Positions 1-47,485 of a stretch of DNA of 47,485 nt are shown piece by piece. Each line of letters begins with the position of its first letter. Within the stretch, counting starts at the first letter, position 1. The translations under genes and the position numbers were made by a program. Source of the DNA: Candidatus Krumholzibacteriota bacterium (lineage in GTDB: Bacteria > Krumholzibacteriota > Krumholzibacteriia > Krumholzibacteriales > Krumholzibacteriaceae); NCBI GenBank assembly GCA_030609325.1, contig JAUWCL010000026.1, positions 1 through 47,485 on the forward strand, written 5' to 3'. Below the pieces are notes generated by a model. It was not told where the DNA came from and ran no database searches. It saw only the letters and a program-made list of their open reading frames with translations.

Positions 1-289
1 GTTCTCGCCATATACGCGATCTGTGAGCCTGCCGAAAACCCGTGCTATAATACTCCCTGAGGGGGGCAGATAAGACTTCTAACTGGAGGTAGTGACGATG
101 ACGACGATGAAGAAGCCCTGCGACCAGTCTGGCATCCCCGGCAGCAGGACCCTTGCCGGCATCTCCGACAACGAGCTTATAGGCAGGATCAGAAAGCTCT
201 CTCTGAGAGAGAGAGAAACTGTCCTCTCGATACTCTCCTGTCTGATCGAGATAGACAGGCGAAGGCTCTACCTGCCCCGCGGGTACAGC
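1..289 (+). repeat. Direct repeat, copy A (HNH gene head and promoter)
   Basis: This stretch matches 46966-47254 base for base apart from about 21 substitutions that I counted by eye, giving roughly 93% identity with no gaps. It covers the upstream region, an extended -10 promoter, the ribosome binding site and the first 64 codons of an HNH endonuclease gene. The left end is cut by the window, so the true repeat may be longer. The match stops abruptly at 289, where copy A has lost its central part. Confidence 0.93.
43..51 (+). promoter_or_regulatory. Extended -10 promoter of HNH copy A
   Basis: The sequence TGCTATAAT is a perfect extended -10 element (TGn then TATAAT at 46-51). No good -35 is visible 17 bp upstream, which is usual for extended -10 promoters. 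The element is identical in the second copy (47008-47016), although nearby bases have changed. A small CCC-TGA-GGG inverted repeat follows at the likely transcription start. The SD sequence GGAGGT is at 85-90, 7 nt before the ATG at 98; a GTG at 92 lies too close to it to be the start. Confidence 0.7.
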
Positions 290-304
290 CTGTGTATGTT
301 ATGA
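98..304 (+). pseudogene. N-terminal fragment of HNH endonuclease gene (copy A)
   Basis: This short ORF (68 aa from the ATG at 98) is the head of a protein found intact in the second copy at 47063. Both contain the helix SDNELIGRIRKLSLRER and the segment LIEIDRRRLYLPRGYS. After RGYS the second copy continues SLFEFCVKHLGYS, whereas this one reads LCML and stops. The central helical part of the gene has been deleted and the frame has shifted. The TGA stop (302-304) overlaps an ATG (301-303) that opens the C-terminal HNH ORF in another frame, so the two halves form an ATGA junction and could still be translated by coupling. The head alone has no known activity. A decaying gene is the simplest reading. 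Confidence 0.75.
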
Positions 305-1065
305 CCGAGATCCAGGTACCCGTCGATGACACAAGAGTCGGAACTTACGGAGAGGCCGGCAGTCAGGCCAAAAGTGGGGAAAATTCCACTCCCATTGATG
401 GGAGTGGGAAATCCCCCAACTCTTGCGGCAGCGCTGCCGGCGGCGCGAGAGGCCCGGACAGCGTAGAAGGGCCCGGGACTGAGCGCCGTATGGTCCTCGA
501 GCAGAGGTTCAGGGTAGAGTTCGGGGTAGATCCGCAGTTTCTCGAGAAGCTCGAGCGGATACGCTCTCTTCTCTCTACGAAGCATCACGCAAAACTCGAG
601 TTTGAGAAGCTCTTCGATATCCTGATGGACGAGTACATCGAACGTCACAGCCCCGAGGGCAGGATCAGGAGGAAGGCCGAGCGCGAGAAGCGGAAAGCGG
701 CCACCGTACAGAAAGACCCTAAACCCTCGCAGAAGCATCTGAGATCCTCTCAGAAGCAGACAAAGTCGTTACAGGCGGAAAAGCCGCAGCGGAAGCGCCC
801 GCAGAAACAGGAAGACTCGCGCCATATTCCCCGGTCTGTACGGGACGAGGTCTACGCCAGGGACAGGGGGAGATGTACGTTTGTGGCGCCAGGAGGAAAA
901 CGGTGCGGCTCGACGTGGGACCTTCAGATAGACCACATAGTCCCGTTCGCCAGGGGCGGGGACAACTCGCCGGGCAACCTGAGGCTGTTATGCGCGAAGC
1001 ATAACCGCCTGGAGGCCAAAAGAGCTTTCGGGGAAAAGCACATGGAACAGTACTTTGATCCATGA
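301..1065 (+). CDS. C-terminal part of HNH endonuclease (copy A, split gene)
   Basis: The ORF encodes 254 aa from the ATG at 301 (a GTG at 292 is also in frame). The last 80 residues form a recognisable HNH nuclease domain: IPRSVRDEVYARDRGRC, then a Cys pair around KRCGS, the core DHIVPFARGG, the Asn in NLRLLC and the final AKHN. The catalytic His/Asn/His pattern and all Cys residues are present. Before it lie a helical segment (LEKLERIRSLLSTKHHAKLE) and a basic linker rich in Lys, Arg and Gln. The family is a multi-domain HNH protein common in myxobacteria and candidate phyla, whose biological role is not established. Here the central helical domain is missing and the N-terminal domain is on a separate ORF. 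No good SD precedes 301, so expression probably depends on coupling from the upstream fragment. It may be a pseudogene remnant with an intact nuclease domain. Confidence 0.75.
   Translation: MTEIQVPVDDTRVGTYGEAGSQAKSGENSTPIDGSGKSPNSCGSAAGGARGPDSVEGPGTERRMVLEQRFRVEFGVDPQFLEKLERIRSLLSTKHHAKLEFEKLFDILMDEYIERHSPEGRIRRKAEREKRKAATVQKDPKPSQKHLRSSQKQTKSLQAEKPQRKRPQKQEDSRHIPRSVRDEVYARDRGRCTFVAPGGKRCGSTWDLQIDHIVPFARGGDNSPGNLRLLCAKHNRLEAKRAFGEKHMEQYFDP
377..439. repeat. Two adjacent palindromes inside the HNH reading frame
   Basis: Positions 386-395 and 398-407 form a perfect 10-bp inverted repeat with a 2-nt loop (CCACTCCCAT, TG, ATGGGAGTGG). It can be extended outward with one bulge and mismatches to about 377-416. 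Shortly after, 426-439 is a perfect 14-nt palindrome (CGGCAGCGCTGCCG). Both stay in frame and encode a Ser/Gly/Pro-rich linker just before the helical and HNH parts. They may be insertions of a palindromic element or cruciform-forming linker DNA. Confidence 0.75.
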
Positions 1066-1158
1066 GGTCCTGCGACTCATGAAGTCCTGTGATCTATGAA
1101 ATCGCATGATCCCTGATATCCTGCGATCCATGAAGCCGTTTGATCCGTGAAAAACCCG
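1057..1158. repeat. 17-bp imperfect tandem repeat, six units
   Basis: Six consecutive 17-nt units start at 1057, 1074, 1091, 1108, 1125 and 1142. Units 1 and 5 read GATCCATGAGGTCCTGC and GATCCATGAAGCCGTTT; nearly all units begin GAtC-nATGA or a one- or two-base variant, the last being GATCCGTGA. The first unit carries the stop codon of the HNH ORF and the last runs into the terminator stem. There are no spacers, so it is not a CRISPR array. Confidence 0.8.
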
Positions 1159-1193
1159 GCTGCGGGATCAAGGATCTCTCCAGGGCCGGGTTT
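1152..1193. terminator. Rho-independent terminator, probably bidirectional
   Basis: AAACCCGGC (1152-1160) pairs perfectly with GCCGGGTTT (1185-1193). On the minus strand the stem is followed by a T-run, which suits the end of the secreted-protein operon whose last gene stops at 1227. On plus it ends transcripts from the HNH remnant. Confidence 0.75.
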
Positions 1194-1226
1194 CCTTTAA
1201 ATCGATTTACTTAAGAGAGACACGTA

Positions 1227-2576
1227 CTAGCGGATCACCACTATCCTGCCGTACACGTCTTCCCCGTTCGCCGCCTCCACCCTGAATATGTAAACACCCG
1301 AACCCACGTCCCGTCCGTTCTTGTTCCTCACATCCCAGCTCAAGATGCCGTCGCTTCCGTCGGCGTTGCTGTGCGCTCCCTGCCACACAAGGTCCCCCGA
1401 AACGGTGTAGATCTTGATCTGAGCCTCGCGCGGCATGTTGAAGAACCTGATTGTCCTGTCAGAATAGTTGTGATAGTAGGGCGTCGTTTCTTCCGAGGTT
1501 CCCGTCCGGTAAGGATTCGGAACGACGTATATCCTTTTGATATCCGATCCGGCATCGACCGTCATCTCGAACGATATGACCATGCTGTCGCAGTGCACAT
1601 AATCTCCCCCCGACGTCCCGTAGCAGCTACTGTCCTCGTCGCAGACGAAATTGTCCAGCTTGTTGTGGATGTTGAAGCCCTTGAAATATCCCCTGTCGAA
1701 CGTCGTCACATTGTAATGGTAGGTGATTCCGGGGTAGACGTTCCCGTCGACCCACTCGAAATACCAGCGGCCCTGATTGTCCTGCCGCGGCCAGGCGGGC
1801 TCGATGTTGTCGTTAAAGTACTCCCACAGCCACTTCCACTTCAAGGGAACGTCCTCGATCACGTCGATGGCCGAGACCTTGAAGTAATCCTCTTTCGAAA
1901 TCTCGATAATCACCTGCTGATCGCTCGGATACGACGGCGACACTCCCGACCCCCGCCAGACGTGGAATCCCTCGAAATCCTGTACGTCGAAGAGGAATGA
2001 GGCGGGCCCCCCGTACTGGCTCGTATCGATAAGCCCCGTGCTGAAATGGATATTGAACCCGAATTCGAGCGAGTCGGGCTCCTCGCCTGGCGGAAGACCG
2101 ATCTGGACCAGGGTCATCGGGACAGGGTCTCCCGGCGTGTAGCAGCTGTCGGTGCCGATGTTGATGATCTTCTCGTACGTCCTGTCGAACATGTCGCCCG
2201 AAGATATCCTCATCGGGATGCTGGACGATACACCGACCTCGTACGTATCCCGGTCGTATTTCTCGAGTAAGATCTGCCTGTCGACCAGGCCGTTGGAATA
2301 GTAGCCGGAGAAGGATATCTCGACACCATCGCCGGAAGTGTGCTCTCCGTACCAGTTCGTATAGTCCCTCGAGCCTATCACCTTACCAGTGCTGTCAGGC
2401 GGAGGATACCATCCGATGACGATATCCGACCCCCTCCTCTCCACGTAAAACGAGTCGGGCGCCTGTGGCACAAGTACCATCGTATCTATCTCGCTCTGCG
2501 CCCTCGCTGATCCGCTCAGACCGGCAGCCAGGACGACAAATAACAAGAGAATTCTGACCCAACGAATGGAAATCAC
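1227..2576 (-). CDS. Secreted protein with FlgD-like / sorting-type C-terminus
   Basis: The 449-aa product starts at a GTG with a strong SD (AAGGAGG, about 4 nt before). It has a signal peptide (residues 1-26, likely cut after SARA) and an early fibronectin-like stretch (IVIGWYPPPDSTG). The last 90 residues form a FlgD-like beta domain: VVPNPYRTG, IKIYTVSGDLVWQG, WDVRNKNG, GVYIFRVEA. Such tails act as type A sorting signals in Bacteroidota, but I see no type IX secretion gene here, so the export route is unknown. It is the third and last gene of the operon that begins at 6896, 45 nt after the preceding stop. The specific function is not recognisable. Confidence 0.85.
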   Translation of the reverse strand: MISIRWVRILLLFVVLAAGLSGSARAQSEIDTMVLVPQAPDSFYVERRGSDIVIGWYPPPDSTGKVIGSRDYTNWYGEHTSGDGVEISFSGYYSNGLVDRQILLEKYDRDTYEVGVSSSIPMRISSGDMFDRTYEKIINIGTDSCYTPGDPVPMTLVQIGLPPGEEPDSLEFGFNIHFSTGLIDTSQYGGPASFLFDVQDFEGFHVWRGSGVSPSYPSDQQVIIEISKEDYFKVSAIDVIEDVPLKWKWLWEYFNDNIEPAWPRQDNQGRWYFEWVDGNVYPGITYHYNVTTFDRGYFKGFNIHNKLDNFVCDEDSSCYGTSGGDYVHCDSMVISFEMTVDAGSDIKRIYVVPNPYRTGTSEETTPYYHNYSDRTIRFFNMPREAQIKIYTVSGDLVWQGAHSNADGSDGILSWDVRNKNGRDVGSGVYIFRVEAANGEDVYGRIVVIR

Positions 2577-2621
2577 TACTCCTCCTTCTCATTTCCGGGG
2601 AAGGGCAATCGGTCCTGTATT

Positions 2622-4880
2622 CTATTCATCCAGAATCTGCCACTTGGCAAATATCTCGTCCATGATCTGATAGACCTTGTCGTGTTCGAAGAACCACAAC
2701 GGGAACCCAAAATGGAAGCTGTCCGCCGGAAGGATGGTGACCGGTTTGCCGGCCTCGATATCGGCCTCGAAGCTCTTCCTGTACCTAGTTATGATTATGG
2801 CGACCGTCTGGTAGTCAAGCGGCGATATCGTCGAGCGAGCCTTCATCCTGTACATCGGGTTGAAGCAGCTCAGCGACCAGGGAATACCCTTGAAGACCAT
2901 CCAGTACTGCGGATCGTACACCTCTACGTAGGTGAATCCCCCCGGATTCGGCCTCTGCGGATTGAAGAAGCAGGTAGAACACGTCACCAGGTCGTCGAGC
3001 TGCAGCGTATCGGGGAAGCCGGGATAATCCACTATCCCGTCGTCTCCGCTGATGTCGGTCTCCTTGACCATGTACGTCAGGACGTCCCTGGCGACAGACC
3101 GGCTCACGTTCGGCGCCATATCCTCGCCGCTGTGGAACTGTCCCACCACCTTGTCGACCACGCTGACGCAGTAGTCCTTGTACGGCATCGAGTTGACGCC
3201 GCTCGTATCCTCGGAGGTGGTACCAGCCATATCGAACTTGAACGATGCGGGAAGCAGCGGCGGCTGGACGAACGCGTCTATCAATCCCCCTGACCTGTCG
3301 GCCCTGCCCGACGTGAGCAGGTGCCCGCCCTTCGCGAGGAAGAGCGACAGGTAGTTGACCGTAAGCTGGGTCCCCGTCCCGACCATTGACTCGGGAGTGA
3401 ACGGGATCACCTTGCGCCACGCCGTGCTGATCGACGAACTGTAAGTCCAGATGATATTAGCATACTGCCCGATCTGCCACATCTCGGGCGGCTTGGCATT
3501 CTGCGACGACACGTCGTAGACGTCCCTGTCAACCCTGAAATCGGGCGTCCTCCTGCATATGTCCACCCAGAACATATCATGCGCTTCCTCGGAAGGATCG
3601 GTCATCAACGGGATGTAGCCTCCGAGCGGGTAGTCGTCGACCCACAAGAGATTTCTCTCCATGGAGAACGGTATGATCGTGATCTCTATCTTTCCGTAAG
3701 TGATCTTCTGGCCGTTGTCGACGACCTCTACGAGGAACCTGTGGACTCCCGAGTAGTACGTCTTCGGCTCGGCCGTCTTAATAAACGGGCTCGCAATGAC
3801 GTCCCACTGGGAGGGATCATCGATCTGCTGGATATCCCAGCCGTACCTGTAGCTCTGGATCTCGCCGCCATAGTCCTCCGCCGTCGCGGTCCAGTTGAAG
3901 TTCAGGGGCACACCGGGAGGGAGATCGGTCTGAACGTAGTTCATGTCCGGTCCGAGGAACTTGTTGCTTCCGAGATACAACTCTGACACATTGAGTAGCG
4001 GACCGGATTTGAACGATACGAGGAACTGCCTCACGTTCCGGTCCTTCTGGAACACCGAGGTCACCGCCCCCGCGTCGTCCTTGGCCATCAGTGCAAATAT
4101 ATGGCTCCTGTTGAGCTCGAGGATCTCGTCATCGCCGAGCATGGTCTCCCTGCCGGAGTCCCCCTCGGCGCGGTAGAAGATCCACGGACTCCACATAGCC
4201 TCGTAATCCTCGGGATTCAGGTTGAGATCGGCGATGATGTTGAAGCTCGGGTCGTAAATACCCTCCTTATTGACGACCTGCGACCACAGGTAGCGGATCG
4301 AATCAGGATCCTGCTTGTTGTTCGGACCGTCGATCGGGTCTATGCCGGTCCACCCGAAGGTAATCACGGTACTGTACGTCCTCGAAGTCCCGATCGGCCT
4401 CTCGATCTTTATGGTCGGAGCCAGGGTCCATGCGGTAAACGACCTGTACGCCAGTTCCGATCTCTTCCCGTCCAGATCTACCGCCCTTATGAAGAACGTA
4501 TGGGTCTTGTCGTACTTCGTGTATAAAGGGTTCTCCTCCCATGGCCTGGGATTTTCGTCGGCGGGGACGCTGAATACGCTGTCATGACCCCAGGTTTTAG
4601 GCCATTCCTCCATCAGGACGGCGGGATCGAATCCGATCGGATCGCCATCCACCACTTTAAACTCGAAGAAGTCGATCTCGCCGTCAGGATCCCAGCCGCT
4701 CCAGTAGAAATGGACCTGGTAACCGGTCGTGTCGCCCTCGACGGGGCCGCTCGAAAGCCAGAGCTCGGGCGCCTCGTTCTCATTCCGGTTTCCCGTATAG
4801 ACACCGTCGGAACAGCCGGCAAGCATCACGGCCGCGGCCAGGAATGAGATAATCATTACAGAGATCAGTATTTTTCGCAT
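2622..4880 (-). CDS. Large fibronectin-like lipoprotein
   Basis: The product is 752 aa from the ATG at 4880. A longer in-frame start at 4934 exists but would spoil the signal peptide. The chosen start gives a clean lipoprotein signal, MRKILISVM then LAGC with Cys23, and an AGGAGG SD 11 nt upstream. The mature part begins with repeated fibronectin/Ig-like beta modules (YQVHFYWSGWDPDGEIDFF; THTFFIRAVDLDGKRSE). The same module type is at the start of the neighbouring 4944-6896 product (YRVHIYWYGEDRDGIVTRF), so the two are partial paralogues. A later region (ERNLLWVDDYP, GHLLTSGRADRSGGLIDAF) resembles a degenerate hydrolase-like or ThuA/gatase-like fold, which is weak evidence. It is probably outer-membrane anchored. 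Function unknown; middle gene of the operon. Confidence 0.85.
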   Translation of the reverse strand: MRKILISVMIISFLAAAVMLAGCSDGVYTGNRNENEAPELWLSSGPVEGDTTGYQVHFYWSGWDPDGEIDFFEFKVVDGDPIGFDPAVLMEEWPKTWGHDSVFSVPADENPRPWEENPLYTKYDKTHTFFIRAVDLDGKRSELAYRSFTAWTLAPTIKIERPIGTSRTYSTVITFGWTGIDPIDGPNNKQDPDSIRYLWSQVVNKEGIYDPSFNIIADLNLNPEDYEAMWSPWIFYRAEGDSGRETMLGDDEILELNRSHIFALMAKDDAGAVTSVFQKDRNVRQFLVSFKSGPLLNVSELYLGSNKFLGPDMNYVQTDLPPGVPLNFNWTATAEDYGGEIQSYRYGWDIQQIDDPSQWDVIASPFIKTAEPKTYYSGVHRFLVEVVDNGQKITYGKIEITIIPFSMERNLLWVDDYPLGGYIPLMTDPSEEAHDMFWVDICRRTPDFRVDRDVYDVSSQNAKPPEMWQIGQYANIIWTYSSSISTAWRKVIPFTPESMVGTGTQLTVNYLSLFLAKGGHLLTSGRADRSGGLIDAFVQPPLLPASFKFDMAGTTSEDTSGVNSMPYKDYCVSVVDKVVGQFHSGEDMAPNVSRSVARDVLTYMVKETDISGDDGIVDYPGFPDTLQLDDLVTCSTCFFNPQRPNPGGFTYVEVYDPQYWMVFKGIPWSLSCFNPMYRMKARSTISPLDYQTVAIIITRYRKSFEADIEAGKPVTILPADSFHFGFPLWFFEHDKVYQIMDEIFAKWQILDE

Positions 4881-4943
4881 TTGGCCTTCAACCTCCTGAG
4901 ACCCGGGAATCGCATCCTCAGGCCCGGTCATCATGTATCATCC

Positions 4944-6896
4944 CTAGTACACCAGCTTTATGTAGAACCAGCCGTTGTACGTATCCGTCCTGGCATAGTT
5001 GGCGATGCCTCGGTCCTGGGCGACCCACCTGCCCGGAGTGATGAGCCCCAAGCAGGGATCGTCGTCGACATATTTCGGGCTGACACCCCTGATAGCCTCG
5101 TTGAAGAGCTCCGTGGCGCCGAGGTCTGATCCCACAACGGTCAGATCCTGGTTTCCCATCCAGAGAGGCAGATTGTTGATGAATTCCGGATCGGCGCGGG
5201 GATAATCCAGGAAATCCGGATCCCTCGGAATAACGAGCCTGAACGTTATCTCCTGCAGGATCGTATCCGGTTCGAAGCCGTGCAGCCACTCTTCCTCACT
5301 GCGGTAGTAATAGTCCTCTTCCGCCTCGATCGAGAACCACCAGCCCATTACCCCGGATTCCGGAGAATCCCTGTAATCGTCGTGCCCGAAGCCGTTTATG
5401 TACAGCTTGAAGAACTGGTTGAACACCTCGTTCACCGGGTCGTACTCGACCATGTAGGCGGAGACGGAGTCTTCCCCTCTGGGGGCCAGCGCCTGGCCGA
5501 TCGCGATATAGACGGTGTCACCCTTGACATCCGCCAGCTCCAGAGCCGGAGACCACGGAATCGAATCGTACGCGATGGCTATCTTGTCGATACTCGGCGG
5601 GAAATTGCCCACAAACGAAACGGTATCGGGCGTGTGGTCGTACCTGTACTGCTCGTCGAACGACTTTGCGAGGAAGAGATAGTCGTATGAGCCGACTATC
5701 ATCGTCGTAGAATCCTCTTCGGAGTTACAGTTCGTGTCCTCCGCCTTTTTTTCGGGCATCCAGGCGGGCTTGTGTCTCGAGATGCCGCCACTCAGACCGT
5801 ATCCCCAGCGCTCGAATTTGAACTGGAATCTCATCGGGATCGGTGGATCTGTGTATTCGAGGCTGTCTGTCGGGTCGTCCCAGCCGAGATAGTGCATCCT
5901 CAGTCTCGAGTTGTACGGCATCGTATCGGGATAGGCGTCGTTAAAGTCGATCAGCACCTCGTGCGGATTTCCCGCCTTGTCGGTATAGAAACTCTCCCCG
6001 AACAGGATCCTCGTGTCGGGGTCATGGTTGACGACGACCTGGAAAACGCCCTCGCCGGTCACGATATCGGCTCTCGACCTGGCTCCCGCTTCGTCCCTCG
6101 CCGTCACCCTGAAGTAGAAATCGCCCTCGGAGATCCTTGATGCGCCCTGGTTTTCGATGCATACCTGCACCACCTCTGGCGGGTCGTATGTGGGAATGTA
6201 CCAGTCCGGAACGCCATCACTGTTGAAGTCGGGATAGACGTTGCCGCAGTAGATCCACTGATATCCGCTGATCACGTTGTTGCAGGTGCTTCCGATAAAT
6301 TCGACGCAGAAGGGCTCGAACATACTGATCGTGTCGAGACTTCCGGGAAGGTACGGTTTCCTCGATATGGTCTCGCTCTCGAACCAGAAATCGACCTCGG
6401 GGATGCAGTTGACCTTTGCGAAGAACTGGATCCTCGCCGGTGTCTGATCCATCCTCCCGCCGTCATCGACCGCGACTATGTGGAACGCCTGCCTGTTGAG
6501 CATCGCGCCCGTCGTAACGTCAAACCCCCTAAAGACGATCACCGTGTCGTTCGCCCTGGTGAACGTTCCAGCCTCATAGTCGCTCTTCCTGGCCTCGGGA
6601 TTCCAGTCGAGCAGGTCGAGCTCGGGCTCGAGATCGGGCCTGAGCGTCCGCAGGGTATCCGAGCGGTACACCATGAAGCGGGTCACGATCCCGTCCCTGT
6701 CCTCGCCGTACCAGTATATGTGGACCCTGTATTCAGCGTTGGTAGTCTCCGGAGGAGCGATCGTGAGAAAGGTCTCCGGCTCCCTGTTCCTGTCGAGGGG
6801 ATTCTGTTCCTTTCTGCAAGCGGGCAGCAGGGCAAGGAGGACCAGGGCCGAAAGCATGATTAATCCTATGATATTCCTGGCGTTGAAACGCTTCAT
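4944..6896 (-). CDS. Fibronectin-like lipoprotein, first gene of operon
   Basis: The product is 650 aa from the ATG at 6896 (a GTG two codons earlier is also in frame). Residues 1-27 are a lipoprotein signal with LPAC and Cys27. The next residues form a fibronectin-like module (YRVHIYWYGEDRDG) shared with the downstream lipoprotein, followed by further beta-rich segments (FHIVAVDDGGRMDQTPARI; FYFRVTARDEAGARS). There are no catalytic motifs I can name. A candidate sigma-70-like promoter lies about 58 bp upstream at 6954-6983. The three genes (this one, 2622-4880 and 1227-2576) are separated by only 63 and 45 nt and end at the terminator near 1152, so they are probably one transcript for surface proteins. 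Confidence 0.85.
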   Translation of the reverse strand: MKRFNARNIIGLIMLSALVLLALLPACRKEQNPLDRNREPETFLTIAPPETTNAEYRVHIYWYGEDRDGIVTRFMVYRSDTLRTLRPDLEPELDLLDWNPEARKSDYEAGTFTRANDTVIVFRGFDVTTGAMLNRQAFHIVAVDDGGRMDQTPARIQFFAKVNCIPEVDFWFESETISRKPYLPGSLDTISMFEPFCVEFIGSTCNNVISGYQWIYCGNVYPDFNSDGVPDWYIPTYDPPEVVQVCIENQGASRISEGDFYFRVTARDEAGARSRADIVTGEGVFQVVVNHDPDTRILFGESFYTDKAGNPHEVLIDFNDAYPDTMPYNSRLRMHYLGWDDPTDSLEYTDPPIPMRFQFKFERWGYGLSGGISRHKPAWMPEKKAEDTNCNSEEDSTTMIVGSYDYLFLAKSFDEQYRYDHTPDTVSFVGNFPPSIDKIAIAYDSIPWSPALELADVKGDTVYIAIGQALAPRGEDSVSAYMVEYDPVNEVFNQFFKLYINGFGHDDYRDSPESGVMGWWFSIEAEEDYYYRSEEEWLHGFEPDTILQEITFRLVIPRDPDFLDYPRADPEFINNLPLWMGNQDLTVVGSDLGATELFNEAIRGVSPKYVDDDPCLGLITPGRWVAQDRGIANYARTDTYNGWFYIKLVY

Positions 6897-6926
6897 TTCC
6901 ACCCTTCTTTGGGACTATTTCATAAG

Positions 6927-6980
6927 AACATATATCTCTCCAAATCTACATGTAATATATGTATCTGGAAATCCGCATGT
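6927..6980. repeat. 27-bp imperfect tandem repeat over a promoter
   Basis: Units 6927-6953 and 6954-6980 match at 20 of 27 positions with no gap. A partial third unit (AATATAT) follows at about 6982. The second unit contains the -10 box and spacer of the operon promoter on the minus strand, and the -35 lies at the join with the third. Confidence 0.65.
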
Positions 6981-6983
6981 CAA
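6954..6983 (-). promoter_or_regulatory. Sigma-70-like promoter of the lipoprotein operon
   Basis: On the minus strand a perfect -35 TTGACA (6978-6983) is followed after 18 bp by TATATT (6954-6959). The predicted start is near 6947, giving a leader of about 50 nt before the ATG at 6896. The AT-rich surroundings contrast with the GC-rich genes on both sides. Confidence 0.7.
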
Positions 6984-7069
6984 TATATTTCGGGAGGTTC
7001 AGCGCATCGGAGGATCTGTTTCCTGCGTCCGGCGCACCACCTGAAAATGGGCGAAAGGCTGGATAAAAT

Positions 7070-7097
7070 GGAGGCCGGGGATCGATCCCCGGCCTCC
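7070..7097 (-). terminator. Terminator of the 1029-aa secreted protein gene
   Basis: This is a perfect 28-nt palindrome: arms GGAGGCCGGGGATC and GATCCCCGGCCTCC. On the minus strand it is followed by ATTTTAT. It lies 37 nt past the stop of the gene at 7134. A second small inverted repeat (GAATCC / GGATTC) sits between the stop and this hairpin. Confidence 0.85.
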
Positions 7098-7133
7098 GAA
7101 GCGAATCCTCAAAGGATTCCCGGTCTCCCGGTA

Positions 7134-10100
7134 CTACCTGAGAAGAACCATCTTCTTCATGTTCTCATAGTTGTCGCCGGCATTGATCTTGTAAAAGTAA
7201 ACACCGGAAGCAACGCTCGTCCCGAGATTGTTCGATCCATCCCAGGTAAGATCATGAGAACCAGCGTCCATGACGCCATCCTGCATCGTCTTCACCAGCT
7301 GTCCAGCCACGTTGTAGATCTTCAGGCTCACGTGACCCTTGACGGGCAGCGTGAACTTGATCGTTGTTGTCGGGTTGAACGGGTTGGGGAAGTTCTGCGC
7401 AAGGCTGTACACCTTCGGGATCTCGGTGCCAGTGTAGTCTATACTGGTACTGTTCTCGAAGAAGTCGTACGTCATCTTGAGGAACTCGTTCCTCGCGAGC
7501 GTACCGAGCCCCGTGTCGCGGATAGCCATGAAGCTGTGTCCGACCCAGACGGTCCTGAGCGGCATGCTGGCGCTGTTCAGCTGGTCCGTGTAGATACCAG
7601 CGTAGTACTGCAGGCTGTTGTAGTCAGGATACTGCAGTGCGTACAGGCCGGGGCCGGTCTTCTCGAGAACGTCGAAGGCGTTGATGATCGGACAGCCGCC
7701 GAAGGCGTAGTAGGACAGGCCGTTGTACGGACCGCTGATATCACCAGTGACAAGGGGAGTTACCGTACCGCCGGCCACGCGGCCGCCGGTCATGTTGTAG
7801 TAACTGTTGTCAACGAGCGTGACACCGCAGATCGTGCTGACGAGCTGGACAGCGACGGCAGCAGCGGAATGCGAGAGGTCGTAGGCGACCTGGTCGCCCA
7901 TGACAAGGAGTCCGACCCTATGCTCGGAAATCAGCATCCAGTCTACGAGCAGCTGGGCATCGTTCGACTTGTCGGAGCTCTCGGTACCCTCGGTGATCGT
8001 CACCGAGTTGAGATCGCCGGAGTCGTGGATGACCTTCTCGTATGCGTAGCAGAAGATCGACGATGCGTCCCTGGCCGAAACGTATGCGCCTATGCCGTTG
8101 CCGACACCGGAGGACGGTCCGTTGGTGTCGTACCTGTCGGGCAGAGGCTCACCGGTTGCGGTGACGGCCTCGAACGTCGGATCAAAGTACTGCTGTACCT
8201 GTCCGATGAAGCTGCCACGGTTGTGGAAATCGTCGCAGTACAGAACGCCCGGGACAATCCTCAGGGTCGGCAGACAGGTGAACTCATGGCTTTCGCCTGG
8301 GTTCGTTTCCTCGGCCGAAGACGGGTAGGTCGAGGCGTCACCGAAGAGATCCCATGCCTTGAAGTAGTACTCGATCATGTACCCGCGCGTAAAGAGCGAG
8401 TCGTTGAGATCGATGCAGTACTTGTCGGGCGCGATGTTGCCGGCCGCAGTGGCGGCAGGCTCGCACAGCAGGATCGTCCAGTCACCGTCGTCGCTTACGT
8501 ACGAACCGTAAGTACCCGCAAGCTGCGAACCGTAGAGGTCGGGCTTCTCGCCGACGGGGCCGATGAAGTGGACGTTGCAGTGGAAGTAGACCCTCGCTTC
8601 ACCGGTGGCCAGGGTGTCCAGGCCGCCGGCGAGAGGAGCCGCACAGGTCACGACGGCGGAGTCGCCCGGATCGATACGGTCGAACTCATCGTTAGCGGCG
8701 ATGTCGTTCGCCATATCGGCGCGGCAGTACTCTTCCATCGGGTTCGCGCTGGCCTCTACTTCCTGAGGGAACGTATCCTGGAAGAGATCCAGGTTACGTA
8801 CGCTCCAGGACGGGCCGACCGTCTTGTAACGGTAGACACGGATGTTGTCCAGCCACGGCGAAGGCGTATGGGCCGCGCAGTCGCCGTAGACACCGTACCA
8901 GGCGTCGCACATGTCGGAGACACCGACATTGACCTGTATCGGCAGAGGGCCGACGAGGTCGGAGATGTCCTGGTTGATGCGGATGTAATCCTTGTCTCCA
9001 CCGTAGTAGACGAAGTTACGATCCATCCACTGACCCGGGCAGCCGGCTTCAATGCTGCGGACTGACCAGGTGTAGAACACGAGGTTCGACAGCGGAAGGT
9101 CACGGTAAGCGATGATTTTCAGGACAGCGCCGCCGAGCTGCGCAGCGTCGGCGGGCGGAATCTGGGCGTCCTGGACCTCGTCACGTGCCGTGGAGTAATC
9201 CATCATGCTTATAACGGGAGAAAGGACCATCTCGTTCTGGCATGGAGCCTCAATTCCACCGGGGCCTGTGCAGAAAGGAGTATCGAACAGGCCGGGATAA
9301 TCGGCGCTCGGGTAAGACGACCCGTTGAAAAAGACGATCTGGGTGCCGAAGTTGTCACCGCAGGGATCCTTGTCAACGAGGTTGTTCGCCAGACCGCCAT
9401 AGGCGCCGAAGGCTGTTTCGATAGCCGTGTGCCAGATACCGAGGGTTCCCGTGGCTCCGTCAGCATAGCTCTCGAAATCCTCGAAATCGATCACGCCGCC
9501 GGCGTCGGTCACCGTGATATTGTCGACGATGAAGGCACCGTCGGTATCCCAGAGACCGTCCTGGTCGGACCAGGCGCCGTCAGAGATGAAGTGATAACGA
9601 AGCTTGGTGGCAGCCTGGGTAAGGAGAAGCTGCTCGACGACGTCCAGCGTATCGGTGCCGTCGTATTTAGCGATCTCCACCCAGTTGTCGTCACCGGCGT
9701 CGTACTCGATGTACGTGAAGTCCCAGTCGGGCTCCGAATCGACGACGCACTTGAAGGACCAGGTCAGGATGCCCGTAAAGGGGATGACATCCGAGTAACA
9801 GATCTGGTTCCAGCTGTTACCGTAACCAGGAGCGTTGAACCACGAGCAGAGGTAGAAATCGGTGCCCGGAGGGGTACCGCACCACAGTGACTTTGTTCCT
9901 TCGAGAGGATAGAGGCGGTCGAAACTACCGCCACCCAACCCGGCGAAATCGTCAACGTGGAAAAACACATCTACCTGAGCCGTGTTGTCGATGCTCGTCC
10001 AGCCCTGCCAGTCCATCTGCTCGAAATCGTACCAGACGAGACAGAAGGTATCAGCAGCAGCTGCAGCCATGAGGGTCTGGAGACCCGAATCGATGAGAGC

Positions 10101-10223
10101 AGGGTTCTCCTCAATGGCCATCATGACACGCTTGCCGCTTCTGTCGATATCGCGCGCCGACACGGAACCGACGAACAGGGCAAGGAGGCAAACGCCCAGT
10201 AATACTACTAAGGCTTTCCTCAT
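7134..10223 (-). CDS. 1029-aa secreted protein with type A sorting-like tail
   Basis: A signal peptide (MRKALVVLLGVCLLALFVGS, cut near VSA) opens the protein. Most of the body is beta-rich with many Asp, Gly and aromatic residues (for example DICADA-like segments around WYDFEQMDWQGW), and it may include laminin-G or jelly-roll-like modules. The end is a textbook FCB C-terminal domain: YSLAQNFPNPFNPTTTIKF, VSLKIYNVAGQLVKTM, LTWDGSNNLG, VASGVYFYKI, KKMVLLR. The family is known to be exported and surface attached in species with type IX secretion. The gene stands alone with its own promoter (10264-10292) and terminator (7070-7097), which suggests an abundant, separately regulated surface protein. 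SD is a G6 run 8 nt before the ATG. Substrate and function are unknown. Confidence 0.9.
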   Translation of the reverse strand: MRKALVVLLGVCLLALFVGSVSARDIDRSGKRVMMAIEENPALIDSGLQTLMAAAAADTFCLVWYDFEQMDWQGWTSIDNTAQVDVFFHVDDFAGLGGGSFDRLYPLEGTKSLWCGTPPGTDFYLCSWFNAPGYGNSWNQICYSDVIPFTGILTWSFKCVVDSEPDWDFTYIEYDAGDDNWVEIAKYDGTDTLDVVEQLLLTQAATKLRYHFISDGAWSDQDGLWDTDGAFIVDNITVTDAGGVIDFEDFESYADGATGTLGIWHTAIETAFGAYGGLANNLVDKDPCGDNFGTQIVFFNGSSYPSADYPGLFDTPFCTGPGGIEAPCQNEMVLSPVISMMDYSTARDEVQDAQIPPADAAQLGGAVLKIIAYRDLPLSNLVFYTWSVRSIEAGCPGQWMDRNFVYYGGDKDYIRINQDISDLVGPLPIQVNVGVSDMCDAWYGVYGDCAAHTPSPWLDNIRVYRYKTVGPSWSVRNLDLFQDTFPQEVEASANPMEEYCRADMANDIAANDEFDRIDPGDSAVVTCAAPLAGGLDTLATGEARVYFHCNVHFIGPVGEKPDLYGSQLAGTYGSYVSDDGDWTILLCEPAATAAGNIAPDKYCIDLNDSLFTRGYMIEYYFKAWDLFGDASTYPSSAEETNPGESHEFTCLPTLRIVPGVLYCDDFHNRGSFIGQVQQYFDPTFEAVTATGEPLPDRYDTNGPSSGVGNGIGAYVSARDASSIFCYAYEKVIHDSGDLNSVTITEGTESSDKSNDAQLLVDWMLISEHRVGLLVMGDQVAYDLSHSAAAVAVQLVSTICGVTLVDNSYYNMTGGRVAGGTVTPLVTGDISGPYNGLSYYAFGGCPIINAFDVLEKTGPGLYALQYPDYNSLQYYAGIYTDQLNSASMPLRTVWVGHSFMAIRDTGLGTLARNEFLKMTYDFFENSTSIDYTGTEIPKVYSLAQNFPNPFNPTTTIKFTLPVKGHVSLKIYNVAGQLVKTMQDGVMDAGSHDLTWDGSNNLGTSVASGVYFYKINAGDNYENMKKMVLLR

Positions 10224-10263
10224 TATTTATTCCCCCCAGCGTTAAGAGAATAAACCTACAATT

Positions 10264-10292
10264 ATTATATCTCAGTAGTGTCGCTGTAAGAA
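10264..10292 (-). promoter_or_regulatory. Promoter of the 1029-aa secreted protein
   Basis: The minus strand shows a perfect TATAAT (10264-10269), a 17-bp spacer and a weak -35 TTCTTA (10287-10292). The start would be near 10257, leaving a leader of about 34 nt that includes a GGGGGG SD. Confidence 0.6.
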
Positions 10293-10605
10293 CCGTCTGG
10301 CCGGATCGTGTTCTCCTTTCGGCTTTATCCAGCCGGCCCGTGCAAGGTTCCTCTCCCGTTTGAGCATCAGAATTATGTCGAGTAAGTCTGGTTCTCCAAC
10401 GGCGGTCGGCGTAGTGGAAACCATGCGTACCGCGAAGGTTCGCCCTCAAGGGCACGACCAGCGGCTACTCTGAGATCGTGAGGATTCTATCACAGGAGAG
10501 GTGATCTGTCAACCGGTAAATACACCTGGAATAAGGCGATTATACGGATTCGGAATATAGTCGGTGATGTTACCGTGCCAGAAAGAGACAGAAAGCAAAA
10601 AAATC
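10293..10605. other. Intergenic region rich in short hairpins, no gene
   Basis: About 310 nt between the end of glyS and the promoter of the secreted protein hold no credible ORF. On the minus strand there are several short stems: GCCC-TTGA-GGGC, CGGCT / AGCCG, and GGCCGG pairing with CCGGCC around them (roughly 10300-10460). I could not match it to a riboswitch or RNA family I know. No clear terminator follows glyS; only a T7 run without a strong stem is seen at about 10597-10603. Confidence 0.5.
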
Positions 10606-12774
10606 TTACTGCCCCTGGTCTGAGACGATCTCGAGAAAATTACAAAAACGCCCTGAACACCTGTTGAGGACAAGCAGAAAGGCAATTCTGTTTTTTCTCA
10701 CCGACTCGTCCTCACAGTTCACGAGGACCTCATCGAAATACGAGTTCACCGCCGGCACGAGGCCGGAGAGGATCTCGACGCTGCTGTCGAGTTCAAAGGT
10801 CTTAAGAGCCTGCAGCCTGCCGGCCGCACCCGAAGCCCCGTCGAAGAGTGCCTTCTCCGATTCTTCGGCGAAGAGGCCCGTGTCGAACGAACCGCCTGCT
10901 GCATCACGGCCGGAAAACTCTGCCAGTGCTGCGTCTCCTTCGTCCCGGGTCACCGGCCTCCTGTACTCCTTCGGAAGGATGTTGACGATTCGCTTCATCG
11001 CGAGGGCGAAATCCTGGAGTCGGCTCGCCTCTCTCATCTCCTGCAGGCGCCGAACTATACCCTCGACCGCCGACGGATACTGCCACGGAGCGGTCAGAAC
11101 CGCAGCGACGAGGTCATAATCGTATCCCTCCCCGCGCAGGATCGTGTTGAGCCTCTGCGAGAAGAGGTCGATCATGCCTTTGAGAAGTTCGCGCGGGCTC
11201 CTGCTCGAAGAGGCGATCGCCTCTTCTCCGTACTGTCCGAGGCCGAACGCCAGCGCCTCCGGGATCTCGAGGGGTACCTTTTTCCCCGAGCAGATCCGGA
11301 GTATGCCCACCGCCTGGCGCCTCAAGGCGTAGGGGTCCTGCGAGCCGGTAGGTTCGAATCCCTGGATGAAGCAGCCCGCAATAGTATCGAGCCTGTCTGC
11401 GAGGGCCAGCGCCGTACCCGTGTCGGTCGAAGGCAGAGAATCCCCGGAGAACCTGGGGAGATAATGCTCGAATATGGCATCGGCGACCTCGTCCTCCTCG
11501 CCGGAGGCCATGGCGTATTCCCTCCCGATGTATCCCTGGAGCTTCGTGAATTCCTTACCGTCCTTGACCATTTCGCTCGCGAGATCGGCCTTGGCCAGAC
11601 GGGCCGCGCGCTCCACCCTGCCGGCGAGCTCACTGTCTCCAGGTCTCCATGCCCTGCAGATCCACCCGGCCAGTGAGGCTGTGCGGCCGGCCTTGTCTGC
11701 CAGCGTGCCGAGGCCTTCGAGCCACACGATGCCGTCGAGATGTCCCGACATCTCCTCGAGAGATATGGACGTATCCTCACTGTAGTAGAATCCGGCGTCC
11801 TCGAGCCTCGCCTGCAGGACCCTTTCGTAACCCTTCAGTATCTCGGCCCTGTTCTTTCTTGCGCCGTCGGCGAAGGCGATGAAATTCGGCCTGAGTCTTC
11901 CGCTCTTTGCCTGTATGGAGAAATAACGCTGGTGGCTCTTCAGCGCGGTCACGATCACCTCGCGCGGCAGATCGAGGAACTTCCTGTCGAAAGAGCCGGC
12001 CATCGCCACCGGCGACTCGACGAGATTGGCGACCATCGCGCAGAGCTCGGCGTCTTCGACCAGCAGCCCGCCCGAATCCTCCGCCGCCTTTTTCGCATCC
12101 CTGCGGACTTTCTTCTCCCTCTCCTCGCGATCGAGAATTATTCGGGCCTTTTTCAGAACGTCGAAATAGTGCTTCTGCCCCTCGAGCGGCACGTTCTCCC
12201 CGGTGTAGGGGGAAAGCCTCGTCACAGGAGCCGACATGAGGCCTCCCAGCGTGAACTTCAGCGGTCTGTCGCCAAGGAACGACATCACCCATCTTACCGG
12301 CCTGGCGAACCTCAGGTCGCTCGAATCCCATTTCATGACCTTGGGGAAGCGGAGGGAGGATATCCAGCCGGGGACCATCTCCCTGAGGACGGCATCGACG
12401 GGGCGGCCCTTCTCCTCGACCTGAACGGCGAGGTACTCCCCCCTGTCCGTCTTCAGCCGGGTCAGCGCCTCGACGGTTACACCCTGTTTCCCGGCGAAGC
12501 CCTCAGCGGCCTTCGTCCAGCTCCCGTCGGCGGCGACAGCCACCGATACGGGGGGACCAGTCACGGTTGTGACCGAACCTTCCTGCCTGGCGGGCAACCC
12601 CTTCAGATGCACAACGAGACGGTTGGGCGTGCCGGTCACGTAGATGGAATCGTATTCGACCTTCAGGGAGCGCAGCTCCTGCGAGAAGATCTCCTCGAGC
12701 TGGCGTAGCGCGCCGTCGATATATCCGCTGGGCAGGTTCTCGCATCCGATCTCGAGCAGGAAGTCGTTCTTCAT
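10606..12774 (-). CDS. glyS: Glycyl-tRNA synthetase beta subunit
   Basis: The beta subunit of the alpha2-beta2 glycyl-tRNA synthetase binds tRNA-Gly and is needed for aminoacylation together with GlyQ in the cytoplasm. The 722-aa product starts at the ATG at 12774 with the family hallmark [19 protein letters not shown]. Later family signatures include KRVVHLKG-like [30 protein letters not shown], the HD-like region, [14 protein letters not shown] and [17 protein letters not shown], and the C-terminal anticodon-binding helices. The ORF is open further upstream, but those residues belong to glyQ in another frame. The start overlaps the glyQ stop as ATGA, so the two subunits are translationally coupled. 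The length fits the family (about 690-720 aa). Confidence 0.97.
11351..11361 (+). other. tRNA T-loop-like sequence inside glyS (not a tRNA)
   Basis: GGTTCGAATCC is a perfect T-loop match, but no acceptor stem, D-arm or anticodon arm fits around it. It encodes the conserved minus-strand glyS peptide [15 protein letters not shown]. It is recorded so that an automatic hit here is not mistaken for a tRNA gene. Confidence 0.9.
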
Positions 12775-13670
12775 CGCGAAACCTTTCTTCCAGTCCTCTT
12801 CTTTTCCCTCAGGAGGGGAAACCCGAGCCTCTCCCTCTCCGCCACGTACGCCTCGGCAATCCTCCGCGCCAGGTCCCTTATCCTTCCGATGTAACTCGTC
12901 CTCTCGGAGACGCTGATCGCGCCCCTCGCGTCGAGGACATTGAATATGTGAGAGCATTTCAGGACATAGTCATAGGCGGGAAGTATCAGGTCTGCCTCGA
13001 GCATCCTCAGCGCCTCTCCCTGGTATTTCTCGAATATCCCGAAGTACATCGCCGTGTCGGCGTGCTCGAAATGGAACGCGCTGAACTCCCTCTCGGCCTG
13101 CCTGTTGAGCTCCCCCCACTTCACGCCGGCGTGCCACTCTATATCCATGATGTCGTCGACCTTCTGGAGATACATGCAGATCCTCTCGAGCCCGTAGGTG
13201 ATCTCGGCCGAGATCGGGTCGAGCTCAAGTCCTCCCGCCTGCTGGAAATAGGTGAACTGCGTGATCTCCATGCCGTCGAGCCAGACCTCCCACCCCAGAC
13301 CCGAAGCGCCGAGAGTCGGCGACTCCCAGTCATCCTCCAGCAGGCGGATATCGTGCATCGACGGATCTATGCCGATCGCCTTCATGCTGTCTATGTAGAG
13401 GGGCAGCACATTGTCGGGCGAGGGCTTGAGGATCACCTGGTACTGGTTGAACTGCTGCACCCTGTTCGGATTCTCGCCGTACCTGCCGTCCTTGGGCCTC
13501 TTGCTCGGCTCGATGTATGCCGCCTTCCACGGCTCGGGGCCGAGGACCCTCAGGAATGTGCCGGGATTCATCGTGCCGGCTCCCACCTCGGAGTTGTACG
13601 GGGTGATCACGAGGCACCCGTTCTCCGACCAGAACCCGTTGAGGGCGGCCACCAGTTCCTGAAACGTCAT
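12771..13670 (-). CDS. glyQ: Glycyl-tRNA synthetase alpha subunit
   Basis: This is the catalytic class II alpha subunit, 299 aa, which makes glycyl-adenylate and charges tRNA-Gly with GlyS. The start at 13670 gives the family N-terminus [18 protein letters not shown]. Diagnostic blocks follow: [39 protein letters not shown] (class II motif 2 region), [34 protein letters not shown] and [12 protein letters not shown]. It starts 2 nt after the recO stop, and an AAGGAG lies in the end of recO. It overlaps glyS by 4 nt. The ORF is open 86 codons further upstream only because it shadows recO. Confidence 0.97.
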
Positions 13671-13672
13671 CC

Positions 13673-14422
13673 TCAGCCGACTCCTTTCAGCACCCCGAGT
13701 GAGCCGGGAAGCCTGTATCCGTCCATGTGGTGCGTCAACATACGGTGAAGAAGGGTGCCGATCTCCCTTCGGGCCTCCGCGTCCACTTCCACACCGCGCA
13801 TCCCCGCGAAACCGCCCGCCGACATCCTCGCCAGGAGATCGCACGACCCGGGCGAGAGTGCCCCCTCGCCCCCCGAGCATCCGCCGCATTCGACGGCGCC
13901 ACTCGAAGGATTTATGGAAAACACGCATCCCGCAAGTTCTTTTTTACACCGGTCGCACTGCTCGATCGCCGGCATCAGCCCGGACGCGGCGAGGAGCGAT
14001 ATCTCGAGAACGAAGAACGCCGCCCACGCATCGGCGCCCGAGGCGAGCTCGGAGATGAACGCCTCGACGAGATCGAACACGACTCCCTCCTGCTCGTCCC
14101 CGACCGATGCCCTGCCCGCGAGCTCGAGACCCGCCTGGAATATGCAGAGCCTCTCGAGCCCGGCTCTGGAGGAGTCGAGTACGGGGCCGGCCGAAAATTC
14201 CTTGATCAGCTTCAGCGCCCCGCCGGGTTTGTCGTAGTAGACCATATCCCCGACATTCCCCGTCCTGAACCTGCCGTGCATCGGGCTCTTCGTCTTCTTT
14301 GCCCCCTTGGCAAGGAAATTAACCCTGCCTCCCGACCTCGTGAGCGCCGAGACGACAAGGCTCGTCTCTCCGTACTCCCATGTCTTCAGAATAACGGCCC
14401 TGTCCTTGAGGATACCGCTCAC
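13673..14422 (-). CDS. recO: DNA repair protein RecO
   Basis: RecO loads RecA onto SSB-coated single strands in the RecFOR recombination and gap repair pathway. The 249-aa product has the N-terminal OB fold ([40 protein letters not shown]), the helical middle, and a four-Cys zinc-binding site: CDRCKK at about residue 154 and CGGCSG near 174. Length is typical. It lies 18 nt downstream of mgtE and 2 nt before glyQ, and the recO-glyQ-glyS order is a common bacterial arrangement. Confidence 0.95.
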
Positions 14423-14440
14423 CTCTCACCGTCCCGTCCG

Positions 14441-15799
14441 TCAGCCCTTTCCAAGCCATTCGAGAAAGAGTGAGGCAATCCCCAGATATATGGCTATGCC
14501 GAGTATATCATTGAATGTCGTGATGAAGGGACCGGTCGCGAGCGCCGGGTCTATGTTGGCCTTCTTCAGCATAAGGGGAATGAAAGCTCCCATGATCGTC
14601 GCCCATAATATGATAATGAACATGCACAGGCCGAGAAGCAATCCGATCCTGATATTGCTCTGCCAGATCGTCACCGTCACCAGGAGGACAGTGCCGATGA
14701 CAAGGCCGTTGATTATCGAGATCTTCAGCTCGCGCAGCAGCTTCCCTCCCGTCTGGGAGATGCTCAACCCTCCGAGCGCGAGTTCCCTGACGACGATGGC
14801 CGACGACTGTATGCCCACGTTCCCTCCCATCGCCATGATGACGGGAACGAAGAAAGCGAGCGTGAGCAACGACTCGAGCGACCCCTTGAAGCAGTTCATT
14901 ATCACGGCGGACGCTATCCCTCCGAAAAGCCCGATGAGGAGCCAGGGCAGCCTCGCCCTCGAGAGCTTGACCGGCGACCTCTCGTGGAACTCCTCGTCGC
15001 CGGTACCGGCCATCATCGTGATGTCCTCGGTCGCCTCCTCCTCGATCACGTCGATGATGTCGTCAACGGTGATCCTGCCTGCGAGCCTCCCGCTCTCGTC
15101 GACGACCGGCATCGAGTAGAGATCGTACTTGGCAAACATCGCCGCGACCTCCTCCTGATCTGTATCGGCGGTCACCGTCAGGACGTCGCGGTCCATCACT
15201 TCCTCGACCTTCCTGCCGGGATCTGTGATCAGGAGGTTGATGACGGGGATCGTCCCGAGAAGCACTCCCACACTGTCCACAACGTAGATGTACTGGATGT
15301 GCTCGATGCTCTCGAGCCCGCTGCGGAGCGTCGCGATCACATCGGCGATCGTCTTCCCCGCGCGGATTGTGACGAGCTCCCTGGCCATCAGGCCGCCGGC
15401 CGATTCCTCGTCGAACTTGAGAAGCTCGGAGACGTCCTCGTAATCCTCACGGCTGATCCTGCGCAGGACCGCGCCGGCCGTATCCGCGTTGAGGAGGTTG
15501 ATGATATCGGTGGCGTCATCGCTCGCCATGTAATCGATCAGCGGCACGATCTCGTCAACGGTGAGATGTTCGAGGATCTCGCGGGAGACCACTTCGTCGA
15601 CCAGCGTGAGGACCTCGCTGGCCATCTCCGGCTCCATCGACTTGAAGAGGGGAACGTGGATCTCCTCTGGAAGCGCAGTGAGCACCTCGGCCGCGTCGGG
15701 CGCGCGCATCCCCTCGGCAGCTCCGGCGAAACGGGACAGGTCTCCCGATTCGAAAATCTCCCTGATCGATTCGACCTTGTAATCGAGGTTCTCGTCCAT
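14441..15799 (-). CDS. mgtE: Magnesium transporter MgtE
   Basis: MgtE is an inner-membrane Mg2+ channel gated by cytosolic Mg2+. The ATG at 15799 was chosen because AGGTGAGG lies 6 nt before it; a GTG at 15811 is also in frame. The 452-aa product has the N-terminal helical superhelix (residues about 20-125), two CBS domains (about 125-255) and five membrane helices. The pore helices show PVIMAMGGNVGIQSSAIVVR and DPALATGPFITTFNDILG, including the Asp-Pro motif linked to ion selection. It sits 89 nt after the DUF502 gene and 18 nt before recO. Confidence 0.96.
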   Translation of the reverse strand: MDENLDYKVESIREIFESGDLSRFAGAAEGMRAPDAAEVLTALPEEIHVPLFKSMEPEMASEVLTLVDEVVSREILEHLTVDEIVPLIDYMASDDATDIINLLNADTAGAVLRRISREDYEDVSELLKFDEESAGGLMARELVTIRAGKTIADVIATLRSGLESIEHIQYIYVVDSVGVLLGTIPVINLLITDPGRKVEEVMDRDVLTVTADTDQEEVAAMFAKYDLYSMPVVDESGRLAGRITVDDIIDVIEEEATEDITMMAGTGDEEFHERSPVKLSRARLPWLLIGLFGGIASAVIMNCFKGSLESLLTLAFFVPVIMAMGGNVGIQSSAIVVRELALGGLSISQTGGKLLRELKISIINGLVIGTVLLVTVTIWQSNIRIGLLLGLCMFIIILWATIMGAFIPLMLKKANIDPALATGPFITTFNDILGIAIYLGIASLFLEWLGKG

Positions 15800-15888
15800 A
15801 TACACCCTCACCTATGCCTGCGCACCCGCCTGCCGGGCGCTATTCGCCGGACAACAGGATGAAACGGAAATGGTCTACAGTCAAGGTA

Positions 15889-16548
15889 TTATTCCCGCGG
15901 AGAGCCGTCCACGGCAGTGCCGTCGGTCCCTTCGGCCGCTTGCCTGGCCGCATCGATGGCGGTGATCGATGAGATTATCGCACCGCCCGACATCACCATC
16001 TTCAATGCTTCCTCGACGGAGCAGTTCATGGGGATAATGTCTTCCTCGGGAAGCATCAGAAAGAGGCCCGAGGTGGGAATGGGGGTAGTGGGCAGAAAAA
16101 CGTTGATGAAGACCCTGTCAGTCCCGCCGGAATCGCGGTAACTCCAGGTCGAGGTGACGAATCCCACCGAGTATATCCCCCTGCGGGGATATTCGATGAT
16201 GATCGCTCTTCGGAAGGCTGTCCTCTTCTCCTGCAGGAATACCTCGCTCATCTGCTTGAATGCGGTGTACATCCTGCTCACCAGCGGGATCTGTCCGATC
16301 CCCTTCTCCACCCAATGGATGATCCGGCGGCCGATGAAGTTCCCGGCGAAGATCCCCGTGAGCAGCAGGATCACAATGACAGCAAAGAATCCCAGCCCGG
16401 GGATGTCGAAAAAGGGGTACCTGGCCACGATGGGCCGCAGGATGCTGTCGACCGACCTGAACAGGCGGAAGAGTATCCAGCCGGTCAGGACCGTGGGCAA
16501 CAATATTATCAGACCCGTGAGAAATTTCCTTCGAAACCAGACAAACAT
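15889..16548 (-). CDS. DUF502 family membrane protein
   Basis: This 219-aa protein has two N-terminal membrane segments (LTGLIILLPTVLTGWILF and LGFFAVIVILLLTGIFAGNF) followed by a soluble domain. It matches the DUF502 family by PLVSRMYTAFKQ, RAIIIEYPRRGIYSVGFVT and INVFLPTTPIPTSGLF with LPEEDI. In plants a homologous family (LIKE COV) affects membrane traffic; the bacterial role is not established. It lies 27 nt after corC and before mgtE, a neighbourhood of ion and membrane homeostasis genes. The C-terminal tail is Gly/Asp rich and probably disordered. Confidence 0.9.
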   Translation of the reverse strand: MFVWFRRKFLTGLIILLPTVLTGWILFRLFRSVDSILRPIVARYPFFDIPGLGFFAVIVILLLTGIFAGNFIGRRIIHWVEKGIGQIPLVSRMYTAFKQMSEVFLQEKRTAFRRAIIIEYPRRGIYSVGFVTSTWSYRDSGGTDRVFINVFLPTTPIPTSGLFLMLPEEDIIPMNCSVEEALKMVMSGGAIISSITAIDAARQAAEGTDGTAVDGSPRE

Positions 16549-16575
16549 TCCGCATTTCCTTCCGGCCGGCCCTGG

Positions 16576-17838
16576 TCAGGCGATCGAGCCTCCGTCTGCT
16601 CCGGCAAGGGTCAGGACGACCTCCGTTATGCGCTGGCCGTCGAGCCGCTCGATCCTGAATGTGATCCCCTCGTACTCGAACTCCTCACCCTCCTCGGGCA
16701 CCCTGCCAAGCAGGTTGTAAAGAAACCCCCCGAGTGTATCGACGTCCTCCGAGGCCAGCTCCATGCCGAGCATCTCACCGAGGTCGTCGAGAGAGGTCCT
16801 TCCCTCGACCACGTATCTGCCCTCCCCCGCTTTCCTCACGAGAGGCGCCTCGTGGTCGAACTCGTCCCTTATCTCGCCGACGATCTCCTCGAGGATGTCC
16901 TCGAGAGTAACGATGCCCGAGGTCCCTCCATACTCGTCGACGACTATAGCCATATGAATCTTCTTGACCTGGAATTCCTTGAGGAGGTCGTCGATCTTCT
17001 TGCCCTCGGGAACGAAGTAAGGCTCCCGCCTCATGTGCTCGATACCCCTGTCCTCCTCGCCGCTCGCGACAGTCACGAGCTCCTTCACGTAGAGCATGCC
17101 GACGATGCGGTCGATATTTCCATCGTAGACCGGAACGCGCGAATGCCCGGCGCCGGAGACCACCTCGCGCACCTCGGTCATCGTTATCCCTTTCTCGATG
17201 GCAAAAACGTCGATCCGCGGCACCATTACCTCGCGGACCTTCTTTTTACCGAACTCGACGATGCTGTGCACGAGCCGGCTGCCGTTGTCCTCGATGAACC
17301 CCTCACCCGGCTCCTCGGGATGATGGATCAGCATGAACTGTGAAGCGAGCTCGCCGGGGAGCTCGGGGTACACGAGCGAGATTATCCTCAGCAGCACACC
17401 GGAGAACGGCCTCAGCAGAATGTATAGGGGACAGAACGGGTACGATACGAGCCTTGCCATGCCGGCCGGATGCCTGACCGAGGTCCCGATACCCGCCAGG
17501 GCGGCGATCACCATGAGAAGCACGCCCGCAGCATGAACGGCGGCTACCGCGAGGTAGTGCTTTCCGGCCGACCACTCGAGTATCGCAGCCGCCGTTTCGG
17601 GCATTATGCGCGAGACGGCAACGATAATGGCGACCTGGACTGCGACGAGTATCATCGCCGCGTGCAGGCGTCCCTTGTGGATCATCTTCGAGCAGCTGTT
17701 CGCTCCGGATTCCTTCGGGAATACCCTGTCCTCACTCATGCGGGATACCTTCGTGAATGCCGTGAGCCCCCCCGCAGCGAGAAACTGGGCCACCGCCAGG
17801 AACATAAGCGCGATCGTTTTCAATATGAGCGGTTGCAT
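16576..17838 (-). CDS. corC: CorC/HlyC-type CBS-domain membrane protein (CNNM-like)
   Basis: The 420-aa product starts at the ATG at 17838; the open frame runs further upstream only as a shadow of ybeY. It has an N-terminal membrane domain (four hydrophobic segments in residues 1-150, diverged from usual DUF21), then two CBS domains (VREVMVPRIDVFAI; HSRVPVYDGNIDRIVGMLYV; HMAIVVDEYGGTSGIVTLED ILEEIVGEI in order) and a CorC/HlyC C-terminal domain (VEGRTSLDDLGEML, DTLGGFLYNLLGRVPEEGE). The family exports Mg2+ or supports magnesium and cobalt resistance. It follows ybeY by 13 nt in the classic phoH-ybeY-corC group. The gene symbol reflects family, not proven orthology. Confidence 0.92.
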   Translation of the reverse strand: MQPLILKTIALMFLAVAQFLAAGGLTAFTKVSRMSEDRVFPKESGANSCSKMIHKGRLHAAMILVAVQVAIIVAVSRIMPETAAAILEWSAGKHYLAVAAVHAAGVLLMVIAALAGIGTSVRHPAGMARLVSYPFCPLYILLRPFSGVLLRIISLVYPELPGELASQFMLIHHPEEPGEGFIEDNGSRLVHSIVEFGKKKVREVMVPRIDVFAIEKGITMTEVREVVSGAGHSRVPVYDGNIDRIVGMLYVKELVTVASGEEDRGIEHMRREPYFVPEGKKIDDLLKEFQVKKIHMAIVVDEYGGTSGIVTLEDILEEIVGEIRDEFDHEAPLVRKAGEGRYVVEGRTSLDDLGEMLGMELASEDVDTLGGFLYNLLGRVPEEGEEFEYEGITFRIERLDGQRITEVVLTLAGADGGSIA

Positions 17839-17851
17839 AGTCTTTCGTTCT

Positions 17852-18316
17852 TTATCCTCGAAACATCCTCGCGAGGTCCCTCTCCGGGACCATCCCCTCG
17901 AGGATCTCGCGTTCACGCTTTTCCATCCTCTCCCCCTCCTCTTCATCCCCGTGCGAAAATCCCTCGAGGTGGGAGAGCCCGTGAGCGACAAGCCTGAGCA
18001 GGTACGCCCGCCTCGAAACATTCAGCCTCGCGGCCGAAGCGGCGAGGCTCTTCCAGCAGATCAATATCTCCCCTGCGGGGCCCTCGCCCCGTGGAGCGGG
18101 ATCGTCGTCGTACACGAATGTGAGGATCTCGGCCGCGCCCTTGCGTCCCTTGTATTCCCGGTTGAGGCTGGCCATACGACGCTCGCCGATGAGCGTGACG
18201 TCGACCTGCCGGTCGCCGGCGCCTTTCGAGCCCAGGGCCTCCACCAGGTCGGCAGCCCTGTCAAACTCGCTTTTTCCTGTCACCGACGGACTGCTTCTGC
18301 CTGCCGTTATCCTCAA
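17852..18316 (-). CDS. ybeY: Endoribonuclease YbeY (rRNA maturation)
   Basis: YbeY is a zinc endoribonuclease that works in 16S rRNA 3' end maturation and ribosome quality control. The 154-aa product has the family core NREYKGRKGAAEILTF (the usual T-D-V is reduced here to EILTF) and the zinc site HGLSHLEGFSH with three His in H-x3-H-x5-H spacing, followed by the helix EEGERMEKREREIL. The start is a TTG at 18316 with GGAGGGGG 8 nt before. It overlaps the end of pgpH by 56 nt. A GTG at 18283 is possible but lacks an SD. It sits between pgpH and corC. Confidence 0.93.
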   Translation of the reverse strand: MRITAGRSSPSVTGKSEFDRAADLVEALGSKGAGDRQVDVTLIGERRMASLNREYKGRKGAAEILTFVYDDDPAPRGEGPAGEILICWKSLAASAARLNVSRRAYLLRLVAHGLSHLEGFSHGDEEEGERMEKREREILEGMVPERDLARMFRG

Positions 18317-20561
18317 CGCCTCCGCCCCCCTCCATGTCCGGATCGTCCTGCGACGGATACTGCACGCGCGGATGAAAGATGCCGGTGAGGAACTTTATGA
18401 ACTTCTCCCTTATCGCAGCGATGTCGTTCAAGGTCAGACCGCTGTTGTCCAGTTCCCCGTCGTTCATCCTCGCCGCGAAAATCTTCGTTACGAGCGACCT
18501 GATTCTCGGCGAGGTAGGTTCTTTGAGCGACCTGACGGCCGCCTCGCACGAGTCGGCGAGCATGATCAATGCGGTCTCCTTCGACTGGGGCCTCGGCCCC
18601 GGATATCTGAAATCATCGACATTCACGCTGTCATGCGAATCGTACTCGAGCGCCTTGTTGTAGAAGAACGCCATGACCGTTGTCCCGTGATGCTCGCGGA
18701 TACCGTCCATGACAACCTTCGGCATCTTCTCCTTCTTCGCGAGGTCGACGCCCTCCTTGACGTGCGACGCGAGGATCAGCGCCGACATCGTCGGGGAGAG
18801 CTTCTCGTGCTTGTTGAAGTTCTCACCCTTGTTCTCGAAGAAGTACTCCGGCTTGGCGAGCTTGCCTATATCGTGATAGTAGGCCGACACCCTGGCGAGC
18901 AGCCCGTTGGCAGCCACGTCCGAGGCCACCGCCTCGACCATGTTGCCTACCATCAGGGAATGATGGTATGTCCCGGGCGCCTCCATGATCAGTCTCTTGA
19001 GGAGCGGCCTGTTCAGGTCACTCAGCTCCATCAGGGTGAAATTCGTCGTCACGCTGAACAGCGACTCGAAGATCGGCATGAGGAACATGACGAGGATCGT
19101 GCATGCAAAAGCGTTCACGATCCCCGACAGGGAGCCGAAAAGGAACTCGCTTACACCGAAAGCGCCTGAGATGCCGAAACTCGAGATCCCGATGATGTAT
19201 GCGAGCGAGACGTAGAGGAATATCGCGTAGAAATTACGCCTTTCGCGCAGCTGGGCGATGCTGAAGATCGCGGCCGAGCCGGCCAGTATCGAGATAAACG
19301 CGAGGTTTCCCGGAAGGTCGGTGTGCGTGATCAGGAGAAGCGAGGCGAACAGCGTGAAGATCAGCGCGGTCAGCGTACCGAAGAATGCGGTCGCCACCAG
19401 CGACACGAAGGCGATGGGCACAAGATACTCGCTGAGGAACGGCAGCCTGACCACCAGGGCCGTCATCAGCAGATAGAACAGAACTATTATGAATGTCAGC
19501 GTCAGCTTCTCCGTCTCCCTGACGAGGGGCCTGTCGAACCTGTAGAGGGCCGCCGCGAACATCGCCGCGAGAAGGAGTATGCGCACGATCTTGCTGATGA
19601 ATAGCAGAAAACTCTTTGTCGGCGACGTAGACAGCTCGAGCCGCGTTCGCGAACGCTCCAGGGACTCGAGCTCCCCGACCTGCTTCTTGGTCACCTTGTC
19701 GTGCTTGGCTATGATCCGCTGGTTCTCCGACACCTTGTACTCGCGGGTGACCTCGGCCATCGCAGCATCCCGTCTCCGTCTCGTCTCATCGGCGTCGTAG
19801 ACCATATTGGGAACGATGTGCGACCGGACGATCGCGTAGAACAACTGCTGCGCGTCGTCGCTGTTGGGAAAAACGCGCTCGGCCCGCCCCAGTATGACGG
19901 CTTCGAGCTGACCCTGCTCGAGCAGGCCGTTCGCCGGCGTCAGTCTCTCGGAATCGCCGTCCATCAGCGATATGTGCGGATAGTCCCTCCGTCTCAGCGG
20001 CGAGGCGTCGTTTATTATCCCGCTCTCGAGGAGCCCTCTCTGTATGGCAAGTCCCTCGTCGAGAATCTTCCGGCGCGTCTCCCGCTTGAGGAGGAGCTCC
20101 ACCGGCTCTCTCTCGAGGGCGGGAACCATCTCCCTCATGATCTGCGCCCTTTCCTCGGGCGGAATCGAATCGACCGTGGCGACCGCCTTTATCCTCTCCA
20201 TCAGCCCGGTCAGGTCTCCGGGAAGGTGCTTGAACGCCTCGGATCTCATCTTGTATACCGGGGGAACGCTGACGGCGGCCCTCGCCCTGTTGATCTCGAC
20301 TTCCTGGTTGCTCAGCGGAACAACGAAGGTGAACGGGGAGATCACGTCGACATCGGCGATGTCGCCCTCGTTGAAAGCCACCTCTCTCGTCTTTCTCGTC
20401 GGCGGGAAGAGGAGTATCGAGAGCGCGACAAACACCACGATGTAGATGGCAGGAAGCAGACGACTGTCGTCCCTCAGCGAAGCGGGACGCAGGGCCGTCA
20501 ACCCCCTGCGCAATCCATCGAGGGAATTGCCGCTCTCGCCCCCTGACTGCTGATTATTCAT
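18261..20561 (-). CDS. pgpH: PgpH-type 7TM-HD phosphodiesterase (c-di-AMP)
   Basis: PgpH proteins hydrolyse cyclic di-AMP with a cytosolic HD domain. This 766-aa protein has an N-terminal membrane segment (LLPAIYIVVFVALSILLF), a large extracytoplasmic 7TMR-HDED domain (residues about 65-320), seven further helices (about 325-500), and an HD domain. The HD residues are visible as APGTYHHSLMVGNM (near 530), YYHDIGKL (near 561), HEKLSP and IREHHGTT. It overlaps phoH by 8 nt upstream and ybeY by 56 nt downstream. phoH-pgpH-ybeY is a well-known order. No diadenylate cyclase is in this window, although a YbbR protein is (27237-28220). Confidence 0.95.
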   Translation of the reverse strand: MNNQQSGGESGNSLDGLRRGLTALRPASLRDDSRLLPAIYIVVFVALSILLFPPTRKTREVAFNEGDIADVDVISPFTFVVPLSNQEVEINRARAAVSVPPVYKMRSEAFKHLPGDLTGLMERIKAVATVDSIPPEERAQIMREMVPALEREPVELLLKRETRRKILDEGLAIQRGLLESGIINDASPLRRRDYPHISLMDGDSERLTPANGLLEQGQLEAVILGRAERVFPNSDDAQQLFYAIVRSHIVPNMVYDADETRRRRDAAMAEVTREYKVSENQRIIAKHDKVTKKQVGELESLERSRTRLELSTSPTKSFLLFISKIVRILLLAAMFAAALYRFDRPLVRETEKLTLTFIIVLFYLLMTALVVRLPFLSEYLVPIAFVSLVATAFFGTLTALIFTLFASLLLITHTDLPGNLAFISILAGSAAIFSIAQLRERRNFYAIFLYVSLAYIIGISSFGISGAFGVSEFLFGSLSGIVNAFACTILVMFLMPIFESLFSVTTNFTLMELSDLNRPLLKRLIMEAPGTYHHSLMVGNMVEAVASDVAANGLLARVSAYYHDIGKLAKPEYFFENKGENFNKHEKLSPTMSALILASHVKEGVDLAKKEKMPKVVMDGIREHHGTTVMAFFYNKALEYDSHDSVNVDDFRYPGPRPQSKETALIMLADSCEAAVRSLKEPTSPRIRSLVTKIFAARMNDGELDNSGLTLNDIAAIREKFIKFLTGIFHPRVQYPSQDDPDMEGGGGVEDNGRQKQSVGDRKKRV

Positions 20562-21546
20562 CGGAAACCTCCGACTCGCCGCCGCCGTCCGGCCTTATAC
20601 GGCTGAAAGCCTTTATGATCCTCTTGACGAGGCTGTGCCGCACAACGTCTTCCTCTCCGAACCATACGAACTTTATACCCTCGACATCGCCGAGTATCTC
20701 CGAGACAACCACGAGCCCCGATTTAGAGGGGTCGGCCAGGTCGATCTGGGTGATGTCGCCCGTAACAATCGCCTTCGAGCTGACTCCCAGTCTCGTCAGG
20801 AACATCTTCATCTGCATGATCGTGCTGTTCTGCGCCTCGTCGAGAACGGCGAACGCGCTGTTCAGCGTCCTCCCGCGCATGTACGCGAGAGGCGCTATCT
20901 CGAGAACACCCGTGTCGATCATCCTCTGGGTCTTTTCCCTTCCTATCATATCGTGCAGCGCGTCAAATATCGGTCTGATATACGGATCGATCTTCTCCTG
21001 CAGGTCCCCCGGCAGGAATCCGAGGTTCTCACCCGCTTCTACGACCGGCCTCGACAGAAAGATCTTCTCGATCTCCCCTCTCTTCAGCGCCGCCAGAGCC
21101 ATCGCGATGGCGAGATATGTCTTGCCCGTTCCGGCCGGCCCGATCGCGAAAACTATGTCGTACTCCGCCACCCCGGTGACATATTCTTTCTGCCGAACGC
21201 TCCTCGGGACTATGCTCCTTCTCCTGACAGTCGAATAGTAGACAACCGTCTCGTCGAGGGAGCCTATCTTCTCCACCTTCCCCTCACCCCCGCGCAGAAC
21301 GGTCAGCACATCGCCCTCGGTGACCACCCGGCCACCGGCCGCGATGCTTATCAGCGTCTGCATCACTGAAGTCAGCTCCTCTACCCGCCTGTTCGGGCCG
21401 GTTATAATGATCTCGTCGCCACGGACGACGATGTCCTGCTCGAAGTGTTCCTCGATCAGGTTCAGGTTCCTGTCGCCCACGCCGAGGAGTTTGAAAGCGT
21501 CGACGCCGGCCAGGGACAGCACTCTTTTTCTCGATTTCTGCTTCAA
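20554..21546 (-). CDS. phoH: PhoH-like ATPase (YbeZ)
   Basis: This is a 330-aa cytoplasmic P-loop ATPase of the PhoH/YbeZ family, which partners YbeY in RNA processing. Residues 1-110 hold the N-terminal KH-like part (HFEQDIVVRGDEIIITGPN). The ATPase has Walker A GPAGTGKTYLA at about 135 and Walker B FAVLDEAQNST at about 232, with MFLTRLGVSSKAIVTGDITQ as the sensor motif. The start is TTG (21546) with AAAGGGG 8 nt upstream. It opens the run of nine genes down to glyS; the 84 nt upstream separate it from the LysM lipoprotein gene, and I find no convincing promoter there. Confidence 0.95.
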   Translation of the reverse strand: MKQKSRKRVLSLAGVDAFKLLGVGDRNLNLIEEHFEQDIVVRGDEIIITGPNRRVEELTSVMQTLISIAAGGRVVTEGDVLTVLRGGEGKVEKIGSLDETVVYYSTVRRRSIVPRSVRQKEYVTGVAEYDIVFAIGPAGTGKTYLAIAMALAALKRGEIEKIFLSRPVVEAGENLGFLPGDLQEKIDPYIRPIFDALHDMIGREKTQRMIDTGVLEIAPLAYMRGRTLNSAFAVLDEAQNSTIMQMKMFLTRLGVSSKAIVTGDITQIDLADPSKSGLVVVSEILGDVEGIKFVWFGEEDVVRHSLVKRIIKAFSRIRPDGGGESEVSDE

Positions 21547-21630
21547 GAACCGTTCCCCTTTAATACAAAACCCCTGGCCCGCCCTCGCAGACCAAGAGTC
21601 TTGTATGGTAAGTCTGTATGACCGCCTCGC

Positions 21631-22338
21631 TTAATCCGAAGCAGGAAATTCTCGAGGAACGACCAATTCCTGCTCGGTGAAGATCAGGTCGGGATCGTCG
21701 ATCCTGTCCCTGTTGGCCTCGTAAAGGACGGGCCACTGGCGGTAGTTGTCGTACACTTCCCAGTATCCTGCGATCTTGGCAAGCCACTCGTCCTGCATGA
21801 CCTTGTGCTTGCGGGGCCATGTCCTCGGTACCTGGAGCATCCAGCCAGCCAGAACCCAGTCGGGATCCTCTATCATCTCGTAATTCCCTCTCCACAGCCT
21901 CGTCCACTTGAGGGGATCGCCGTAGATCTGCTCGTATCCCGCCACTATCCAGAGGCATTCACCGTACTCGAGCTTCCATTCCTTGGGCAGCGATGCAAGC
22001 TCCTGCAGCTGGAGCGTGAACTCATCGACCTGATTGCGCAGCCTCGAGTATTCCCTCTCCGAGTCGCGCAGCTCCCTTGTGAGCATCTGGATGTCTTCCT
22101 TGTTCTGATCGAGCTGCTTCTGGGCGGTATCTGAACGGGCCTGAAGCGATTCGAGCTCGGCCGAGAGATCGAAGCAGTACAGATCCCTGTCCTTCTTCGA
22201 CAGCTTCTGATATTCTTCGTCCTCGTAGTACTCGCCAGCGGTGATATCGATCTCTCGGGTCTTGTGCCTGCTACAGCCCGCGGCCAGCACGACGATCAGA
22301 GGAATGAACACCAGCGCTATCAGTAATCTCTTGTTCAT
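21631..22338 (-). CDS. Lipoprotein with coiled coil and LysM-like domains
   Basis: The product is 235 aa from the ATG at 22338, chosen because GGAG lies 9 nt before it; an ATG at 22347 has no room for an SD. It has a lipobox (LAAGC, Cys near residue 22), a coiled coil (about 50-115: DTAQKQLDQNKEDIQMLTRE) and a C-terminal half with two LysM-like modules. The motifs are YGECLWIVAGYEQIYGDPLK and DEWLAKIAGYWEVYDNYRQW, each followed by a W-x-LY/LWR-N and an end such as ILQVP- or LVVP-like. It resembles YgaU/LysM envelope proteins of FCB genomes that bind peptidoglycan. It is 27 nt after the small lipoprotein gene. Its exact role is unknown. Confidence 0.8.
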   Translation of the reverse strand: MNKRLLIALVFIPLIVVLAAGCSRHKTREIDITAGEYYEDEEYQKLSKKDRDLYCFDLSAELESLQARSDTAQKQLDQNKEDIQMLTRELRDSEREYSRLRNQVDEFTLQLQELASLPKEWKLEYGECLWIVAGYEQIYGDPLKWTRLWRGNYEMIEDPDWVLAGWMLQVPRTWPRKHKVMQDEWLAKIAGYWEVYDNYRQWPVLYEANRDRIDDPDLIFTEQELVVPREFPASD

Positions 22339-22365
22339 TATTCCCATCTCCGTTCTGTCAGCCGC

Positions 22366-22656
22366 CTATTCCCTGCCGCTGCCTTTTTTCATTTCGTGGA
22401 CCCTCTTCTCGAGCTCGTCGGGCTTGTCACTGATCGCATCGATGTCGGCGCGCTTGTCGGCGAGCCTTGTCTTCAGATCCGCCACCCTTTCGCCCGTCTC
22501 AGTCGCTTCCTGCTCGTACGTCTCCGCGTCCAGGCAGGTCTCATCGAGGGTCACGAGACTCGTCTCACATGGAGGAGCGGGTCCGCAACCGGCAGAAAAT
22601 CCTACAAACAGGCCGAATATGAGCGTCATTATCAGCCATCCGTGTGCTGATTTCAT
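22366..22656 (-). CDS. Small coiled-coil lipoprotein
   Basis: This 96-aa product has a hydrophobic signal (MKSAHGWLIMTLIFGLFVGF) ending in SAGC, so it is probably lipid-anchored. The mature part is short, with two further Cys (PPCETS, DETCLD), and then a predicted coiled coil (ERVADLKTRLADKRADIDAI to VHEMKKG). It looks like an Lpp-style spacer protein, which is only a structural comparison. It precedes the LysM lipoprotein and shares its promoter at 22703-22731. Confidence 0.75.
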   Translation of the reverse strand: MKSAHGWLIMTLIFGLFVGFSAGCGPAPPCETSLVTLDETCLDAETYEQEATETGERVADLKTRLADKRADIDAISDKPDELEKRVHEMKKGSGRE

Positions 22657-22702
22657 AACCTTTTGTCCTTCCTGCCTTTATATACAATAACAACTTACAG
22701 GA

Positions 22703-22731
22703 ACATTAATGCCGCACCGGCTGCATGTCAA
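22703..22731 (-). promoter_or_regulatory. Promoter of the two small lipoprotein genes
   Basis: The minus strand has a perfect TTGACA (22726-22731), a 17-bp spacer and TAATGT (22703-22708), which is a weak -10. The predicted start near 22696 gives a leader of about 40 nt. The SD is AAGGACAAAAGG just before the ATG. Confidence 0.5.
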
Positions 22732-22783
22732 GCAAAAAGCCTTTTACAGCATTCGTGCAAGAGCTGTGCCTGATAATGCCCCG

Positions 22784-24589
22784 TTATTCCCTTTTGTTCC
22801 TTTCCGTTACCCTGATATGTAGTTCCTCCAGGATACTCTCCTCGACCTCCGAAGGCGCCCCTTCCATCAGTGACGCAGCGCTCTGCGTCTTGGGAAACGC
22901 TATGAAATCCCTTATGGAACTCTCTCCGGCCATTACCATGGCCAGCCGGTCGAGGCCTATGGCAACCCCTCCGTGGGGCGGGGCGCCGTATTCGAAGGCC
23001 TCGAGGAGAAATCCGAATTTACTCTCGGCTTCCTCCTCGCCGATGCCTATCACGCCGAACAGCTTCTCCTGAAGCTCCCGCCTGTGGATCCTGATCGATC
23101 CCGAGCCAAGCTCGGTACCGTTGCAGACGAGATCGTAGAGATGCCCGCGGACAGCTCCCGGATCCGAGTCGATTCCGGGGATGTCTTCCTCGAGCGGCAT
23201 GGAGAAGATATGATGGGCCGGTTCCCAACCCCCATCACCCGACGGTATGAAGAGGGGAAACCTGTTGACCCAGAGGAACCGCATCTCATTGCTCCCCTCG
23301 ACCAGTTCCGCCCCCAGGTGAGTCCTGAGCGTCCCGAGGGACTTCTCGACTACCGGAACATCGCCGGCCACAAGCAATATAAGTGAGGGGATCGAAGCCG
23401 ATACGCCGAATCTCTCGAGAATGGCGTCCATCTCGCCGCCGCCGAGGAATTTCGCTATAGGCGACTCCACGCCGTTCCCGTCGACGCTGACCGTTGCCAG
23501 TCCTCCCGCCCCGGCGCCCCTGACGAGCTTCTCGAGCTTCTTGATCTGACTCTTCGACTGTCCCAGCCCGCCGGGCCAGGAGATCCCCCTGACCACACCG
23601 CCCCCCTCGACCGCCGAGGCGAAGGCGGAAAAACCGCTGCCGCGGAAGATGTCGGAACAGTCGGAGAGCTCGAGGCCGAACCTCAGATCGGGCTTGTCCG
23701 TGCCGTACCTGAGCATCGCCCCGTCGTAGTCCAGGACTGGAAAGGGCGTCTCCAACTCGATCCCGGCCACCTCGAGGAATATCTTTTTCATCAGGCCCTC
23801 GGTGAGGGAGAATACATCGCCCTCCGAGATGAAGCTCATCTCGATGTCTATCTGCGTATGCTCGGGCTGCCGGTCCGCGCGCAGGTCCTCGTCGCGAAGG
23901 CACCTGGCCAACTGGAAATACCTGTCGACTCCCGAGACCATCAGTATCTGCTTGTAGAGCTGCGGGCTCTGAGGCAGGGCGTAGAACCTGCCGGGCTGGA
24001 GCCTGCTCGGAACGATGTAGTCCCTCGCCCCCTCGGGGGTACCGCGGACGAGCATCGGCGTCTCGACCTCGATGAAATCCTCGCTGGAGAGGTAATTCCT
24101 CGTCTTAAGCGCGATCTCGTGCCGGAGCCTCAAGTTCGACTGCATCGAGTCGCGGCGCAGATCGAGATACCTGTACTTCAGCCTCATCTCATCGCTCGCC
24201 TGCGACTTGTCGGTCACATTGAAGGGAGGCACTTTGCTCCGGTTGAAGACCTCCGCGGCGGAGACCTTCACCTCGACCTCGCCCGTGCCCATGGCGGCAT
24301 TGATCATGTCGCACGGCCGTTTCCTTACCGTGCCCCTGACCGCCAGTACATCCTCGTTCCTCAGCGATTTGAACAACGTGCAGAGCTCCTCGTCGCCCGC
24401 CTCGACGACGAGCTGCACGAGCCCGCTGCGGTCCCACATGTCGAGGAAGGTCAGGTCGCCGAACTCACGGACCTTCCTTACCCAGCCGGCGAGCGTCACC
24501 TCGCTCCCCTCGTCGCCCGCCCTGAGTTTCCCGCACATCGCGGTCCTCCTCCACTCCTCGCCGAAATGATATACCGTTATGTCAGTCAA
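22784..24589 (-). CDS. aspS: Aspartyl-tRNA synthetase
   Basis: A 601-aa class IIb synthetase that charges tRNA-Asp (or both tRNA-Asp and tRNA-Asn in non-discriminating forms; I cannot tell which). It has the N-terminal OB-fold (VTLAGWVRKVREFGDLTFLD), motif 1 region (YLSSEDFIEVETPML), motif 2 (YFQLARCLRDEDLRADRQPE, then HTQIDIEMSF), the bacterial GAD insertion (about 290-420), and motif 3 (AIGLDRLAMVMAGESSIRDF). The start is TTG at 24589, overlapping hisS by 8 nt; a later ATG would cut the conserved N-terminus. Length is typical of the bacterial type. Confidence 0.97.
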   Translation of the reverse strand: MTDITVYHFGEEWRRTAMCGKLRAGDEGSEVTLAGWVRKVREFGDLTFLDMWDRSGLVQLVVEAGDEELCTLFKSLRNEDVLAVRGTVRKRPCDMINAAMGTGEVEVKVSAAEVFNRSKVPPFNVTDKSQASDEMRLKYRYLDLRRDSMQSNLRLRHEIALKTRNYLSSEDFIEVETPMLVRGTPEGARDYIVPSRLQPGRFYALPQSPQLYKQILMVSGVDRYFQLARCLRDEDLRADRQPEHTQIDIEMSFISEGDVFSLTEGLMKKIFLEVAGIELETPFPVLDYDGAMLRYGTDKPDLRFGLELSDCSDIFRGSGFSAFASAVEGGGVVRGISWPGGLGQSKSQIKKLEKLVRGAGAGGLATVSVDGNGVESPIAKFLGGGEMDAILERFGVSASIPSLILLVAGDVPVVEKSLGTLRTHLGAELVEGSNEMRFLWVNRFPLFIPSGDGGWEPAHHIFSMPLEEDIPGIDSDPGAVRGHLYDLVCNGTELGSGSIRIHRRELQEKLFGVIGIGEEEAESKFGFLLEAFEYGAPPHGGVAIGLDRLAMVMAGESSIRDFIAFPKTQSAASLMEGAPSEVEESILEELHIRVTERNKRE

Positions 24590-25850
24590 CTTCGTTCTTC
24601 CTCTCCTGCAGTATCCTCGCTGCCAGCCCTTCGAGCGGGACGTTCTCCTGACCGCCGCTCGCGAGGACCTTCACCGCCGCTTCCCTTTTCTCCAGTTCTT
24701 CCGACCCTATGATCACGGCAAGCGGCGCTCCCGATTCGGAGGCGGCCTTCATCTGCTTCTTCATCGAACGTCCGGACAGGTCGATCGAGATCCGCACCCC
24801 CTCGGAGCGCAGCCTTCCGGCTATAGACAGGACCGCGGCCGCGGCCGACTCGTCGGGCAGTATGAAGAACGCGTCGAGCCGGTCGAGCACTATCTTCCCG
24901 GCAAACTCCTCCGGCAGATTCTCCATCAGCCTCTCCATTCCTGCCGAGAAACCTACCGCAGGGATACTTCCGCCGCTGCATTCCTCGGCGAGGCCGTCGT
25001 ACCTCCCGCCGCCGCACAGGGCGTTCTGCCCTCCGAGCCCCGGGTGCAGGACCTCGTAGGCCGTCTTCGTATAGTAATCGAGTCCCCTTACGAGAAGGGG
25101 ATCGAGCATGAAATCCACTTTCATGTCGCGGAGAATCGACTGCAACCCCTCGAAATGCTCCGAGCACTCGCTGCAGAGGTGATCGGTTATCACCGGCAAC
25201 TTAGTCTTGATGTCGCCGCATTCCTTGCAGTCGAAGATCCGCATCGGGTTGACGTCTGCCCTCTCGCCACAGTTATCGCACAGCTCGTCCCTGCGCTCCT
25301 CGAGCGCTCCTCTCAGCACGTCGCGGAAGCCGGGACGGCAGACGGGGCAGCCGACGCTGTTGAGCCGGACCTCGAGCCCCTCAAACCCGAACATCCGGTA
25401 TACGGCGAGGCTGAGATCTATTATCTCGGCGTCGATCGCCGGACCGGGGTGCCCGATCGCCTCGGCGCCGAACTGGTGAAACTGGCGGTACCTGCCGGCC
25501 TGCGGCCTGTCGTACCTGAACATCGGGCCCTGATACCAGAACCTCGTTATGCCGCCGGCCCTGTGGAGACCGTTCTCTATAAAGGCACGCATGACAGGCG
25601 CGGTATTCTCCGGTCTGAGAGTGAGGCTGCGTCCCTTCTTGTCAGTGAATATGTACATCTCCTTCGAGACTATGTCGGTCGTCTTGCCGACGGCGCGGAC
25701 GAACAGCTCGGAGACCTCGAACACCGGCGTGCGGATCTCGCTGTAGCCATACCCGTCGGCAAGGACGGCGAGCATCTCCTCGACCTTCGCCCATGAACGC
25801 ATCCGGTCCCCGAAAAGGTCCTGTGTTCCCCTTGGTCTCCTGAATCTCAT
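24582..25850 (-). CDS. hisS: Histidyl-tRNA synthetase
   Basis: A 422-aa class II synthetase that charges tRNA-His. Signatures are PRGTQDLFGD at the N-terminus, SLTLRPENTAPVMRAFI, motif 2 with FWYQGPMFRYDRPQAGRYR and FHQFGAE, the HisA motifs LVRGLDYYTKTAYE and CGGGRYDGLAEE, and motif 3 VGFSAGMERL. The C-terminal anticodon-binding domain follows from about residue 325. The mid-protein has several Cys pairs (CPVC, CDNC, CKEC, CSEC) in the insertion region, which could bind metal; this is seen in some HisRS proteins. It overlaps vanZ by 4 nt (ATGA) and aspS by 8 nt. Confidence 0.97.
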   Translation of the reverse strand: MRFRRPRGTQDLFGDRMRSWAKVEEMLAVLADGYGYSEIRTPVFEVSELFVRAVGKTTDIVSKEMYIFTDKKGRSLTLRPENTAPVMRAFIENGLHRAGGITRFWYQGPMFRYDRPQAGRYRQFHQFGAEAIGHPGPAIDAEIIDLSLAVYRMFGFEGLEVRLNSVGCPVCRPGFRDVLRGALEERRDELCDNCGERADVNPMRIFDCKECGDIKTKLPVITDHLCSECSEHFEGLQSILRDMKVDFMLDPLLVRGLDYYTKTAYEVLHPGLGGQNALCGGGRYDGLAEECSGGSIPAVGFSAGMERLMENLPEEFAGKIVLDRLDAFFILPDESAAAAVLSIAGRLRSEGVRISIDLSGRSMKKQMKAASESGAPLAVIIGSEELEKREAAVKVLASGGQENVPLEGLAARILQERKNEVD

Positions 25851-26251
25851 CCCTGTCCGGCCTTTCTCTTTCCGGCCTGCCTTATCTGGATCACGTGTCT
25901 CAGCACCACCGCCAGCGTCCCGGCGACGACCCCGGCCGAATCCATGACGAGATCGAAAAAGCTCGAGTCGCGGCGGGGTATGTAGCTCTGGTACATCTCA
26001 TCAAGGGCCGCGACGGCGGTCCCCGATGTTATCACGATGATCACGATGCTCCATCTTATCCTCACCCCTCCGTAGCTGAGGCCCCGATAGTAAAGCATCG
26101 CGAACACGGCGTACTCGATGAAATGAACGATCTTGTCGAATCCCGTCGGAAGCCGCACGTCGTCGGACGACAATCCCGGAATCGACGACATGCCGAAGAT
26201 CATCACTATCCATACTATCAGCGGCAGCCATCTTCTGATATTCCAGCTCAA
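25847..26251 (-). CDS. VanZ-like membrane protein
   Basis: This 134-aa protein has four hydrophobic segments and the VanZ family motifs: FDKIVHFIEYAVFAMLYYRG and ALDEMYQSYIPRRDSSFFDL, followed by D-SAG. The VanZ protein lowers teicoplanin sensitivity, but most members have no known function. The start is TTG (26251) with GGAGG 10 nt upstream. It ends in an ATGA overlap with hisS. Its place after envelope genes suggests a cell-wall-linked role, which is an inference. Confidence 0.88.
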   Translation of the reverse strand: MSWNIRRWLPLIVWIVMIFGMSSIPGLSSDDVRLPTGFDKIVHFIEYAVFAMLYYRGLSYGGVRIRWSIVIIVITSGTAVAALDEMYQSYIPRRDSSFFDLVMDSAGVVAGTLAVVLRHVIQIRQAGKRKAGQG

Positions 26252-26329
26252 ACCTCAAGGTCCTCCGTTGGCAGGTGAAGCCCGGTCATCTTCCATCCCG
26301 GGGAATATAGCGGTTTCCCCCGCTCCCGT

Positions 26330-27244
26330 TCAAGGAAAGTGATAACCGGCAGCTTCCCACACCTGCCCGGGCACCCTGTCGGCCAGGTCGAGTTCTCCCC
26401 CGGCAGGCGGCCTGAACGCAGCCATCCCGAGACGGGCCATCTCCCGTCTCAGCGGATCGGAGAGCCTGTCGGCGATCCGGGGAAGCCTCCGTGCGAATCC
26501 TCTCGACTTCCATTTCTCGGTTGCGGGATCGGCGGCGAGTACTATCTCTGGAAGCTCCGGCCCGGTAAAGAGGACCCGGAGCGCTCCCGGCTCGATCATC
26601 CCGCTCTCCTCGATCCTCCTCAGCTCCTCGAGAGACATGCCGCCCGCGCCGTACCTGCCGAGCAGCACTCCGTACGCGACGGCTTCCCCACAGACGGGAC
26701 ATGCGTCGGACAGGGTCTCGTAAGATACAGTCGACGGCTGCACGCCGCTCGCCGCGATCGCGGCAAGCGGTGAGATGAATCCGGTCGCCGAGGAGGCCGA
26801 GGTGAACGCGGCGCGAGACCAGTCGGGCTCGCCGTCACGCGGAACTATCACGACCCCCATGGACAGGGAACCGTCTCTGCGCGGAGTGGAAAGCAGAAGA
26901 CACTTCATCCCACTCTCCTCCCGGGCAGAAAGCATCTGCAGCAATGTCATGATGTAGAACTCGCATCCCGCCGGCTCGCCTCCGGGCCCGAGCCATACCC
27001 ACGTGATGTCTCCGCCGTCCTGCTCCCTCACGCTCGAGGCGAAGGAACGCAGTACCGGACCGGCAGCGACCGAATCGAACGCGCAGACTCCGATGCGGAG
27101 CGGAACATGGGCGGGATAGTCAGGTTCGAGGAAAAGCGCGGCGGCGGCCAGCGCAACGAGGAGCAGGAGTATGACGAGCGAAATCCATCTTCCCAGGTAG
27201 GAAGAGAGCACGTTGTTCCCGCCGGTCTTCGAACCGTCAGCCAT
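26330..27244 (-). CDS. Membrane-anchored PhnD-like substrate-binding protein
   Basis: The 304-aa product has one N-terminal membrane segment (LGRWISLVILLLLVALAAAA) and a periplasmic domain. I assign the domain to the PhnD/SsuA/transferrin-like binding fold because of FTSASSATGFISPLAAIAASGV, which resembles the usual substrate-contact motif S-x-S-x-S-G, and because of GALRVLFTGPELPEIVLAADP near 225. A Cys pair (DACPVCGEAVAYG) sits where PhnD proteins have a glycine-rich helix about a Gly-His pair. There is no ABC permease or ATPase beside it and it is not a lipoprotein, so a transporter role is doubtful; a ligand sensor or scaffold is possible. It overlaps ybbR by 8 nt and precedes vanZ by 78 nt. 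Confidence 0.65.
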   Translation of the reverse strand: MADGSKTGGNNVLSSYLGRWISLVILLLLVALAAAALFLEPDYPAHVPLRIGVCAFDSVAAGPVLRSFASSVREQDGGDITWVWLGPGGEPAGCEFYIMTLLQMLSAREESGMKCLLLSTPRRDGSLSMGVVIVPRDGEPDWSRAAFTSASSATGFISPLAAIAASGVQPSTVSYETLSDACPVCGEAVAYGVLLGRYGAGGMSLEELRRIEESGMIEPGALRVLFTGPELPEIVLAADPATEKWKSRGFARRLPRIADRLSDPLRREMARLGMAAFRPPAGGELDLADRVPGQVWEAAGYHFP

Positions 27245-28220
27245 CCTCGCCGTCCCGCTGATCCGTCCCGCTGCCGCTTCCGGGGGACCGTATCGTTATC
27301 TCGAAATTGTCGGTGTCGAGAAAGTATCTCTCTATACCGTTGGGGACGATCACCTCCGGCTCGATCAAGTACGTCCCTGCCGCCTTCCCTGTGAGGTCCA
27401 GTATGACCGAGACGTCCTCGGTCGTTATCTCCCTGATGAGCCCCTCGGGCCCCTCTATCGTGAGAGAGACTACCCTCGGGGAATACTCGACCAAAAGACT
27501 CTCGTCGTCCCGGAGCATCGTCGGGGGTATGTTGGCAAGGGTACGGATGGCCCTCTTGTGGATCGACATCTCGATCAGCACCTTGTCCGGCACGGCGCGT
27601 ATATCCATGCCGCTGAGCATGAAATCTACTTCCTCCGAGTACTCTCCCCTGCGGCCCCTTATGTCGATCTCGCGCGTGGAGATGACCTCGATCCCGCCCA
27701 CAACGCTCAAGGCACCGGTTATCTTCACCCTGGCCGGGATGATCACCGGAGAGCCGTCTATTATTACGTCGTCCGGTATCTCGCCCCTGTACGCGATCCT
27801 GACGGGGACCGACTTCGTGACGACCTCCTCGAAATTCAGCACGAGCGTCTTGGGGTTGTCGACGGTTACTTCCCTCGGATCGATCTGCTCGGGCAGGTTT
27901 ATCACCGCCGCGGAGAGGGGCACCGTGTTGCGGCCCTTGACCGCCTTGGAGAGATCGACGGTCGCCGCAAGCCTGCCGAATAACCTGAGCTTCATCAGGT
28001 TGCTCCTCGAGCCGCGGATCGTGACCTCGATGAACTCGGGCACGTCGTGGGTTATCGTCAGGCTGTCGGCGATCGCCGCCATCGAGAGAGGCACCCTGAA
28101 CGACTGGTTCTCTCCCTGCTCAGCGGTGACATGCAGCCACAGAAAGAAGGCAAAGACGAGCGATACGATCTTCGCACCGAGGTTGCGCGTCAACGCATTG
28201 ATGATCCTTTCGAGACTCAA
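27237..28220 (-). CDS. ybbR: YbbR/CdaR-like domain protein
   Basis: This 327-aa protein has one N-terminal membrane helix (AKIVSLVFAFFLWLHVTAEQG) and several YbbR repeats (about residues 40-310), marked by VPLSMAAIADSLTI, VTIRGSRSNLMKL, RVKITGALSVVGGI and VSLTIEGPEGLI. In Firmicutes YbbR (CdaR) regulates the diadenylate cyclase CdaA and is encoded next to it; here its upstream neighbour is amiC and no cyclase gene is present. It starts 13 nt after amiC and overlaps the PhnD-like gene by 8 nt. Confidence 0.9.
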   Translation of the reverse strand: MSLERIINALTRNLGAKIVSLVFAFFLWLHVTAEQGENQSFRVPLSMAAIADSLTITHDVPEFIEVTIRGSRSNLMKLRLFGRLAATVDLSKAVKGRNTVPLSAAVINLPEQIDPREVTVDNPKTLVLNFEEVVTKSVPVRIAYRGEIPDDVIIDGSPVIIPARVKITGALSVVGGIEVISTREIDIRGRRGEYSEEVDFMLSGMDIRAVPDKVLIEMSIHKRAIRTLANIPPTMLRDDESLLVEYSPRVVSLTIEGPEGLIREITTEDVSVILDLTGKAAGTYLIEPEVIVPNGIERYFLDTDNFEITIRSPGSGSGTDQRDGEDG

Positions 28221-28233
28221 GCAGCCTCCATCC

Positions 28234-29571
28234 CTACTCCGCCTTCGTGTAGACGGTAAGTTTCTGCCCCGGTCTTATCAGCGATGTATTGCCGATATTG
28301 TTGAGGGTCTTGATATCCTTTATCGAACAGCTGTATATCTTCGCGATGCCGGAGAGTGTCTCACCCCTGGAGACGGTATGGACGGCGAGCATTATCGGTC
28401 TTTTCTCCATCTTCTCCGGCGGATTCTCCCGCAGGTATGATACTACGCCGAACGCCACCGCCTTTGCAACCTCCCGCTGCACCGATTTCTTCTTTATCTG
28501 TGTCACGTCGCTCTTGTTCGACAGGTACGCCACCTCGACGAGGGCCGAAGGCATGGTCGTTCCCTGAAGAACGATGAAATTGGCCTGCCTGACGTCATGG
28601 AAGGGAATCGAACCGATCTGCTTGAACTCCGCGGCAAGATGCTCCGCAAGTCTGGAGCTCTGATTCAGCGCCTGGTTTCGCATCATTTCGAAAAGGATCT
28701 GCCCCGTATCCCCTTCGACCCTTTCACCACGGCTCTTCATATTCAGCTGCATGTTCTCACGTTCGGCCACAGCGGTCGCATGCATATCGGTCGCGCCCTC
28801 GGGGGAGAGGAAATAGATCTCCGAGCCCCTGATCCTGCGGTTAAGGTTGCTGTTTATGTGGATGCTGACGAAGCAGTGCCCCCCGTGCTCCGCCGCTATC
28901 TCGATCCTCCTGTGCCAATCGACGTCGTAATCTCCGTTCCTGGTCAGCACCGCCTTGAATCCCCTGTGTTTCTCTATCTCCTCGGCGATCATCTTCGAGA
29001 GTGGCAGCGTGTAATATTTCTCTGACGGGCCGTACCTCGAGGGCGCACCCGGCTGGCTCCCGCCGTGCCCGGGATCTATTATCACGACATAGTCGCCGCT
29101 CTGGGCAACCTTTCTCGCCTTTTCAGTCTTTCTGCGTTTCTCCGTATCGGTCATGATCCTGTTCACGTCGATGACGATCCGGTGGCGCGGATAGATATTG
29201 TTCGGTTTGAGTGCAAAATGCCTGTACTTCGACATCGCCGGCAGATCGATCACGACCTGGACCCCGTTCGATAGCCTGTTGACCCTTACCCTGTCCACGA
29301 CCCCGTCCCCAACGTTCAGTTTCCGGAGTCCCGCCTCGAGCCTTCCCTTCGGGATGTCGATGACGATCCTGTCGGGGCCGCTGCGCTCGGAGACCTGGTA
29401 GACGCATTCGCTGCTCATGTCGAGGACGATCCTCGTGTGCTCTGGCGCCGTCCAGTACCTCAGGCTGACGACCTCTCTTCTCGGGGGAGCCGGCTCGGCG
29501 CCTGTGTTGAAAGAAGGCAGCAGCGCCGCAGCAGCGACAGCAATTATGGTGATGAGGATGATATTTCTCAT
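28234..29571 (-). CDS. amiC: N-acetylmuramoyl-L-alanine amidase with AMIN and LysM domains
   Basis: AmiC-type amidases cut septal peptidoglycan between N-acetylmuramic acid and the stem peptide. The 445-aa protein has a signal peptide (about 1-25), an AMIN domain (35-140), the Amidase_3 domain (160-382) and a C-terminal LysM (397-441). The zinc ligands are visible as H169 in DPGHGG, E184 in SEKYYTL and H238 in SIHIN, with catalytic E346 in ALVEVAYLSN. A C-terminal LysM is added relative to E. coli AmiC. The SD is GGAGGAGAGG before the ATG. It lies 109 nt after the M23 gene, a likely activator of amidases (an inference). Confidence 0.93.
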   Translation of the reverse strand: MRNIILITIIAVAAAALLPSFNTGAEPAPPRREVVSLRYWTAPEHTRIVLDMSSECVYQVSERSGPDRIVIDIPKGRLEAGLRKLNVGDGVVDRVRVNRLSNGVQVVIDLPAMSKYRHFALKPNNIYPRHRIVIDVNRIMTDTEKRRKTEKARKVAQSGDYVVIIDPGHGGSQPGAPSRYGPSEKYYTLPLSKMIAEEIEKHRGFKAVLTRNGDYDVDWHRRIEIAAEHGGHCFVSIHINSNLNRRIRGSEIYFLSPEGATDMHATAVAERENMQLNMKSRGERVEGDTGQILFEMMRNQALNQSSRLAEHLAAEFKQIGSIPFHDVRQANFIVLQGTTMPSALVEVAYLSNKSDVTQIKKKSVQREVAKAVAFGVVSYLRENPPEKMEKRPIMLAVHTVSRGETLSGIAKIYSCSIKDIKTLNNIGNTSLIRPGQKLTVYTKAE

Positions 29572-29680
29572 GTCGCCTCTCCTCCGCGCGCCGCCTCATG
29601 CAAGGGACATCCGGCCACCGGACATCGATAGTCCGGCCGCGGGGGCGGAGCACGGTAAATGTTACCTGCAGGGGAGCGGG

Positions 29681-30598
29681 TCAGTCGAAGTAGACCCCTT
29701 CGGGGATTATATAATGCAGGGGATCCCTGTGCTGCTTCCTGAAGATCACCTCGTAATGGAGATGAGGCCCGGTCGATCTTCCGGTATTGCCGACGGCTCC
29801 TATGGTCTCCCCGCGCCTTATCCTCTGGCCGCGCCTGACGTGCATCCTGGTCAGATGGGCGTAGCGGGTCTTGAAACCGTTTCCGTGGTTGACCTCTATG
29901 GTAAGTCCCATGCTGCCGTTCTTCTTCGCCATCGTTATGACGCCGTCCGCCGTGGCCATGACAGGCGTCCCGGTCCTCGCGAAATAGTCGACACCCTTGT
30001 GGCGAGTAATCCTGCCGGTGAAGGGATCCATCCTCCTGCCGAACCGGCTGGAGAGGAATCCGCCCCTGAGTGGCCGGATCGACGGGGTGCAGTCGCGTAT
30101 CTTCGTCTCTTCCTCGAGAATGCCGATGATCTCGTCGTAGCTCTGCCTCTGGAGCTCGGTCTGCCTGATGAGCATATCGAGATCGTTCTCCAGCCCGGTG
30201 AATACGCGGCCCGCTGCGCCGAGTTCCCTCTCGAGCAGCTCCGGTTCGGGACCACCTACACCGACCTGCCATACATCCTCCGACAACGGATCGAGGCTTG
30301 CCATCAACCTCGCCCGGTTCTGGAGCTGGAAATTACTGTCCATCCTGCCCTTCAGACCGTCGAGCTCGGTCTCGAAGGCGGCGAGCCGTCCACACATCTG
30401 CTCGTTCTCGCGCTCCAGACCGGCCATCCGGTCCGAATCGATGCTGAACCCGGCATAGCGCACGCCTACGATGACGGTCGCCGCCAGGAGCGCGATGAGG
30501 CAGAGGCCAGCCGCCAAGGCGGCGACCCTGCGGATTCGGATCGTCCGTACGCCCGCATTGCCCTTACGGACGTACAGGAAAGTAAAATATCTGTCCAT
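29681..30598 (-). CDS. M23 family (LytM/EnvC-like) metallopeptidase
   Basis: The 305-aa product from the ATG at 30598 has an N-terminal membrane helix (about 25-48), a coiled coil (55-165) and an M23 domain (about 180-300). The zinc residues are H200 and D204 (HKGVDYF) and H281 (GPHLHYE), with H248 (RYAHLT) as the catalytic His. All are present, so it should be an active endopeptidase rather than an EnvC-like inactive one. Coiled-coil M23 proteins often activate amidases, and the next gene is amiC. The open frame runs 23 codons further up, but the chosen ATG gives the conserved start MDRYFTFLYVRKG of the FCB family. No strong SD is seen (only GGGAAA). Confidence 0.9.
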   Translation of the reverse strand: MDRYFTFLYVRKGNAGVRTIRIRRVAALAAGLCLIALLAATVIVGVRYAGFSIDSDRMAGLERENEQMCGRLAAFETELDGLKGRMDSNFQLQNRARLMASLDPLSEDVWQVGVGGPEPELLERELGAAGRVFTGLENDLDMLIRQTELQRQSYDEIIGILEEETKIRDCTPSIRPLRGGFLSSRFGRRMDPFTGRITRHKGVDYFARTGTPVMATADGVITMAKKNGSMGLTIEVNHGNGFKTRYAHLTRMHVRRGQRIRRGETIGAVGNTGRSTGPHLHYEVIFRKQHRDPLHYIIPEGVYFD

Positions 30599-30638
30599 TT
30601 TCCCGATCAAAGCGTTAAATGACTCCCGTTGATACCAG

Positions 30639-30667
30639 AACCTACTTTCGAGCCTACTCCCTGTCAA
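30639..30667 (-). promoter_or_regulatory. Possible promoter of the M23-amiC operon
   Basis: The minus strand has a perfect TTGACA (30662-30667) with 17 bp to TAGGTT (30639-30644), a weak -10. The leader would be about 34 nt. It is the best match between the rpoD terminator and the M23 start. Confidence 0.4.
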
Positions 30668-30720
30668 GGAGTATTTACCGTCCGTTTTGTTGCAAATTAC
30701 ATACCACGGGGGAGATATAT

Positions 30721-30758
30721 AAAAAGGGCAGGGAGGGGTTTCAATACTCCTCCCCGCC
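30721..30758 (-). terminator. Terminator after rpoD
   Basis: On the minus strand GGCGGGGAGG (30749-30758) pairs with CCTCCCTGCC (30727-30736) over 10 bp with one G-U pair and a 12-nt loop, followed directly by CTTTTTATA. It is a strong intrinsic terminator, 31 nt after the rpoD stop. Confidence 0.9.
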
Positions 30759-30788
30759 TCGCAGGGTACATCTATCTTCTTGAAACGT

Positions 30789-31652
30789 CTAGCTTTCCAC
30801 GTATCCCCTGAGATATTTACTCCTGGTGCTGTGTCTCAGCCTGAGAATCGCCTTTTCCTTGATCTGGCGGATCCTCTCCCTCGTCAGGTTCATTTTCTGC
30901 CCTATCTCCTCGAGGGTGAGGGGCTCTTCGCCCTCCAGCCCGAAATACAGGCCCAGAATAGTCTGTTCCCTGTCGGTCAGGGTGCTGAGCGCTCTCTGCA
31001 TATCGTCGCTCAGGGCATTGGAATAGGTCATCTCGTCAGGCGGCTCCTGCGTATCGTCGGCAAGATAGTCGACAAGAGAGTTCTCTTCCTGGTCGTTGTT
31101 GAAGGAGGCGTCGAGGGACAGATGGCTGTTCGCTATCTGCATCGTATCCCTGACCTCTTCCCTGGACAGGTTGAGCTTTTCCGCAATCTCTTCGACCTCG
31201 GGCTTCCTGCCGAGTTCCTGGTCGAGCTGCCTGGAAACCTTGCCGATCCTGTAAAGGGTCCCGGCCCTGTTCAGCGGCAGCCTCACGATACGGGACTGTT
31301 CGGCCAGCGCCTGGAGCATGGCTTGTCTGATCCACCATACCGCGTAGGAGATGAATTTGAAGCCTCTCTTCTCGTCGAACCTGTGGGCCGCCTTGATAAG
31401 ACCCATGTTGCCCTCATTTATGAGGTCAGCAAGGGACAGACCCTGGTTGACGTACTGCTTCGCTATCGATACGACGAATCTCAGGTTCGCCTTGACCAGG
31501 GCATGAAGCGCCCCCTCGTCCTCTTCCCTGATTCTTCCTGCAAGATCCCTTTCCTCTTCCCGTGTGAGAAGAGAAGTGTTGTTGATTTCTTTCAGGTAGA
31601 GATCGAGACTCCTCTCGCCCAGGTACTCGCTATCTCTTCCTTCCAGGTTCAT
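30789..31652 (-). CDS. rpoD: Primary-type sigma factor RpoD (FCB short form)
   Basis: A 287-aa sigma-70 factor without region 1.1, like the short primary sigma of Bacteroidota. It has region 1.2/2.1 (SLDLYLKEINNTSLLTREEE), region 2.3-2.4 (GFKFISYAVWWIRQAMLQAL), region 3 (LNRAGTLYRIGKVSRQLDQE) and region 4 (ALSTLTDREQTILGLYFGLE, LTLEEIGQKMNLTRERIRQI). All parts that bind -10 and -35 boxes look intact. It ends with a strong terminator and is transcribed alone. The start ATG has GGGGAG 8 nt upstream. RpoD as opposed to a close RpoS-like paralogue is the best assignment, given domain makeup. Confidence 0.92.
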   Translation of the reverse strand: MNLEGRDSEYLGERSLDLYLKEINNTSLLTREEERDLAGRIREEDEGALHALVKANLRFVVSIAKQYVNQGLSLADLINEGNMGLIKAAHRFDEKRGFKFISYAVWWIRQAMLQALAEQSRIVRLPLNRAGTLYRIGKVSRQLDQELGRKPEVEEIAEKLNLSREEVRDTMQIANSHLSLDASFNNDQEENSLVDYLADDTQEPPDEMTYSNALSDDMQRALSTLTDREQTILGLYFGLEGEEPLTLEEIGQKMNLTRERIRQIKEKAILRLRHSTRSKYLRGYVES

Positions 31653-32017
31653 CCTGTTTACTCCCCATACTAAATTTAATCAAATTTAGCGGTTATGTAA
31701 AGGTGGCTGCCTAAAAAACCTTGATGTCCAGCCGTCCCCTTCACCGTTTCTCTTGCCCCTTTTCCGTTTCGCCCCGAGTCAATCAAGAGCTGTTCTTAAT
31801 TACTCCTTGTCCTGTATACACGCGAGTTGGCGAATTGTTCTAATTCTTTTTGGTGGGGCTGTACAAGTTTTGGATGCTCACCGGCCAGAACACGCCCGAA
31901 TAAGCACAATATCACCTGACACCAATACGAAAAGGAGTCTACACGAATATTAAAAGTCTGTCAATAGCTGATTCCACCTATATTTGATATTTTACGTTAT
32001 TCCGCTTAAACGGTGTT
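31653..32017 (-). promoter_or_regulatory. rpoD upstream region: promoters, palindrome, candidate long leader
   Basis: This 365-bp gap has no gene and is more AT-rich than its surroundings. On the minus strand a promoter TTGACA (31959-31964), 17 bp, TAGACT (31936-31941) would give a leader of about 277 nt before rpoD. A second weaker pair is TTTACA (31696-31701), 17 bp, TAAATT (31673-31678); its start would fall next to the SD. A 20-nt palindrome, CTAAATTT-AATC-AAATTTAG in plus orientation (31670-31689), covers the second -10 and looks like an operator. A small GAATT / AATTC hairpin occurs mid-leader. Confidence 0.6.
31670..31689. promoter_or_regulatory. Palindromic operator candidate before rpoD
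   Basis: The arms CTAAATTT (31670-31677) and AAATTTAG (31682-31689) are perfectly complementary with a 4-nt centre. It lies 18 nt before the rpoD start and covers the -10 of the proximal promoter candidate, the position expected for a repressor site. The regulator is unknown. Confidence 0.55.
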
Positions 32018-32356
32018 TCAGGGTGCTTGTTCCCCTTTTTTACTCTGTCTCCTGTCATCCTTTATCGACTCGATCTCCTCTTCCTTCTGGCGAAGCCGGC
32101 TCTCCAGCTCCTTGACATCGGCGACGAGCCGCTGAACGACATCATCGTCGGCGGTCCTGTTGCCGCGGTGGCCCTGCTCGACTATCAGGTCGTAGACCCT
32201 GCCGCCCATCTCGGAGAAGTGCTTCTCGATCGATCTGTTCAGGCCGGTTATCTCCACTTTTTTCTTGCCGATACGGGCCATCTCGTCTGTCTTGTCGTAG
32301 GCCGTCTCGTACCATTCTACGAGATTCTTCTTCACCTTGTTCCACAGGGTATCCAT
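32018..32356 (-). CDS. Small coiled-coil protein, function unknown
   Basis: This 112-aa cytoplasmic protein has no signal or membrane segment. It reads MDTLWNKVKKNLVEWYETAY, then KTDEMARIGKKKVEITGLNR, SIEKHFSEMGGRVYDLI and a C-terminal charged coiled coil (about 70-105). The pattern of an amphipathic N-terminus plus a helix with EMGGRVYDL is a recurring small protein in FCB and delta-proteobacterial genomes, of unknown role. A good SD (AAGGAGG) precedes the ATG by 4 nt. It is divergent from the LpxH-like gene across about 107 nt. Confidence 0.8.
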   Translation of the reverse strand: MDTLWNKVKKNLVEWYETAYDKTDEMARIGKKKVEITGLNRSIEKHFSEMGGRVYDLIVEQGHRGNRTADDDVVQRLVADVKELESRLRQKEEEIESIKDDRRQSKKGEQAP

Positions 32357-32463
32357 TATCTCGCCTCCTTCACCAGCCGGGCCGGTGGTAAAAAATCTTG
32401 AATTTTAACGCCCACTCTGACATATATCGCTCGAGACAGGTCGATTCTCGGGGAGAACAGCGC

Positions 32464-33222
32464 TTGAGCAATACAGTATACTTTCTTTCGGACACACATT
32501 TCAAGTATCATACAAAGGACCCGCGTGAAAAGAGAAAGCGGGCCCTCTTCCGCGATTTTCTCGGATCGATAGCGGGCGCGTCGCGCCTGTACCTCGTCGG
32601 AGACATATTCGATTTCTGGTTCGAGTACCGAAGCGTCATTCCCAGGTTTTACGGCGACGTCCTCGAGGCAATCGGCAGGCTTGCCGAAAGCGGGACAGAG
32701 ATCTTCATCACCGGCGGCAACCACGACCACTGGTTCGGCTCCTTCCTCCCCGAAATGCTCGGGATCAAGGTTCTTCCCGGAACGGCGATCCATGATATCC
32801 AGGGACACAGGGTGATAATAACCCACGGTGACACCCTTCTGCCCGGCGATTACGGGTACAAGACACTGAAGGCGCTGATACTGAGCCGTCCCGTGGTGGC
32901 CTTCGCGAAGCTCCTTCATCCCGACCTGCTCTACGCCTTCGCCGCTGCCTTCTCGAGGACGAGCAAGGGGCTTACTCACGGCAAGACCGAGGCGTGCGCC
33001 GACAGGTTGACCGACATGGCCAGGAAGACTTTCTTCAACGAGGGTAATGACGCCTTCGTGATGGGTCACGTTCACCTGCCTCGCCTCCGGAACTTCGCCG
33101 GAAAAACGTTTATAATACTCGGCGACTGGGAGACGCATTTCTCCTACGCCCGCCTTGAAGATGGCCGGTTCACCCTGAAGAGTTATCAGAGCGAAGGTGA
33201 TACGGTAAGCGAGAACCTGTGA
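32464..33222 (+). CDS. LpxH-like UDP-2,3-diacylglucosamine diphosphatase
   Basis: This 252-aa calcineurin-like phosphoesterase probably cleaves UDP-2,3-diacylglucosamine in lipid A synthesis. The metal-binding motifs are complete: FLSDTHF (D-x-H), VGDIFDFWFEY (GD), GGNHDHW (GNHD), ITHGD and MGHVHLP. The start is a TTG at 32464 with GGGGAG 8 nt before it; the frame is open from 32398 but that start has no SD. The C-terminus overlaps the end of the convergent PorV-like gene by 37 nt. The exact lpx assignment (LpxH vs a paralogue) is not settled. Confidence 0.85.
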   Translation: MSNTVYFLSDTHFKYHTKDPREKRKRALFRDFLGSIAGASRLYLVGDIFDFWFEYRSVIPRFYGDVLEAIGRLAESGTEIFITGGNHDHWFGSFLPEMLGIKVLPGTAIHDIQGHRVIITHGDTLLPGDYGYKTLKALILSRPVVAFAKLLHPDLLYAFAAAFSRTSKGLTHGKTEACADRLTDMARKTFFNEGNDAFVMGHVHLPRLRNFAGKTFIILGDWETHFSYARLEDGRFTLKSYQSEGDTVSENL

Positions 33223-34106
33223 GCATCGCCCAGGTCGTAGTCGATCGGCATGTGGGCATAATCAAACCTCAGGCTCTTCCATACGATGCCGACACCCATG
33301 GTGGCGCCCTGGACGTCATATCCGCTCTTGTAACCGAACCTCAGCATCAGCAGCCTCTGGTACGCGTACTCGAGGCCGAAGTGCGTCCTGGCATCGTTGT
33401 CGTTCGGGAAGACGACGTCAGCGGCGAGGATGAGCCCGCCGCGCAGGACCTCTCTTTTCATCTCGTAGGCGCCGCCGAGCCTGAGCTGGAAGGGAGGATA
33501 GAACTTTTCCTCGACGAAACTCGTCTGGGGGCCGAGGTTCAGCATCGCCGCAGCGAGAACAAGACCCTCGATCTTTGTTATGTGGGTCACGCCCAGATCG
33601 AACGCGTACCCGGTGGCCGACTCGAAATCAATCTTCGAATAGATGATCTTGAACGCCGCTCCGAGCGCGACATTGGGGATGATGTCCCTGGCGTAGCCAA
33701 GAGACAGCGCCAGGTCGTAGGGCGAGAAAGTCCCGTCCGGTGTAAGCGACGGGTACTCGCCGTACCTGTCGAGGCTGCCGTAGTAGAGGCCGGTGAAGCT
33801 GAGCCCCACCGCTCCTCCCCACATCTCGTTCACCACGGCGGCCTGCTCAAACCTGATGTCCATCAGCCACTCGTTATGCGTGAGATTGAGCTCGACTTCC
33901 TCGACAGCCGCCATTCCTGCCGGGTTCCAGTAGATGCTGGTCGCATCGTCCGCTACGGCGGTGAAGGCCTCACCCATCCCGCCGGCCCTCGCTCCGTTTC
34001 CCAGCCTGAGAAACGTGAAGCCCGATGAGCCCGGCTCGCCTGCCGAGGCGAAGACGGTCGTGACGATCAGCAGCGCCGCGGCCAGCGGGACTGTGTAGCG
34101 GGACAT
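33186..34106 (-). CDS. PorV/UPF0164-like outer-membrane beta-barrel protein
   Basis: This 306-aa FadL-fold protein has a signal peptide (about 1-23 from the ATG at 34106) and the family blocks SGFTFLRLGNGARAGGMGEA, FTAVADDATSIYWNPAGMAA, and a C-terminal strand end RFSLTVSPSL. In Bacteroidota, PorV/PorQ proteins work in the type IX attachment complex. The ATG at 34106 is preferred to those at 34121 and 34133 because it has GGAGG 4 nt before it and the promoter at 34136-34164 starts transcription near 34129. The last 37 nt overlap the LpxH-like gene on the other strand. It sits beside the M6-type protein with a sorting tail, which fits a cargo-shuttle pair; this is inference. Confidence 0.85.
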   Translation of the reverse strand: MSRYTVPLAAALLIVTTVFASAGEPGSSGFTFLRLGNGARAGGMGEAFTAVADDATSIYWNPAGMAAVEEVELNLTHNEWLMDIRFEQAAVVNEMWGGAVGLSFTGLYYGSLDRYGEYPSLTPDGTFSPYDLALSLGYARDIIPNVALGAAFKIIYSKIDFESATGYAFDLGVTHITKIEGLVLAAAMLNLGPQTSFVEEKFYPPFQLRLGGAYEMKREVLRGGLILAADVVFPNDNDARTHFGLEYAYQRLLMLRFGYKSGYDVQGATMGVGIVWKSLRFDYAHMPIDYDLGDAHRFSLTVSPSL

Positions 34107-34135
34107 CTTTCCTCCATTCATTGTCATCTCCATAT

Positions 34136-34164
34136 ATTTTAGTATACAACACCGCCCGGGTCAA
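34136..34164 (-). promoter_or_regulatory. Promoter of the PorV-like gene
   Basis: The minus strand has TTGACC (34159-34164), a 17-bp spacer and TAAAAT (34136-34141), five of six matches in each box. The start would be near 34129. An inverted repeat GCCCGGG / CCCGGGC overlaps the -35 region, without a T-run. Confidence 0.75.
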
Positions 34165-34200
34165 CATCAACGCCTGCAGGCTCCCGGGCCTCATATATTC

Positions 34201-37200
34201 CTATTTCAGTATCGCGACCTTCCTCGAACCGTTCCAGTCATCGCCCCCGCCCCGTACGCGCACGTGGCAGAGATAGACCCCGCTGGCGAGCCCTCCGGTC
34301 GGCACGTTCGCCTCGAATGGCACGCCGCTGCCGGTCCACTCGTGCTTCGTGGTAGAGGAATAGACCTCCGTACCCTCGAGGTTAAAGAGCCTGACGGTCA
34401 CATCAGCCCGCCCCGACAGGTTCAGCCGGAGATTGAAGGAGTTTCCAGTCGCGGGATTTGGATAGCATATCATCGAGCTCCCATCGACGAGAGGCCCGCC
34501 GGCGATGCCGCCCTCGGGCTTCACCTGCCTGCAGGTGCCGCGCGCGTCCATGCGGTATGCGGGCCAGGCTCCCGCGTCGTCCCACGGACTCCCCGGATCG
34601 ATCCTCGTCACGGTCGAGACTCCCGGAAAGAAGTTCATTCCCACCTGGTCGGGACCGGCTATCCCGCCCGAGCCCCCGGCGGTGAATATGAACATCTTCG
34701 AGCCGGCGCCCCGGGAAAGGGCGGGCGTGATCGAATGATCACCCTCGCCGCGCAGCGGCCAGCCCTCCTCGAGCCGGGCGTCGTATCGATAAGCCCCCAG
34801 CTCGCCGGCGACATTGAAGACCACTTCGAGCTTTCCGTCCCCGTCGATGTCCGCAGCCGCCGGCTGGGCCGGCGTCGTATCTGGCTCGAGTATCACGAGA
34901 CGTTCCTCGAGACGTACCGGCCATCCGGTTACCGGCGTGCCGAATCCCGTCAGCAGGAACAGTCCTTCTCGATCGCGTATCAGCGTCTCAAGTATCCCGT
35001 CTCCGTCGATGTCGGCCAGAGACGGCGGAGAGGGCCGTTCGAGCGTCACGGTAGAGACCTCGGCGCCCCTCATGATATCGATGTAGACGAGATCGCCTCC
35101 GGGGACCGCCAGGACCATGTCGTCCGTCCCGTTGCCGTCGATATCGCCGGAGGCGGGCAGAAGCATGTCTTCCGATTCGTAACTCCCCGTCATGCTCCAG
35201 GAAGTGATGTTCATGTCTGGAGCATCGTGCTTCATTTCGATATAAATAAATCTCAGTGCGCCTTCCGGCCCCGCGGCCGCGGTGCAGAAGCCGCCGGCAG
35301 CGGCGCTGCCTGCATCGACGCAGAGAACCGGGTGGGCGATCACCCTCCCGGGAGTGATAATCACTCCGAGCACTCCCTCGCCGACAATGAATCCACCCTG
35401 TATACCGTCAGCGTATGCGTAACCCACGAGATACATCCAGGTCGTATCTCTGTCCGAGACGAGAAACGCGACCTCGAGGCCGGCGTCTCCGTCAGCCTCG
35501 AAAGCCATCGGCATGCTCACGATCTCTCCCTTGACATCGAGTGAGCCCGGCGATGGGCCGGTGTCGATCGGATACGGCGAGCCGTCCGTCCGGTACGCAT
35601 GAATCCTCCCGTCACGCGAGCCGGCCAGTATCACCAGATGTGGCATGCCGTCGAGATCCGCCGCTATCGGCGTCCCCGACCAGGCCGCTCCCGGAATATT
35701 GACTATCAGATCGAACGAGCCGTCCCACGCTTCCTCGCCGGCATCCCATGCTATGTATATCATACCCGTGTCGGCAGCCTGTATGAGCTCCTCTTCCGGG
35801 TCTCCGTCGAGCTGAGCGACGACCGGAGGCAGGTTCATCACCGTCCCGTCGATCTCGCCGGTCACGCGGGGAAGTTCCTCGCCGAACTCGATCGAGATCT
35901 CCATTACCGGTCCAGGGACCGATCCGGTCCCAATGACCAGTCCGGTCGGTGTTCCCGTGTTGGCAAAGCTCGCCGGTATCGTTTCAGGTCCGAACTGCGG
36001 ATACCAGCCGTCGCGGTACGAATCTCCCCAGCTGCCGAAGGCATGGCTTCCGCCCGGCCGGTCGAGGTCCTGTACGCCGTCGGCCTCCTCGAGGTCGACG
36101 CCGCTGACGCCGGGATCGTCATTGGGATAACGGCCGATGCTCAGGCGGCTCCTTATTATCGTCTCGTCTATGTGCCAGATCATGATGCCGCTGCCGGTAT
36201 CGACGATCTTGACCTGCTCGCCGCCGATATCTTCGTGATGGAACGGGTTGGTCGTCGCTGTGAGGAAGAAGTCGAACTCCGCTCCGAGCAGGGTGTCCTC
36301 GTTCTCGGGGATGTGGAGGCTGTCGACGTTGACGTCGCCGAAATCGAAACGGCCGTTCATGTTCCCGTCGTGCACCCTGTTGGAGACGAGAAAATACTCA
36401 GTGGGGCTTATCTCGATCTTCACGAGCGACGTATCCGCCGGCAAGGATGTGTTGATATCGGTGACGTTCACCTGCCCGTCAGCTTCGACCTCGACCGGCG
36501 CCGTCCATCCCATCAGGTACCTGTGGAAGGCGCAGGGAAAGGCCGGAATGAAGCCGGCGGCGTTGTAGAGGCCGTATCCCATCAGGCCGAACGCACCTAT
36601 CCCCTGCGAATCGGGATAGCCGGAAGGCGTCGTGTCGTACATCGGGATCATCCCGAGCCTCATCCCTACCTGGTAGGCGTAGATCCCGAGGGATCCGAAT
36701 ACTTTGCCGTCCTGCGAGGCGTTCTCAGGCAGGACCATCACGTTGTCGACGTAGAAAATGTACGGGCCGATCATGTCGTTCGTCGGGATTCCGGGCGTTC
36801 CGAGGGTGTCGGCCAGAACGGCTTCCATCTCGGCCGGATCAATAAAGCCCGACCAGAGCTGCCACGACGAGTCACCGATAAAGTCGGTCTCCTGTCCCGG
36901 ACCGGGATGTATCAGCGCGAATGCGTCGTACCGTGAGAAATCGATCACGTCGTCGTTCTTCGCCACCGCCTCCATGAGGATCTCCGACACCCTCTCCTCC
37001 CAGAGGTCATCCTCGCCGTAATATGCCGCGTCGAAACTGAGCATCGTGACACCTGCCGCGATCTCCCATCCGAGACCGAACGCCCCCAGGGAGGCTCCAC
37101 TGAAATACTCCCAGGTGTGCCTCAGCTCATTGGCAAAATAGAGTGAATCGTGCGGCGGCGAGGTGAAATCCATGTCTGTGTACGATACTCTTATCACGAG

Positions 37201-37398
37201 GAGTTCGAGGGTATCGGGCGCGTCAAAGCTTCCGGCAAGCAGCCCGGAGAGCGCCATCTGCTGGTAGACGCCGGCCGGACGCCCCTTCGGCATGGCCGGT
37301 ATACCGGCCACGTCCGGCTCCGCGGCGAACGCGCCGGATAAAGTTGCCGCCGCGAGTGCGGCGGCGAATATCCTTATGACCGATGCAGGCATACGCAT
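34201..37398 (-). CDS. M6-type metalloprotease homologue with lost zinc motif, VCBS repeats and sorting tail
   Basis: A 1065-aa secreted protein (signal about 1-25) with an M6-protease-like catalytic region (about 40-470). Homologues in this group have a HExxH motif before a GxPxxYD segment; here the site reads YAYQVGMRLGMIPMYD (about residues 239-254), so His-Glu-x-x-His has become Tyr-Gln-x-x-Met. The neighbouring signatures remain: GIGAFGLMGYGLYN, AFHRYLMGWTAPVEV and SGIMIWHIDETII. VCBS/FG-GAP repeats follow (520-930: DIDGNGTDDMVLAVPG, ADIDGDGILETLI, AADIDGDGKLEVVF). A FlgD-like tail ends the protein (VRLFNLEGTEVYS, GLASGVYLCHVRV). It is probably an inactive surface protein. It has its own promoter at 37408-37436 and starts almost at the transcript start. 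Confidence 0.85.
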   Translation of the reverse strand: MRMPASVIRIFAAALAAATLSGAFAAEPDVAGIPAMPKGRPAGVYQQMALSGLLAGSFDAPDTLELLVIRVSYTDMDFTSPPHDSLYFANELRHTWEYFSGASLGAFGLGWEIAAGVTMLSFDAAYYGEDDLWEERVSEILMEAVAKNDDVIDFSRYDAFALIHPGPGQETDFIGDSSWQLWSGFIDPAEMEAVLADTLGTPGIPTNDMIGPYIFYVDNVMVLPENASQDGKVFGSLGIYAYQVGMRLGMIPMYDTTPSGYPDSQGIGAFGLMGYGLYNAAGFIPAFPCAFHRYLMGWTAPVEVEADGQVNVTDINTSLPADTSLVKIEISPTEYFLVSNRVHDGNMNGRFDFGDVNVDSLHIPENEDTLLGAEFDFFLTATTNPFHHEDIGGEQVKIVDTGSGIMIWHIDETIIRSRLSIGRYPNDDPGVSGVDLEEADGVQDLDRPGGSHAFGSWGDSYRDGWYPQFGPETIPASFANTGTPTGLVIGTGSVPGPVMEISIEFGEELPRVTGEIDGTVMNLPPVVAQLDGDPEEELIQAADTGMIYIAWDAGEEAWDGSFDLIVNIPGAAWSGTPIAADLDGMPHLVILAGSRDGRIHAYRTDGSPYPIDTGPSPGSLDVKGEIVSMPMAFEADGDAGLEVAFLVSDRDTTWMYLVGYAYADGIQGGFIVGEGVLGVIITPGRVIAHPVLCVDAGSAAAGGFCTAAAGPEGALRFIYIEMKHDAPDMNITSWSMTGSYESEDMLLPASGDIDGNGTDDMVLAVPGGDLVYIDIMRGAEVSTVTLERPSPPSLADIDGDGILETLIRDREGLFLLTGFGTPVTGWPVRLEERLVILEPDTTPAQPAAADIDGDGKLEVVFNVAGELGAYRYDARLEEGWPLRGEGDHSITPALSRGAGSKMFIFTAGGSGGIAGPDQVGMNFFPGVSTVTRIDPGSPWDDAGAWPAYRMDARGTCRQVKPEGGIAGGPLVDGSSMICYPNPATGNSFNLRLNLSGRADVTVRLFNLEGTEVYSSTTKHEWTGSGVPFEANVPTGGLASGVYLCHVRVRGGGDDWNGSRKVAILK

Positions 37399-37407
37399 GT
37401 CCGATGA

Positions 37408-37436
37408 ATAATAAGTTTATGTCCGGGACTCATCAA
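37408..37436 (-). promoter_or_regulatory. Promoter of the M6-like gene, nearly leaderless
   Basis: On the minus strand TTGATG (37431-37436), 17 bp, TATTAT (37408-37413). The start would be about 37401, only a few nt from the ATGs at 37398 and 37392. No SD precedes either ATG, so the transcript may be leaderless or have a very short leader. Confidence 0.7.
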
Positions 37437-37453
37437 GCCAAATGCGGGCTCAG

Positions 37454-37519
37454 AAAAAAGTCAGGGAGAGTGAAGATCTCTTGCCGCCCCTGTTCGACAA
37501 TTGCTTTCTCCACTCTCCC
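37454..37519 (-). terminator. Terminator after the 38.5-kb lipoprotein gene
   Basis: On the minus strand GGGAGAGTG (37511-37519) pairs with CACTCTCCC (37464-37472) across a 38-nt loop, followed by TGACTTTTTTCTG. The T6 run lies at 37454-37459. The large loop makes the fold less certain than the stem. Confidence 0.7.
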
Positions 37520-37565
37520 CTTCGGTCGACCTTCCGGGTAACGGAAACCTTATTTAAGTGCCAGC

Positions 37566-38570
37566 TTAAGGTAAGGTGTTCTGCCGCTGCAGGATCCTAT
37601 CATCGTCCTGTTTACCCGATCTGTTCGTCGGGGGGACTCGTCGACCTTTCGGAAAACCTTTCATTTTCTTTATTCCACCGGTCTCTTCGGAACCGGACGT
37701 CAGCGTGATATTCACATCATCCTCGTCGCCTGCCGGCCCGGGCATCAGGTCCCTGTTGCCGGGATCGGTCTGATACGCCCACCAGAAGTCCGCGTAACCG
37801 TCGGCGACCGTGTGCACCCAGAGCTTCACATAGTGGACACCCTCGGACTCGCCGAGCCGAAGTATGTAACAATGGCTCTCGATTACTTCGGCCGATCCGG
37901 CGGATGACCATCCCAGCTCGGGAGCAAGATTGATATCGTCGAAACTGTATGTATACCCGTAGTCCTGTATCATCACTCTCGGCATCTCGACCCGGAAGAA
38001 GTTCACAGCAATGGTCGTATCGAACTCGATGTCTGTCGACGGCAGCGAGCAGTCCTGCGCGATGTTGCTCTGCGATGAGAAATCGTACCCGCAGGCATCG
38101 GAATCGGCCGCCGCGTCGTAGAGTCTCAGGAATCCTTCCGGCCTGGGCGTCGCACTGACCTCCTCGTAGCTCAGCTCACTGAGGTTGTCGTCCTGGTCAT
38201 AAGCGGATACCGCGTAATAGAACTGATCGCCGTAGGTAGGATCGCCGTATTCGAAACAGTACTCATAAGGGTCGGGATCCTCCGCGTAGACAGTTCCTAT
38301 ATAATCATAGGTCCCATAGAGCTCGTCGTTCTTCCATATGTCGTAACCCACGATGTCGTCCTCGGGGTTCGGATACCAGCATATCAGCACATAGCCATCG
38401 AGGTTGACCGCGTAGACGCCGCGAGGTGCCGAGGGAGAGCACGCTGGACACTCCCTCGGCAAATACACGATCTGTTCCTCCTGGTCACAGGAGGAAATGA
38501 ACGCAAAACTCGCGATCAGGATTGCTGCTAATACCGTTGATGCTTTATGTGTCCCTCCTGCTCTCATCAT
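37566..38570 (-). CDS. Fibronectin-like lipoprotein
   Basis: The product is about 334 aa from the ATG at 38570 (one codon before another ATG); the frame is open to 38609. It has a lipobox FISSC at the end of the hydrophobic segment, a fibronectin-like module (YVLICWYPNPEDDIVGYDIW, FYYAVSAYDQDDNLSELSYE), a beta-rich second domain, and a basic C-terminal tail. No SD is seen before either ATG, so the start is uncertain. It belongs to the same surface protein class as the proteins at 2622-6896 but has no sorting tail. It ends at the terminator 37454-37519. Function unknown. Confidence 0.75.
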   Translation of the reverse strand: MMRAGGTHKASTVLAAILIASFAFISSCDQEEQIVYLPRECPACSPSAPRGVYAVNLDGYVLICWYPNPEDDIVGYDIWKNDELYGTYDYIGTVYAEDPDPYEYCFEYGDPTYGDQFYYAVSAYDQDDNLSELSYEEVSATPRPEGFLRLYDAAADSDACGYDFSSQSNIAQDCSLPSTDIEFDTTIAVNFFRVEMPRVMIQDYGYTYSFDDINLAPELGWSSAGSAEVIESHCYILRLGESEGVHYVKLWVHTVADGYADFWWAYQTDPGNRDLMPGPAGDEDDVNITLTSGSEETGGIKKMKGFPKGRRVPPTNRSGKQDDDRILQRQNTLP

Positions 38571-39115
38571 GTCGACATATAAACGCAACTGGCGTGCCAT
38601 GCCTGCCATACACCTGAAAAATGGATCGATTTAACAGTCACTGACAGCGGATTTTGTTAAACGGCAAGTTGTTAAAACTATGTGACGGATCCGGCACCGG
38701 ACCGTAGGAAAGAACCGAAGAGGCCTGAGATTACAGAAAAATGTCGTCTCTATTCCACACATTTGTCCACGAAAGGGGACAGGGCATGAAGGATGCGGGG
38801 AACACGCGGCACGGCCTTCTCGGTCAGAGGTCCAGTCTGCAGGGAGTCATCGTGGCCTGTGCGGATAAGAATATCCAGAGACACAGGACTCGACCTCACA
38901 GTGGGGGAGCTCCATCCAGTCTATGGAGATTGCTTTTTACACAAAAACGCCAGGGGCACAAGACGCGAGCACCGGAGGGGATGTCCATACTCGCAATCCT
39001 ATGGATCTCGCCATTCCTCTAGGTATCTCATACCCCTGACAATTAATTATAAATACACAGGGCTACTTGAAGTCAAGATTAAATTGCATGGGTATAAATT
39101 CAAGGGGGAAAAATT

Positions 39116-39217
39116 ACCGGAGAGATGACCAAGATTTCATTCCCTAGAGACCCCACCTGTACCCTATTTCAAGCTTCAAGAGAGCTTATGGGATCGAAAT
39201 CTCTGCATCTCTCCGGT
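39116..39217. other. 102-nt long imperfect hairpin (candidate structured RNA)
   Basis: ACCGGAGAGATG (39116-39127) pairs perfectly with CATCTCTCCGGT (39206-39217). Inside, AGATTTC (39132-39138) pairs with GAAATCT (39196-39202), then TCCC (39141-39144) with GGGA (39190-39193), and AAGCT (39171-39175) with AGCTT (39183-39187) forms a terminal hairpin. The internal loops are small and near-symmetric except for a 26-nt strand. The plus strand continues TTTT and the minus strand continues AATTTTT, so either could be a transcript with a terminator-like end. I do not recognise the family. Confidence 0.55.
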
Positions 39218-39330
39218 TTTGCCACTTCCCATTCGCCAACCGATACCGGAAATATCAAAGGGCAAGCACCGTTCCAAAACCGGCGATAGGCCCGTTTATG
39301 CACACATGCCATAAAACATTTATATTCATT

Positions 39331-39463
39331 GCGTTACAAAACCGTACTTTCAAGGTAAATCTTATGTCCCGCGATGTTCACAAGCGCGGAATAAAGACCC
39401 TTTACACATCCCGCGGTCCTGCCGTAACGCGCTGCCCGACAACACCTTGAAATATCAATGTAC
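39331..39463. other. Crossing inverted repeats (pseudoknot-like topology)
   Basis: GCGTTAC (39331-39337) pairs with GTAACGC (39424-39430), and TTTCAAGGT (39348-39356) pairs with ACCTTGAAA (39444-39452). The pairs cross, as in a pseudoknot. A GTAC at 39344-39347 may extend the second stem to GTAC at 39460-39463 across a 7-nt bulge. A CCGCG / CGCGG hairpin lies between. Pair lengths of 7 and 9 could occur by chance in 130 nt, so the evidence is moderate. Confidence 0.35.
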
Positions 39464-39634
39464 TTGTTCCGGGATACCGTCCGGGCCGGCCGGCCCCTGA
39501 AATGACCGCGACGGGGAAGAAGCCGGCCATTGATTTTCTCTAAATAAATTGAAAATATATCAAAAAGGGCCGGACGCACCCTCGCTTCGGGAGTTTTTTC
39601 TGTCATGGCTGGATTGATCTGTGCGCAGGCAGCC

Positions 39635-42600
39635 CTACTGGACTATCCCGTAGTCGCGAATCTTCTTGAGAAGTGTCGGATAGCTGATGCCCAGGTCGGC
39701 CGCGGCCGCCTTCCTGTTCCAGTCGTTTCTTCCGAGGACCTCTTCGACTATCCTTTTCTCGAGGTCCCTGACCATGTCGGGCAGGGTCTCGGACGAATCG
39801 ATCACCTCGTCCCGGTTTCCGGCGAGGTCGAAGACGAGCTGCTGCGGGGTGATCACGCCGTTGTCCTCGGCGAGGATGACCGCGCGCTTGATTATCTTGC
39901 CGAGTTCCCTGACGTTGCCGGGCCATTCGCATCCCTTAAGGAACTCTATCGCATCGTCGCTGAACCCGATGATCTCCTTGTCCATCGCGGAGCAGCAGGT
40001 TCGCAGGTAGTGGTTCGCCAGAGTAGGAATGTCCCCTCTACGCTCGCGCAGCGGCGGAATCGTCAGCGGAAAATCATTGATCCTGTAGTAGAAGTCCTCG
40101 AGCATCTTTCCCTCGCTGCAGAGCTGCAGCAGATCCACCTTGGATGCAAAGATCAGCCTGACATCGACCTCGATCATCTCGTTGCTGCCAACCGGTCGTA
40201 CCTTCCTCGTGTCGAGGAACTGGAGAAGCTTGCCCTGTATCGGGAGCGGAGCCTTCCCGATCTCGTCGAGGAATATCGTTCCGCCGTCCGCTTCGGCGAG
40301 CAACCCCTTCTTGTCTGCGATGGCCCCTGTGAAGGATCCCTTCATGTGGCCGAAGAGCTCGCTCTCGAGGATCATCTCGGGAAGCGCAGCACAGTTCACA
40401 TGAATGTATTTCTTTCCGCTCTTTCTGCTCATGTCGTGGATGGCCTGGGCCACGAGACCTTTGCCCGTTCCCGTCTCCCCCATGAGCAGGACGGTGGAAT
40501 CGCTTACCGCGACCTTGCCTGCAAGCTTGAGGATCCTCAGCATCTTCTCGTCGTTAGTGATGATCCCGCTGAAGCCGCTGTCGGTAGACACCTTTCCACC
40601 CTGCACGAGCATTGCGCCCTTGACCGATCCCTTTATAAGGAAATCGATGAACCCTGCGTAGGTCGATACGATCTCGAAGATCGACCCGACGGCCGGTACT
40701 CCCTCACTCCCCTCGGACTGGAAAAACAGGAGCCCGAAGTTCCTGCCTCCCTTGCTGAGAGGATGGAAGTACGCGGGAGAAGCGCCACCCGGGAGCTGTT
40801 CGAATATCTCCCTGACGCGCCTGTCTTTCACCGTGTCCGTGACGAGGAATTTCTCTGCCGTGCCGGCGGCGTCGCGGGCGAGGAACCATTCGGTGATCCT
40901 TCTCGTCTTTTTGTCCCCGATCCCGCGGCGGGCAAGCACTACAGGATTGCTTCCGTTTCCGTCGGTCAGAGCGACGAATCCGTGGCCTGCGGAGAGTTTT
41001 CTCATCAGGTCGCTGAGGATGTAATCGAGATACGACTTCAGCTGCGGATCGTGCATGAACGTCCCGTCCAGGCCCCCGGACTGACCGAAGTCCTTTCCCG
41101 GCACTCCATGCGAACCGGCCGCTGCGTCCTCGATCTTCCTGCGCATCCGGCGCAGGCGCCTTATGAGATTGCGGTCGTGTAGCTCCTCAGCAAGCCGCTG
41201 CGCGTCGAAGAGGTGCAACAGACACTCGTCCCTGTTGCCGAGAATGTCCTCTATCCTCGTCAGAAGGAAATGGCTTCCCGCCAGGTCGGCGTACTCCTCG
41301 TTCCTCTCGAAGAACGACACAGTCTCACTGACAAGTTTCCTCGCCATCACGGCCGACCTCCTGTCGCCCCTGCGGAGCAGGTGCTCGCCGAGGATGACCC
41401 CCGACCTGTGCGCCTCGTAGGGATTGTTGACCGACAGGAAGGTCATGATGCTCATGTTTATCTGCTTCTCGGCCTCGGTCTCCTTCTTCTGGATAGCAAG
41501 GGCCTGGCCGATCATTCTCTCCACGTAGCCGATCTCGTGCATCTCTCCACTGCGGCGGCATGTCTCGATGGCACGGCGACCGATGGCGAGCGCCTCCCCG
41601 GCCTTTCTCTGAACGAGATATACGTTCATCATCCGGCGCTGTACCTCGGCGACTATATCGCCATGCGGGTTGATCCTCGAGGCGGACTTGAGCGCGACGA
41701 CGTAGTTCTCGAGGGCGTCCTTTAAATCGCCCTTCTCGAACATCAGGTCGCCGATGAACTCGTCGGCGAGAGCGGTCTCTCGTTTGTAGTCCCTCCGTTC
41801 AGCAATGACCCTCGCCTCCAGCAGGTGCTTCTCTGCCGACAGCAGGTTCCCAGCCATCGTCTCCTTGATGCCGAGCATCAGTGTGGATTTGGTGTACTTC
41901 AGATCATCGCCGATACGCCTGGCCATATCCCTGGCCGTGGCGAATGCACTCTCCGCGCCGGCGAAGTCGCGCTTCTTCAGGTGCACAATACCCATGTTGA
42001 GCGTCACTCGGACCCTATGCTGGGTCAGACCGATCTCGTCGCATATCTCCAGGGCCCTGCCGAGGAACTGAAGCGCCCTGCCCCAGCGGCACGCGTTTTT
42101 GTGGAACAGCCCGAGGTTGTTGAGGACGTACGCCTCGCCGACCGTGTCCCCGATCCTCCTGTAGGAGGAAAGGGCGTCGAGGAAATACTGCTCGGCCTCG
42201 TCGCTGCGTCCCAGCCTGGCGTAGCAGTTTGCGATGAGGAGCTGCGTGTGGGCGACCTCGCGGTGCTCGTCGCTCGTGCGCAGTATCCTGTAAGCCGAAC
42301 AGGCCTCCCTGAGACCGCGCTTGATGTCGCCCCTCTCGTACAGGATGATCCCGCGACGGCAGGCGATCGTGCCCTTGTCGATCAGGTTTTCGTCCTCGCA
42401 GTGGGTCGCCGCGCTGTCGAGGAAGGACATCGCCTCTCGCAGAAGCCCTTTCTTGCGGTAGCAGTCGCTTATCTTGCGGTAGACTCTTACAAGGTCGTTC
42501 GTACCGCCGCCGACGGTCTGGACCTTCTGGAGGGCCTTGTCGTAGTATTCGAGCGCAACCGAGTAGTTCTCGGTCGACAGATGCATGTCGCCGAGCTCCT

Positions 42601-42685
42601 CCTCGGTGCCGGTAGATTTGAACTTGTGCCCCGGCTGGTTTTTTTCGAATTCGAAATTATCTTTACCTTGCGGGCCGTCAGGCAT
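39635..42685 (-). CDS. TPR-GAF-sigma54 activator (enhancer-binding protein)
   Basis: A 1016-aa cytoplasmic regulator that would open sigma54 promoters. Residues about 25-510 are a long helical TPR array (STENYSVALEYYDKALQKVQ; GEAYVLNNLGLFHKNACRWG). A GAF-like sensory domain follows (about 545-700). The AAA+ domain has Walker A GETGTGKG at about 735, GSFTGA at about 781 (Ser instead of the usual Ala), Walker B GGTIFLDEIG, and WPGNVRELGKIIKRAV. A Fis-type HTH closes the protein (NRKAAAADLGISYPTLLKKI). SD AAGGAG is 6 nt before the ATG. The gene begins 58 nt after the small secreted protein gene, likely as one transcript. TPRs in place of a receiver domain suggest peptide or protein sensing; this is inference. 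Confidence 0.93.
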   Translation of the reverse strand: MPDGPQGKDNFEFEKNQPGHKFKSTGTEEELGDMHLSTENYSVALEYYDKALQKVQTVGGGTNDLVRVYRKISDCYRKKGLLREAMSFLDSAATHCEDENLIDKGTIACRRGIILYERGDIKRGLREACSAYRILRTSDEHREVAHTQLLIANCYARLGRSDEAEQYFLDALSSYRRIGDTVGEAYVLNNLGLFHKNACRWGRALQFLGRALEICDEIGLTQHRVRVTLNMGIVHLKKRDFAGAESAFATARDMARRIGDDLKYTKSTLMLGIKETMAGNLLSAEKHLLEARVIAERRDYKRETALADEFIGDLMFEKGDLKDALENYVVALKSASRINPHGDIVAEVQRRMMNVYLVQRKAGEALAIGRRAIETCRRSGEMHEIGYVERMIGQALAIQKKETEAEKQINMSIMTFLSVNNPYEAHRSGVILGEHLLRRGDRRSAVMARKLVSETVSFFERNEEYADLAGSHFLLTRIEDILGNRDECLLHLFDAQRLAEELHDRNLIRRLRRMRRKIEDAAAGSHGVPGKDFGQSGGLDGTFMHDPQLKSYLDYILSDLMRKLSAGHGFVALTDGNGSNPVVLARRGIGDKKTRRITEWFLARDAAGTAEKFLVTDTVKDRRVREIFEQLPGGASPAYFHPLSKGGRNFGLLFFQSEGSEGVPAVGSIFEIVSTYAGFIDFLIKGSVKGAMLVQGGKVSTDSGFSGIITNDEKMLRILKLAGKVAVSDSTVLLMGETGTGKGLVAQAIHDMSRKSGKKYIHVNCAALPEMILESELFGHMKGSFTGAIADKKGLLAEADGGTIFLDEIGKAPLPIQGKLLQFLDTRKVRPVGSNEMIEVDVRLIFASKVDLLQLCSEGKMLEDFYYRINDFPLTIPPLRERRGDIPTLANHYLRTCCSAMDKEIIGFSDDAIEFLKGCEWPGNVRELGKIIKRAVILAEDNGVITPQQLVFDLAGNRDEVIDSSETLPDMVRDLEKRIVEEVLGRNDWNRKAAAADLGISYPTLLKKIRDYGIVQ

Positions 42686-42743
42686 CGGTTACTCCTTGAA
42701 GTGGCAAATGGCGAAATCACCGGTAAAGCCCGTAAGTAGACCG

Positions 42744-43097
42744 CTAGTATTTTGTTCTTACCCCGCCGGATCCGGTTATGTAACCGCCTGGCGAGGTCAA
42801 TCCCGCGCTCCGCTTGTCGCCGACGCCTTCGGGATCGAGAACCTTTCCGTCGTCCCTGCCATTCGCATAATCGTCAGCGTCTCCACGCAGTATCACGTCG
42901 TTTCCGTCATCGCCGATCGTCCTCTCGTCATATCCGAGGTTATGGCGATGGGCTCTCAGAAAGTAGGCAAAATAGTAGGAGAGCCAGTTGGAAACGGTCA
43001 CCGCCTTTTCGCCGGCTATCGGCGAGGCACAGACCTGCGATACTGAAGTGATGGAGAAAGCCACCAGAATGGCAAGAAGAAGAGCCGTTCTCTTCAT
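42744..43097 (-). CDS. Small secreted protein (117 aa), function unknown
   Basis: The true start is the ATG at 43097, with GGAGGAG and AGG upstream; the frame is open to 43181. A signal peptide (MKRTALLLAILVAFSITSVS, cut near CASP) is followed by SNWLSYYFAYFLRAHRHNLG, an Asp/Arg/Gly-rich stretch and a Gly-rich end (LTSPGGYITGSGGVRTKY). The mature chain of about 90 aa is hydrophilic with no Cys pairs. It has its own promoter (43166-43194) and is 58 nt before the TPR-sigma54 activator. It could be a surface or signalling protein. I know no family for it. Confidence 0.7.
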   Translation of the reverse strand: MKRTALLLAILVAFSITSVSQVCASPIAGEKAVTVSNWLSYYFAYFLRAHRHNLGYDERTIGDDGNDVILRGDADDYANGRDDGKVLDPEGVGDKRSAGLTSPGGYITGSGGVRTKY

Positions 43098-43165
43098 GAC
43101 CTTTTCTCCTCCTGGAACTACCCTGTTCCAAAAAGACCCGTCATACCCTGAACACCCACAGGTTA

Positions 43166-43194
43166 AAAATAAGTTCTGCAAGGGCGGCTGTCAA
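43166..43194 (-). promoter_or_regulatory. Promoter of the small secreted protein - TPR regulator pair
   Basis: The minus strand has a perfect TTGACA (43189-43194), 17 bp, TATTTT (43166-43171). The leader is about 60 nt. A TTGCA inside the spacer looks like half a sigma54 box, but the matching GG is absent. Confidence 0.65.
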
Positions 43195-43301
43195 ATTTTT
43201 CATGGAAAAAATCTTTGAAAAAATGAAGTTAACCGATTTGTCAGATTTTTTACAAGATAGATTGCGCTGCGTATAAGATATGTTTCAATAATTACGGATT
43301 C

Positions 43302-44678
43302 TCAGCTTTTCTCGTCCTTGTCGCCGCGCAAATCGATGCTGTACTTCTCGAGCTTCTTGTAGAGGTTGCTGCGCTGCATCTCCAACTGCCGCGCAGTCTT
43401 CGACACGTTGCCGTTGTTCTCGCGCAGCTTCTTGACAAGAAACTCCCTCTCGGTGAAGTCTCTGAACTCCTGGTAAGTCTGCAGCCCGAACGGGTCCTTC
43501 ATCATATCCTCTTCCCTTGTCAACACGAGCGGGGGCATGTCCTCGCGCCTGATCGTGTCAGACAGCGTCAGGATGCAGAGCCTCTCGATGAGGTTTCTCA
43601 GCTCCCTGACGTTTCCCGGCCATGAGTACTCGACCATCATCTCGAGAGCCTTCCTGTCGACCTTTTTCGGTGCGGCCCCAAGCTCGGCCGCGACCTGCTC
43701 GAGGAAGTGGGAGACGAGCATCGGTATGTCCGACCTGCGGTCCCGCAGCGGCGGTATCTCGACCGGAACGACATTCAGCCTGTAGAAGAGGTCCTCCCTG
43801 AAGTTACCCCTTCCCGCCTCATCTAGCAGGTTCTTGTTCGAGGCCGCGATGATCCGCACGTCTACCTTCTTGGTCTCGGTCCCCCCAACCCTCTCGAACA
43901 CGGATTCCTGCAGGACCCGCAGGACCTTCGCTTGGGCGGACAGGCTCATGTCCCCGACCTCGTCGAGAAAGAGCGACCCGCCGTCGGCAAGTTCGAACTT
44001 CCCGATCCTCTTCGATACGGCGCCGGTGAACGACCCCTTCTCATGGCCGAACAGCTCGCTCTCAATCAGCTCCTCCGGGATGGCAGCGCAGTTCACCTCG
44101 ATGAACGGCTCGGAGTTCCTCGTGCTGAGCTCGTGCAGCTTCCTCGCGACGAGCTCCTTGCCCGTACCGTTCTCGCCCGTGACCAGGACCCTCGCGCTGG
44201 TTGGCGCCACGCGCCCGATCGTCTCGAGGATCTCCTTTATCGAAGGATGCTCTCCGATGATCTCGGTACCTCCCGGTATCCGCTCGCGGAGATCGACATT
44301 CTGCTGCCTCAGCTCTCCCTGCTTCAGTCCGTTCCTCACCGTCAGCAGGAGCCTGTCGAGATCTATCGGTTTTTCTATAAAGTCGAACGCGCCGAGCTTG
44401 GTCGCCTCGACGGCGGTGGAGATGTTGCCGTGTCCCGATATTATTATTACCGGCAGCTCTTCCCTCGTCTCCTTGAGCTTCTGCAGCACCTCGAGCCCGT
44501 CCATGCCGGGCATCTTGATGTCGAGCAGGACGATGTCGATACGTTCGTCGGCGACCATCTCGAGGGCAGAAGGGCCGTCGGGCGCCGAGAATGTCTTGTA
44601 CTTCTCGTAGGAGAGGAGTTTCTCGAGCGAGCTCCTTATGCTCGCCTCGTCATCGACTATCAGAACCCTCTTGCTCAT
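43302..44678 (-). CDS. NtrC/NtrX-type sigma54 response regulator
   Basis: A 458-aa response regulator from the ATG at 44678 (a TTG two codons up is in frame). It has a receiver domain (1-120) with acidic pocket D9/D10 and phosphorylation site D53 (VLLDIKMPG), a sigma54 AAA+ domain (about 140-380; Walker A GENGTGKE, GSFTGA, GGSLFLDEVGDM, WPGNVRELRNLIERL) and a Fis-type HTH (NVSKTARQLEMQRSNLYKKL). The receiver-first layout and the C-terminal helix fit NtrX more than NtrC, but I cannot be certain. No histidine kinase gene is adjacent. It overlaps the ppx/gppA gene by 29 nt. Confidence 0.93.
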   Translation of the reverse strand: MSKRVLIVDDEASIRSSLEKLLSYEKYKTFSAPDGPSALEMVADERIDIVLLDIKMPGMDGLEVLQKLKETREELPVIIISGHGNISTAVEATKLGAFDFIEKPIDLDRLLLTVRNGLKQGELRQQNVDLRERIPGGTEIIGEHPSIKEILETIGRVAPTSARVLVTGENGTGKELVARKLHELSTRNSEPFIEVNCAAIPEELIESELFGHEKGSFTGAVSKRIGKFELADGGSLFLDEVGDMSLSAQAKVLRVLQESVFERVGGTETKKVDVRIIAASNKNLLDEAGRGNFREDLFYRLNVVPVEIPPLRDRRSDIPMLVSHFLEQVAAELGAAPKKVDRKALEMMVEYSWPGNVRELRNLIERLCILTLSDTIRREDMPPLVLTREEDMMKDPFGLQTYQEFRDFTEREFLVKKLRENNGNVSKTARQLEMQRSNLYKKLEKYSIDLRGDKDEKS

Positions 44679-45651
44679 CGGCAAGGTACCCCCGTTCTGT
44701 TATTCCGTCACCCAGCACAACGCCCCATCTTAGGTCCCGGGGCGTTATCTTGAAATTTTCCGCCCGCAGGGCACGGGCTGTTCCCTGAACAATCGCCAGA
44801 CCGGGCAGAAGCAACCGGATCCTCTCAGGCGAAAGTAGAAGCATCCTCTCCCTGCCCGAGCGGAAAAGGGCGGTCAGTCTTCTGCCGACCAGGTCCAACT
44901 CGCCGGCCGACATTTCCACAGGTCTCAGACTGTCGTAACATTCCACGCGCATGTGCTTCCACACAATGGCAAGGCTGACGGCCGTCCCGCCGGTAAACAT
45001 GATTGTAGGACTTTCTGCCGTGCCGGGCAAGGGTGAATCCCCCGATGGGATCCCGGCGTTTTCCAGCATACGAGCTATCCGGGAAGATACGTGCCGGGCG
45101 TTTACGCCCGTGGAAGCCCGCACCGTATGTGTCCCGACCGGTATCGACAGGAAGAAGGCCGCCGCCGGCGCGGCGCCCCACGACAATTCGGTACTCGTCC
45201 CGCCCGCATCAGCGAGGATAGCCGGTTCGCCCGCGCGCAGGTCCAGGGTCGCTCCTGCGAATCCCAGGAAGGCCTCTCCTCTCTCCGACAGTACCTTGAC
45301 ATCCACGCCGGTCCGTTTTTCAAGGAGCGTCTTGACCTCGTCGCGGTTGGCCGCCCGGCGCAGCGCGTTGGTGGAAACTACCGTCAGGCGCACATCGCTC
45401 CGGCCCACCATCTCCTCTGAGAGTCTTTCAAGAACATCCGCAGCCCGGCCGGCGGTCAGACGCGAGATAGATCCAGAGGCTGTGATCTCCTCCCCCCACC
45501 CGACATAAATCCTCTCCTGAAAGGAATTCCTGACGCTTGTCCCGTCCCGGCCAAACTCAACGTCAACAGAGAGCATCCTGAAATAACTGCTACCGAGGTC
45601 GATGCAGCACCTCGTTTCCTTTTTCCCTTTTGTCTTCGCGGCCGTATTCAT
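44650..45651 (-). CDS. Ppx/GppA phosphatase family protein
   Basis: The product is about 333 aa from the ATG at 45651. It has the two sugar-kinase-fold motifs: CIDLGSSYFRMLSVD at the N-terminus (about 18) and LADAGGTSTELSWG (near 145), and VVSTNALRRAANRDEV, GEAFLGFAGATLD and FTGGTAVSLAIVW. The family splits polyphosphate or hydrolyses pppGpp to ppGpp. It is shorter than E. coli Ppx (about 500 aa) and lacks the C-terminal HD-like domain. Its start lies 23 nt from the rlmN start on the other strand, so the promoter must lie in or beyond the rlmN 5' end. It is translationally linked to the NtrX-like gene by a 29-nt overlap. Confidence 0.88.
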   Translation of the reverse strand: MNTAAKTKGKKETRCCIDLGSSYFRMLSVDVEFGRDGTSVRNSFQERIYVGWGEEITASGSISRLTAGRAADVLERLSEEMVGRSDVRLTVVSTNALRRAANRDEVKTLLEKRTGVDVKVLSERGEAFLGFAGATLDLRAGEPAILADAGGTSTELSWGAAPAAAFFLSIPVGTHTVRASTGVNARHVSSRIARMLENAGIPSGDSPLPGTAESPTIMFTGGTAVSLAIVWKHMRVECYDSLRPVEMSAGELDLVGRRLTALFRSGRERMLLLSPERIRLLLPGLAIVQGTARALRAENFKITPRDLRWGVVLGDGITERGYLADEQEGSDSR

Positions 45652-45674
45652 TATCATCACATCCGGAAGGAACC

Positions 45675-46718
45675 ATGACTGACAGGATCAACATAAAGAA
45701 CCTGTCGCCCTCGCAGATCGCAGCCGCGGTAGCGGAAATGGGCGAGCAGAGACACAGGACGCGGCAGATCATGCAGTGGATCTGGCAAAAGGGAGCTGCC
45801 TCGTTCAACGAGATGACCAGCCTCTCCCTCGACCTGCGCGCCAGACTCGGCGAGCGCTTCCGCATACCGGAAATGCAAGTGGCGGGAAGTGTATCTTCCG
45901 TTTCGGATGGAAGCCAGAAGTTTCTACTCGAGTGCGAGGACGGCGCCGTGGTGGAGGCGGTCCTGATGGAGGCGCGAGGGATCTACACTTTATGCGTCTC
46001 GAGCCAGGTCGGGTGCCCACTCGCCTGCACCTTCTGCAGGACGGGCGTCGGCGGGTTCGAGAGGGACCTCGCTACGGGAGAGATTCTTGACCAGATCCTC
46101 TATTTCAGGTTGAATCACATACCGCCTCGCCGCAGGTTCAACATAGTCTTCATGGGAATGGGCGATCCGCTTCTCAACACGGCAAACGTCTTCCCCGCCC
46201 TGGAAATCCTCAATCATCAGGACGGATTCGCCCTGCGCGAGAAGAGGATCACCGTAAGCACGATCGGATTCCCCGGTCACATAAGGGAGCTCGAATCGAG
46301 CGGTCTGCGTGCAGGGCTGGCAGTCTCCCTCAATGCCGTCGATGACGGCATGAGAAAGCGGCTGATGCCGACGGCCGCGGGCATAGACGAAACGCTGGCA
46401 GCCGCCGAAGACTACGCGATCAGCAGAAATATGAGGACGACGCTCGAATACGTCCTGATCGCAGGCGTAAACGACTCCCCCGAAGACGCACGCGGTCTCG
46501 CCACGCTTACCTCGAGCAGGCCTTTCAAGATTAATATCATCCCCTTCAACGAGTGGGACGGCTGCGGCCTGAAGAGGCCTGGCGAGGAGACGATCGACAG
46601 GTTCATAAAAATACTTCTGCCGTCGGCGCCTGCTGTCACCGTCCGGAGAAGTCAGGGCGGCGATATCTGTGCGGCGTGCGGTCAGCTAAGGGCCAACCGC
46701 GGTGAGTACGGACTCTAG
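45675..46718 (+). CDS. rlmN: Dual-specificity rRNA/tRNA methyltransferase RlmN
   Basis: RlmN is a radical-SAM enzyme that methylates A2503 of 23S rRNA and A37 of some tRNAs. The 347-aa product starts at the ATG at 45675 with GGAAGGA just before; the frame is open to 45630. It has the N-terminal helical domain (ILRHRTRQIMQWIWQKGAAS-like), the iron-sulfur motif GCPLACTFCRTGVGGF (C-x3-C-x2-C), FMGMGDPLLN, and the final Cys in GGDICAACGQL, matching the methyl-carrying Cys. Also seen: PFNEWDGCG where members usually have NPxxG. It is divergent from the ppx/gppA gene. Confidence 0.95.
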   Translation: MTDRINIKNLSPSQIAAAVAEMGEQRHRTRQIMQWIWQKGAASFNEMTSLSLDLRARLGERFRIPEMQVAGSVSSVSDGSQKFLLECEDGAVVEAVLMEARGIYTLCVSSQVGCPLACTFCRTGVGGFERDLATGEILDQILYFRLNHIPPRRRFNIVFMGMGDPLLNTANVFPALEILNHQDGFALREKRITVSTIGFPGHIRELESSGLRAGLAVSLNAVDDGMRKRLMPTAAGIDETLAAAEDYAISRNMRTTLEYVLIAGVNDSPEDARGLATLTSSRPFKINIIPFNEWDGCGLKRPGEETIDRFIKILLPSAPAVTVRRSQGGDICAACGQLRANRGEYGL

Positions 46719-46721
46719 TAT

Positions 46722-46751
46722 TTTAAATATCTTTAAATGTCTTTTAAGTAT
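46722..46751. repeat. Three 10-bp AT-rich tandem units after rlmN
   Basis: TTTAAATATC, TTTAAATGTC and TTTTAAGTAT follow each other (46722-46751) directly after the rlmN stop. The period of 10 bp puts the A/T tracts on one face of the helix. No terminator stem is present. Confidence 0.55.
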
Positions 46752-46965
46752 AACCGGCATCGTGAAGCCTGCAGCGCCCGCCAGCCCGGATGATCCTGAA
46801 AATATCTTCCCGAAAGAGCGATTTTTCGAAGATTTCCCTTGACGCGATTTTCAACCCCTTTTCGCGAAACTCCGTGACCCGCCCTGATTTGCGCCCTGTG
46901 CGAACCTCAGGGCCTATTCCTGCGTGCTTGTCGAAAATTCCGACTTCATCCTTGCCTCGGCCTGA
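46752..46965. other. Intergenic region before HNH copy B, no gene
   Basis: About 210 bp without a credible ORF. It is lower in GC than the genes and has scattered T-runs. I see no convincing promoter besides the one inside the repeat that follows. Confidence 0.5.
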
Positions 46966-47254
46966 GTTCTCGCCGTATGCGCGATCTGAGAGCCTGCCGA
47001 AAACCCGTGCTATAATACTCCCTGAGGGGGGCAGATAAGACTTCTAACCAGAGGTAGTGACGATGACGACGATGAAGAAGCCCTGCAGCCAGTCTTGTGT
47101 ATCCGGCAGCAGTACACTTGCCGGCATATCCGACAACGAGCTTATAGGCAGGATCAGAAAGCTCTCTCTGAGAGAGAGAAAGACGGTGCTCTCGATACTC
47201 TCCTGCCTGATCGAGATAGACAGGCGAAGGCTCTACCTGCCTCGCGGGTACAGC
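46966..47254 (+). repeat. Direct repeat, copy B
   Basis: Ungapped match to 1-289 with an offset of 46965 and about 21 substitutions. Coding changes cluster between codons 10 and 25 of the HNH gene, while promoter and helix 1 are nearly identical. Because copy A starts at the window edge, homology may extend upstream of it. Confidence 0.93.
47008..47016 (+). promoter_or_regulatory. Extended -10 promoter of HNH copy B
   Basis: TGCTATAAT is identical to copy A. The SD reads AGAGGT (versus GGAGGT in copy A), 7 nt before the ATG at 47063. Confidence 0.7.
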
Positions 47255-47485
47255 TCTCTCTTTGAGTTCTGCGTAAAACACCTGGGATACTCGGAGTCAA
47301 CGGCCGGCAGGAGGATCGGCATAGCCAGATGCATCAGGGACTTCCCGAGAGTCTATCGCCTGCTCGCCTCAGGCAGAACGAACCTGACCAATGTGGCGAA
47401 GATAACCGGGATCATCACTCCCGGAAACGCCGAGAGGCTTCTTGCCGGTATCGAGGGCAGATCGGGCCGTGAGGTCGACCTGATA
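47063..47485 (+). CDS. HNH endonuclease family protein, copy B (cut by window end)
   Basis: The open frame runs 141 codons to the end of the window with no stop. It has the N-terminal domain shared with copy A and then the helical domain absent there: RGYSSLFEFCVKHLGYSEST, RIGIARCIRDFPRVYRLLAS, LTNVAKITGIITPGNAERLL, ending in GREVDL. This fits the N-terminal and central domains of HNH proteins of the DUF222-like group; the HNH domain itself lies beyond the window. It is likely the intact member of the pair and shows what copy A lost. Confidence 0.8.
   Translation, partial: MTTMKKPCSQSCVSGSSTLAGISDNELIGRIRKLSLRERKTVLSILSCLIEIDRRRLYLPRGYSSLFEFCVKHLGYSESTAGRRIGIARCIRDFPRVYRLLASGRTNLTNVAKITGIITPGNAERLLAGIEGRSGREVDLI

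Follow-up and report, generated by a model that had tools for sequence, protein, structure and literature searches.

Does a small secreted protein encoded directly before a TPR-fused sigma54 activator form a sensing pair with it, or is it an unrelated neighbor? The locus that raises this question lies on a contig assigned to Candidatus Krumholzibacteriota, which we analyzed as one window (the whole stretch of 47,485 nucleotides). The first-pass annotation had described a 117-aa secreted protein with its own promoter, followed after 58 nt by a 1016-aa TPR activator, and had proposed a peptide-sensing pair. The open reading frames, the promoter, and the domain searches all bear out this description, with the regulator start codon at 42685, 58 nt past the small-gene stop.

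42744–43097, minus strand: gene for the small, predicted exported protein, 117 aa (ATG at 43097, stop at 42744).
39635–42685, minus strand: gene for the activator, 1016 aa, in the order TPR, GAF-like, sigma54 AAA+, Fis HTH (open reading frame and domain searches).

The regulator consists of TPRs (residues ~27–524, ~25 helices), a sigma54 AAA+ domain (residues 708–960; PF00158, E = 2e-60), and a Fis-type HTH (residues 972–1012; PF02954, E = 1e-9). Its sequence contains GSFTGA, and with an AAA+ core bearing a GAFTGA-type loop and an HTH it has the features of bacterial enhancer-binding proteins; a sigma54 gene is present in the genome, and promoters of the sigma54 type lie near the regulator. 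Complete orthologues have open frames of 965–1098 aa. The GAF domain named in the first-pass annotation is matched by Pfam in 4 of 13 orthologues, and the model of the window regulator is compatible with GAF, but no Pfam match to GAF was found in the window regulator. The best fold match of the TPR array is to LGN-type peptide-binding TPRs; because TPRs bind many kinds of thing, this match argues weakly for binding of the small protein in the TPR groove. The matched LGN/Pins domains (PDB 4a1s, 3sf4) likewise form a long peptide-binding TPR superhelix, but they belong to eukaryotic cell-polarity proteins and have only the repeat fold in common with the regulator.

The N-terminus of the 117-aa protein is a signal-peptide-like stretch, MKRTALLLAILVAFSITSVSQVCAS, in which a simple rule finds clear n-, h-, and c-regions and whose model has an N-terminal helix. 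An amphipathic helix (residues 28–53), the sequence GDADDYANGR (residues 72–81), and a disordered C-terminus follow. Searches of Pfam and NCBIfam gave no match and no known domain, and AlphaFold predicts helices only, at low confidence (pLDDT 59), with no further fold. The small ORF is under purifying selection (dN/dS of 0.23–0.57 in 11 species pairs) and is therefore a real gene; its rate of evolution is several times that of the regulator (dN/dS of 0.05–0.19). Across Krumholzibacteriota the protein is 97–120 aa long and similarity between families is mostly gone; the sole feature common to all aligned small proteins is the motif GD[APGDE][DGEH], present in 70 of 70 (shuffled mean, 11). The hydrophobic helix stands before the motif in families f1 and f2 and is C-terminal in the other families, where 46 of 48 proteins have a hydrophobic tail (final 15 residues).

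Three elements precede the small gene.

43228–43242, minus strand: conserved element GACAAATCGGTTAAC upstream of the small-gene promoter (family conservation).
43163–43195, minus strand: small-gene promoter, sigma70-like, TTGACA-17-TATTTT (43194–43166), within TTTGACA ... TTATTTTT; position conserved in the family.
43114–43129, minus strand: 5'-leader hairpin just before the small-gene Shine-Dalgarno sequence; its arms change together.

The family-wide form of the promoter is nearer to TTTG..TAnnTTT, which we take to be the FCB-type form. The hairpin arms differ in step across species (GGAAC/GTTCC, GAAGC/GCTTC, and GGAGCC/GGCTCC), and a GU-rich block, GGGTGTTCAGGGTTTGATGGGT, is conserved along with the hairpin in the leader (window 43114–43242). 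No terminator-like site was found between the small gene and the regulator gene. An exported ORF placed 30–200 nt upstream in the same operon without an intervening terminator, and with a hairpin in its leader, would suit a regulatory nascent chain (SecM/VemP-like), in which synthesis or export of the small protein would govern regulator translation in cis and the mature product would have no role. We consider this explanation improbable, as the C-termini are not conserved in f1, where the invariant motif lies ~35 residues from the end, and the gap to the regulator varies from ~20 to 200 nt across loci.

The regulator's sensory half was found in 75 of the 80 genomes of the phylum. At every orthologous regulator locus with upstream DNA (71/71; 41 plus 30 more distinct orthologues, leaving out two contigs that end too early and one locus from a repeat genome), a signal-peptide-like small ORF lies directly upstream on the same strand. 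By the same rule, 2 of 203 background genes in this DNA have such an ORF. In two genomes the regulator occurs twice, the second copies being L101 (in genome G044) and L124, and each of these second copies has its own small protein upstream. A profile search with the small protein gave a single strong match in each genome, and this was invariably at the regulator locus. The pairing of the two genes is no accident. The first-pass annotation had asked if the small protein always adjoins a TPR-sigma54 gene, and it does, in both directions: no small protein was found without the regulator, and the family's regulator was never found without its small neighbor where upstream DNA exists. The pair is part of a syntenic block, rlmN / NtrC – small – TPR-sigma54 – lipoprotein, that is kept through the phylum.

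43302–44678, minus strand: NtrC-type response regulator, the syntenic upstream neighbor (domain search and synteny).

In f1 and f2 a Ppx/GppA phosphatase gene (window 44653–45660) separates rlmN from the NtrC gene; it was not detected at this position in the other families.

A scan of 85,000 species gave a single outlier beyond the phylum, LQ108M_Bin_12, which a published study (PMC9727166) assigns to Orphanbacterota, a phylum in the FCB superphylum. This genome and six relatives, for which the search tool gives no phylum affiliation, each encode 2–5 diverged TPR-sigma54 paralogues. Directly upstream of 25 distinct paralogues, mostly 12–85 nt away, lies a separate gene for a small predicted exported protein of 70–109 aa. 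These proteins fall into motif classes DVDPDG, GDGDIPE, GGGDPDNPVP, and DTDPDDFP, plus a loose fifth class resting on two rows only. On the regulator tree the motif classes form single clades (6 groups with 5 changes, as few as possible, against a mean of 19 in shuffles), and the pairs were therefore duplicated and kept as pairs. We relied on these paralogues rather than on tree similarity within Krumholzibacteriota because the genes of the block there are inherited together and would not discriminate. The first-pass annotation had called for a check of covariation between the partners; among paralogues, motif class tracks receptor clade and matched partners are kept, as one would expect for a receptor and its cognate partner. 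A surface or periplasmic protein merely carried by the operon, with no part in the regulator's mechanism, would agree with the lack of a known domain, and synteny alone could hold such genes together. That account is nonetheless highly improbable to us, given adjacency at 71/71 loci against a 1% background and its persistence in another phylum, where the paralogues have multiplied and the motifs are specific to the receptors.

Two sigma54 promoters lie at conserved places behind the regulator, P1 ~210–475 nt past its stop codon and P2 at the start of the lipoprotein gene. The first-pass annotation had suggested looking for a sigma54 promoter upstream of co-occurring genes; such promoters are present beside these genes, but downstream of the regulator, before a new RNA and the lipoprotein gene.

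39388–39406, minus strand: near-palindrome TGTAAAGGGTCTTTATTCC upstream of P1, a candidate enhancer site.
39261–39276, minus strand: sigma54 promoter P1, TGGAACGGTGCTTGCC; conserved.
39108–39247, minus strand: structured ~140-nt RNA with its own terminator (conservation and covariation); single copy.
38742–38768, minus strand: spaced element GGACA-N6-TGTgGA-N9-GACA upstream of P2, a conserved candidate enhancer site.
38584–38599, minus strand: sigma54 promoter P2, TGGCACGCCAGTTGCG; conserved.
37566–38570, minus strand: lipoprotein gene following P2, with its start moved to a position past the promoter; synteny holds across the phylum.

P1 and P2 carry different upstream elements, and the adjacent NtrC protein may therefore drive one of them. 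Genome-wide, perfect matches to the sigma54 consensus number only three, near the two of a reversed-pattern control, and we set this search aside. The lipoprotein ORF as called (37566–38609) spans P2, and its true start is probably the ATG at 38570; as this ATG lies a few nucleotides past the predicted transcription start, the lipoprotein mRNA would have little or no leader. Two genes whose synteny extends to many f1 genomes lie behind the lipoprotein (33186–37398); one encodes an FG-GAP protein of 1065 aa that bears a Por secretion tail, the other a protein resembling PorV/UPF0164. A further Por-tail protein is encoded at 7134–10223.

The nature of the P2 product bears on a reading in which nothing is sensed outside the cell. 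The small protein would be a sacrificial secretion substrate and, when export (Sec or a downstream outer-membrane step) backs up, its cytosolic precursor would fill the TPR groove and switch the regulator. Such an export or envelope sensor needs no re-import, and it accords with a predicted exported, rapidly evolving protein whose body is disordered apart from an amphipathic helix, as well as with a lipoprotein behind P2 that in f1 is followed by Por-tail genes and a PorV-like protein. The matched motif classes of the paralogues, however, suggest specific rather than generic information, and we regard this reading as rather unlikely.

The RNA is conserved from the predicted P1 transcription start to a closing 12-bp stem that carries a U-run. 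Its parts include an unpaired conserved 5' end (39221–39247) and the invariant AGGTGGGGTCTCT (39146–39158). In the covariation analysis 92% of cells are paired and 16 pairs are changed on both sides, above all 500 shuffles, with slides far lower; fitting the alignment to the structure favors this outcome, but a sequence-only alignment shows the same exchanges. The RNA occurs only at the regulator locus. Rfam covariance models, including Qrr, gave no match to the RNA in the window, in its relatives, or in other families, and on these comparisons the ~140-nt RNA predicted to be driven by sigma54 is undescribed. The P1-linked RNAs of other families differ in length and mostly have GGTGGGG in common. 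The P1 RNA of f5 (L077–L087, downstream of the TPR gene) looks much longer, at ~230 nt, and has its own conserved blocks, UUUCGUGUU..CGGGAGAA and GAGGUGGGGUCU. No conserved site for a P1-type RNA was found in the Orphanbacterota loci.

The 5' end of this RNA is complementary to the regulator's own translation start.

42681–42708, minus strand: regulator ribosome-binding site and start codon, complementary to the RNA 5' end (complementarity tests).

In f1 the unpaired 5' end, GGUAUCGGUUGGCGAAUGGGAAGUGGC, with the seed GGUAUCGGUU, is complementary to the regulator ribosome-binding site and start (AACCGAUGCC and TTTGCCACTTC in the window), and the best duplex site of the window RNA in the 47 kb is the regulator start (best of 2371 sites). 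A different RNA sequence pairs with regulator codons 3–6 in f7 and f8 (UCCCGUGCGU with ACGCACGGGA). When RNAs and targets were swapped group-wise, matched combinations gave z values of −2.84, −2.54, and −2.35 and mismatched ones −0.2 to −1.6; hence, the complementarity follows lineage. Single-locus helix tests in f1 often reach only p 0.01–0.2, and species of f1 show no clear preference for their own target compared with that of a sister (122/210). Complementarity was looked for and not found in f3, f5, and f6. The small-gene leader, considered as another target of the RNA, gave z values near 0 in most species, and we rejected it. In f1, f2, f7, and f8, then, an RNA with a sigma54 promoter is complementary to the translation start of the activator, as in LuxO-Qrr; negative feedback of the LuxO-Qrr kind is likely in these four families and unproven elsewhere.

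On balance we think it somewhat probable that the locus is a dedicated module, in which the small protein is the cognate ligand of the regulator, the regulator opens P1 and P2, and the RNA feeds back. To the observed pairing, coding, synteny, co-duplication, promoters, RNA structure, and complementarity, this reading adds binding and direction, which we infer. The small protein would be made first from the shared transcript and exported; the protein, a fragment of it, or a precursor that stays unexported would occupy the TPR groove and set the regulator's activity. The active regulator, presumably rather than the NtrC protein, would open P1, yielding the ~140-nt RNA, and P2, yielding the surface lipoprotein. 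At least in f1, f2, f7, and f8, the RNA 5' end would pair with the regulator start region and repress translation, closing a negative feedback loop. Extracellular signaling by the exported partner and the sign of the small protein's effect on the regulator are likewise matters that we infer.

Among known systems, the RRNPP pairs of Gram-positive bacteria, such as Rap-Phr, PlcR-PapR, and Rgg-SHP, are defined by a TPR receptor of 250–500 aa and a propeptide of 10–100 aa encoded by neighboring genes, with Sec export of the propeptide and import of the mature peptide, which is bound by the TPRs (PMC10075063). The present pair also combines a TPR receptor with a directly adjacent gene for a small protein that is probably exported by Sec, and in its second phylum each genome has several such pairs, paralogous to one another, whose partners match. 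Its lengths, however, of 1016 aa for the receptor and 117 aa for the small protein of the window, fall outside the RRNPP definition, so that the pair is not RRNPP as defined; any likeness to RRNPP in how it works is at most an analogy. The receptors here are ~1000 aa long, with GAF-like and sigma54 AAA+ domains and a C-terminal Fis HTH, whereas RRNPP receptors have an N-terminal HTH; the partners here are 70–120 aa long with an acidic motif, the hosts are FCB bacteria, and any mature peptide or its import is hypothetical. LuxO-Qrr of Vibrio (PMC3262071) likewise joins a sigma54 activator to a small RNA that pairs with the activator's mRNA; the RNA here is predicted to repress the mRNA of its own activator. 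LuxO, however, is a response regulator rather than a TPR protein, and the RNA here exists in one copy, has no sequence relation to Qrr, and has its gene behind that of the regulator. In CbrB-CrcZ of Pseudomonas an NtrC-family activator drives a sigma54-dependent RNA, as the regulator here would, but CrcZ antagonizes Hfq-Crc, and no self-targeting of cbrB is claimed (PMC8657755). In the open-licence literature we found no description of TPR-sigma54 activators with exported partners.

Pairs of a TPR receptor and an exported peptide encoded next to it have been described as a speciality of Firmicutes, and such pairs are known from Gram-positive bacteria; a separately built version feeding sigma54 promoters would be a second origin of such sensing. 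As a tentative generalization, which we find possible but doubtful, a class of peptide signaling may have evolved independently in Gram-negative FCB bacteria. Its GD-D small proteins would be pheromones or export-gated ligands of TPR-sigma54 receptors, with one core circuit and a feedback RNA throughout Krumholzibacteriota and several parallel channels per cell in Orphanbacterota. In a phylum without genetics, the new RNA would offer a feedback loop that is compact and testable. Kept in nearly every genome of one uncultured phylum and multiplied in another, the pair would be a first handle on the regulation of these bacteria.
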